Source: a virus. Taken from it: 38,033 bases of DNA. Both the position numbers and the translations under genes were made by a program. Location: IMG/VR virus record IMGVR_UViG_3300037278_000088, positions 1 to 38,033 of that record. The stretch is one strand, 5' to 3'. Positions 1 through 38,033 of this stretch are shown piece by piece. The notes under the pieces were generated by a model that worked only from the letters and a program-made list of their open reading frames with translations, ran no database searches and was not told where the DNA came from. How positions within the stretch are numbered: position 1 is the stretch's first letter; every line of letters begins with the position of its first letter.

Positions 1-127
1 CAGCTTATGAATAGTCCGTTCGTGACTGCTGAAGCTTCTGGGACAACTAAGTTATTTGAGAAAATGGTGCTCTATAAACGTAAGTTCAATGCCTATACTG
101 GTGATTATGAGGGTGCAGAACACACGA
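1..127. repeat. Terminal direct repeat, left copy (assembly overlap)
   Basis: These 127 bases are identical to the last 127 bases of the window. Joining the two copies keeps the terminase reading frame open, so they are one locus seen twice. A length of exactly 127 matches a common assembler k-mer, so this more likely shows circularity or terminal redundancy than a biological direct terminal repeat. The unique genome length is 37,906 bp. Confidence 0.95.
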
Positions 128-282
128 CAGTATCTCACTATGCAGACGCAATTCGTTATATGAGTGATGCTATTTTGCAGTTTTTCAACGCTACAACAGG
201 TACATTTCTTATCAATACTGACTCTATTACAAGTTCTATTCCAGCGTACTTACCAGATGACCAAGTGAACTTCGATTTCTAG
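1..282 (+). CDS. terL: Terminase large subunit, C-terminal end (continues from 36794-38033)
   Basis: This is the 3' end of the large terminase gene that starts at 36794 and crosses the artificial end of the window. Position 1 equals 37907, and the frame from 36794 reads through without a stop to the TAG at 280-282, giving 464 residues. The ATG at 7 is internal (LMNSPFV) and not a start. This part holds the end of the RNase H-like nuclease domain that cuts concatemeric DNA at the capsid portal. The next gene, the major capsid protein, begins 97 nt downstream behind its own promoter-like sequences. Confidence 0.9.
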   Translation, partial: QLMNSPFVTAEASGTTKLFEKMVLYKRKFNAYTGDYEGAEHTTVSHYADAIRYMSDAILQFFNATTGTFLINTDSITSSIPAYLPDDQVNFDF

Positions 283-294
283 AGAATAAAATGC

Positions 295-335
295 TTGCTT
301 TCGTATTGACATAAGCTGTATAATTCTGATATAGG
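295..335 (+). promoter_or_regulatory. Overlapping promoter candidates for the capsid gene
   Basis: Two sigma70-like arrangements overlap in the gap between terminase and capsid genes. One is TTGCTT (295-300), an 18-nt spacer and a perfect TATAAT (319-324). The other is TTGACA (306-311), an 18-nt spacer and TATAGG (330-335). Either would give a capsid transcript with a short leader. The motifs are visible; activity is inferred. Confidence 0.5.
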
Positions 336-379
336 CTAATGCCTTTTAATAGATTTTTTACGAAAGAAGATACATAATT

Positions 380-1261
380 ATGACTCAGAATTACGGCACA
401 ACTACCTCCAATCTGATGGCGACTCCACTCTCGCTAAAATCAGTATTCGCACCTTATGTTGGTGATAACGGCTACAAATGGACTGGTGCTAACACCATTC
501 AGATTGTTGCCACCCCTGATGGTACACTTAGCTCTTACACAGAGACAAGTGTTACTCCAGTTACCGTTGGTCTTGTTGGTACAACCCTACAAAGCCTATC
601 GCTTGCGTACAACCAAGCATTGTTCCAAAGAATCCAGCAAACACTTATTCAAGATACACCAGTTGCCAACTTCGCAGCTGCTTGGGCTAAACAGCAAATT
701 AATGACATCTTCGTTCCTGCACACGATGTTTACTCACTAAACAAAGTTGCACTTGGTCGAAACGTAGCAAACGATGTTCTAGTTACCCTCTCAAGTGGAG
801 CGCTTCCTTCAACTGGTCTTAGCGCCCTATTTGGTCAAGCGTTTATTAATATCCACGCTAAGGGTGCAGATGTTAATAACACTATCGCATGGCTTGCAGA
901 CAGCTATGCAAACGCACTCTCTAACCAGATTACGTTTACAGGTTCTGACGCTGGTTACAACCAAGCTATTAACAGTGCCTTCCTTGGTAAGTTTAAGGGT
1001 GTTACTTGTATCGCTACTCCTGACAGCTACTTCACACTTCTTGGTGCAAGCTCACAGTTGCCTATCTATGTGCTGATGGCTGACAAGCGTGCGATCATCA
1101 ACGTTATGCCTAAGATGACTCCTACCGATTACAAAGTTCTTACAGAAATGTCAGGCTTTAGCGGTATCGAAGTTCAAATGCGTGACCGAGGTGATACATT
1201 TGTTGACTCTACAAAGACCAACAACATCTCACTTGTTCGTGAAACTGGTACAATTTCCTAA
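380..1261 (+). CDS. Major capsid protein (probable)
   Basis: The 293-residue product has the size and character of a small HK97-fold coat protein: no signal peptide or membrane segment, rich in Thr, Ala and Asn, with an alternating strand-helix pattern and a C-terminal strand-rich end (YKVLTEMSGFSGIEVQMRDR). I see no cleavable delta domain; a separate scaffold-like gene lies upstream of the terminase, which fits a coat protein that needs scaffold. It stands alone between a promoter-bearing gap and a perfect intrinsic terminator, as expected for a protein made in large amounts. The start has AAGAAG upstream. The assignment rests on position (portal, scaffold, terminase, capsid order on the circle) and sequence feel rather than on a diagnostic motif. 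Confidence 0.75.
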   Translation: MTQNYGTTTSNLMATPLSLKSVFAPYVGDNGYKWTGANTIQIVATPDGTLSSYTETSVTPVTVGLVGTTLQSLSLAYNQALFQRIQQTLIQDTPVANFAAAWAKQQINDIFVPAHDVYSLNKVALGRNVANDVLVTLSSGALPSTGLSALFGQAFINIHAKGADVNNTIAWLADSYANALSNQITFTGSDAGYNQAINSAFLGKFKGVTCIATPDSYFTLLGASSQLPIYVLMADKRAIINVMPKMTPTDYKVLTEMSGFSGIEVQMRDRGDTFVDSTKTNNISLVRETGTIS

Positions 1262-1277
1262 TCGGATCGAGATTATA

Positions 1278-1305
1278 AAAATAGCCCTACGGGGCTATTT
1301 TTATT
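1278..1305 (+). terminator. Intrinsic terminator after the capsid gene
   Basis: AAAATAGCCC (1278-1287), loop TACG, and GGGCTATTTT (1292-1301) form a perfect 10-bp stem followed by more T residues. It lies 17 nt after the capsid stop codon and should insulate the capsid mRNA from the tail fibre genes. Confidence 0.9.
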
Positions 1306-1334
1306 GGTTTTCTGCCTCAAATAGAAATCAAAGT

Positions 1335-1351
1335 GTTGTAATTTTTACAAC
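1335..1351. repeat. Perfect inverted repeat GTTGTAA-TTT-TTACAAC
   Basis: A 7-bp perfect palindrome with a 3-nt centre sits about 55 nt before the tail fibre start, next to promoter-like AT-rich sequence (TATTAT at 1374-1379, itself inside a TGTGCT/AGCACA inverted repeat). Its half-site TTGTAA(C) is the same word that recurs in the 19.8-20.0 kb control region. It could be an operator for a phage DNA-binding protein; that is inference. Confidence 0.4.
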
Positions 1352-1407
1352 AACTAAAAACAGAGATAAATGTGCTATTATAAAAGCACAAGAGGAGTTA
1401 CTAATCA

Positions 1408-2211
1408 ATGAGCCTGAAACACATAAATGCAAGCAATGGTAGCGGAGAAGCAGTTGCAGCAACTGTTGAGTCAATTAGATCAAGTGGTTCAAGCGTTATT
1501 GATGTAGATTCTGTGGCTAATTGGCCGGCTTATTTTATTGCCACATCTGGTACTGAACAATCTGATGATACTTTAGACCCAACAACTGTATTTGTATTTT
1601 ATGGACATGTTTCTGGTTCAACACTCGTTATTGACACTATTGCGCCGGGATATACTGATCTTGGTAACTCAGCTGGTGATCTTATACTTCTCAAGCCTAC
1701 AACCGCATGGGCTGATAACTTTTCGACTATTCTAGGCGTTTCTCATACCGATACAGGCGCACTCGCTACCAATGCTCTTAAGCAAATTTATCCAGTAGGT
1801 TCGATCTACATAGAGACAACAGGCACGAACCCTGCTACCACCTTTGGATTTGGTACATGGACAGCTTTTGCTACTGGACGCACTATTATCGGAGCTGGAA
1901 CAAGTGATGAGACATTTACAGGTGGTGCTACTGGTGGTGAGTCTAATCATACACTCGTTACTGGTGAAATGCCTTCACACAACCACTCCGCAACAGATGC
2001 AGGACACACACACGGCGAAACAACAGCTACTGCCGGAGGTAGTTCTACGGCTATTCAAGGAAATGTTAATCTTAATACTGCTAGTAGTCCTGTACCTCAA
2101 AGTACTCAAACTGGCTACGCTTCTATATCAGTAGGAAATACCGGAGGTGGGGGCGCACACAACAACTTACCTCCATATATCGTTACCTATCTGTGGAATA
2201 GGACAGCTTAA
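1408..2211 (+). CDS. Tail fibre protein with phage tail-collar domain
   Basis: The 267-residue product is a virion receptor-binding or fibre protein. Residues 1-125 form an attachment region of unrecognised fold. From residue 128 it has the typical collar-type C-terminal domain seen in short tail fibres and baseplate Gp10 C-termini: YPVGSIYI, FGFGTW, a GGE(S)NHTL stretch, the metal-binding-like EMPSHNH (187-193), and the terminal PPYIVTYLWNRTA. Tandem His residues in this fold coordinate metal in T4 gp12, which is established for that family. The start has AGAGGAG 10 nt upstream. It is followed without a gap by the next gene (TAA-ATG), so the tail genes are translated as a block. Confidence 0.88.
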   Translation: MSLKHINASNGSGEAVAATVESIRSSGSSVIDVDSVANWPAYFIATSGTEQSDDTLDPTTVFVFYGHVSGSTLVIDTIAPGYTDLGNSAGDLILLKPTTAWADNFSTILGVSHTDTGALATNALKQIYPVGSIYIETTGTNPATTFGFGTWTAFATGRTIIGAGTSDETFTGGATGGESNHTLVTGEMPSHNHSATDAGHTHGETTATAGGSSTAIQGNVNLNTASSPVPQSTQTGYASISVGNTGGGGAHNNLPPYIVTYLWNRTA

Positions 2212-2571
2212 ATGGCTACTAATATAACGGTAGAACTAGACCCATTCAAACGAGGAGATACACCTACTTTTTACTTTTCTTTTTCTAACCCTTCAGTTGG
2301 TTTTGACTGGAGTACAATTACTCTTGATGCAGCTTTAACGGACGACCCTGCTCCTACCAGTAACAGCGACGCAGCTGCTATTAGAACTAATCAGACTTTG
2401 ACTACTGACTCTCAAGGCGCACATTATGCGTTTACCATCACCACGACTGAGTCTAAAGCACTTACAGTAGGATCAACTTATTTTGCAGAAGTACAGCTTA
2501 AACAAAGTGGTACAAGTGTTGCTACACCAATAACCTGCAAAGTAAAGGTTCTACAGGATTATGTAATCTAG
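2212..2571 (+). CDS. Small beta-rich tail/baseplate protein
   Basis: The 119-residue protein is predicted all-beta by eye (alternating hydrophobic residues, many Thr and Ser) and has the RGDTPTFYFSF and later YFAEVQL patterns seen in N-terminal domains of upper-baseplate (BppU-like) and Ig-like phage adaptors. It sits between the collar-domain fibre and the tailspike and touches both neighbours (adjacent TAA-ATG upstream, TAG-ATG downstream). A role in joining fibre or spike to the tail is likely from context, but no specific motif proves it. Confidence 0.6.
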   Translation: MATNITVELDPFKRGDTPTFYFSFSNPSVGFDWSTITLDAALTDDPAPTSNSDAAAIRTNQTLTTDSQGAHYAFTITTTESKALTVGSTYFAEVQLKQSGTSVATPITCKVKVLQDYVI

Positions 2572-5193
2572 ATGAATCCTACTTATACCATTCAAGTTAA
2601 TCTAGCTACGGTGAATAGTGCTGTTGAAATAACTGGTATTTCTCAGTCTGTAACCTCTGTTGTTAGCACCGTTTTGCTTACTGGTGAGCCCGGAGCTGGA
2701 ATTATAGCTGGTGGTACTACGGGTCAAATTTTAGGTAAAAATAGTAATGCAGATTTTGATATGGTTTGGGTTACTCAAACTGTAGTAGATTCAACAAAGC
2801 TCGCAATTCTCAATAACTTATCTGATCTTAATAACGCCGCAACTGCCCGAACCAATCTAGGCTTAGGAACTGCTGCAACGCAGAATACATCGGCTTTTGA
2901 TGCTGCTGGAACGGCTACCACAGCAGTAGCCACTGAGACAACTCGTGCCGAAGCAGCCGAAGCGCTATTAGTGCCAAAAACAACAACTGTAAATGGTAGT
3001 ACTTTAAGTAGTAATGTGACAATTACTACTATCGCAGGTAACGCAGGAACAGCAACTACTCTTCAAACAGGTCAAACTATAGGAATAGTAACTGGAGATG
3101 CTACGAGCGCCGGTAGTACATTCAACGGAGGTGCAAATAACACCAACGCTCTTACTTTAGCAACCGTAAACTCTAATGTTGGTAGCTTCGGAAGTGCAAC
3201 GACAGTGGCAGCTATAACTGCTAACGCTAAAGGACTTCTAACAGCAGTTACCTCAACAGCTATTCAGATAGCAGAATCACAAGTTACTAACCTTACTACT
3301 GACTTAGCAGCTAAACAGGCAGCTCTAACCCTTACCACTACCGGTACTTCCGGAGCAGCGACTCTTACAGGAGGTGCTTTAAACATTCCAAACTACGCAA
3401 GTGGTGTCTCTGCGTCTAGCCCTAACACATGGTCAGCAGCACAAACATTCAATGCTGGTGATCTACTTGATAAAGGTGAAATTGTCTTTGATGTTAAAGC
3501 ATATGGGGCTACTGGTAACGGTACAACTGACGATACCGTAGCTATTCAGGCTACCGTAGATGCAGCACACGCTAATGGTGGTGGTATAGTTAAATTCCCA
3601 GCAGGAACATATAAGATATCGACTAACCCTATTAAGCTCTATAGTGGAACCACGCCTACGATCGTGGCGTATTCTAACATCACACTACAAGGTTCGGGTT
3701 CTAGTGGCGTAACAGGTACTATCATCAACCAGACTACTACTGGTATAGACGTTATTAAGGCCTTAAATGACCCTGCAAACGGCGCACAATCAGCGGGTAT
3801 TGTTATTCAGAATATTTGTGTTGCTTTCTCTGGTACAGCTACTAACTCTGGTAACGGTATTTACGCAGCACAACAGGCGACATCTGCTCCAGCCTTTATC
3901 CAGTGGACGATTGACAACGTACGTGCTAATGGATTCGGTGGAACGGGCAAGTATGGCTTTAATTTTGAAAGTCTTATTGTCTCTACCTTGCGAGACTGTC
4001 ATGCGTATCAATGTTACGGTGGGTACTTCTTTAACGGTTCAGCACTTGCTCACTACGGCTCTGTATCAACCTCTATATCACTCATAAACTGTTATGCCAA
4101 CGCTCCTACTCAGTATGGATTCCGTATTGTGAACGGTACGTATATCACACTTCAATCATGTGCATGTGACATCTCGACGAATGTAACTGGTAACGCTTAC
4201 TCTATTGAGGGATGTAACTCGGTAGGTATTTATTCCTCTGGGTTTGAACTTGATGGTACGCACACACTTGCTAATGGATTCTACGTGGGTGCAGATGGTT
4301 CTTCTGTTGCTTCACTTGGAACGACACTAAGCGGTTGTTATGGCTACCAAAGTAAGTCATCCAAGGAAATCTATATTACAGGCTCTTCCAAGGGAGTAAT
4401 TATTACTGCCTACCAGAGTAACTCATCTGTATCTGGTTCTACGGCTCTGACTATGGACACAGGTACGGCTGCTATCGAGTTAATGAATAACTTTGATGCA
4501 GGAGTAGCAACTGTTAGAACTTTGAACGCTACAGCTATTGACTTAGTGCTCGGTGATTCAGACGGCTATGGGGTAGTTTCTTTCCCTACATCTCTTTCTA
4601 TCAATGGTGGTACAGCTCTCGCAACGACAAGTCAAACGGGTACAGCTGGAAATCTTGTAATGTCAGTTTCTCCGACGATCGTAACACCGAGCTTCACAAC
4701 GAGTGCGACGATAAATGCCGGAAGTATAATCACTGATACGACTACCGGACTTAAGATTGGTACAGCAACAAGTCAGAAGTTAGGCTTTTACAATGCTACC
4801 CCTGTTATTCAGTCAGTGGCTACCAATGATCTAGGGGTAGTGTTATCAAACGCTGGACTCCGTGCAGCAGGTACGGCGTATCCAATAACAACTTCGGGTA
4901 CTATCACCCTCACCGGAACTACTAACCTTAACAACGGTCTCATCATTCCTCTACTAAAGAAGATATCTATTACTACAGGTACGAATGCTTCGGCTGGAAC
5001 AGGTACACTAGCCTCAGGTACAGCCACTATATCTACCTCTGTTGTAACAGCTTCAAGTCTTATATTTATAACCGATACGTCTGGCAGCACCGGACAACTA
5101 TCAGTGGGTACAAAGACGGCTGGTACATCATTCGTGGTTAATAGTTCCTTAATAACAGACAGCAGTACATTTAACTGGTTGATAATTAACTAA
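2572..5193 (+). CDS. Tailspike with pectate-lyase-type beta-helix
   Basis: The 873-residue protein is the likely host-surface depolymerase or receptor-binding spike. Residues 1-300 are a Thr/Ala/Asn-rich fibre shaft with common phage fibre phrases (NNAATARTNLGLGTAATQN). At about residue 306 the classical start of a right-handed parallel beta-helix appears: FDVKAYGATGNGTTDD, then GGGIVKFPAGTYKIS, the signature of the pectate-lyase superfamily in tailspikes. Irregular rungs continue to about residue 640, followed by a second Thr/Ser-rich beta region. Enzyme activity on capsule or cell-wall glycan is inferred. It is the last gene before a strong promoter that starts inside its 3' end. Confidence 0.88.
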   Translation: MNPTYTIQVNLATVNSAVEITGISQSVTSVVSTVLLTGEPGAGIIAGGTTGQILGKNSNADFDMVWVTQTVVDSTKLAILNNLSDLNNAATARTNLGLGTAATQNTSAFDAAGTATTAVATETTRAEAAEALLVPKTTTVNGSTLSSNVTITTIAGNAGTATTLQTGQTIGIVTGDATSAGSTFNGGANNTNALTLATVNSNVGSFGSATTVAAITANAKGLLTAVTSTAIQIAESQVTNLTTDLAAKQAALTLTTTGTSGAATLTGGALNIPNYASGVSASSPNTWSAAQTFNAGDLLDKGEIVFDVKAYGATGNGTTDDTVAIQATVDAAHANGGGIVKFPAGTYKISTNPIKLYSGTTPTIVAYSNITLQGSGSSGVTGTIINQTTTGIDVIKALNDPANGAQSAGIVIQNICVAFSGTATNSGNGIYAAQQATSAPAFIQWTIDNVRANGFGGTGKYGFNFESLIVSTLRDCHAYQCYGGYFFNGSALAHYGSVSTSISLINCYANAPTQYGFRIVNGTYITLQSCACDISTNVTGNAYSIEGCNSVGIYSSGFELDGTHTLANGFYVGADGSSVASLGTTLSGCYGYQSKSSKEIYITGSSKGVIITAYQSNSSVSGSTALTMDTGTAAIELMNNFDAGVATVRTLNATAIDLVLGDSDGYGVVSFPTSLSINGGTALATTSQTGTAGNLVMSVSPTIVTPSFTTSATINAGSIITDTTTGLKIGTATSQKLGFYNATPVIQSVATNDLGVVLSNAGLRAAGTAYPITTSGTITLTGTTNLNNGLIIPLLKKISITTGTNASAGTGTLASGTATISTSVVTASSLIFITDTSGSTGQLSVGTKTAGTSFVVNSSLITDSSTFNWLIIN

Positions 5194-5207
5194 TATGATG
5201 GTATAAT
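5179..5207 (+). promoter_or_regulatory. Strong sigma70-type promoter with extended -10
   Basis: TTGATA (5179-5184), exactly 17 nt of spacer, then TATAAT (5202-5207) preceded by TGG, which makes an extended -10 (TGnTATAAT). It overlaps the end of the tailspike gene and would start RNA near 5214, about 120 nt before the next possible ORF. This is the best-formed rightward promoter in the late region. Confidence 0.75.
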
Positions 5208-5213
5208 GTCCTC

Positions 5214-5335
5214 ATACATAGATAAAAGTCTATAGTCGCAATAACTTAGGTAAGGCTAAAAGAAGCTACCGCAAGACCAAAAGAGTGTCTAAACAGTTAT
5301 AGAGCTATTAAATAGTTTTATACAGGACACAAACA
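5214..5335 (+). ncRNA. Structured leader or small RNA upstream of the 5.3-kb micro-gene
   Basis: About 120 transcribed, apparently untranslated nucleotides follow the strong promoter. Visible helices are ATAGA/TCTAT near 5219-5234, GGTA..GCT/AGC..TACC (5252-5273 region, loop AAAAGA), and an outer GTGTC/GACAC (5285-5289 with 5326-5330) enclosing TAAA/TTTA and CTAT/ATAG. No intrinsic terminator follows, so it is more likely a regulatory leader than a free RNA. No known riboswitch class was recognised. Confidence 0.35.
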
Positions 5336-5436
5336 ATGGCTTCAGTAGCATTACCAACAGCTTCAAACCTACAGGGTGGTATGTAAAGCTTACGGGTACT
5401 ATGAGCGACCTTGCTTTTACTGCCATTACTTGCTAA
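5336..5436 (+). pseudogene. Micro-gene split between two frames (frameshifted or recoded)
   Basis: An ATG at 5336 opens a 16-codon ORF (MASVALPTASNLQGGM, stop 5384-5386). The -1 frame is open from the TAA at 5290 to the TAA at 5434 and reads KPTGWYVKLTG then TMSDLAFTAITC, which looks like normal protein sequence but has no ATG, GTG or TTG before 5401. A -1 shift near 5375-5380 would join the two into about 33 residues. It may be a decayed structural gene, a programmed frameshift, or two independent micro-ORFs (5336-5386 and 5401-5436). AGGAC lies just upstream of the first ATG. Confidence 0.35.
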
Positions 5437-5467
5437 TATAAAGTTATTAAATTGGAGTACTAGAATT

Positions 5468-5863
5468 ATGACTGAAACTATAGAAAAAACACCACAAGAA
5501 ATCAACTTTGAACGTTCTCGTGAACAAGCGCAAGAGAACCATGAAGCGCAACTTGAGGCGAACGAAGCTCTCGTAAAACCAGAAGATAAAGATGCAGTAA
5601 CAGAACTTACTGCTAAACCAGAAGCAGCTGAAAGCACTAATCCTGAACAGGTGAAGCTTGAAGAGGCTGAAGAAGCATTTGAGGAAGCTATTGAAGAGGC
5701 TGTTGAAGAGGAAACTCCCAGTGAAGAGGTTACGCCTGAAGTTCCTGAAGTTCCTGAAACAGATGTACCAACAGATGAAACAGATGGAGCACCAACAGAA
5801 GAAACACCTGAAGTAACCGAGAGCGAAACAGATGTACCAACAGATAGCCCAGCCGAATCTTAA
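5468..5863 (+). CDS. Highly acidic Glu/Pro/Thr-rich protein
   Basis: The 131-residue product is predicted to be disordered and strongly acidic. Residues 1-75 are Glu/Gln/Ala-rich with a possible helix; the rest is built of short Glu-Val-Pro-Glu and Thr-Asp repeats. At DNA level a 21-nt word is repeated exactly at 5756-5776 and 5825-5845. The start is the ATG at 5468, preceded by GGAG 13 nt upstream. It could be a virion decoration, a scaffold-like factor or a DNA mimic; no family was recognised. Its end overlaps the endolysin gene by 32 nt in another frame. Confidence 0.7.
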   Translation: MTETIEKTPQEINFERSREQAQENHEAQLEANEALVKPEDKDAVTELTAKPEAAESTNPEQVKLEEAEEAFEEAIEEAVEEETPSEEVTPEVPEVPETDVPTDETDGAPTEETPEVTESETDVPTDSPAES

Positions 5864-6542
5864 TTGGCCGTATTACGGTGGCTTATGTGAAGCTTTTGGT
5901 GAAGGCATTTTTGGTCAAGCAAGTAAGCCATATATAGACGGTTCAACCGGCTTATGGACGGCTATCGGCAAATACCCATCTGCAATAACCGCTTGGAATA
6001 GCAACTATGGCAATGGAAACCATGCAAATGAACAGCCTCCATCTGGTATGGCTGTTAAAGTGTATTTCTCGTTAGGAGATAATCGAGATGGCCATACTGC
6101 TATTGCACTTGCCAATGGTACAGTCATTTCATCAACACAAGCTGGCTGGCACGCAACAGGCTATATTCACCCTAATTTAGCCAATTTAATTAGTGTGTAT
6201 GCAGCAGCGCACGGTAGTTGTACTTATTTAGGTTGGAGTGAGTATAGTGGATATTTACATTTAGTAGAACAAGGAGATAACGATATGGTTGAAGATACAG
6301 ACATTTATTATAATATTTTTGCGCAAACATTTGATGATTGTACGGGACGTAGCGAACGAACAGGTGCGAAACTTTCTCGTACAGAGTTTCAAAATAACTT
6401 CGTTGGAAGAATTTGGTCAGACTGTTTACTTACTATTCAAGGTAGTCCTGAGACTCTACTTTGGAAGCAATTAGCTGAAAAAGGCATGCAAGCTAGTACG
6501 CCACCTACCATACTTGCGCCCGGTCAATATTTAGTTCAATAA
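5832..6542 (+). CDS. Endolysin with CHAP-type peptidase domain
   Basis: The 236-residue product begins directly with a CHAP-like domain (NlpC/P60 superfamily amidase or endopeptidase): QPNLNWPYYGGLCEAF with catalytic Cys19, and DGHTAIAL with His88, spaced as in phage lysins. Residues 75-145 complete the beta core (VKVYFSL, GTVISSTQ, YLGWSEYSGYLHLV). Residues 150-236 are a separate C-terminal domain (DCTGRSERTGAKLSRTEFQN), possibly for wall binding or oligomerisation. The start lies inside the second copy of a 21-nt repeat of the upstream gene and has only a weak ribosome site (GAGAGCG), so translational coupling to the acidic protein is likely. No signal peptide is present, in line with holin-dependent release. 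Membrane protein genes follow at once. Confidence 0.85.
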   Translation: MYQQIAQPNLNWPYYGGLCEAFGEGIFGQASKPYIDGSTGLWTAIGKYPSAITAWNSNYGNGNHANEQPPSGMAVKVYFSLGDNRDGHTAIALANGTVISSTQAGWHATGYIHPNLANLISVYAAAHGSCTYLGWSEYSGYLHLVEQGDNDMVEDTDIYYNIFAQTFDDCTGRSERTGAKLSRTEFQNNFVGRIWSDCLLTIQGSPETLLWKQLAEKGMQASTPPTILAPGQYLVQ

Positions 6543-6590
6543 GTAAGCATAAACTGTTACAATAACAGCTATGATAGTGGGATATAAGCA

Positions 6591-6926
6591 ATGGAACTTG
6601 ATATGACTAAACAACCAGATTTTCTAAAGCCCCTGTTAGATTTGATGAATCATAATGCCGAGGAGTTGTCTAAAAGAATGGACACTCAAGATAAGAAGCT
6701 CGATACAATTACTTCTGTTGCGAACCAAGCTCTTACACAGGCCAAATACACTAATGGTCGTGTTACTAAGCAAGAAAAACGATTAGCCGATATAAAGAAT
6801 CAAAAGATAGCTAGAAAATTTAATGTCGATCCTAAAACCGTATATATCTTTGCGCTTTGTGCATTGGTAGTACTGGTCATAGTGGCTACGTTGCTTCATA
6901 TAAACTTGGCAGGAACTGGTATATGA
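6591..6926 (+). CDS. Coiled-coil protein with C-terminal membrane anchor (XhlA-like)
   Basis: The 111-residue protein has a long charged helical or coiled-coil N-terminal part (residues 10-75) and one transmembrane helix at 83-105 (TVYIFALCALVVLVIVATLL) close to the C-terminus. This is the layout of the XhlA/hemolysin-type holin accessory proteins found beside holins of Gram-positive phages. It lies between endolysin and holin, and its TGA overlaps the next ATG (ATGA at 6923-6926). The start at 6591 has a poor ribosome site (GGGAT); the ATG at 6603 is an alternative. Confidence 0.65.
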   Translation: MELDMTKQPDFLKPLLDLMNHNAEELSKRMDTQDKKLDTITSVANQALTQAKYTNGRVTKQEKRLADIKNQKIARKFNVDPKTVYIFALCALVVLVIVATLLHINLAGTGI

Positions 6927-7282
6927 TGACTCCAAAACTACTACGCAAAACAGGGCTATTTTTTAGAACTAATGCTGTTATTATAGCTATGGCCGTAACC
7001 GTTATATCAGTTATGCTCACTACTGTTATAATCGCATTCGCTGCCAATAATATACAGCAAGAGCTTAGAGCAGACCAGCAGATTCTAAAAGGCGTTCAGA
7101 GTATCACCGATAGACTATCGAATGGTTCAACACTTAGAACCGATCAATATAATGAGCTTAACCGTCACTTAGATTGTTTAGCTGCATTTTTTGCTCAACC
7201 TGATCGTGGAAACGAAACAATATCAGATATTGACACCTGTACCTTACAAGATACTAAAACAGGTGCTCAAACGGCGTTATAA
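6923..7282 (+). CDS. Lysis-cassette membrane protein, N-terminal anchor
   Basis: The 119-residue protein has a short basic N-terminus, one transmembrane helix at about 18-41, then an extracytoplasmic helical region with two Cys residues (RHLDCLAAFF and DIDTCTLQ). The start is the double ATG at 6923/6926, coupled by an ATGA overlap to the previous gene. The topology (N-in, C-out, soluble tail) resembles spanin-like or antiholin-like lysis proteins, but no family is recognised. It and the upstream protein form a pair with opposite anchor positions, which is suggestive of a regulatory complex around the holin. Confidence 0.6.
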   Translation: MMTPKLLRKTGLFFRTNAVIIAMAVTVISVMLTTVIIAFAANNIQQELRADQQILKGVQSITDRLSNGSTLRTDQYNELNRHLDCLAAFFAQPDRGNETISDIDTCTLQDTKTGAQTAL

Positions 7283-7304
7283 TAACTATAGGAGGAATTT
7301 CATT

Positions 7305-7604
7305 ATGGATTTCAATTTCAATACAACCATTACCGCAGCAGCCGGAATAGCACCAATCGTCGTATTAGTACTCACAGAGCTTCTAAAACTCGTTCCAGTG
7401 CAGTTTACTAGTAAATACCCAGCATGGGTCAACTTAATACTGTCGTTCGTGGCTACACTCATCGTGGTACGTCCGAGCTTCACATTTACAAGCTTAGGGG
7501 CATTCGTGGCAGTATTGCTCTATATTTGTGTTGTTGCAGCAATTGCGTACAATCAGTTCACTTCCAAGCTCAAAGGTGGCAACACCACCCCACCAACAGC
7601 CTAA
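7305..7604 (+). CDS. Holin (three predicted membrane helices)
   Basis: The 99-residue hydrophobic protein has three predicted transmembrane segments at about residues 9-29, 40-56 and 63-83, a short polar N-terminus and a Lys/Thr/Pro tail. This matches small phage holins, which open the cytoplasmic membrane to release the endolysin. The start is the ATG at 7305 with a good GGAGG 9 nt upstream. It is the last gene of the rightward late operon and is followed 10 nt later by a strong terminator. The assignment rests on topology and position, not on a conserved motif. Confidence 0.75.
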   Translation: MDFNFNTTITAAAGIAPIVVLVLTELLKLVPVQFTSKYPAWVNLILSFVATLIVVRPSFTFTSLGAFVAVLLYICVVAAIAYNQFTSKLKGGNTTPPTA

Positions 7605-7613
7605 CTGCTAAAT

Positions 7614-7645
7614 AAAAGACTCACATAAGCTCGTGAGTCTTTTTT
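7614..7645. terminator. Bidirectional intrinsic terminator between convergent operons
   Basis: AAAAGACTCAC (7614-7624) and GTGAGTCTTTT (7633-7643) form an 11-bp stem with an 8-nt loop. T runs flank both sides, so it can end the rightward lysis operon and also stop leftward transcription that passes the small-RNA terminator. Confidence 0.9.
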
Positions 7646-7653
7646 AATATGAG

Positions 7654-7827
7654 AAAAAGCCCTTTAACGTCGGGCAAGACGGATTGTAGATCAGAGTAGT
7701 AACCGTACAATCATGTGCGTAACCCTGCACGGGAGATTACAGAATCACCCCCTGTGTCAGTGGACAGTTTTCGCTCGTAGCGATCATAGTTGAGTTCCTT
7801 TCGACACAGGGAAGCGATCTGCTTCTA
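7654..7827 (-). ncRNA. Candidate structured small RNA of about 174 nt
   Basis: This stretch between the convergent operons has no substantial ORF but is dense in helices. Read leftward it has GAAGC/GCTTC (7811-7825); a 9-bp CCCTGTGTC/GACACAGGG pair (7750-7758 with 7803-7811) enclosing GGAAC/GTCC and TCGCT/AGCGA; a bulged GTAA..CCC/GGG..TTAC hairpin (7719-7740); a 7-bp GATTGTA/TACAATC pair (7682-7688 with 7706-7712); and a terminator, GCCC/GGGC (7659-7662 with 7672-7675) followed by TTTTT. TATAAT (7839-7834, minus strand) precedes the inferred 5' end, with no good -35. It contains a 16-codon ORF (7787-7737) with AAAGGAAC upstream. I recognise no known RNA family. Confidence 0.55.
7737..7787 (-). 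CDS. Possible 16-residue leader peptide inside the structured RNA
   Basis: MIATSENCPLTQGVIL starts at ATG 7787 with AAAGGAAC 6 nt upstream. Both the ribosome site and the ATG are buried inside the enclosed helices of the surrounding RNA, so translation would compete with folding. It may be a regulatory peptide or chance. Confidence 0.2.
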   Translation of the reverse strand: MIATSENCPLTQGVIL

Positions 7828-7833
7828 GAAAAG

Positions 7834-7839
7834 ATTATA
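7834..7839 (-). promoter_or_regulatory. Leftward -10 element of the candidate RNA
   Basis: TATAAT on the minus strand, 7 nt upstream of the first helix of the structured RNA. The hexamer at -35 spacing is AAGTCA, a poor match, so the promoter may need an activator, or the RNA may be processed from the long leftward transcript. Confidence 0.35.
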
Positions 7840-7842
7840 CAC

Positions 7843-7935
7843 CTAATTTATTGTTCTGACTTTAATTTCTTTTTTAAGTGTAGCTACAGTTTTGTCAAAC
7901 TCGAAATACAACTTAACTCTAGATAATTTACTCAT
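7843..7935 (-). CDS. Small basic hypothetical protein (30 aa)
   Basis: MSKLSRVKLYFEFDKTVATL begins a 30-residue, Lys/Arg-rich ORF ending at TAG 7843. It lacks a clear Shine-Dalgarno sequence, but a TATAAT lies at 7952-7947 on the same strand, 11 nt before the ATG, so a nearly leaderless transcript is possible. It would be the last gene of the leftward operon. No family recognised. Confidence 0.4.
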   Translation of the reverse strand: MSKLSRVKLYFEFDKTVATLKKEIKVRTIN

Positions 7936-7955
7936 ATTGTCTATCTATTATACGC

Positions 7956-8138
7956 CTATTTTCCCTCACTCTTTTGTTCTAGGGCTGATAACTCGGTGAT
8001 ACGGTCTGCTGCACGTTTAACGGCTATTTGCGTCTGTTCGTAAAGATTATCAGCATTCGGTGTTCCTACTGCCTCACCAGCCTTATACCCAATGTATGCA
8101 ATCTGTTGCAATAGTTCCTCTATTGGTATAGTAGTCAT
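7956..8138 (-). CDS. Small hypothetical protein (60 aa)
   Basis: The product (MTTIPIEELLQQIAYIGYKA at its start) is a helical, mildly acidic protein of unknown function. The ATG at 8138 overlaps the TGA of the methyltransferase-like gene as ATGA and has GGGGGA a few bases upstream; an in-frame GTG at 8150 is less likely. The GEAVGTPNADNLYEQTQIAVKRAADRI segment looks like two helices. It is coupled to the preceding gene and may assist it. Confidence 0.7.
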   Translation of the reverse strand: MTTIPIEELLQQIAYIGYKAGEAVGTPNADNLYEQTQIAVKRAADRITELSALEQKSEGK

Positions 8139-8734
8139 AGTGTCCCCCACTGATTGCCTATTGCGTCTGCTATTGATTGAAATGTTGTATTACGAGCTTT
8201 TTGGCGGTCTTTAACTCCTTTTACGCCCTCAACCCAATTTATTGGTTTACCACTAGTTGCTAGATAGAATAGTGGCTCAGGTTTGACGGCTTTATCCTTA
8301 TCCCACTTGAGTGCTGGTAGGTTATTGAGCCATAAACAGGTGCGTTTTTTAAATGGCTCTCCAAAATAATATGGGTGAATAATTTGGTCTGGCTTTCGAT
8401 AGTAAGTGTTCATGTAGCCTACAGGGTTCTCAACCGCTATTCGTTCAATAGAAGCGTTTACAAGTGCCATAAAGAAGTCTGCTGCGTCTTGTCGTGCTTC
8501 GGCTCTTCCTGGAGCGTTTAAATGCCTGTTGCCAACAGAACTGAGATAGGTGCAAGGTGGATGTGCGACCATTAAATCCCAGCCATCATCTAAATGTTTT
8601 AGAACATCATCTTGAATATGATACGGTGAGTTGTCGTCCGCAGGAAGTATGTCGCAACTCCAAGCGTCATGTCCCAGCTTTCTAAAAGCCTCTCGCACTC
8701 GTCCGCTGCACTCACAAGCTACAAGTATTCTCAT
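8135..8734 (-). CDS. Short C5-cytosine-methyltransferase-like protein
   Basis: The 199-residue protein has the Rossmann-type opening MRILVACECSG (motif I-like), an acidic second strand (SCDILPAD), the catalytic PPC (59-61, in AHPPCTYLS) with the nucleophilic Cys, and ENP (102-104), equivalent to the ENV motif VI of C5-methyltransferases. It is much shorter than restriction-type enzymes (about 300-400 residues) and has no recognisable target-recognition domain. Small members like this are common in phages; modification of phage DNA to evade host restriction is the likely role. The start is the ATG at 8734 in an ATGA overlap with a Cys-rich micro-gene; an upstream in-frame ATG at 8755 would overlap that gene more. 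Confidence 0.75.
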   Translation of the reverse strand: MRILVACECSGRVREAFRKLGHDAWSCDILPADDNSPYHIQDDVLKHLDDGWDLMVAHPPCTYLSSVGNRHLNAPGRAEARQDAADFFMALVNASIERIAVENPVGYMNTYYRKPDQIIHPYYFGEPFKKRTCLWLNNLPALKWDKDKAVKPEPLFYLATSGKPINWVEGVKGVKDRQKARNTTFQSIADAIGNQWGTL

Positions 8735-8844
8735 GAACAATCTCCGTTGTTGCAAAGTATACCGACTTCTTTTTCACATAGAGGACAAATGTCGTAAGTT
8801 TCTTTTAGCTTCTTTGGTTGTTCGTTATCTATTGTAGGGTTCAT
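8731..8844 (-). CDS. Cys-rich micro-protein, zinc-ribbon-like (37 aa)
   Basis: MNPTIDNEQPKKLKETYDIC starts a 37-residue ORF with CPLC and a later C-x7-C pair (ILCNNGDCS), the spacing of a small zinc-binding knuckle. Both ends overlap its neighbours as ATGA (8841-8844 upstream, 8731-8734 downstream), strong evidence that it is translated as part of the chain. Confidence 0.65.
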   Translation of the reverse strand: MNPTIDNEQPKKLKETYDICPLCEKEVGILCNNGDCS

Positions 8845-9047
8845 AATTCGTTAGCCTCGTATGCGATACCTAACTTTGCCATCAGTTGGTACATTCGTTG
8901 TTTTGATGCAAGTGCGTATTCAGGGTAAATTTTTGGGTTGACGATGCTACTCTCGTGTAATTTAATAAGAGCTACTTTTATTATCTCTTGGTCATCACTG
9001 TTTATCGTAACTCTGAGTGTATTAGCCTTAGGGAGTTGGGTAGTCAT
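8841..9047 (-). CDS. Small hypothetical protein (68 aa)
   Basis: The product starts MTTQLPKANTLRVTINSDDQ and is helical after a short N-terminal strand. No family recognised. Its ATG at 9047 follows the TAG of the previous gene (9050-9052) by two bases and its TGA overlaps the ATG of the Cys-rich micro-gene. It is a typical coupled member of the leftward operon; function unknown. Confidence 0.7.
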   Translation of the reverse strand: MTTQLPKANTLRVTINSDDQEIIKVALIKLHESSIVNPKIYPEYALASKQRMYQLMAKLGIAYEANEL

Positions 9048-9049
9048 GA

Positions 9050-9241
9050 CTAATCTCTCTCTGGTATTGCTTCAATTTCTTCATCTGTAAGACTCAAAAT
9101 TGAATTATATGGTTCGTCTTTATTCCACTTTTCGCCTGTCTCATGTTCCCATTCTGTAATAGCCTCATCATACGTAGCCATCCAAGGTGTACAAACATTA
9201 TTATCGTCATCTAGCACTGCATATTTTAGTTCTTTATTCAT
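9050..9241 (-). CDS. Small acidic hypothetical protein (63 aa)
   Basis: The protein begins MNKELKYAVLDDDNNVCTPW and has an acidic C-terminal part (LSLTDEEIEAIPERD) that looks like a helix followed by a loop. The ATG at 9241 is chosen because AAAGGAAT lies 8 nt upstream; the frame is open further upstream, but that part reads unlike protein and covers another small ORF. The pattern 'strand, DEAITEWEHETGEKW' resembles short phage proteins of unknown function. No function is proposed. Confidence 0.7.
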   Translation of the reverse strand: MNKELKYAVLDDDNNVCTPWMATYDEAITEWEHETGEKWNKDEPYNSILSLTDEEIEAIPERD

Positions 9242-9242
9242 C

Positions 9243-9435
9243 TTATTCCTTTCCAGTCTGGGAGTTAAGGGCTTTACGCTGAGTAGCTCGGAGTTCGTTA
9301 CATGCAAGTTGTTCATAACTAGTTTCGTCAACCATATCTTCACCGTCATAGCCGATATTGCCATACTCATCCTCACCTATGATATACGTTTCGACTGATA
9401 ATAGTATCGTCTTTGTGTTCTTTTATAACTTTCAT
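9243..9435 (-). pseudogene. Small gene broken by a frameshift (or two micro-ORFs)
   Basis: The ATG at 9435 overlaps the upstream stop as ATGA and opens MKVIKEHKDDTIISRNVYHR, ending at TGA 9373. The adjacent frame then carries LLSVETYIIGEDEYGNIGYD and continues to TAA 9243 with a convincing acidic helical sequence, but it has no start codon except an internal ATG at 9335 (MVDETSYEQLACNELRATQR). A one-base shift near 9390-9400 would restore one protein of about 62 residues. It may be an assembly error, a recent mutation or recoding. Confidence 0.45.
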
Positions 9436-9704
9436 ATCTCTAGCTCCTTTGTTAATTCATTTAATCTATTAGTTATATGTGGACATTCTTCGTTATGATT
9501 TTGAGAGTGGTGACAGCAAATATTACTAGCTACTTCATCAATCCTAGCTTCTATCTCTTTCCTTTGGGTATAGGTCGCTATAAGTTCCAGTATCTCATCC
9601 GCCATTGCACTCCGGTCTGATATATCTATTGAGCCATCATCACTCTGATTTTCTATAATCAAACGGTGTAGCTGTTCTCGTATCTCTGTATTACTATCAG
9701 TCAT
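9432..9704 (-). CDS. Hypothetical protein, paralogue A of the MTDSNT pair (90 aa)
   Basis: The protein starts MTDSNTEIREQLHRLI, has a helical middle with YTQRKEIEAR, and ends with a Cys/His cluster (NICCHHSQNHNEECPH) that could bind zinc. It shares the opening MTDSNT and the YTQRKEIEAR block with the gene at 10087-10290, including an identical 27-nt DNA stretch (9547-9573 equals 10124-10150). The second paralogue lacks the Cys/His cluster. Function unknown; duplication followed by divergence is clear. AGAGAAG precedes the ATG. Confidence 0.7.
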   Translation of the reverse strand: MTDSNTEIREQLHRLIIENQSDDGSIDISDRSAMADEILELIATYTQRKEIEARIDEVASNICCHHSQNHNEECPHITNRLNELTKELEI

Positions 9705-9706
9705 GA

Positions 9707-10084
9707 TTAAACTTCTCTCTCTATTTCAGTAACCACATTACGCTCTAGAGCATCTAAGTCTATAAAGTCGTCATCTGGGTTTGCTTCGCCATCGTAACGA
9801 CTTACAAAGGCAAACTCTGATTCTCTTCCGTTCTTACGTTCATTCCAAGCAATATACTCTGGTATACCTGCAAGATGTATATGCAAGAAGTCAAGTAAAT
9901 CTATATCGTCTGCAAATTCGGCTACTCTCATAGGCGATTCTTTAAATCTACCTTCTACAAAGGCATTCAGTTTATACAGAACAATTTCTAGATGTTCTGG
10001 ATAGGCGTATGGACTTTGCGACACGGCATACTTTGCTATAGTGCCTAACAGTGTTCCTTTAGTTAGAAAAATGTGTTTACTCAT
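9707..10084 (-). CDS. Hypothetical protein (125 aa)
   Basis: The product starts MSKHIFLTKGTLLGTIAKYA, is mixed alpha/beta and acidic toward the C-terminus (YDGEANPDDDFIDLDALE). The start is set at ATG 10084 because AAAGGAGAG lies 7 nt upstream; a GTG at 10087, overlapping the previous TAG, is an alternative. It lies between the two MTDSNT paralogues. No family recognised. Confidence 0.7.
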   Translation of the reverse strand: MSKHIFLTKGTLLGTIAKYAVSQSPYAYPEHLEIVLYKLNAFVEGRFKESPMRVAEFADDIDLLDFLHIHLAGIPEYIAWNERKNGRESEFAFVSRYDGEANPDDDFIDLDALERNVVTEIEREV

Positions 10085-10086
10085 CA

Positions 10087-10290
10087 CTAGCTCTCCTTTG
10101 GTTCTTTGTGGAGTTGTAGTCGTGCTTCTATCTCTTTCCTTTGGGTATAGAGATAGATAAAATCAAGTAATTTATCGAAATATATAGGATCAATATTAGC
10201 CCCAAGGGTATTATTCCAACCACCACCGTTTTGAAATGGAAGATCCGACAACTCTTCTCGTAGTTCTTCTCGTGTATTACTATCAGTCAT
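10087..10290 (-). CDS. Hypothetical protein, paralogue B of the MTDSNT pair (67 aa)
   Basis: The protein opens MTDSNTREELREELSDLP and contains LDFIYLYTQRKEIEARLQLH, matching the core of the 9432-9704 product. It ends earlier, without the Cys/His tail. The ATG at 10290 shares one base with the TAA of the upstream gene (TAATG), so it is coupled. The pair probably arose by tandem duplication around the 125-aa gene. Confidence 0.7.
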   Translation of the reverse strand: MTDSNTREELREELSDLPFQNGGGWNNTLGANIDPIYFDKLLDFIYLYTQRKEIEARLQLHKEPKES

Positions 10291-10532
10291 TACTTCAACT
10301 CCTTTATTTGGTTCTCTAGGTCATTAACTCGATTTATCAACCATCCTTTAGACGCTCCAGTAGCGTCATATATACCATTTATCCGTTCTTGTAATAACAG
10401 GGTCTTGAGTTGGGCTTTGGCTTTACTATGTATACCTTTTGCAGAGGTTCTATCACTATCTGCGAAAAGTAGAGTTTCCCTTTCAAGATTTCTTAGTATT
10501 TCATCTAGTGTTGTATCAAGGTTAGTCATCAT
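10290..10532 (-). CDS. Hypothetical helical protein (80 aa)
   Basis: The product (MMTNLDTTLDEILRNLERET at its start) is almost entirely helical with a coiled-coil-like end (WLINRVNDLENQIKELK). Two consecutive ATGs at 10532 and 10529 lie inside the 3' end of the preceding 53-codon gene. There is little ribosome site, so translation is probably coupled. Function unknown. Confidence 0.7.
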   Translation of the reverse strand: MMTNLDTTLDEILRNLERETLLFADSDRTSAKGIHSKAKAQLKTLLLQERINGIYDATGASKGWLINRVNDLENQIKELK

Positions 10533-10683
10533 TTGGCGATTCGCTTGGAATTAACGTTGAACTCACTTCTAAGATACGGGCATTAATTTTGTCAAGGTTC
10601 GCTTGGCTACTTTGAATAGTGGCAATCTCGTCATAGGCCATAGCTTTAAGTTGGTTGATATCTGTAATTGTTGATAAGTCCAT
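10522..10683 (-). CDS. Small helical protein (53 aa)
   Basis: MDLSTITDINQLKAMAYDEI begins a 53-residue, fully helical protein with a QANLDKINARILE segment. The pattern 'IxQLKAMAYDxIxxIQxxQxNLxxIN' is common among tiny phage early proteins of unknown role. AAGGAAAC lies 7 nt upstream, its ATG overlaps the upstream TAA as TAATG, and its end overlaps the next start by 11 nt. Confidence 0.7.
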   Translation of the reverse strand: MDLSTITDINQLKAMAYDEIATIQSSQANLDKINARILEVSSTLIPSESPNDD

Positions 10684-10778
10684 TATTTTGTTTCCTTATT
10701 TTGCTCGTATTCTTTAGAAATCAGTATACCAATCACAATTCCTAAAAATATATTAATGTAATCATTTGACCTGAACAT
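10683..10778 (-). CDS. Single-span membrane micro-protein (31 aa)
   Basis: The ORF reads MFRSNDYINIFLGIVIGILI then a charged tail (SKEYEQNKETK): one short transmembrane helix with the charged C-terminus probably inside. Its ATG follows the upstream TAA directly (TAAATG), and its own TAA overlaps the next ATG. Such precise junctions on both sides support a real gene despite its size. Confidence 0.6.
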   Translation of the reverse strand: MFRSNDYINIFLGIVIGILISKEYEQNKETK

Positions 10779-11294
10779 TTATTTCTTACCTTTCGCATGC
10801 TTAGCAAATGTCGATGGTTTAGTCGCATCAAACTGCTTTTGACCAAATTTCCTAGCTTCATTAATTTTTAGAGTAACAAACGTATACACACTTTTCTTGT
10901 CTTTAGGATCAGAAATTTCATACGTTGCGAGTTCACGACTAGAACTAATTGCTAGCTTTAAATGAAATTCTGGTAAATTAGGGATAAACGCATGGAGTTC
11001 TTCAATCGTTAGATCGGTTTGCAATCTATTCTGATTAGTAATAAATGTCTCGATCTGATCTTGGCTTTCACGAAGTCCACTTGTTATCATCAAATGCGAA
11101 GTTTCAATACCTTCTGACAGGTTGATGATATCTTTCTTTTTCACATACGTGAACTTAGAATCACGTTCACCGGCATAAAGTGCATTCATAATAAGTATTG
11201 GCTGATACCCAAGATTTTCTGCAATTCTTGCAACACTATTAGTGTGAAGCAGTAAGCTTGATAAAATTATTTCGTTCGCTATTTGGTCGATCAT
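10779..11294 (-). CDS. Hypothetical early protein (171 aa)
   Basis: The protein starts MIDQIANEIILSSLLLHTNS and looks like a helix-turn-helix-containing N-terminal region (SVARIAENLGYQPILIMNAL, about residues 19-38), a middle linker, and an alpha/beta C-terminal part ending in a basic KHAKGKK tail. DNA or RNA binding is possible. The ATG at 11294 is preferred over the one at 11303 because GAAGGAG is 9 nt upstream of the former and almost touches the latter. No family recognised. Confidence 0.7.
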   Translation of the reverse strand: MIDQIANEIILSSLLLHTNSVARIAENLGYQPILIMNALYAGERDSKFTYVKKKDIINLSEGIETSHLMITSGLRESQDQIETFITNQNRLQTDLTIEELHAFIPNLPEFHLKLAISSSRELATYEISDPKDKKSVYTFVTLKINEARKFGQKQFDATKPSTFAKHAKGKK

Positions 11295-11295
11295 A

Positions 11296-11598
11296 TTATT
11301 CATCTCCTTCTGGAAACATTACAGATTTATATATTTCAGTTGTGTCAATTTTATGTACATGAAATATCCCATCTATTATTTTTTGAAGTTGTATTTCAAC
11401 TTCAGACTGTTGATTCATTCTATTGTTGTACTCTTTTAATGACTCACTGTGATCTATTTGGTTACGAAACTTATACCCATTTTGGTATAAGTCGAGTCTC
11501 AATTTACTTTTCAGTAATTCTTGTGTCAAGAATGATGAAATACGTCTGCGTTCATGTTTTACACCAAGACTGTATGCCCATTCTACTAACTTAAACAT
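11296..11598 (-). CDS. Hypothetical protein (100 aa)
   Basis: The product begins MFKLVEWAYSLGVKHERRRI and is mostly helical, with a basic N-terminal half (ERRRISSFLTQELLKSKLRL) and a mixed second half. It starts exactly where the exonuclease gene ends (TAATG at 11598) and ends inside the ribosome site of the next gene. Association with the recombination module just upstream is inferred from position. Confidence 0.7.
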   Translation of the reverse strand: MFKLVEWAYSLGVKHERRRISSFLTQELLKSKLRLDLYQNGYKFRNQIDHSESLKEYNNRMNQQSEVEIQLQKIIDGIFHVHKIDTTEIYKSVMFPEGDE

Positions 11599-12305
11599 TA
11601 GTTAAACTCCTCACTAATTTCTATTGTTGGTACTGATCCTGAAAATGTATACATATTCTCTGGTTCTAGTTTATGTATTAATGCTACGTCTTTGACCGAC
11701 TCACCGATTTGGCTGATGAGTTCTTCATCACGCTCAACACGAATAATGACGTATCGACCTGTGTTACCGTTAGCTGCGATATAATCCCACCAAGTTCGTC
11801 CTGATAAGCGAAGGTTAGATTGTATTTGGTAGTAGTGCTCGTCCAAAGGTTTTCCGCTTGTTGCGACCAAAGTCCAGTTTGAATCCTGCAACCATTTAAT
11901 CTCAATACCGCCATCATCTCCCACAAGTCCGTCTGGACTTGCGATGGAAAATGAATCGTAAAAACATCCAGCTTGCCTAACGATAACTCCTTGGGAGCTT
12001 GCGTATTCATTTCTGACGAAATCTTCATTGTCGATACCCTCCTGCATTGCGCCTGTTACAAATTTAGAGAATCCGACCTTAAATGTTTTCTCGAAGGCTA
12101 TTTCTCGCTCTAAGTCGAGTCGTGGCTTCAACGGTCGATGTTCGCCTGTTTTCTTATCTGCAACTTTAGATACTGCCATCCAATCTTGCATCCTAGACGC
12201 TCCTATACGAGCTACGTGGAGTTCTCGCCACCTGGGTGATAGTTGAGGCGAATCATCATATTCAACGCCTTTAGGTGCGGTTATAATCGGTTCTAGTTTA
12301 GCCAT
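11598..12305 (-). CDS. YqaJ/lambda-exonuclease-type recombination nuclease
   Basis: The 235-residue protein fits the YqaJ-like viral recombinase nuclease family (PD-(D/E)XK fold): RIGAS (33-37), SPDGLVGDDGGIEIKW with active-site Asp125 and Glu135-x-Lys137, and the typical YYQIQSNLRLSGRTWWDYI block (158-176). Such enzymes resect 5' strands of double-stranded DNA to load an annealing protein. It stands directly after genes for an SSB-like protein and a Sak4-like ATPase, forming a full homologous recombination set. Length is normal for the family. AGGAGGGG lies upstream of the ATG, inside the end of the previous gene. Confidence 0.85.
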   Translation of the reverse strand: MAKLEPIITAPKGVEYDDSPQLSPRWRELHVARIGASRMQDWMAVSKVADKKTGEHRPLKPRLDLEREIAFEKTFKVGFSKFVTGAMQEGIDNEDFVRNEYASSQGVIVRQAGCFYDSFSIASPDGLVGDDGGIEIKWLQDSNWTLVATSGKPLDEHYYQIQSNLRLSGRTWWDYIAANGNTGRYVIIRVERDEELISQIGESVKDVALIHKLEPENMYTFSGSVPTIEISEEFN

Positions 12306-12310
12306 GGGTG

Positions 12311-12535
12311 TTACCCCTCCTTTACTATTACATTTATACTTGATTTAATTTTTTCAGGATCGACGCCAATAGCGACTTTATCCATATATTTAGCTAAATA
12401 TTCTTTTTGTAATTCATCAGTTTTATCATGGTGGGGTGTATACTCAGACTTCACTTTAATTCTAGCAACACTCGCCTTATCAGGGTGATCTTCGTGCCAG
12501 TACACTAATTCGATGACATAAGTATTTAGAGTCAT
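12311..12535 (-). CDS. Small hypothetical protein in the recombination module (74 aa)
   Basis: The protein starts MTLNTYVIELVYWHEDHPDK, with a beta-strand opening and a basic middle (ASVARIKVKSEYTPHHDKTD), then a helical end. The start is the ATG at 12535, one base after the SSB-like gene's TAA; the longer open frame upstream only overlaps that gene. No family recognised; its place between SSB and exonuclease suggests a DNA-processing accessory role. Confidence 0.7.
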   Translation of the reverse strand: MTLNTYVIELVYWHEDHPDKASVARIKVKSEYTPHHDKTDELQKEYLAKYMDKVAIGVDPEKIKSSINVIVKEG

Positions 12536-12536
12536 A

Positions 12537-13070
12537 TTATTTGAAGGGAATCTCTTCACCATTAGCATCAACAGGTGTACCACCAAGTAATTGTTCAGCA
12601 GTTGTAGCGGGACTAGTGATACTTGCTTTTGGCGTTGGCTTATAGCCGTAAAGGTTATTCTGTAGATAGAATCCACCATCTGGCTTAGGTTGCGATGTAT
12701 TTGGTGTCGTAAGAATCCATGCTTGCATATCTTTGAACTTATCTAAGAACGCATCATCTAGCTGATCGGTATCAGTAATTTTCTTAAATGCTTCACGTAC
12801 TTTCTCTTTATCCGCTTCTGATTCTTTATTATGAACTGCGATAGTAGCAAGAATCTGACGTGTACGTTCTTGTGTCTTTTCAGTCAGATACAAACGTACT
12901 TGTCCGTTTTCATCATTTTCGCCAACAAGATCGAACTCAATATATTCTGATCCGGTATTGGTTGATGTACCACGACGAAAATCGTCGATAATTACTTCAT
13001 GTACACCCTCGTCAAAGTACGGTTTGCGGTCTGCGAAGTCTTTGTCTTCCATTGGTGGTAATTTTGTCAT
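12537..13070 (-). CDS. Single-stranded-DNA-binding protein (DUF669-like)
   Basis: The 177-residue protein has a beta-rich core (EGVHEVIIDDF, SEYIEFDLVG, VRLYLTEKT) consistent with an OB-like fold, a helical middle, a disordered Pro/Ser/Thr linker and the C-terminal tip NGEEIPFK. That tip closely mimics the acidic DDIPF tail through which bacterial SSB recruits partners, with one extra Lys. Similar proteins in phages lie beside Sak4 and exonuclease genes, as here. GAGGAGAAAT precedes the ATG. The exact family name is less sure than the SSB role. Confidence 0.72.
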   Translation of the reverse strand: MTKLPPMEDKDFADRKPYFDEGVHEVIIDDFRRGTSTNTGSEYIEFDLVGENDENGQVRLYLTEKTQERTRQILATIAVHNKESEADKEKVREAFKKITDTDQLDDAFLDKFKDMQAWILTTPNTSQPKPDGGFYLQNNLYGYKPTPKASITSPATTAEQLLGGTPVDANGEEIPFK

Positions 13071-13071
13071 A

Positions 13072-13692
13072 TTATTTCTCCTCTACTGGCGCATAATACG
13101 CCTTAATTGTTTCATCAACGGCCTTTAAATCATTTGGTACAGTTGGTGTATCAAACATACCAATTGGTGTTTTTATGCCACGACCATCTGCCTTAGTTCG
13201 GAATACGAACTCATCAGATTGATCGTCATAGGCTGCTTCAATAACTATATTAGTTATACCAGATGGATTGTATTTATCACTAACCATTTTACCAGTCGTT
13301 TTAAATGCAAGGTGTCCATCTTCTGTTTGTTCAGTATGCGCCATGATATAAAATGTTTGATCGCTTGCCTTGTTGATGATAGCATTAAATACCGTTACCA
13401 TACCCAGTGCATTTCGTGCAAACTTACCATAACCAGTTTCATTGATCGTACCGAACTCAAAATTACTCATTAAGTAATTAGTATCATCGAGTACCATAAT
13501 AGGCTTATCAACTGCATGAACCCATTTAATAACTGAATCATACGTTGCTTGTGTATTCACTTTAATATCTGTCTTGAAAGGCAATTCCTTGCCAGTAACA
13601 GACATCACACTCACTTGTTCTTTCTTTAGGTTGCGTAAACTGGTAGATTTACCAGAACCACTTTCACCTAGAATAAAAACTATCCGTGCCAT
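13072..13692 (-). CDS. Sak4-like RecA-fold ATPase
   Basis: The 206-residue protein has a Walker A, GESGSGKS (9-16), a Walker B, PIMVLDD (64-70), and the small RecA-core size of Sak4-type single-strand annealing ATPases and phage AAA_24 nucleotide-binding proteins. Sensor-like FYIMAHTEQTEDG and a C-terminal GIKTPIGMFD segment also fit. Sak4 proteins act with a phage SSB in strand annealing and recombination; the neighbouring SSB-like and exonuclease genes agree. It follows the ribbon-helix-helix gene by one base, and AAAGG lies upstream. Confidence 0.78.
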   Translation of the reverse strand: MARIVFILGESGSGKSTSLRNLKKEQVSVMSVTGKELPFKTDIKVNTQATYDSVIKWVHAVDKPIMVLDDTNYLMSNFEFGTINETGYGKFARNALGMVTVFNAIINKASDQTFYIMAHTEQTEDGHLAFKTTGKMVSDKYNPSGITNIVIEAAYDDQSDEFVFRTKADGRGIKTPIGMFDTPTVPNDLKAVDETIKAYYAPVEEK

Positions 13693-13693
13693 A

Positions 13694-13897
13694 TTACCCT
13701 TTTAAACCTTTCTCGATAAGCTCACTTATTAAAGCTGATCGTGTTTTACCTGACGTTACAAGAATGCCATTAATTGTCTGTGCTAATTCGACTGGAATTG
13801 TTACATTCAACGGCTCAGTAATTCGCCCTCTTGATCTACGACGAACTGGAATCTTAGCAGTTTCAGCATCGCCTTTTACTTCTATGTGTTTATTCAT
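13694..13897 (-). CDS. Ribbon-helix-helix DNA-binding protein (67 aa)
   Basis: A basic N-terminal arm (KIPVRRRSRGRI) is followed by TEPLNVTIPVELAQTINGIL and a second helix, TRSALISELIEKGLKG: the strand-helix-helix layout of CopG/Arc-type repressors, which bind DNA as dimers. It is the only clear transcription-factor-like protein in the leftward operon and is a candidate regulator of the 19.2-20.2 kb control region or of this operon. AAGGAGATATATAA lies upstream of the ATG. Confidence 0.7.
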   Translation of the reverse strand: MNKHIEVKGDAETAKIPVRRRSRGRITEPLNVTIPVELAQTINGILVTSGKTRSALISELIEKGLKG

Positions 13898-13928
13898 AAT
13901 TTATATATCTCCTTACTTGATTGTATCA

Positions 13929-15152
13929 TTACTTAGTATTTTCTGTCAATAGTTTACTCATTAGATCAATTGAAAAATCTCGCTTGGTCGATAGTATCTT
14001 CCAGATATGACGGTCAAGTGTTCCCTCAACTGCAATATGATAAAACAATGTTACTTTTTCTTGGCCGTTGCGACGAGTTCTACCTTTTGATTGTTCATAA
14101 TTCGCATAGGACGTACATGGAGATAGGTAGACGGTGATTGACGCATAAGTAAGTTCAATAGCCTGCGAACCAGACTGATATTGGACGAGGGTAATACTTG
14201 AATGGAGTTTACCCCATTTTTCTCGAACTGGTAATTCCGATTTATGACCTGATTGCTCATAGATTTTTCTCCCTTTAAATGATTTGTTTAACATTTCAAG
14301 CATTGCGTCTCGTTCACTATTGAAATTATAGAATACCACTATATGTTCATCGGTTGATTCAACTATAGATTGTAAAGCATCAATGCGTATTGCATTTGGT
14401 AATTGCCGGAGTTTCACAAACAGTTTGCTCGGACTATCGAGTAATTCAATCTCCCCATCGTCGTGTGTGATGAATCGCTCCTTAACTGCTTTATTATATA
14501 TCTTTTGTAACTTTGGTGTCATTGGCTCTTCGATAGCTATCATCCTGCTCGGTAACTTTAAATCACCAGTACGCTCTAATGATTTAGCGATTCCTTTCCA
14601 CCAATTCTCTAGCAACTCTTTTTCACGATAGCCAAGTAAGAGTGGGAATCCTTTTGATCGGTCGATTATCTCAAAACGATTGACGAACTCAGTTTTGTTT
14701 TTGGCTAAACCAGTAAGAATTGCGTAGGTTTCAGCTGATCGCCAGCCGTTTGGAAGTGGTGTGGCTGATAAACCAATCCATTGGTGTGCTTGTTTCGCTA
14801 CTTTGATAATTGCCTTCGAGCGTTTCGCTGTCGCATTACAGATAAAATGACATTCGTCCATAATGATTGTTATATCGTTCATTGTTGAATATAGCAGTGC
14901 ATTCTTAGTAAACATTTCGTAACTCATCACGTTATATATTACTTTGTCGTCGAGGTAATTTCCGATTTCACGTTCCCAGTCGCCAGTTCTCACTTTACTC
15001 GCTGGAGCAACCACAATCAATTTGCTAATACCATGTCGCTTTGCATGTTCAAGCGCCATGATTGTTTTACCCAATCCTGTATCCGCTGCCATGATAACAT
15101 TTTTAGGTAAACTTTCAAGATATTCAACTTGATAAGGGTAAAGCTCTACCAT
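13929..15152 (-). CDS. SNF2-type DNA helicase/translocase
   Basis: The 407-residue SF2 protein has YPYQVEYL (Q-like motif), motif I AADTGLGKT (22-30), motif II DECH (99-102), motif III SATP (129-132), and a C-terminal RecA domain ending in the arginine-finger motif QSKGRTRRNGQ (354-364). This is the compact SNF2-like helicase of many phage genomes, probably a translocase for replication restart, fork remodelling or recombination. It lies just upstream of the Sak4-SSB-exonuclease genes. The ATG at 15152 has AAAGGTG upstream, in the tail of a 10-codon micro-ORF. Confidence 0.85.
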   Translation of the reverse strand: MVELYPYQVEYLESLPKNVIMAADTGLGKTIMALEHAKRHGISKLIVVAPASKVRTGDWEREIGNYLDDKVIYNVMSYEMFTKNALLYSTMNDITIIMDECHFICNATAKRSKAIIKVAKQAHQWIGLSATPLPNGWRSAETYAILTGLAKNKTEFVNRFEIIDRSKGFPLLLGYREKELLENWWKGIAKSLERTGDLKLPSRMIAIEEPMTPKLQKIYNKAVKERFITHDDGEIELLDSPSKLFVKLRQLPNAIRIDALQSIVESTDEHIVVFYNFNSERDAMLEMLNKSFKGRKIYEQSGHKSELPVREKWGKLHSSITLVQYQSGSQAIELTYASITVYLSPCTSYANYEQSKGRTRRNGQEKVTLFYHIAVEGTLDRHIWKILSTKRDFSIDLMSKLLTENTK

Positions 15153-15162
15153 TTTTCACCTT

Positions 15163-15195
15163 TCAAGCAATTTCTATTGCTCTTAACAGTTTCAT
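15163..15195 (-). CDS. 10-residue relay micro-ORF before the helicase
   Basis: MKLLRAIEIA starts in an ATGA overlap with the previous micro-gene and stops 10 nt before the helicase ATG, with the helicase ribosome site in between. It may act only to carry ribosomes to the helicase start. Confidence 0.35.
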   Translation of the reverse strand: MKLLRAIEIA

Positions 15196-15266
15196 AAGTC
15201 TTCGACCTCTTTCTTTTGAATTGGCGTACCAATTTTCTTAATTACTTCAATCATAGCATTACTCAT
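15192..15266 (-). CDS. 24-residue micro-ORF
   Basis: MSNAMIEVIKKIGTPIQKKE begins a 24-residue ORF that overlaps the upstream stop as ATGA (15263-15266) and the downstream 10-codon ORF as ATGA (15192-15195). The perfect junctions favour translation; the peptide is basic and helical. Function unknown. Confidence 0.45.
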   Translation of the reverse strand: MSNAMIEVIKKIGTPIQKKEVEDL

Positions 15267-15442
15267 TTCAACCTGACTTTCACTACAAAAGGTTTACTTT
15301 CTATGTATCGAACACTAATTGTAGTATCTCTATAGCGCCATAGTTTAGATGCCCTTGCTAAAAGTCTATTGATGGACATAAATGTACCACCAAGTAATTC
15401 AAAATCAGACTTCTTTAGGGTTTGTGCTAATGTTTTACGCAT
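15263..15442 (-). CDS. Small basic hypothetical protein (59 aa)
   Basis: The product begins MRKTLAQTLKKSDFELLGGT and is strongly basic, with a helix (SINRLLARASKLWRYRD) followed by strands (TISVRYIES, FVVKVRLK). Nucleic-acid binding is plausible from charge alone. The ATG at 15442 overlaps the previous stop by 8 nt and is preferred over 15463, which would overlap by 29. Confidence 0.6.
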   Translation of the reverse strand: MRKTLAQTLKKSDFELLGGTFMSINRLLARASKLWRYRDTTISVRYIESKPFVVKVRLK

Positions 15443-15710
15443 GATGTTTTCTCTCAATCTCATCTAACTCACGTTCAATTGCGTAGCAGTCAGAACAAAC
15501 ACCAAAGCCAAGTCCGGTGATATTATGAATCGCTTTGCTAGTAAATGTTTCGCCATATATCAATTGTTTACCACAGTTAGCGCAGTTTACGAGTAAGTCC
15601 ATATCTCGACAGACAAGTGGTACAACCCATTCATCTGGTGTTTCATATGGTTCATATTCGTGGTTTATAAAATTCCACTTCTGTTTAGGTGTTTCATCAA
15701 AAATACCCAT
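15435..15710 (-). CDS. Zinc-ribbon protein (91 aa)
   Basis: The 91-residue protein contains CANC (43-46) and CSDC (72-75), a four-Cys zinc ribbon with the pattern CxxC-x25-CxxC, followed by a charged helix. The ATG at 15710 shares a base with the upstream TAA (TAATG); an in-frame ATG at 15740 would overlap the upstream gene by 31 nt. Zinc ribbons of this size in phage early operons often bind nucleic acid or host enzymes; no specific target can be named. Confidence 0.7.
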   Translation of the reverse strand: MGIFDETPKQKWNFINHEYEPYETPDEWVVPLVCRDMDLLVNCANCGKQLIYGETFTSKAIHNITGLGFGVCSDCYAIERELDEIERKHHA

Positions 15711-15838
15711 TATAGATACACTTTCGTACAGTTTTGACACGTTGCGCCATGTACTGGTCTGCCCCCATACCCATGTGTTCTATCCCATTGGTGATCGCAG
15801 AATAGCTGTTTAAAAAATAGTTTAATGTCAGCTATCAT
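15710..15838 (-). CDS. Cys/His micro-protein (42 aa)
   Basis: MIADIKLFFKQLFCDHQWDR begins a 42-residue ORF with CDH, HG and CQNC: a possible zinc site made of C-x-H ... CxxC. It overlaps its upstream neighbour as ATGA (15835-15838) and its downstream neighbour as TAATG (15710-15712). The 'CDHxW...GxxVHGATCxxCxKxY' pattern resembles short zinc-finger-like phage proteins. Confidence 0.65.
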   Translation of the reverse strand: MIADIKLFFKQLFCDHQWDRTHGYGGRPVHGATCQNCTKVYL

Positions 15839-16080
15839 TTCTTTTGTACACTTACCCTATAAACTGATTGAATGCCTTTGCTGTTACCGACCATAGCTTC
15901 AAACGAGTAGTCGCCACCTTGTACGTTGTGAAGTGCGCCCAGTACTGCTAATGCTACTTTTACCTCTAGATCGGTACATAGCATTTCTTCAAAATGGCTC
16001 ATGCTTCGACCATATTTAGCTTCAGCTTCAGCTTTCACTTCTTCTACTGTTTTGTCTTCTTTATCAAATGGTGTTTTCAT
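15835..16080 (-). CDS. Hypothetical protein (81 aa)
   Basis: The product starts MKTPFDKEDKTVEEVKAEAE, with a charged N-terminal helix, a central helix (DLEVKVALAVLGALHNVQGG) and a C-terminal strand region. AAGGAG lies 12 nt upstream of the ATG, after a 140-nt gap that is unusually long for this operon, so expression may restart here. No family recognised. Confidence 0.65.
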   Translation of the reverse strand: MKTPFDKEDKTVEEVKAEAEAKYGRSMSHFEEMLCTDLEVKVALAVLGALHNVQGGDYSFEAMVGNSKGIQSVYRVSVQKK

Positions 16081-16220
16081 TTAATATGTTCTCCTTAATG
16101 TAGTAACTTTATTGAATAATTTTAATATGGCGGAACGTGCTTCTCGTAATAGAAAATATCACAAACTACTACTCGGTACTGATTACCTCTCACCGCTAGT
16201 TAAGAGTAACCGCCTTGTTG
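16081..16220. other. 140-nt gap in the leftward operon with a bulged hairpin
   Basis: This is the longest non-coding stretch inside the operon. On the minus strand TTACTCT and AGAGGTAA can pair as a bulged 7-bp hairpin flanked by CGG/CCG. There is no T run, so it is not a good terminator; it may be an mRNA processing site or leader. A 46-codon plus-strand ORF crosses it but has no ribosome site. Confidence 0.3.
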
Positions 16221-16616
16221 TTAATCTGTTTTCTGAATGTAAAATGTCAGATCATCACCCTTGAGATTCTCAAGCGACCAATGATTAACTTCATTCCATG
16301 CGTCAGCCCATGCTTGTGATAATTCAGGCTCTTCTTCTTTGTGCCACGCCCATGACAACCAATTCATAACAGATGTTGTATATGTCCATAATTTGATATT
16401 TGGTGGTACTTCTTTGCGTGATTCAATCATTGCTTTTGCACCAATTTCTCTAATAAACTTAGCGTCAAACATACATACCATATCAGCAAATAATGAAGAC
16501 AACCCGACTGTTTCATCTATGCTACTAGGGGTATATTTTGCATCAAGTTGCTCTTGAATATCTGTTATGTAGTTTGCAATCGCGATTGTTTTATCTTTTG
16601 CTGTAATTGTTTTCAT
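16221..16616 (-). CDS. Hypothetical protein coupled to the VWA gene (131 aa)
   Basis: The product begins MKTITAKDKTIAIANYITDI and is helical, with a Trp-rich second half (LWTYTTSVMNWLSWAWHKEE and later AWADAWNEVNHWSL). Its ATG shares a base with the stop of the VWA gene (TAATG), so it is translationally coupled to it and may belong to the same MoxR-VWA complex. No family recognised. Confidence 0.65.
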   Translation of the reverse strand: MKTITAKDKTIAIANYITDIQEQLDAKYTPSSIDETVGLSSLFADMVCMFDAKFIREIGAKAMIESRKEVPPNIKLWTYTTSVMNWLSWAWHKEEEPELSQAWADAWNEVNHWSLENLKGDDLTFYIQKTD

Positions 16617-17614
16617 TATAGTAATATCTCCTGTATTAAATTGCTCATTAATTCTGGTAATTTATCAATGTGATTAAGTCGTTGTGATCGTGGTAGCTGA
16701 CTAGCGTCTGACATTAAACCAATACCATACGGAGTAGCAATATTTTGCTTATTCCAAAATTCTTTTAATTCTCTGACATTATCAGTTAGTGTACCGTCTT
16801 CAATCTCAACTGTTTCACCTGTTTTACTCATTGCAACCATTGTACTATGCCAATCAGTATTAGGCTCACCGTCTGAAAGTACGATAACAATATTTTCTGT
16901 TTTAGCAGTACTGTTATCAACTATGTGTTTCAGAGTTTCTAGATATCCAGTCCCCTCACTTGTACCACCTATATTGTTTCTGTCATCTACCTCATCAACA
17001 AAGTTAATGCGTAGACGTTCAAACAATACTGACTGATTGTACTTTTCATCAAAGTCTTTAACCATTCTTATTTCTTCATTCATTGCGATAAGTGAGATAG
17101 GTATATTTAAACTTTCTAGTGATTGTGTTACTTGCGCTAGAGTTGATATACCAATAGCGTATTTACTATCCTGAGGTGTAGCACGACTGCCGTTTTGATC
17201 GTTTAACATTGAACCACTAGTATCAAGCATAATCGTAAACTGATAGTTCTTATACTTAATAGCCTTCTTTTTAAATAGCTTATTGCTTGTTTTATACGCC
17301 GTTAAGCGTCTGCCGTCAAGCTTGCCATTTTCTAAACGCTTGTTATAACGCAAACGCTTATTATTGTCTTCAAGCCGTTTTAATAGATCAGTCAATTTCC
17401 TATTTTCATTAGCGTCAACCCCTTCCAACACTTCTTGAAATATTTTATCAAGATATGGATTACGATGCTCTTTACTTTTCTGAGATTCTTTTTCAGTTTC
17501 ACCGTCCTTATCATCACCAGATTGCTCAGGTGATTGCGGTGGACGATTAGGTACATATTTAATCTCGCCCGTTTTCTCGTCAACTTCTTGTGTATACGTT
17601 ATATCATCTGCCAT
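16616..17614 (-). CDS. CobT-like von Willebrand factor A domain protein
   Basis: The 332-residue protein has an acidic, low-complexity N-terminal region (about 1-55), a charged helical linker with GKLDGRRL (97-104), reminiscent of the CobT/VWA linker, and a VWA domain starting FTIMLDTSGSM. The metal-dependent adhesion site is complete: DxSxS (131-135), the downstream Thr in GGTSEGTG, and VLSDGEPN. The start is ATG 17614 with GAGG upstream. With the AAA ATPase at 17822-18757 it forms a MoxR-VWA pair, in which the VWA partner usually acts as adaptor between ATPase and substrate. The substrate here is unknown. Confidence 0.82.
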   Translation of the reverse strand: MADDITYTQEVDEKTGEIKYVPNRPPQSPEQSGDDKDGETEKESQKSKEHRNPYLDKIFQEVLEGVDANENRKLTDLLKRLEDNNKRLRYNKRLENGKLDGRRLTAYKTSNKLFKKKAIKYKNYQFTIMLDTSGSMLNDQNGSRATPQDSKYAIGISTLAQVTQSLESLNIPISLIAMNEEIRMVKDFDEKYNQSVLFERLRINFVDEVDDRNNIGGTSEGTGYLETLKHIVDNSTAKTENIVIVLSDGEPNTDWHSTMVAMSKTGETVEIEDGTLTDNVRELKEFWNKQNIATPYGIGLMSDASQLPRSQRLNHIDKLPELMSNLIQEILL

Positions 17615-17615
17615 A

Positions 17616-17825
17616 CTATTTAACCTCAGTTGCTTTAAAATACACAACTTTATTTAATGGGATTAAAACAGTTCCCATTTTAGCGGTATCTGTAATATGA
17701 ATAGCTATTTTATTTTTCTTAGATAAAGCTTTCTCCATGTTTTTAAGATATTTAGAGTTTTTTACTACTTTCTCAGCGGCTATAACTGTACCGTTATCAA
17801 GCGTAAATTCTATAGTGTATTTCAT
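17616..17825 (-). CDS. Small protein between the ATPase and VWA genes (69 aa)
   Basis: The product begins MKYTIEFTLDNGTVIAAEKV, with strands at both ends and a basic helix (LKNMEKALSKKNK) between. The ATG at 17825 overlaps the ATPase stop as ATGA, and its TAG lies one base before the VWA start. Its place inside the MoxR-VWA cassette suggests a complex member or a small regulator. No family recognised. Confidence 0.65.
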   Translation of the reverse strand: MKYTIEFTLDNGTVIAAEKVVKNSKYLKNMEKALSKKNKIAIHITDTAKMGTVLIPLNKVVYFKATEVK

Positions 17826-18757
17826 ACAAAACTCTCTGGTTTCTTACCTGTTTGACTCAAAAGCTCATCAAGTATCTCAATCTTAACTTGGTCTTTCATA
17901 TTAGCCCGTTCTAAGACTAATTCTTGACGTAACTCGTTAAGCTTTTTGAACTCTTTTTGAATATGTTCTAGTGGATCTTCATTTGTACCCTCTGAATATT
18001 GCTCAAGCGCATTCATTTGCTCACTGAAATAGTTATACAGCTCATCATACACATCATTAGAATACTTATCTCGCAAAATAAGGCTTGTTGCGTCTTTAAT
18101 TGACATATTGCCATGCTCTCTAAGGCGTAACATCTTAACAAGATCACGAGTCGATAATGGATTATCGTATGAACTTGTACGAGTATGATGCGCTAGTGAT
18201 ACTAGCCCTGCAATTGATTTATCTTTAAGCTTAGTGTGCATTTTAAGTGCCTCAATCTCATCTGTCGGAGACATATAATCAAATGTTACTCTAATCATAC
18301 GGTTAAGCAATGCGTCATTTAATCGCCCAGTTCCTGCATATTGACCAGAACTAGGGTTTTGCGTTCCAATAAACCTAAATGATGCGTTTGCTTCAACTCG
18401 TTCATTATCAGCATTTGGTAGTGTGATTGATCGAGTGTCATCTAGCACGCCATTAATAATAGTAAGTACCTCTGGTAATGCTGTATTCATCTCATCGAAT
18501 AATACCCAGTCCCCACGTTTCATAGCATTTGTTAAAACGCCATCACGCCATACGATAGTGCCGTCAAGTAATGTCTGTTGACCTAAAATACTATCAACGG
18601 TTAATTCACCGCTGACGTTGATAACATGCAAGGTTTTATTTTGCTCTTGCGCCAATTTCATAATGGTAAAGGTTTTACCAGTACCAGTGTGACCCTCCAA
18701 TAAGAGTGGCACATTAGCCTTAATTGCGCTCTTAATAATCGTTAGTTGTTCAATCAT
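17822..18757 (-). CDS. MoxR/CobS-type AAA+ ATPase
   Basis: The 311-residue ATPase has Walker A GHTGTGKT (22-29), Walker B WVLFDE (84-89), sensor 1 FIGTQNP (129-135) and the arginine-finger region NDALLNRM (147-154), with the linker phrasing (VWRDGVLTNAMKRGDWVLFD) typical of the CobS/MoxR (AAA_5) branch. A helical C-terminal part follows. MoxR ATPases pair with VWA proteins to remodel or insert cofactors into target complexes; cyanophages of the T4 type carry cobS-like genes. It is the second gene of the early leftward operon. No strong ribosome site is seen. Confidence 0.85.
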   Translation of the reverse strand: MIEQLTIIKSAIKANVPLLLEGHTGTGKTFTIMKLAQEQNKTLHVINVSGELTVDSILGQQTLLDGTIVWRDGVLTNAMKRGDWVLFDEMNTALPEVLTIINGVLDDTRSITLPNADNERVEANASFRFIGTQNPSSGQYAGTGRLNDALLNRMIRVTFDYMSPTDEIEALKMHTKLKDKSIAGLVSLAHHTRTSSYDNPLSTRDLVKMLRLREHGNMSIKDATSLILRDKYSNDVYDELYNYFSEQMNALEQYSEGTNEDPLEHIQKEFKKLNELRQELVLERANMKDQVKIEILDELLSQTGKKPESFV

Positions 18758-18775
18758 TGTGATATTTTCGCTTTC

Positions 18776-19228
18776 TTAAATTGCTTGCTTTACAAGCTTA
18801 ATGTTAATACTTAACTCGTCAAATTGACGTTGCAACCACGCAAAAACGCTTGTATCTTTGCGATTCTTACTTGCCATTTGCAACTCAATTTCATCACGCT
18901 CAACTTCTAAAAGACTTAAAAGCGTAAGCAACTTGTTTGAGTCCATTTGACTATTGTCTCGCAAAAAGCTTGTTGCTCTCTGCGATAGTTTGACACCAAT
19001 ATAGTTGTCGTAACCTATAGCGTTTTTAGCCCATGCAATGTGCTTAGCTGTACTACTTGAGTAACCTGCTACATTGATAAAGTTAAGCCCGCCAATTGCA
19101 AAAGCAAGTGGATAGTGATAACCATATGAATATACCACGCCTTGCATGTCAGTGAAAACTGAACTACATCGACGCTCTTTTGTTCCTATTGTGTTGTATG
19201 TTTGATATATAAATTGTGCTGTTGTCAT
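18776..19228 (-). CDS. First gene of the leftward operon: phage protein of unknown function
   Basis: The 150-residue protein has an N-terminal beta domain (CSSVFTDMQGVVYSYGYHYP then FINVAGYSSSTAKHIAWA) that resembles a widespread family in actinobacterial and other phages (DUF8033-like in my judgement), and a helical C-terminal half (NKLLTLLSLLEVERDEIELQ). A near-perfect AAAGGAGG stands 9 nt before the ATG at 19228, the best ribosome site of this operon. As the first early gene next to the control region, it is probably made first and in quantity. Function unknown. Confidence 0.72.
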   Translation of the reverse strand: MTTAQFIYQTYNTIGTKERRCSSVFTDMQGVVYSYGYHYPLAFAIGGLNFINVAGYSSSTAKHIAWAKNAIGYDNYIGVKLSQRATSFLRDNSQMDSNKLLTLLSLLEVERDEIELQMASKNRKDTSVFAWLQRQFDELSINIKLVKQAI

Positions 19229-19279
19229 TTCGTAACCTCCTTTGGCTGCATGTTATGACAGTGATATTTGATAGCGTAT

Positions 19280-19343
19280 TTGAAAACGCTAGCAAGCGTA
19301 TAACCTCCCTTTGGATTCTGTATACGTTTGCTAGCACTTTCAA
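19280..19343. repeat. Long imperfect inverted repeat (23-nt arms)
   Basis: The arm at 19280-19302 pairs with 19321-19343 with three mismatches, including the core GCTAGCAA; the 18-nt loop reads AAAGGGAGGT on the minus strand, i.e. a Shine-Dalgarno-like sequence exposed in the loop. It lies in the 5' leader of the leftward operon and may regulate it. Confidence 0.7.
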
Positions 19344-19344
19344 T

Positions 19345-19420
19345 GTTAAGCATTATTCTGATGGTGAAGTGGTGTGTTATACACGACCTTTTAGACTTGC
19401 CCATATTGTTAATGCTTAAC
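19345..19420. repeat. 11-bp inverted repeat GTTAAGCATTA/TAATGCTTAAC
   Basis: Perfect 11-nt arms at 19345-19355 and 19410-19420 enclose 54 nt. It stands immediately upstream (in leftward transcription) of the 23-nt-arm hairpin and could form a second leader helix or a pair of operator half-sites. Confidence 0.55.
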
Positions 19421-19461
19421 GTGCTAGGATATGTAAACTGTTAAAAAACGACTCGTCACAA

Positions 19462-19475
19462 TTGAGATATCTCAA
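19462..19475. promoter_or_regulatory. Perfect 14-bp palindrome TTGAGATATCTCAA
   Basis: A perfect dyad of the size bound by small dimeric regulators. It shares the AGATATCT core with the palindrome at 19551-19571, about 90 nt away, suggesting two operators for one protein; the ribbon-helix-helix protein at 13694 is a candidate. Confidence 0.5.
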
Positions 19476-19550
19476 CCGCTTTACCTTTACTACTTTTTAT
19501 CGATGTTGCCATCGTGATTGACCCATACCGTTAAATCAGTTGCGCTTTAC

Positions 19551-19571
19551 CATAGTAGATATCTACCTATG
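19551..19571. promoter_or_regulatory. 21-nt palindrome with AGATATCT core
   Basis: CATAGTAGAT and ATCTACCTATG pair over 10 bp with one bulged C. The central TAGATATCTA matches the core of the dyad at 19462-19475. Confidence 0.5.
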
Positions 19572-19781
19572 CGCTCAGTTTTATAATGTCTTCTAGTCGC
19601 TCCAGTCATGAGGATAAACACATCACAGGCTGTAATCGCCATGTGTCGTGTCCGAGTTGTAAATGTTCAGTAGTGATATTTATATCATGTCATCTACTTG
19701 ATACTAGTATATAGTATTTGATAGTATTATTCAAGGGTATTTTGTGGTAAGAGTGTAGTAGAATTAACAACTGGCTAATCT

Positions 19782-20000
19782 GTTACAAATGCTGTTTTCG
19801 TGTTACATTTGAAACATTGTATGAAATGAAGAACTGATATTGTCAAGCGATTTTGAGGGTTTGTAACGGTTTGTAACACATTTTATAACACATTTACTAC
19901 TGTTGTAACATTGTAACAGATTTTTCTCTCTATACGAAATATAATTGTATATATGTAATAATATGGCACAATGTGATTCTGAAGTGCCACATTGTTACAC
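19782..20000. repeat. Cluster of TTGTAAC iteron-like words
   Basis: TTGTAAC occurs at 19861-19867, 19871-19877, 19903-19909 and 19911-19917. Its complement GTTACAA is at 19782-19788, with close variants at 19802 (GTTACAT) and 19994 (GTTACAC). TAACACATTT is repeated at 19874 and 19886. Spacing of 8-10 nt between neighbours resembles initiator iterons. Confidence 0.55.
19816..19846 (-). promoter_or_regulatory. Leftward early promoter candidate
   Basis: On the minus strand TTGACA (19846-19841) and TACAAT (19821-19816) are separated by 19 nt, slightly long. It would give a leader of nearly 600 nt to the first leftward gene, covering all the hairpins described in this region. Confidence 0.35.
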
Positions 20001-20195
20001 TTGTAAAAAAAGCACCTATTTTTATTTTGTTGTTTACTTTGCTTGACATATGTGCTTACCAAAAACAAGCGCAATTGACCATGGCAACAAACGTATAAAA
20101 ATGTGTTAAATTTTCTTTGCGGGGGGCTTAGTTTTTAAAACTTTTTATCCGCCACATCGGGTCAATCTCTCCAAAAATATCAAAAATCACACAAC

Positions 20196-20216
20196 TTGAC
20201 AAAACTATAGTATAAT
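20196..20216 (+). promoter_or_regulatory. Rightward early promoter, -10 at 20211-20216
   Basis: A perfect TATAAT lies exactly 6 nt before the ATG at 20223, so transcription would start at or next to the A of the start codon (leaderless mRNA). A TTGACA at 20196-20201 is present but only 9 nt away, too close to serve the same -10. Confidence 0.45.
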
Positions 20217-20222
20217 ATGCTT

Positions 20223-20561
20223 ATGTTTAATCATAGCATCGCCCTCGGGATGACCGCTGCACTTCACTGGATTGCAGTCGTTAGTGGTGTGTATATTACT
20301 CCGGGGCAGTATTCTGTCTGGTATAACTTTTGGTCAGGGATTGGGTCGGATATTGGCGAATTTGCTATTGCAGGAGCGCTGGTGAGGCACACGATTGTGG
20401 TGTATAAGACGCATGAGTGCCACGTGGACAGCTGCCACAGGATCGGGCTGCACCCCGTTGCCGGCACGCCGTATGTTACTTGTCGGCAGCATCACCCGAC
20501 AGTGCCATTAGTGGTGACGGCTGAGCATATTAATAGCGAGTATCGCAGTAGAGATGTGTGA
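20223..20561 (+). CDS. Membrane protein with Cys/His cluster
   Basis: The 112-residue protein has two likely membrane helices (about 8-25 and 39-62) followed by a Cys/His-rich cytosolic tail, HECHVDSCHRIGLHP then GTPYVTCRQHHP (Cys66, Cys71, Cys87 and His67, 77, 90, 91), a probable zinc site. Proteins with the phrase 'C-H-x3-C-x-R-x-G-x-H-P-V-x-GT-x-Y-x-x-C-x-x-HH' are common in actinobacteriophages as small membrane proteins of unknown function. The start is ATG 20223, or 20217 in frame. As the first rightward early gene it may act in takeover or superinfection control. Confidence 0.72.
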   Translation: MFNHSIALGMTAALHWIAVVSGVYITPGQYSVWYNFWSGIGSDIGEFAIAGALVRHTIVVYKTHECHVDSCHRIGLHPVAGTPYVTCRQHHPTVPLVVTAEHINSEYRSRDV

Positions 20562-20567
20562 TATAAT
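20562..20567 (+). promoter_or_regulatory. Extended -10 (TGATATAAT) before the sponge-like gene
   Basis: TATAAT preceded by TGA forms an extended -10 that overlaps the stop of the membrane-protein gene. It is followed by AGGAGAG and the next ATG, giving a leader of about 20 nt. Together with the terminator at 21003 it would make the next gene a single-gene transcript. Confidence 0.5.
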
Positions 20568-20594
20568 CAATTTATTAAGTAGGAGAGATCAGCT

Positions 20595-20978
20595 ATGGAT
20601 TCACAACATTCGATTCAGGACGTAAAGACCTTAAGACAAGATATTGACGCACTCGTCCAACGCCTTGATGCAGCGTTTTCGGGCAGCCGGGAGCTTGCGC
20701 TCGTTAAGACTAAGTTAGAGGAAGCCAAGATGTGGGCTGGTAAAGAGCTGGGTAATTATATAGGTCAGTCATTACCTGCCGGGTTTGCTGACAAGGCGGT
20801 GACTCAAGCAGGGCAGATTGCTTCGACTGCCGAGCAGACAGCAGTCGCTGACGTAGAGGCCGACGCTAAGTCTGTTATAGATACGACGAGTACTGAGGGG
20901 GTTGCATCGCCTACTGTCCCTTTAGTTGGTGGCAGCGATGGGGCAACTGGTTCAGAGACAACTTCGGCTTCTAACTAA
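20595..20978 (+). CDS. Acb2/Tad1-like hairpin protein (putative cyclic-nucleotide sponge)
   Basis: Residues 5-58 form a helical hairpin with the segment ELALVKTKLEEAKMWAGKE (33-51). This matches the pattern 'R-E-x-A-L-x-x-T-K-L-E-E-A-x-x-W-x-x-x-A' of the Acb2/Tad1 hairpin family, widespread in phages. Family members bind cyclic oligonucleotides or cyclic-ADPR-type signals and block CBASS or Thoeris defence. Residues 65-127 are a disordered Ala/Thr/Ser-rich tail not usual in the family. The gene has its own extended -10, a ribosome site (AGGAGAG) and a terminator. Ligand binding cannot be judged by eye, since the hairpin fold also occurs in proteins without proven activity. Confidence 0.65.
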   Translation: MDSQHSIQDVKTLRQDIDALVQRLDAAFSGSRELALVKTKLEEAKMWAGKELGNYIGQSLPAGFADKAVTQAGQIASTAEQTAVADVEADAKSVIDTTSTEGVASPTVPLVGGSDGATGSETTSASN

Positions 20979-21002
20979 CGCTTCAATTGAGAGACTTAAG
21001 GG

Positions 21003-21027
21003 AGCATCACTGCATGTGGTGCTTTTT
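21003..21027 (+). terminator. Intrinsic terminator after the sponge-like gene
   Basis: AGCATCAC (21003-21010), loop TGCAT, GTGGTGCT (21016-21023; one G-U pair) and a T run make a compact terminator 25 nt after the stop codon. Confidence 0.85.
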
Positions 21028-21079
21028 CTTTTCCACAGACACTACATCTCGGGTCTAGGCAGACGTGTAATACGTGATG

Positions 21080-21085
21080 TATGAT
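21080..21085 (+). promoter_or_regulatory. -10-like TATGAT placed for a leaderless start
   Basis: TATGAT lies exactly 6 nt before the ATG at 21092, the same geometry as TATAAT before 20223. No ribosome site precedes the ATG and no good -35 is seen. Confidence 0.35.
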
Positions 21086-21091
21086 ACATAT

Positions 21092-21403
21092 ATGACTAAC
21101 AAAACAGCCCCTTATAACAGACCAGATATAATGAAGCAGATTAACGAATGGTGGGAGGAGATGTCTGCCAACAACTTGACGGGATCGATCGACAAGCCGT
21201 TACACATAGCCAGTCTTTATTGGAGTTGGGATCGCTATTATGACCGCACAGTAGTCGACCCGGACTGGATCGACCAGAACCAGTTTGCTAAATGTCTGGT
21301 TAAGGCTCACATTTGTGACATAGGTAACGGTATGTGGAGACTACTTCCTTTGTGGCAGCCGAAAGCCTATGAGATTGCTAGGGCGAGAGTAAGGACGCAT
21401 TAG
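21092..21403 (+). CDS. Hypothetical protein before the helicase (103 aa)
   Basis: The protein begins MTNKTAPYNRPDIMKQINEW and is rich in Trp and aromatic residues (LYWSWDRYYD, GMWRLLPLW). It looks like a small helical, possibly winged-helix domain: 'NQFAKCLVKAHICDIGNGMW' could be a recognition helix plus wing. It directly precedes the SF3-like helicase gene (4 nt gap), so a replication-initiation accessory role is possible. ATG 21092 is chosen; ATG 21077 and GTG 21074 are in frame. No family recognised. Confidence 0.62.
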   Translation: MTNKTAPYNRPDIMKQINEWWEEMSANNLTGSIDKPLHIASLYWSWDRYYDRTVVDPDWIDQNQFAKCLVKAHICDIGNGMWRLLPLWQPKAYEIARARVRTH

Positions 21404-21407
21404 AGAT

Positions 21408-22769
21408 ATGTCTAAAGCCGAGGAGGTTAAGGCGGCCAGAATTAAGGTGCTGCTGAGCGAGACTGGGTATCGTTTTTTAACCTTTAAGGGTTCGGCTTTT
21501 ATGGGTGGTGCAGGAACGAACGGTATTGTGCCGTTTGATAGACAGTTATTTGGGCAGATCGTACACAGTCATTTTGAGGGCATTACAGAGAATATGATTG
21601 ACGACTTTGCTAAGACGATACGGACTATCGCTCCAGACTGGTCGAAATACGACAACTTTATTGGCTTCCGAGATCGAGTGTGGGACATGCGTAAACTAGC
21701 ATTTGTAGACGACCAAATGGAGTTCGTTTATTCGTCCAACACTGCGCTCCAACCGAATGGTTCTACAGGGTATAACTTGGCATGGACATTTATGCTAGAA
21801 TTAGCTCAAGGTGACAATCTTTTAGCGCACGATTATTTGCAGTCAATTGCGCCGATTGCCATGAGTCGCAAACCGACGGGGATTATATGGTTTATTGGGG
21901 ATGGAGCGAACGGTAAATCGTCGCTTATTGACGCACTTTATCGACTTCTTGGGAAGCACTTTGTCAGCATGACGACGGCAGCGATTGAAGACGGTCGTGA
22001 TACGCCGAGACTGAATGGGGTTTTGGGTAACATTGTGAGGGAGTCAAGTGAGACACGAGTTGAGGACACTGAGCGCTACAAAGCAATTGGGACACATGAG
22101 CCATTTACAGTACACAAATTTAACTCTCAGGATACGATAGTGGTAGACACTAGTTTTCATACTATTTTCAATGCCAATAACGTGCCTGTTTTTAGCGATA
22201 AAACTAAAGGGGCAAGACGACGTACGCTAGTGATTCCCTTTCTTGCTCACTTTGAGGACAATCCGACATTCGACGATGAGACATTTACGGATGAGTTTTT
22301 GGGTGGTCTAGCGACACTTATCTTAGAGGAAGCAATTATTATTCGTGATAATGGGTATCGATACTCATGGAGTGATGCAACACTCAAGGCCAAAGAAGTC
22401 TATGATTCAGAGGTTAATTCGGCTGAAGCATTCATTGAATACCTCCGTGAACATAAGATCGTTGGCTTCTATAATTACTCGATGCTTAAAGCTAACTACG
22501 AGATGTGGTGTGGACAGGCAGGATTGATTCCGTTAGGAATGATGACATTGAAACGAACGATGGTGTTGTCAGTAAACCCACAACGCAAAACAATTCGAGA
22601 TGAAGGTAGGATTGTTAGTCGTTATTTCTTTGACGAGTGTATTGAAGAGGAGTTGACATGGATTCCAGACGGCTATGGGTTGATTACACCGAAAGAAGAA
22701 CAAATGCCAGTTCAGCTTCCGATGGAAGTTGCTAGTAAGATAGAAGCAGATTGGGGGAAACAACAATGA
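21408..22769 (+). CDS. SF3/D5-like replicative helicase
   Basis: The 453-residue protein matches the D5/SF3 helicase branch of phages: Walker A GDGANGKS (164-171), an acidic motif around RESSETRVED (211-220), and the sensor/motif C FNANNVPVFSD followed by KGARRRTLVIPF (253-278). The N-terminal 150 residues correspond to the D5_N region; no primase active site is visible, unlike primase-helicase fusions of about 700 residues. The C-terminus has a winged-helix-like part. It is the only candidate replicative helicase next to the putative origin. Its TGA overlaps the next ATG (ATGA). Confidence 0.83.
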   Translation: MSKAEEVKAARIKVLLSETGYRFLTFKGSAFMGGAGTNGIVPFDRQLFGQIVHSHFEGITENMIDDFAKTIRTIAPDWSKYDNFIGFRDRVWDMRKLAFVDDQMEFVYSSNTALQPNGSTGYNLAWTFMLELAQGDNLLAHDYLQSIAPIAMSRKPTGIIWFIGDGANGKSSLIDALYRLLGKHFVSMTTAAIEDGRDTPRLNGVLGNIVRESSETRVEDTERYKAIGTHEPFTVHKFNSQDTIVVDTSFHTIFNANNVPVFSDKTKGARRRTLVIPFLAHFEDNPTFDDETFTDEFLGGLATLILEEAIIIRDNGYRYSWSDATLKAKEVYDSEVNSAEAFIEYLREHKIVGFYNYSMLKANYEMWCGQAGLIPLGMMTLKRTMVLSVNPQRKTIRDEGRIVSRYFFDECIEEELTWIPDGYGLITPKEEQMPVQLPMEVASKIEADWGKQQ

Positions 22770-23515
22770 CCGGCCGTTTAACTGAGGGTTTTAGAAATGT
22801 TATTGACCTTACTTGGGTAGAGTTTACTGAGATGGAGAGAGATCCCGAGATTAATAATTTCGATTCGATCATTGTTTCGTTAGTGAGGGCATGTAAGAAA
22901 GGAAGTCTACGGGCAATACAGGTAGCACTCGATCGAATCGACGGCAAGATTGCTACGGAAGTAGAGTTTGAGTTTCCTAAGTTCTATACCCTCTATCCGA
23001 AAGCGACGAAGACGATTGACGATCCAAGTATCATAGATATACAAATAGATGAAAATGTTAAAAAACTTCAGACTCCACCTAAGTCGAAAATTGAAATAGC
23101 TGTCGAAGAAGAGTTACCGACTGGTTCGATTCGTTCAGTATTGGAGCGTATGCTTGACGCTAAGAAGTTAGTAGTTGAAACTATATTGTCTTCAGCGGAT
23201 GCAATTGATACAGGCGATCCACCCGTTATTAAGACAGTTGAAGTCAAGACCGTTATTGTGGCTGGACTTATGAAGATGGCTCACGAGGGACGTATGAGTG
23301 CCGTCTTTGAAATACTCGATCAGATAGATGGCAAGGTTGCCGAAACATTTAAGATACTTGGCGGTGATGTGAAGATGTATAACTATGCGTTGATTGCTCC
23401 AGCCGGAGCAGTTAAAAACGAAGATGGTATATATCAGATCGTCGCAGAGAACACAACTAATAGCTGGGCAGCTAGATTGGAGCAGACAAATGGACAACAA
23501 AAAAATCGTCGTTAG
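22766..23515 (+). CDS. Protein with an internal tandem duplication (249 aa)
   Basis: Two homologous blocks, about residues 36-81 and 163-213, share the pattern A-x3-G-x3-A-[IV]-x3-L-[DR]-x-IDGK-[IV]-A, e.g. ACKKGSLRAIQVALDRIDGK (42-61) and MAHEGRMSAVFEILDQIDGK (171-190). Each is followed by a Phe/Tyr-rich strand (FPKFYTLYP, VKMYNYALI). The 'KGxxxAIxxxLDRIDGK' phrase is also seen in DUF5681-like and terminase-small-subunit-like phage proteins. An acidic linker separates the blocks. The start is ATG 22766 (ATGA overlap). Function unknown; DNA binding or a packaging role is possible. Confidence 0.65.
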   Translation: MTGRLTEGFRNVIDLTWVEFTEMERDPEINNFDSIIVSLVRACKKGSLRAIQVALDRIDGKIATEVEFEFPKFYTLYPKATKTIDDPSIIDIQIDENVKKLQTPPKSKIEIAVEEELPTGSIRSVLERMLDAKKLVVETILSSADAIDTGDPPVIKTVEVKTVIVAGLMKMAHEGRMSAVFEILDQIDGKVAETFKILGGDVKMYNYALIAPAGAVKNEDGIYQIVAENTTNSWAARLEQTNGQQKNRR

Positions 23516-23813
23516 GCAGATTGAGGCATTAGATGAAGACGAGTTGGCAACCGATCTTAAGTTCATTTATAATAATCGAGCTGATACTGCTGATCTGTTC
23601 ATTGATGAGATTATCCCTGTTATGAAGTATCACATCGCTAGGGTGATGGAAAACTATCAAGATCGGCTAATGAATAGCCTCACCAATTCGTTACAGGGAG
23701 AGATTGCAGGAATTATATTGCGTACTCGTCGTGATACTATCTTTACTCAACCAAAAATTGAAAGTAAAACTGAAGAAAGTAAAGCGAAAGGAAGAGGGGG
23801 TAGTTTTGACTAA
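23490..23813 (+). CDS. Hypothetical helical protein (107 aa)
   Basis: The protein begins MDNKKIVVRQIEALDEDELA and is helical and acidic in its first half, basic and disordered at the C-terminus (ESKAKGRGGSFD). The start is ATG 23490, inside the previous gene, with GGAG 7 nt upstream; the longer open frame has no comparable site. It may be a helicase or nuclease accessory by position. No family recognised. Confidence 0.65.
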   Translation: MDNKKIVVRQIEALDEDELATDLKFIYNNRADTADLFIDEIIPVMKYHIARVMENYQDRLMNSLTNSLQGEIAGIILRTRRDTIFTQPKIESKTEESKAKGRGGSFD

Positions 23814-24129
23814 TCCAGCAATGTGCGAAGGGAAATATCCTTTCAACACATACAAGGAAGCGCTCAGTTCAAGTAAGCGACTTAACCGTAACCGAGATGG
23901 AGCAAAAGCTAATCCCTATAAATGTACAAACTGTGATAAATTTCATGTAGGTAATAGTGTAACGCATCACCCATTAGTGGAACGAATGAATAGAAGTGAA
24001 GTAAGGAGACAATTAAGACATGGCGCAGGAATCAAATTTTCAGAGAAAAGTAGTGGGCTGGTTAAGGCAAAAAGGTTGCTACGTTCTGACGGTAAGCACC
24101 GTCCGCGGAATACCAGACGGATGCCCTGA
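23806..24129 (+). CDS. Small zinc-finger-like basic protein (107 aa)
   Basis: The protein contains CEGKYPFNTYKEALSSSKRL, then YKCTNCDKFHVGN (CxxC-x3-H), a common phage zinc-finger-like arrangement, and a very basic C-terminal tail (KHRPRNTRRMP). A TTG at 23806 with AGAGGGGG 5 nt upstream is the preferred start; ATG 23821 is the alternative. The last 110 nt overlap the nuclease gene in another frame. Nucleic-acid binding is likely from charge and Cys/His content. Confidence 0.62.
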   Translation: MTNPAMCEGKYPFNTYKEALSSSKRLNRNRDGAKANPYKCTNCDKFHVGNSVTHHPLVERMNRSEVRRQLRHGAGIKFSEKSSGLVKAKRLLRSDGKHRPRNTRRMP

Positions 24130-24310
24130 CATCATCGCTTTAATAGACGGTGGTGGTTGGTTGGCACTGGAGTGTAAGACGAGTCAGAAATCTAAGTTTC
24201 AGCCACTTCAGAAGGTAACGATTCAGAAATTAAATAACATGTTTTATAGTCGGCCAATATGGCCGTCAATATGGGACGAAGTTAAAAAAGAATTGGAGAA
24301 AATAATCTAG
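24020..24310 (+). CDS. VRR-NUC nuclease
   Basis: The 96-residue protein is a stand-alone VRR-NUC domain (PD-(D/E)XK superfamily): ESNFQRKVVGWLRQKGCYVL, then GIPDGCPDIIALID with the active-site Asp37, WLALECKT with Glu51-x-Lys53, and SKFQPLQ with the conserved Gln. Stand-alone phage members are often structure-specific or Holliday-junction nucleases that prepare DNA for packaging; this one lies at the end of the replication genes. AAGGAG is 12 nt upstream of the ATG. Length is normal for phage versions. Confidence 0.85.
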   Translation: MAQESNFQRKVVGWLRQKGCYVLTVSTVRGIPDGCPDIIALIDGGGWLALECKTSQKSKFQPLQKVTIQKLNNMFYSRPIWPSIWDEVKKELEKII

Positions 24311-24364
24311 TGTTAGTCTTATTGTTTATGCTATTATGGAACTACAACGTAGGGAGTCAAACAC

Positions 24365-24403
24365 ATGGCATTAATAACACACAAAATTGGAGTAACAATC
24401 TAA
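24365..24403 (+). CDS. 12-residue relay micro-ORF before the virion genes
   Basis: MALITHKIGVTI starts 9 nt after GGGAG and its TAA overlaps the ATG of the next gene (TAATG at 24401-24405). It probably brings ribosomes to the 315-residue virion protein, whose own ribosome site is distant. Confidence 0.4.
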   Translation: MALITHKIGVTI

Positions 24404-25350
24404 TGGCTACTGTTGCTCCGGGTACTCTTGAAGACCCTATCCTACCTATCGCTCAGCAATTTAGTGCGATCACTCCTTTAGCTAGCCCAACTACTGCTAC
24501 ATTAGCTACCGCTCCAACTTCTGTCGGTGGTTCAACTAGTGGTTCTACGACAACTCAACCGACAGCTGCACAAACTTCTCCACTTCTTGCGTCGCTTGCA
24601 TCACTCGTTAGTATACTTAGCAATAAAACACAAGCAACTCAAGATGCGTATAGCTCAGCTATTAATGGGTATAACGCAACTGATGCAACTGACCAAGCGA
24701 ATATTAGTAAAAGTATTAATGATAACGAAGATCAGTATACCGAAGCAGATCAGGCAGCGCTTCTTAATGCTGCAAATGCTGCTACTGGTATTCGAGGTAC
24801 ACTGTCGAGTATTGGTGGACTCGCTGGTTCTGGCTTAGATGTTATTAGGAAATTAGTTGGACTAGCGGCCAATAGTGATACAGGTAGTGCTAAAGATACA
24901 TTTACTACGAATGCTGGGACTATTGATAGTGCAGCTGAAACAACCACTCAGGCTGAAGCGCAACGTCGAGCTGATGCAGCAGCAACACTTGCTACTGGAA
25001 TCCAAAATGATAATGCTGATGTACTTAATTCAAAGCAAACAATTCTACAGCAACTTGCGAGTCTTTATGGTGCAGATGATCCAACTGGTCAATCATATGC
25101 TTCTCAGGCGGCCGCTCTAGCTGCACCTATCGCTGCGACTACTAGTGATTCTAGTGGTACAGTTGCTCCTTATGCTGCTGGGTCTAGCCTTTACACACCA
25201 TCGGCTTTAACAGCTTACTTAGCCGGTACGCATAACCTTAATACGAGTATTGCTCCTGTTACTCCAACTCCAAGTACAACTGGAACGGCTATTAATTCAC
25301 CTCTTGCTACTAGTACACAGAAAAAAGACGTTTTAACAGGCGTAGCGTAG
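24403..25350 (+). CDS. Ala/Thr/Ser-rich virion protein (315 aa)
   Basis: The protein begins MATVAPGTLEDPILPIAQQF, has a disordered Thr/Pro/Ser N-terminal part (to about 65), a long helical middle (AINGYNATDATDQANISKSI, a Gly-rich hydrophobic patch GLAGSGLDVIRKLVGLA, then Ala/Gln-rich helices) and a disordered end. Together with the very large next gene it resembles internal (ejection) proteins of podoviruses, which leave the head with the DNA and cross the envelope. The start at 24403 is set by TAATG coupling to the micro-ORF; an in-frame GTG at 24310 is less likely. Exact role inferred from position and composition. Confidence 0.62.
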   Translation: MATVAPGTLEDPILPIAQQFSAITPLASPTTATLATAPTSVGGSTSGSTTTQPTAAQTSPLLASLASLVSILSNKTQATQDAYSSAINGYNATDATDQANISKSINDNEDQYTEADQAALLNAANAATGIRGTLSSIGGLAGSGLDVIRKLVGLAANSDTGSAKDTFTTNAGTIDSAAETTTQAEAQRRADAAATLATGIQNDNADVLNSKQTILQQLASLYGADDPTGQSYASQAAALAAPIAATTSDSSGTVAPYAAGSSLYTPSALTAYLAGTHNLNTSIAPVTPTPSTTGTAINSPLATSTQKKDVLTGVA

Positions 25351-25359
25351 GTATTTACC

Positions 25360-28300
25360 ATGAATTTAGGCAGTATATTTGGCGGAATCGGCAATTTTCT
25401 TGGTAGTATCTTTGATCCTAAGAAACAGCAATCAAATACTCCTCCAGCAGTAGTAAGACCTGTCGTTGCAGCGCCTACTGCTACTCGTCAGTCAGTAATT
25501 GCGCCTACAATTGCCATTCCACACTCTCTTTTGCCTGTTGGTGTGTCTAATCCCGTCGGCATACCACAACTTGGTGGTCAAAATAACGCTTCAACTCCTG
25601 CTCAACCGACAGTAGCACAGCCACAAGCACTTATTCCTGCTATGCAATCTATCGTTAATGATAGTGTTAGCTCTCCACACGCAAAAGCTGCTGCTGCTAA
25701 TGTCATAGCGACTCAAAAAAATATATCCGCACAAACTGGACTACCTTATCCCGGTGAACCAACTGGTGATGTTATTGCAAATGCCTTTAATTCAAGCCCT
25801 ATAGGTCGAGCATTTAATACAGCTAAGGGAATCGCACAAAGCGTTCCTCGCACGTTACTTTCAATTGCTGATACTGGTGCAAGTGATGTGCTAGGTAAAG
25901 ATGTGCCACTTGATTTTAGCAATAATCCTCTATTACAGGCTATTACTGGTACTAAAAGCATTGGTAATATCGCCGAATCAACCGATCAAACACTTGGTTC
26001 AGTACCTATTATCGGTAAAAACCTTCAACAACTACCTGATCCAGTCAAAGCTGTGATCGGTGCTATTGGAACTGCTCTTAACTTAGCTCCTGCTGCCGCT
26101 CCGGAGCTTGGAGGTGCTGAAGACGTTCTGAAAGCTGGTGAAACAGCCGGTACAGATACACTAGAGGGCGGAGTAGCTGAAGTTCCAAAATCTCCTCCAC
26201 TTGAGCCGGATAATCCTATCACGAAATCACCTACAACAGATAAAGCACCAGCTATTACGAGTAGTAACCAGAGTGTTGAGACTGCACCAGTAGTAACAGA
26301 GCCACCTGCTACTCCTGTGTCCACTCCTCTAACGCTAGATACTACACCAGCTCCAGTGGAAACCGCTCCAGTAGAAAATCCAGAGCCGGTTGCACCTGTT
26401 GATATCCCTAATCTTGGTGGGACTACTAATAATGACTTGCCTCAAACTAGAGAGATACCCCAATATACTTCTCCTGTTAGAAATAACAAAACAGCCAGTG
26501 TTGCGGGTACTAATTCAGCCAAGTATACAACTGGTGATGATAACCTTGATAATATTGTTCATGATTCAATAGTTGCTAATAAGATTGACACCAATGCAGC
26601 AAATCCTGCCAAAACCGCGGCAGATAGAGTTGCTTCATTAGACAATGTTGGTATCAATTCTGCTCAACGTACTGCGATACGCAATATTGCTGTTAAAAAC
26701 GTTGATAAGACGACAGGTAAAATTAGTGATGCTGGTGTTCAACAAATTAAAGATGTACTGACAAAGCCTCAAACACTCAATCAAGCTACTAAAGCAATTG
26801 CTGACACGCAAGCAGCCGGAAATCTAGTAAATAGTACTAAGCAAGTTGGCGATACTCTAGCTACTGCTCCTGAAGCTGGCAAACTTGGGACAATAGCTCA
26901 CAATGCCGTACTTGACGGTAGTATAAATACACCTAAAGGTGTTGACCAAGTTGTTGAAGATACCACTGGTGCCGCTAAACAGGCAGCAGCAGATGCCGGA
27001 GATACTTTGCCTAATATCATTGCTAAAGGTAAAGCAGTTGCTCAAGCGAGCAAAGATGCTGGGCACGATCTTAGTACTGATGAGGTTATTAATGGTTATA
27101 AAGGAAGCAAGGGAATTGTTAAAGTTGACCCTACATTTACTCCTGCTCAACAAAAAGTGTATCTCGATTATAAGCAAGAGCTTGATACTCTGCGAGATCG
27201 TAGTGGTCTATCACTTCACGGAGGCAATCAAGGTAAGTGGTATAGTCCTGACCAATCTCTTACTGAAGATGGTGAGAGCCAAGAGTTTGATCCAGCATTT
27301 GTAAATGAGGAAAAGCGTAATGGTACTATCCCTGCTAAATCGTTAGATACTTCCGAAGTACCATACGAGCATTATATTCGTCGCTATGCTAATGCGCCGG
27401 CTCAAGCTACTGGTAAATTAGTTGATGCAGTTGAAAAAGATGCTAAAACTGGAGCAGATACTGGTTTGAAAGTACCGGAGACTGCTAAAGAAGATTTACA
27501 AAAATCTATGGCTGACATTGTTGCTAAACGTGATGAAGCTACTAAAGCCGCTAGTGAAGGTGATGTAACTGGTACTAAGGCTATTAATAAGAGCGTTGAA
27601 GATGACATTAACCAGATGTTTAATAAGTTTGCTGATAGTGTTCCGAAGGGTGCTGGTCGTCAGAATGCTATTAATGCTATTTATGCTAACCGTGATCCTT
27701 ATCTTCAGTCTAGTGTTGAAGCAGCAGCACTTTCAAATGTAGCAAGCCGTGCAGCCGATCAGGGAACTGTTGGTGTTTTCAAAGCACAACAACCCCTTGT
27801 GAGGGGCATTCAAAAGATAATTAGTCCTCTCATTAAAAGTAAAGCTATGGAAGGTACGGAAGCTAATGCACTTAATACGACTAGGAATGCTCGTATTGCT
27901 GCAAACAATATAGCTAGAGGTTCTAAAGCTACTGAGATCGCAAATAACTTTAAGGCTAATTTGTCGAGAGCTGGAGCTGGAAGAAATCCTATCGTTAAGG
28001 GTATATCTAAAATTGATACCTTTCTTCGAGCTGTTCCAACAGCTGGTACACAACTGGGAGATTTAACGCCAGAGAACATTAAAAGTGCTCTTCAACAAGG
28101 GGCTAGCCTTCCTGAAGCTAGTGGTTTAAAGACAGTTGCAGATTATGAAAAATATTTTGGTGAGCATATGCAAACGAGTCAATTCCAACGTGAGTTGTCT
28201 AACGCTAGAGCTACTAATAACTCTCGAATTGGGTTAGGAGCTGCCGATAATGCTCCTTCTGGTAAGGCTGCCACTATTGCTACTGGTATTGATAATGTAG

Positions 28301-30036
28301 TAAAAAATACGGCAAAAGTAGTAGATAAATCACTTGGAACTAATATAGCTAATAATCGTTTAGTCCAAGAAATTAATGATTATGTGAAAACTAAAATAAC
28401 GGGATTTGCTGGAGTGGGCACTCGTATCGCTCAAACTGCCGGAAACGCTTTCGCTGGTGGTATACCTCGTGTTGTTCAGGCTGTGAAGATAGCTGGTAGC
28501 GGTGATCCTACTGCTGTGGCTCACGCTACTCAAATGGCTTCACAAAGTATTACTGATGCCATTACTGCTTATGGCGCTGCCGGAGCAGCTGCTGCGGTAT
28601 TAAAGTACTCAAATGGGGCAATTGGCTATACTGGTGCTCCACCTGTATCTGGTACGAGTGCAGCAGCATATAACAAGGATCATGGTATTCCTGCAAATCA
28701 ATGGTATCTTAATTTTCCTAATGGTAGTCGCATCTATATCAATCCTGCTCGTATAACGGGGGCAGCTGGATTAGCTGCTGATACTATTGGTAGTATAGCA
28801 ACTGGTGGAACTCCAACTACTACTGCTGAGAATCTTGCAACACAAGCATTCGATCAGGTAGGAGGTAGTAACCTACCAGAAACAATTAGTGATGCAACTA
28901 CGGCTCTTAGCCCTACTGCATCGGCTTCTACAAAAGCGTATCCCCTCGAAGACTTACAGCGTACTGTCGCACCTAGTATCGGCTTATTGAATAACATTGC
29001 TAATGCTACTGACTCGACAAAACGTGATCCGACTAATTTTACTCAAGATGTCAATTCCGGTATTCCAGTACTTCGTGCTGGTGTGCCTGTAGCTAAAGGT
29101 AGTTCAGGTCAACCACTTCCTAACACCGAGCAAGATAGTGGTGGTTCAAGTATTCTATCAGTCGCTAAAAACCCCAATACGCCAACTTCGGCTTCTGCTA
29201 AAGCTGCTGATCCAGTGGCAGCTGAGATTACTAGGCTTCATGGTCTTGGTATCGATATAACTCCAACTAGTTCTGCAACTAACGCCTCAAACAGTAATAT
29301 AGAAGGTTTATCAAAGATTCTATTAACCGATCCGCTTTATCAATCGTCTAGTGACAAAGATAAGGCTGCGATGCTTAACACGGTACTTAAGGGAACTGCT
29401 ACAAAGTCTATTAACCCAACTATTAGTGCAGCTGACCAACAAGCACTCTTAACACACACGCTACTAGGTACAGCGAAATCATCGGTATGGCTTGATGACA
29501 ATACTAATGCAGCTAATTACTACACAGCTGATTACGATAACCAGAAAGCTAACGGTACTGTTGATGACTCGCAAGATGACCTAACTAATACGAGTGGTCT
29601 TCATTATAAAGCTGTTCAAGCTCAGGTAAATGAGAAAGTCGGTGCTACATATGCATTAGAAGATAGTTATAAAACGACTACACAGACTGACTTCCAAGAT
29701 ATGCTTGACCCTAAAAGCACTAAATACGACCCAACTACCGCTAATCAAGTGTATGCTTACGATCAAGCTCGTGCTGGGGCTGGATTAACGCCTAAGTATA
29801 ATCTCGCAACGGCTCAAGCGGCAATTGCTAAAGCTGACGGTTCTGGTAGCGCAGCTTCTAAGGCATTTACCTTTGCTAATTTACCAGCTTCTCTTAGTGG
29901 TGCTGATTCGAGTACGGCTGACGGTACTTCATATACTAAGGCTGCACCACTTTTCACTCCAATCGCAAGCTTAAAGACCCCAGCAACTGCAATTCCAAAA
30001 GGTCGAACTATAAGCGTTTCTAAAGGAGTTAATTAA
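25360..30036 (+). CDS. Giant internal virion/polyvalent-type protein (1558 aa)
   Basis: This is the largest gene (12% of the genome). The N-terminus (MNLGSIFGGIGNFLGSIF) is an amphipathic, Gly-rich helix. Residues 20-390 are Pro/Thr/Val-rich with disordered stretches; the middle is long Ala/Lys helices; residues about 1060-1085 form a hydrophobic Ala-rich segment (YGAAGAAAAVLKY). Around 1206-1257 the pattern LLNNIANATD...GIPVLRAGVPVAKGSSGQPLPN, followed by DPVAAEITRLHGLGI, recalls the C-terminal associated domains of phage polyvalent proteins (LPD38-like in my judgement). Ejection into the host with the DNA is the likely role. I found no clear enzymatic motif. A siphovirus tape measure is unlikely given the missing tail-tube genes. 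Confidence 0.65.
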   Translation: MNLGSIFGGIGNFLGSIFDPKKQQSNTPPAVVRPVVAAPTATRQSVIAPTIAIPHSLLPVGVSNPVGIPQLGGQNNASTPAQPTVAQPQALIPAMQSIVNDSVSSPHAKAAAANVIATQKNISAQTGLPYPGEPTGDVIANAFNSSPIGRAFNTAKGIAQSVPRTLLSIADTGASDVLGKDVPLDFSNNPLLQAITGTKSIGNIAESTDQTLGSVPIIGKNLQQLPDPVKAVIGAIGTALNLAPAAAPELGGAEDVLKAGETAGTDTLEGGVAEVPKSPPLEPDNPITKSPTTDKAPAITSSNQSVETAPVVTEPPATPVSTPLTLDTTPAPVETAPVENPEPVAPVDIPNLGGTTNNDLPQTREIPQYTSPVRNNKTASVAGTNSAKYTTGDDNLDNIVHDSIVANKIDTNAANPAKTAADRVASLDNVGINSAQRTAIRNIAVKNVDKTTGKISDAGVQQIKDVLTKPQTLNQATKAIADTQAAGNLVNSTKQVGDTLATAPEAGKLGTIAHNAVLDGSINTPKGVDQVVEDTTGAAKQAAADAGDTLPNIIAKGKAVAQASKDAGHDLSTDEVINGYKGSKGIVKVDPTFTPAQQKVYLDYKQELDTLRDRSGLSLHGGNQGKWYSPDQSLTEDGESQEFDPAFVNEEKRNGTIPAKSLDTSEVPYEHYIRRYANAPAQATGKLVDAVEKDAKTGADTGLKVPETAKEDLQKSMADIVAKRDEATKAASEGDVTGTKAINKSVEDDINQMFNKFADSVPKGAGRQNAINAIYANRDPYLQSSVEAAALSNVASRAADQGTVGVFKAQQPLVRGIQKIISPLIKSKAMEGTEANALNTTRNARIAANNIARGSKATEIANNFKANLSRAGAGRNPIVKGISKIDTFLRAVPTAGTQLGDLTPENIKSALQQGASLPEASGLKTVADYEKYFGEHMQTSQFQRELSNARATNNSRIGLGAADNAPSGKAATIATGIDNVVKNTAKVVDKSLGTNIANNRLVQEINDYVKTKITGFAGVGTRIAQTAGNAFAGGIPRVVQAVKIAGSGDPTAVAHATQMASQSITDAITAYGAAGAAAAVLKYSNGAIGYTGAPPVSGTSAAAYNKDHGIPANQWYLNFPNGSRIYINPARITGAAGLAADTIGSIATGGTPTTTAENLATQAFDQVGGSNLPETISDATTALSPTASASTKAYPLEDLQRTVAPSIGLLNNIANATDSTKRDPTNFTQDVNSGIPVLRAGVPVAKGSSGQPLPNTEQDSGGSSILSVAKNPNTPTSASAKAADPVAAEITRLHGLGIDITPTSSATNASNSNIEGLSKILLTDPLYQSSSDKDKAAMLNTVLKGTATKSINPTISAADQQALLTHTLLGTAKSSVWLDDNTNAANYYTADYDNQKANGTVDDSQDDLTNTSGLHYKAVQAQVNEKVGATYALEDSYKTTTQTDFQDMLDPKSTKYDPTTANQVYAYDQARAGAGLTPKYNLATAQAAIAKADGSGSAASKAFTFANLPASLSGADSSTADGTSYTKAAPLFTPIASLKTPATAIPKGRTISVSKGVN

Positions 30037-30065
30037 TGTATAATGAAAACTATAATGAGGGATAA
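30036..30065 (+). CDS. 9-residue relay micro-ORF before the adaptor gene
   Basis: MYNENYNEG shares its ATG with the preceding TAA (TAATG), has TAAAGGAG 8 nt upstream, and stops 3 nt before the adaptor ATG while containing GAGGGA, the adaptor's ribosome site. Translational relay is the likely role. Confidence 0.4.
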   Translation: MYNENYNEG

Positions 30066-30068
30066 CTT

Positions 30069-30785
30069 ATGACACCTAATGACACTCGCATAATCGCATT
30101 AGCGCAGGATATTTACCTAGCTCGACACGGTGTCTATAGCACAGCTACAGGGTCTAACTTAACTAACTTAGAAAACCAGACTGTCGGTCAGGTCAATCAA
30201 TTTATACCTGAAATAGAAAAAGAGGCTGACTGGGATTTCTCACGAGTTACTGACGACTCTAGTTTAGGTACAGTTTCTGCGACTACTTCATCAGTTCCAC
30301 TACCAAGTACTGTTCGTAAATTGGTTGTTACACCATTTCGTGATCTTCAAATCCAGCAAGATGGTTCAACTATTTCGACATTTAAAGTCGTAAACGCTAA
30401 CCAAAGGATTGACCCTAGAGATAGTGATGTGCGTAGTCGAGTTGCTCAAGTGAATCGTAACATTATTTTTTCTCGTGTGTTAAACGATACCGAGATCGGC
30501 GGAACAATTATTGTTGATACAATAAGTTATCTACCACTTCTTTCAACAACTGATACTAGCCTTTTGGACATATTAGATGCAAACCCTGATGTGCGACAGC
30601 TATTCGTACTTGGTGTCCTTAAGAATCAGATTCTATCTGATATCGTTCAAGGGGGTCTTACTCCTGCATTCACACTTAAATACGCAAGTTTGCTTAAAGA
30701 ATGTGTTGCTGAGCATAATGTATCAGCTGACGCTGATTTGGAAGATCACGAAGATATGGGATTTGTCCGAGGTGTAGGTTTCTAA
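30069..30785 (+). CDS. Head-tail adaptor (connector) protein, probable
   Basis: The 238-residue protein begins MTPNDTRIIALAQDIYLARH and has a helical N-terminal half (QVNQFIPEIEKEADWDF), a beta middle (VPLPSTVRKLVVTPFRDLQI, IIVDTISYLPLL) and a helical end with an acidic tail (DADLEDHEDMGF). This fits a podovirus adaptor ring that joins portal to tail nozzle (compare T7 gp11 or P22 gp4 in role, not by sequence). It stands directly before the nozzle-like gene, 2 nt apart, and GAGGGA precedes its ATG. The call depends on order and size. Confidence 0.55.
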   Translation: MTPNDTRIIALAQDIYLARHGVYSTATGSNLTNLENQTVGQVNQFIPEIEKEADWDFSRVTDDSSLGTVSATTSSVPLPSTVRKLVVTPFRDLQIQQDGSTISTFKVVNANQRIDPRDSDVRSRVAQVNRNIIFSRVLNDTEIGGTIIVDTISYLPLLSTTDTSLLDILDANPDVRQLFVLGVLKNQILSDIVQGGLTPAFTLKYASLLKECVAEHNVSADADLEDHEDMGFVRGVGF

Positions 30786-30787
30786 TT

Positions 30788-32860
30788 ATGGTTGAAGTAC
30801 TTGGAAAGATTCCGGCTGCTAGAATTAGCTCACTTCCTATAGTGAGCTTTGCAGCTGGTATTGACCAACGTGGCGCAGCTAATATACCTTCTAATGCACT
30901 TTCTTATGGCAGAAATGTTATGATTACTCAACAAGGTCTTGCTACTCACAGATATGGTACTAAACAGTGGTTGCCAGATGCCGTAGGAACTGTTTATGAA
31001 GTATGTGCAGCCGATTACAACGGTACTGTTTATTATATTATCGCTGATGACGGAGAGATTAAGTATTGTCAAGAGGGTGATACTAATTGGACAATCGCTG
31101 GTGGCACTAATAGTGTTACCACAACAGCAGTCGTTAATACGCATCTTAGGACAGCAGATAAGGTTCTTATACTTAATGGTACAGATGATCTTGGCTATTT
31201 AGACTTATCTACTATGGAAGTAGTAGTTTTTGCTCATGTTGATGACCCTACAAGCGCTCCAACAGGAGTTCCTATTGGTATTAGTGGCTCGACACATAAG
31301 GTTTACTACGCTATTTGGTATAACGGGGTTACGGGTACAACTGATACGAGTCCGATTTTAACTCAAGACGTAGACTTGATTCGTGAACAGTGGGCATCAG
31401 ATGGCTCTCAAGGAGTTACGGTTACTGATCCTAATACTCGACCAACAGGTGCAGTTAGTTGGAACATCGGTGTTGCTACTGGGGCAGCTGGTGGTACGAT
31501 TGCTACTTCTGATATTCTGTGGCTTGCTGTTGGGCTGGACATATCTAGCACTACCTATGTAGATAATGGTCTTATTACTCCTGATGTAACGCTAGGAACT
31601 GCGCCAGATACTAACACGACTACTGGGGCTAAGGCTCGTTATGGTAACGTTATCAACGGCATTGTATTCTTGTGGGGAATGCCAGATGATCCTTATGCGG
31701 TCTTAATTGGAGGTGGTCAAGGCTACGAACTTGACTTCACTCCTGCAAATGGAGGCTATCGATTAGTATTAAATGACGGAACTGACTTTTTACCGAGTAC
31801 AGTTGTCGGATTCCGTAATGGCTCAGGTACTCCAAGTATTACTGTTCTCTACTCAAGCGTTACTGGGCTTTCTAATTCATCAATTGTTGAGCAGAGTACT
31901 GTATCTCTCGGTACATATTCAGCTATTGTATGGGGTGCGACAGATAACAACTACGGTTCAGCTGGAGTAAGTTCGCCATATGGTATTACAGATTATCGTG
32001 GAACGCTTATTTTCCCTTCAACTGACGGTATTACTAGTGTTGATACAAGTAGTCTTCGTTTCAATGTACTTACGGCTAAACGTATATCTGATCCGGTTAT
32101 TAATGAGATTAGCTCTATACAAACACAGTATCTACCTCAGATTGTTAGTACAGCGTGGGATAACCGTGTTCTTTTCAGTATTCCGGCAGCTGGATTTACC
32201 TATAATAATGAACTTCTTATATACGACGTAACTAATCAGGGTGAAGAAAAATGGTATATATGGGACATTCCTTGCCAATGGGTAGGCACAATTTCACCTC
32301 CGGGTATTGCTGGATTTGTCTATATATCTCAAGGGAATCACTTCTTTAGACTAGATGAAGTTCCAGTGGCTCAGGACGAAGATTCTAGCGGAGTAACCAC
32401 TCCATTCTCATTTGAGGCTGATAGCGCTCTTATTGGTACAAATGCAGCTCACGATGGCTACTATGCTTTGGTTCAAGCTGTTTTCTACCTCGTTGACTTT
32501 ATAGGTAATGCGACGCTTATTGTTACTTGGCGTGATCGTTTATCTGGTCAAATGGTAACATCGACTGAATTGGTTAGTAATGGTTCATATCAAAAGTCTT
32601 CGAGTGGAGGTTGGTCTAGTTCTGGTTATCAATTTAACCAACATCTCAAAACTAAGGTACTCAGGTGGGGTAATATTGATGTTATTTCTGGTGCTCAAAC
32701 TACTCAATCAGTGTCTGATCGTTACGAAATAAAGCTTGATAACGTTGTTACTCAGGAAATGATGGCGACAGTTGCTCTTAACCCCGATAACTCCGGTGTG
32801 AAATGGAGATCAGTCTCTTTTCAAGGTCAACCATTGGGTATATCTCCGGATATTCAATAG
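30788..32860 (+). CDS. Tail nozzle / stabilisation protein, beta-propeller-like
   Basis: The 690-residue all-beta protein begins with a typical opening, 'SFAAGIDQRGAANIPSNALSY...NVMITQQGLATHRYGT', which is common in podovirus tail-nozzle and DNA-stabilisation proteins, where a variable number of virion sites are listed before a propeller. Repeated strand pairs (VYEVCAADYNGTVYYIIADD, HKVYYAIWYNG, RLVLNDGTDF, ELLIYDVTNQGEEKWYIWD) support a propeller or barrel. In P22 and T7 this ring (gp10/gp12-like) closes the tail. It lies between adaptor and portal genes, in the expected place. Confidence 0.68.
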   Translation: MVEVLGKIPAARISSLPIVSFAAGIDQRGAANIPSNALSYGRNVMITQQGLATHRYGTKQWLPDAVGTVYEVCAADYNGTVYYIIADDGEIKYCQEGDTNWTIAGGTNSVTTTAVVNTHLRTADKVLILNGTDDLGYLDLSTMEVVVFAHVDDPTSAPTGVPIGISGSTHKVYYAIWYNGVTGTTDTSPILTQDVDLIREQWASDGSQGVTVTDPNTRPTGAVSWNIGVATGAAGGTIATSDILWLAVGLDISSTTYVDNGLITPDVTLGTAPDTNTTTGAKARYGNVINGIVFLWGMPDDPYAVLIGGGQGYELDFTPANGGYRLVLNDGTDFLPSTVVGFRNGSGTPSITVLYSSVTGLSNSSIVEQSTVSLGTYSAIVWGATDNNYGSAGVSSPYGITDYRGTLIFPSTDGITSVDTSSLRFNVLTAKRISDPVINEISSIQTQYLPQIVSTAWDNRVLFSIPAAGFTYNNELLIYDVTNQGEEKWYIWDIPCQWVGTISPPGIAGFVYISQGNHFFRLDEVPVAQDEDSSGVTTPFSFEADSALIGTNAAHDGYYALVQAVFYLVDFIGNATLIVTWRDRLSGQMVTSTELVSNGSYQKSSSGGWSSSGYQFNQHLKTKVLRWGNIDVISGAQTTQSVSDRYEIKLDNVVTQEMMATVALNPDNSGVKWRSVSFQGQPLGISPDIQ

Positions 32861-32907
32861 GGCTATGGCAAAAATATGCTAGAGAGGTTATCATAAGGAT
32901 TATGGAT

Positions 32908-34632
32908 ATGCAAGACATCATCGACGAATGGGGTAAGGGCAAATTTTGGATTGATAACTTTATTCGTGATTTCGTTGAACTTGAAAACTTAGCTGACGGT
33001 GTAGCACTTTCTCGTCAGAAGAACGCTCCAAGTGTTGGAACAGTTACTTTAGCAAATGCAGTACGTCAAATTCCTCGACAATCTGTTCAACAATTACCTT
33101 CTGTTTCAGCTCAGATTAATGGTACTAAGTTATCTGTTGATGCACTTGTTGCTAGCTATCTACTACGTGATGTGGTCTTTAGCCCTGATACGTTTGGTAA
33201 TGGCATACTTTCTACTATGCAGATGGCTGCACAGCAAGCTCTCACGACAGGCTTCGTAGCGCTTAGGGCAAATGTAGGCAAGAACTTTAATAAGTTCTCT
33301 ACGACGCTCGAAACACTTCACTATAATGATATTGTTATTGAACCGGGTGTGTTTGATGCTTCAAACAGCCAATACTATCATGTTCGTACTCGTGTTACTA
33401 AGGGTGCGCTTAAAGCTTTAATTGATCGAGTATCGAAAAATAAAAAGACGAACTGGAACGTACCAGCACTTAATGCACTGTATAAAGCTGGCCCACAATC
33501 TTATAGTTATAATCGCTGGCTTTCAGCACCTCGTCAAAATGCTAGCTTAAGTTCAGATGACACATTTGATATTATTACTCGTTACGGAGTTGGTTCATAC
33601 CACCCTATAGATGTGTACTCTCCACAACAACCAAATGACGATGAGCCACTTATGTCTATTAAGAGTAAATCTAAGTTTGGATTCCCTCGCTTATCTCTAA
33701 TCGTTATTGACCCTGCTCAATTATCGCCATTTGGTACATCTCGTGCTCGTTTAGCATCGCCTATGGCTAATTATGGTAATATTTACCTTCAATCTACAGC
33801 TAAGATGCAACTACTTAATGCTGATCCTCCAGTTCTTAAGACTGGAATGTTTAATAGTGCTACTCCTTTGAAACGTGGTGTAACGTGGGATTCAAGTGAT
33901 CCAACTGCCAGTGTCAAACTGGTTGAGCTTTCTAACTCGACGCTTGAACAGTTCACTTCAGTCATGCAGTATGTCGATAACAATATACTCTCTACTATGG
34001 GTGTTCAGGGTGCAGCTGCTCCGGCAGCAGGTTCGGCCTATGTCAATACGGCTACTGCTCAAGATCAGCAAGCTACGGGTAGCTTAGGTTCAGCTCAAGT
34101 TACGCAGATTATAGAGAATGCAGTTCGTCAGTATGGATTGGTTGGACTTGATCTTTATATCTCTGAGCAAGTAGGTAAAACTCCTCTCATTGTTGATGAT
34201 GAGTGTAAGAATGCTATCAACCAAATTATGCCAATGACACCAAAGCTTGACCCCAATACTGGTCAACCAGTGAGCGACCCCAGTACTGGGCAACCTATGC
34301 TTGATCCATTTGTTGGTGACGATAACATTGTTAATATCGACTGGAAGCAGTACTACTCTCGTATTCAAACTATGACTGTTACGGTTGATCTATCAATAAG
34401 TCCTGATGCGCTTGCTGATAAAACACAAGCTACTACTCAAGACCTTTACACTACAATGAAGCAGACAGCAGGTGATGATCCTGTAGCTAATGCTAACGCC
34501 GATGCTTTGGGCAAAGACCTCATTGAAGATGCACTACCGGGCGCAAGCAAACAGATATCCAATGCACCAACTCCACCTCCTGAAACCATCGCACCTAATG
34601 GTGGCGCACAACCAGCACTTCCGGGTCAGTAG
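32908..34632 (+). CDS. Portal protein, podovirus type
   Basis: The 574-residue protein has the size and layout of a P22-type portal: a helical wing start (MQDIIDEWGKGKFWIDNFIR), 'DVVFSPDTFGNGILSTMQMAAQQALTTGF', a central beta wing, and a long helical C-terminal region (LEQFTSVMQYVDNNILSTMG, QVTQIIENAVRQYGLVGLDL) followed by a disordered Pro/Gly tail. The portal is the dodecameric gate for DNA entry. ATG 32908 is preferred because AAGGA is 8 nt upstream; ATG 32902 is 2 nt from it. It is followed by scaffold and terminase genes, as expected. Confidence 0.8.
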   Translation: MQDIIDEWGKGKFWIDNFIRDFVELENLADGVALSRQKNAPSVGTVTLANAVRQIPRQSVQQLPSVSAQINGTKLSVDALVASYLLRDVVFSPDTFGNGILSTMQMAAQQALTTGFVALRANVGKNFNKFSTTLETLHYNDIVIEPGVFDASNSQYYHVRTRVTKGALKALIDRVSKNKKTNWNVPALNALYKAGPQSYSYNRWLSAPRQNASLSSDDTFDIITRYGVGSYHPIDVYSPQQPNDDEPLMSIKSKSKFGFPRLSLIVIDPAQLSPFGTSRARLASPMANYGNIYLQSTAKMQLLNADPPVLKTGMFNSATPLKRGVTWDSSDPTASVKLVELSNSTLEQFTSVMQYVDNNILSTMGVQGAAAPAAGSAYVNTATAQDQQATGSLGSAQVTQIIENAVRQYGLVGLDLYISEQVGKTPLIVDDECKNAINQIMPMTPKLDPNTGQPVSDPSTGQPMLDPFVGDDNIVNIDWKQYYSRIQTMTVTVDLSISPDALADKTQATTQDLYTTMKQTAGDDPVANANADALGKDLIEDALPGASKQISNAPTPPPETIAPNGGAQPALPGQ

Positions 34633-34781
34633 TGGCTAAATCTGATGCACTTTGGAATGAAGTAGCACGACTTATTAACATTGAATTTTTCGATAATGGA
34701 CAACCAATAACAGGGAAATTGCTTCAACAACTTATAATTGCAATTCAAAAAGAGTTGACTGATAATTCTGATAGTGCTTAA
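34632..34781 (+). CDS. Small head-module protein, GTG start (49 aa)
   Basis: The ORF starts at GTG 34632, sharing one base with the portal stop (TAGTG), and reads MAKSDALWNEVARLINIEFF through a helical protein to TAA 34779-34781. It is a compact, plausible helical hairpin. It lies between portal and scaffold genes, so it may be a small head assembly or structural factor. No family recognised. Confidence 0.6.
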   Translation: MAKSDALWNEVARLINIEFFDNGQPITGKLLQQLIIAIQKELTDNSDSA

Positions 34782-34792
34782 ATGTATCCAAG

Positions 34793-35092
34793 ATGAATCC
34801 GAATGATGATTTGAACGAGCTAGATTATGTGTCATCTGCGCCAGAACTAGTTCCAAAAGATGAGCCACACCTACAGGACGAAGCGGATTATTCCACTTTG
34901 GTTGAAGTTTACGATCTATTACAAGAGTTGAAAGCACACTATCGCTCAATAGATTCACTTGCTTTTGGTGATATAACTATAGAAAATCAGCTCATTATTA
35001 ACAAGAAAATGTTAATGGAGATTCAGGGCTTGGAGAGTCGTATATCTAATGTAATTAGGAAGGTAAAGGAGAAGCAAGATGGACGAGAATAA
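34793..35092 (+). CDS. Small acidic coiled-coil protein (99 aa)
   Basis: The protein begins MNPNDDLNELDYVSSAPELV, with an acidic disordered first third and then helices (LVEVYDLLQELKAHYRSIDS, MLMEIQGLESRISNVIRKVK) that look like a coiled coil. It overlaps the scaffold gene by 14 nt. A scaffolding co-factor or a head-assembly accessory is possible. Confidence 0.62.
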   Translation: MNPNDDLNELDYVSSAPELVPKDEPHLQDEADYSTLVEVYDLLQELKAHYRSIDSLAFGDITIENQLIINKKMLMEIQGLESRISNVIRKVKEKQDGRE

Positions 35093-36149
35093 CACTGTTG
35101 AAAAGCCTACGGCCGAAGATTTTGAGACTGCATTTATTGACCAAATGACAGAACCTTCTGATGACAAAAAGCCAGAAGATAAGCTTGTCGATAAACCGAC
35201 AGATGATATAACTCCGCCAACTGATGATAAAACAGGTGAAGATGAACAGGTAGTTGAGAAAACTGACGAAGAGAAAAAAGCTGAAGCTGAGGCTGCTGAA
35301 GCGAAGGAAACTGAACTCAAACTTACTGAAACACCAGAAGAAACCGAAGCTCGCCATACTAAAGAAGAGGCAGATAAGGTTGCTACTGAAGCTGCAAAGG
35401 TTGATGATACCCCTAAGTATGCTACCAAAGAAGATATCAAAGATGCACTTGCAGAGCGTGAATCTGAAACTCAGCAACACTTCTCTAAGGTTAGCGAAGC
35501 TAAGGCTAAGATTATTGATATTCTTCACCCTGAAGGTATAGATCAGAAGATATATGACACTGATGGTAAAGTTATCCAAACTGCTCAAGATATTGTTGAT
35601 CGTGGGCTTATTAATGAGCGAACAGGTGAGGCTTATACCTATGATGAGGCTGCTTCATTCATGTTACAGGTGCAACAGAAAATGGCACAAAATGTCAAAG
35701 AGCTAGAAGATTGGGCTGAAAAGACTGGTGAAAAGAACATTGATTTACTTGAAGGTAATGATCGAGTTCTTGCTAAGTGGGGTGACGTTCTCAAAACACT
35801 TTCTAAAGAAACAGTTGAAAAATTGGCCGCTAAATACGTCCAAACACAGGTTAAGTTTGATAAGACAAATCAATATGTTCTTGAGATGAATCAGACACCG
35901 GAGGATTGGTATTCAACGGTTCTTGCTCCTTACAGCGATCTACGTGCATCTATTTCTACTGAACAACAAGCTAAAGCAGACGCTGATGCTAAGGCTGCTA
36001 AAGAGGCTCAAGAAGCTAAAGAAGCTGAGGAGTTAGCCGATCAAGAAGAGCGTAATGGTACGCCACCTCGTCGTGGCACAAGCAACACTAAGTCAGCAAC
36101 AGGTGATCCGATGTTGGACGCATTAGTTGATGAATTAAATAAGGATTAA
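35079..36149 (+). CDS. Capsid scaffold protein (probable)
   Basis: The 356-residue protein is highly charged and helical: acidic, disordered residues 1-120 (PEDKLVDKPTDDITPPTDDK), a helical middle (SKVSEAKAKIIDILHPEGID), a compact domain (about 150-280), then an Ala/Glu/Lys coiled coil and a basic patch (NGTPPRRGTSNTKSATGDP) before a C-terminal helix. Coiled coils with a C-terminal coat-binding helix are typical of scaffold proteins that shape the procapsid and then leave. Position between portal and terminase/capsid genes supports it. AAAGGAG lies upstream of the ATG. Confidence 0.68.
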   Translation: MDENNTVEKPTAEDFETAFIDQMTEPSDDKKPEDKLVDKPTDDITPPTDDKTGEDEQVVEKTDEEKKAEAEAAEAKETELKLTETPEETEARHTKEEADKVATEAAKVDDTPKYATKEDIKDALAERESETQQHFSKVSEAKAKIIDILHPEGIDQKIYDTDGKVIQTAQDIVDRGLINERTGEAYTYDEAASFMLQVQQKMAQNVKELEDWAEKTGEKNIDLLEGNDRVLAKWGDVLKTLSKETVEKLAAKYVQTQVKFDKTNQYVLEMNQTPEDWYSTVLAPYSDLRASISTEQQAKADADAKAAKEAQEAKEAEELADQEERNGTPPRRGTSNTKSATGDPMLDALVDELNKD

Positions 36150-36160
36150 GGAGAATTATT

Positions 36161-36787
36161 ATGAGTGAAACTAAAGGAATTATATTTGAAAATATTGATA
36201 CAGGTGAAACGTATCTAATTAGTCGTGAAACTGAGGGCAAGTTCTACAGAGCTAAGTTAGCTGCTCTTATGAATAGCTCTAATATGTCTCCGAACTCAGA
36301 TCGAGGCCAAGACTTCGGGATTCGTTTGAAACCAGAGATTCAAGCATTGCTAGAGTTATGGGAATCAGATGGCGATATGATTGAAAAGGTAGCTGCATTT
36401 GCTAAAGTACCGACTGACGGTATGACGCACGCAGATTTTTTGAGTTACTATCTTCACCAACAGGAACTTGGTAAAGATCCTGAAAAACAACAAAATGTAC
36501 AACGTCGTGAGAACCAACTTAGTTATGAGGAAAAGGTTGCCCAACTTAAGGCTAAAGCTCGTCCTGAAGCTATGCCAGAGTTCGATGTTACTAAAGTACC
36601 TGATCTTTCTTTAGAGGCTTTCTTGGGTGAGGATTTGCCTGTTGAATATCGAGAGAACACAGTTGTGCCGGGTGTAGTTGACGAAACTCCTGTTGAAGAA
36701 TCACCAGAGATTGAATCGCCACCTGTACTTGAAACTCCAGAGAAAGCTCCAGTTAAGCGTTCTACTAAACGTCCTCACCAGAAGTAG
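36161..36787 (+). CDS. Hypothetical protein before the terminase (208 aa)
   Basis: The protein starts MSETKGIIFENIDTGETYLI, then a helical block (FYRAKLAALMNSSNMSPNSD and QALLELWESDGDMIEKVAAF), and a disordered acidic Pro/Glu-rich C-terminus ending with a basic VKRSTKRPHQK. AAGGAG is 7 nt upstream. Being directly before the large terminase (6 nt), it is a candidate small terminase or packaging factor, but no helix-turn-helix motif is clear. A head protein is the alternative. Confidence 0.62.
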   Translation: MSETKGIIFENIDTGETYLISRETEGKFYRAKLAALMNSSNMSPNSDRGQDFGIRLKPEIQALLELWESDGDMIEKVAAFAKVPTDGMTHADFLSYYLHQQELGKDPEKQQNVQRRENQLSYEEKVAQLKAKARPEAMPEFDVTKVPDLSLEAFLGEDLPVEYRENTVVPGVVDETPVEESPEIESPPVLETPEKAPVKRSTKRPHQK

Positions 36788-36793
36788 GCTGAC

Positions 36794-38033
36794 ATGGAAG
36801 TCCCCCAACACTTTGATCCGAGGGGGTATCAATCTACTTATCTAACTGATATTCGTCCTTATTGGTTCGTCGTTACTGAATGGGCACGACGAGCTGGTAA
36901 GGGATTGACGACATTTGTTTACGCTGCACAGCGTATGGTTGAAGAGCCAATGGGTGTTATGATTATTTACCCTACTGCTGAGCAGGGATATCGTTCATTT
37001 TGGAATAACCTTGAAAATGACGGTTTTAAGACAATTGAGCATATTCCACCTGCACTGCGAAGCAGCTTCACTTCGACAAAAGATAATATGTCGATGTCGC
37101 TTCTAAATGGTTCGACACTCGATCTTGTTGGCGCAAACGCAGACCCTGAAAAGCTTCGTGGTAACAACATCAAACTATATATCCTATCTGAGTTTGTGGA
37201 TATCCATTCAGGTGTGTTAAGCATTATTATCCCTATTGTGATTGCTAATGGGGGTCAAATTATCATTGAATCCACACCAAAACAAGATGGTGTATCGGGT
37301 GCTACTTTTGTAAAACTTCGTATTGCAGCTGAAAAAGATCCAAAACAATATTCTAGTCGTGTTCCTGCAACTGAATACATGACTGCTGAACAGCTAGAAA
37401 TGGCTCGCCAACAGTGTATTGTTCAGTACGGTAATGACTTTATGTTCCGACAAGAGTATTTGCTTGATGAGGGTCAAGCACTTGAAACAAGCTACTACGG
37501 TAACATTATTAGTAGTAAACGGAAGTCTGGTCTTATCGGTAATCACCCCTATGATCCAAACTATCCCGTTTTCACTTCATGGGATTTAGGAGGGGGGGGA
37601 GACTCAACGGCTGGTGTATTTTGGCAATATTATAGAAAAGTGGATAAAGAAGGAAAGCCCTATGGTGCTAAGCTTCTGAACATCATAGATGCGTATGAGA
37701 CTCATGTTGTAAACGATAAGCTACTAGTCCAGTTTATTAATAGTCTGCCGTATGCTGGTAATTATGGGTATCACTTCTTCCCTCACGATGGTAGTAAGCG
37801 TGATAGCGACGGAATACAGCGTATGGTTAAGTTAAAGCAACTTGGATTACCGAATGCCACTCTAATTCGTAAAAGGCGTAAAGAAGCTGGACTCGACGAT
37901 GCAATTCAGCTTATGAATAGTCCGTTCGTGACTGCTGAAGCTTCTGGGACAACTAAGTTATTTGAGAAAATGGTGCTCTATAAACGTAAGTTCAATGCCT
38001 ATACTGGTGATTATGAGGGTGCAGAACACACGA
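36794..38033 (+). CDS. terL: Terminase large subunit, main part (continues at 1-282)
   Basis: The 464-residue packaging motor runs through the right end. The ATPase domain has Walker A WARRAGKGLTT (30-40; a Gly stands where Thr usually follows Lys), the coupling phrase GANADPEKLRG (113-123), and Walker B LYILSEF (128-134; Ser-Glu instead of Asp-Glu, as in some phage terminases). The nuclease domain starts SWDLGGGGDST (262-272), with the catalytic Asp in the position of RNase H-like terminase nucleases, then FPHDGSKRDSDG. An 8-G run at 37592-37599 encodes the Gly cluster and keeps frame. The gene follows the 208-aa gene by 6 nt. Confidence 0.88.
   Translation, partial: MEVPQHFDPRGYQSTYLTDIRPYWFVVTEWARRAGKGLTTFVYAAQRMVEEPMGVMIIYPTAEQGYRSFWNNLENDGFKTIEHIPPALRSSFTSTKDNMSMSLLNGSTLDLVGANADPEKLRGNNIKLYILSEFVDIHSGVLSIIIPIVIANGGQIIIESTPKQDGVSGATFVKLRIAAEKDPKQYSSRVPATEYMTAEQLEMARQQCIVQYGNDFMFRQEYLLDEGQALETSYYGNIISSKRKSGLIGNHPYDPNYPVFTSWDLGGGGDSTAGVFWQYYRKVDKEGKPYGAKLLNIIDAYETHVVNDKLLVQFINSLPYAGNYGYHFFPHDGSKRDSDGIQRMVKLKQLGLPNATLIRKRRKEAGLDDAIQLMNSPFVTAEASGTTKLFEKMVLYKRKFNAYTGDYEGAEHT
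37907..38033. repeat. Terminal direct repeat, right copy (assembly overlap)
   Basis: Identical to bases 1-127. The repeat lies inside the terminase gene, where no biological terminal repeat is expected; a coding-frame join supports a circular map. Confidence 0.95.

Follow-up and report, generated by a model that had tools for sequence, protein, structure and literature searches.

A candidate small noncoding RNA at the convergent operon junction of an uncultured phage genome

Our analysis suggests that an uncultured phage encodes a stand-alone small noncoding RNA at the junction of its two convergent operons. The candidate lies on the minus strand at 7651–7827 of the window, by which we mean the whole 38,033-nucleotide stretch of DNA that was analysed (IMG/VR record IMGVR_UViG_3300037278_000088). 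In the full form of this reading, to which we give a probability of about one in two, the RNA has its own promoter box and acts through pairing by a linker that contains the motif UCCC; that a discrete RNA comes from the region is, taken separately, probable. We prefer this reading because the predicted fold exceeds chance, no Rfam family matches, a promoter-like box is duplicated, terminators are present, and sister phages have RNA genes at the same junction. An unrecognised structured small RNA had been proposed here by the initial annotation. The fold, the lack of an Rfam match, the box, and the terminators speak for that proposal, while expression of the RNA, its independence from the early operon, and its pairing mechanism are what we infer. 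The window RNA belongs to no described family, though RNAs of this kind are already known.

The setting of the candidate is that of a compact phage genome. Because the first and last 127 bases of the window form an exact terminal repeat (1–127 and 37907–38033), the record of 38,033 bases is probably a complete, closed circular phage genome of ~37.9 kb, and its source is most likely an uncultured tailed phage. Early genes run leftward from ~19.4 kb down to 7.8 kb, and the rightward genes, for replication and structure, end with a holin-like gene (7305–7604, plus strand). Outward from the holin, the junction consists of a bidirectional terminator, the candidate RNA, a promoter-like box, a 30-aa micro-ORF, and the ORF of a 64-aa gene that ends at 7956. 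The leftward operon does not stop at 7956, and the initial annotation overlooked the micro-ORF (MSKLSRVKLYFEFDKTVATLKKEIKVRTIN, 7843–7935, minus strand). This ORF looks like a real gene, and the last one of the operon, as judged by its match to an ORF of another phage (L044:15242–15340; 58% identity over 26 aa, E 3e-6); the operon thus continues to 7843. In L032, L033, L035, L069, L071, L072, L077, and L080, LYFEEL-type relatives of the micro-ORF were found close to this junction. As a side observation, these micro-proteins of 30–40 aa share a K/F-LYFE(E) core and a basic tail and are mostly located near the convergent junction; besides the copies in the window and L044, they include L032:8455–8586(-), L033:3240–3335(+), where the apparent start is ATT, L035:2117–2239(-), and L077:8540–8614(-). 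Elsewhere in the window, 19150–20217 includes ~0.8 kb of noncoding DNA between divergent operons, and the genome's folding potential is highest near 19261, on both strands, with inverted repeats around GCTAGC.

The best sequence argument for a transcription start belonging to the RNA itself is a duplicated promoter-like box. The TATAAT that had been noted before the first helix is present at 7834–7839; by itself, the exact motif occurs at chance frequency, with 25 and 22 copies on the two strands (47 in the genome). It is part of a 16-nt box, AAAWTAGGYGTATAAT, that precedes both the candidate RNA (AAATTAGGTGTATAAT, 7834–7849, minus strand) and the micro-ORF (AAAATAGGCGTATAAT, 7947–7962, minus strand). 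These direct repeats are identical at 14 of 16 positions, and among the 1081 TATAAT pairs in the genome they are the most alike in the ten bases upstream (8/10). Such a duplication suggests two promoters of one type for two units, namely, the micro-ORF and the RNA. The box before the candidate offers a -10 only, with no usable -35 box ahead of its TATAAT.

At its 3' end, the candidate RNA has two successive intrinsic terminators. The GC stem with a T run that had been described there exists (7654–7675, minus strand), with GCCC and GGGC separated by 9 nt, pairing at 7659–7662/7672–7675, and T5 following. However, this is a weak terminator-like end with a stem of 4 bp, and it was missed by our terminator scan since the scan needs 5 bp. 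The bidirectional terminator stands as annotated (7614–7643, both strands), with an 11-bp perfect stem (7614–7624/7633–7643; mean pair probability, 0.98), and is common to the rightward (holin) operon. Because the bidirectional terminator is the strong one, the RNA may measure ~177 nt, to the proximal T run, or ~215 nt. Transcription would start at the phage promoter box that immediately follows the last early gene, proceed leftward, and stop at either the weak proximal terminator or the bidirectional one shared with the lysis operon.

The main and closest rival differs from a stand-alone small RNA only in the transcription start site. In this view, the leftward early operon would have a structured 3' UTR here that lacks a promoter of its own; its folded end would shield the mRNA and halt transcription ahead of the lysis operon, and processing could still release a small RNA from it. 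Several aspects of the layout fit: the stop codon of the micro-ORF at 7843 is three bases from the TATAAT and in the same direction, the terminator scan found no terminator between the micro-ORF and the RNA, the -35 box is absent, and the junction is closed by terminators in tandem. In addition, small RNAs derived from mRNA 3' ends are a class described in a review (PMC9438474), and as far as the class is outlined there, the window RNA resembles it in that it immediately follows the final gene of an operon and stops at that operon's terminator. Nevertheless, the promoter-like box is duplicated exactly before the RNA, and two RNAs of sister phages, RNA1 and RNA3 (see below), have promoter-like sequences of their own. 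On balance, we regard a 3' UTR as unlikely, although it deserves more weight than any other competing explanation.

We set the 5' end of the candidate at 7827, 7 nt past the TATAAT. The transcript so predicted has a minimum free energy of -56.9 kcal/mol, whereas dinucleotide-shuffled versions average -44.2 ± 4.0 (z -3.2) and 2 in 1000 of them do as well. It adopts one well-defined predicted fold of two stable stem-loops and a single-stranded linker. The 5' domain is a long hairpin (7739–7822) with helices of 5, 5, and 10 bp plus an apical helix. From the base upward, these are 7818–7822/7739–7743, 7813–7817/7745–7749, 7802–7811/7750–7759, and 7779–7783/7771–7775, with mean pair probabilities of 0.85, 0.88, 0.97, and 0.93, respectively. 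The 10-bp helix holds the perfect 9-bp pair that had been reported (7750–7758/7803–7811), extended by a G-U. Likewise, the reported 7-bp pair (7706–7712/7682–7688; 0.99) is perfect and, together with 5 bp at 7700–7704/7689–7693 (0.94), builds a 12-bp hairpin at 7682–7712. All of the features described by the initial annotation are on the minus strand where it had placed them.

The fold as a whole beats shuffled sequences, yet in this genome it ranks among the top few percent rather than standing alone. About 4% of random 177-nt segments of the same genome reach z ≤ -2.6, and after GC correction a 180-nt segment at the junction ranks 58 of 2524 by folding. Taken one at a time, parts such as the TATAAT and the 9-bp repeat occur about as often as expected by chance; perfect 9-bp inverted repeats (loop up to 60, merged) number 10 in the genome and 7–11 in shuffles. 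These frequencies would suit a neutral spacer between operons that folds without function apart from its terminators, as would the fact that no conservation is demonstrable, the only second record found being identical. However, the z-score of -3.2 belongs to a transcript bounded by a predicted promoter and terminator, and both the promoter-like repeat and the structured RNA genes of relatives at the same place argue against a spacer, which we consider quite improbable.

No Rfam family matched in the window at gathering level, and none matched over the candidate RNA up to an E value of 10, in line with an unrecognised RNA. Low-scoring Rfam matches, which were far below gathering scores, were treated as chance. 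ARAGORN found no tRNA or tmRNA within the window. Coding content at the candidate consists of short ORFs without known relatives and the 16-codon ORF that had been pointed out inside the folded part (MIATSENCPLTQGVIL, 7737–7787, minus strand). With AAAGGA 8 nt upstream of its ATG, and with tiny ORFs occurring at the junction, including the conserved 30-aa one that adjoins it, the transcript might be a tiny mRNA for a 16-residue peptide, with the helix as a ribosome-controlled leader. Yet we saw no homologue of the peptide, there is no downstream gene to regulate, and most of the RNA is outside the ORF, so that this explanation has very little to recommend it. Least probable of all is the RNA switch that had been proposed, in which ACGG (7703–7706) and CCGU (CCGT in the DNA, 7679–7682) pair in a fold that excludes the 7-bp helix: both tetramers exist, but the alternative of 4 bp with a 20-nt loop is not credible given the 0.99 pairing probability of that helix, since it must melt a 12-bp hairpin (0.94–0.99) and no gene downstream of the RNA could be switched.

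If the candidate is a stand-alone small RNA, then by analogy its most likely mode of action would be base pairing in trans. The linker AAUCUCCC (7731–7738, minus strand; paired probability below 0.4) places a UCCC in the predicted unpaired region between the two stem-loops and is a candidate seed. After folding into two stable stem-loops linked by this single-stranded stretch, the RNA could use its UCCC to pair with purine-rich ribosome-binding sites on mRNAs of the host or the phage; GGGAGAUU is the type of start-region sequence that would match the linker. LhrC, RsaE, and other small RNAs bind Shine-Dalgarno sequences through UCCC motifs that lie unpaired between their stem-loops (PMC4132741). 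The window RNA shares with these UCCC-motif small RNAs of Gram-positive bacteria, which also include RNAIII, a single-stranded UCCC between two stem-loops. In contrast to them, it has one such motif only, shows no sequence homology, and has no significant Shine-Dalgarno target among phage genes: when the linker was compared with all phage start regions, the best pairing to a ribosome-binding site was equalled by 19% of shuffled linkers, a figure that applies to phage genes only. Phage-encoded trans-acting small RNAs are known, for example, VpdS and PreS (review, PMC12197685). As predicted, the window RNA is similarly short, noncoding, phage-borne, and compact with terminator-like ends.

Our search for homologues used the holin, methyltransferase, Sak4, and portal genes, a tail-region gene, the micro-ORF, and an 18-mer of the RNA. 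The sole other carrier found was IMGVR_UViG_3300029908_000154, whose sequence is the same as that of the window throughout the 14.9 kb compared. No divergent homologue of the window RNA was detected by blastn and nhmmer over the fetched loci, by BLAST of 25 whole records, in phage and plasmid collections, or with the exact 18-mer over all viral contigs. Among named phages, no relative spanned the junction, and the phage collection matched the DNA methyltransferase gene only. Relatives anchored by the holin-like gene were 53–64% identical, and the scans with the portal gene, the tail gene, and the micro-ORF produced no junction from any closer relative. The closest loci by Sak4 (L056–L058, 76–80% identical) are on contigs that end short of the junction. 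L035 was considered as a second example of the window RNA and was left out as support because its LYFEEL micro-ORF is inside the folded transcript. Separately, a phage contig with a methyltransferase 68% identical to that of the window (L004; IMGVR_UViG_3300031918_000076) appears, from reading its sequence, to carry GroES- and GroEL-like genes (L004:4196–5909).

Sister phages reached via the neighbouring holin and Sak4 genes show that phages of this sort house RNA genes at the junction. Further RNA units occur there, between early operon and lysis genes, in one related group (L033, L069, L071, L072, L077, and L080). RNA1 was found in five phages (L077:8708–8763(+), L071:5466–5521(+), L069:14386–14440(+), L080:8869–8924(+), and L033:3112–3164(-)) and looks like an undescribed phage RNA family. 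It is a short hairpin that follows a promoter (TTGACA-17-TATGAT in L033 and TTGACA-17-TACTAT in L077). The core, AAUAUCAGCGUUCCAA..AUUGCUAUUCUC, hardly varies among members, whereas the stem of 9–10 bp does, with changes on both sides of pairs 2, 4, and 5; these pairs were checked by hand because the MAFFT alignment did not register the stems. RNA3 occurs in six phages (L077:8772–8950(-), L071:5531–5708(-), L069:14449–14600(-), L080:8930–9065(-), L072:11475–11595(-), and L050:1385–1585(-)). Across these six sequences its closing stem has two-sided changes at 5 of 6 pairs, and it is further characterized by CGCACC and C-rich CUCCCAAAACUCCACC motifs (not all in every member), an extended -10 promoter-like sequence, and a terminator. 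Given that the RNA1 and RNA3 stems were registered by hand in few sequences, their apparent compensatory changes are suggestive and do not amount to a complete statistical test. A third unit, RNA2 (L077:8955–9060(+), L071:5720–5834(+), L069:14600–14705(+), L080:9070–9172(+), and L072:11605–11695(+)), shares its promoter region with RNA3, from which it diverges, and ends in a terminator facing the lysis-side gene. It has a conserved GUGAGUU..ACAGAGGUGU, and its terminator loop mostly keeps UGCGAGG. None of the three matched Rfam at gathering level in a scan of the members other than L050.

RNA1 and RNA3 are like the window RNA in being structured noncoding RNAs with a promoter, located where the early operon meets the lysis end (RNA1 and most carriers of RNA3). 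RNA1 is also transcribed in the early-operon direction, whereas RNA3 runs the opposite way. Neither has detectable sequence similarity to the window RNA, and they are not its sequence homologues. Specifically, a model of RNA1 that was built without base pairs, and is thus a sequence-only test, recovered the five sister phages and nothing in the window up to an E value of 10, and sequence comparison gave neither a blastn nor a motif match to RNA3 at the junction of the window.

Annotations of uncultured phages seldom include small RNAs, since these produce no signal at the protein level and few closely related genomes exist. In our view, the site common to RNA genes, together with two covarying sister families, is a more interesting result than the window RNA itself. 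We tentatively propose, while thinking the odds somewhat against it, that across a broad group of uncultured phages the junction serves as a standing site for small RNA genes, with the window RNA, RNA1, and RNA3 as separate undescribed families that possibly act on host or phage ribosome-binding sites or time lysis, often beside a conserved LYFEEL-type micro-protein. Should such a site hold, it would provide a fixed address in many phage genomes at which to look for new RNA families, of which two already have putative compensatory changes in their stems, and how common regulatory RNAs are among phages would become directly testable.
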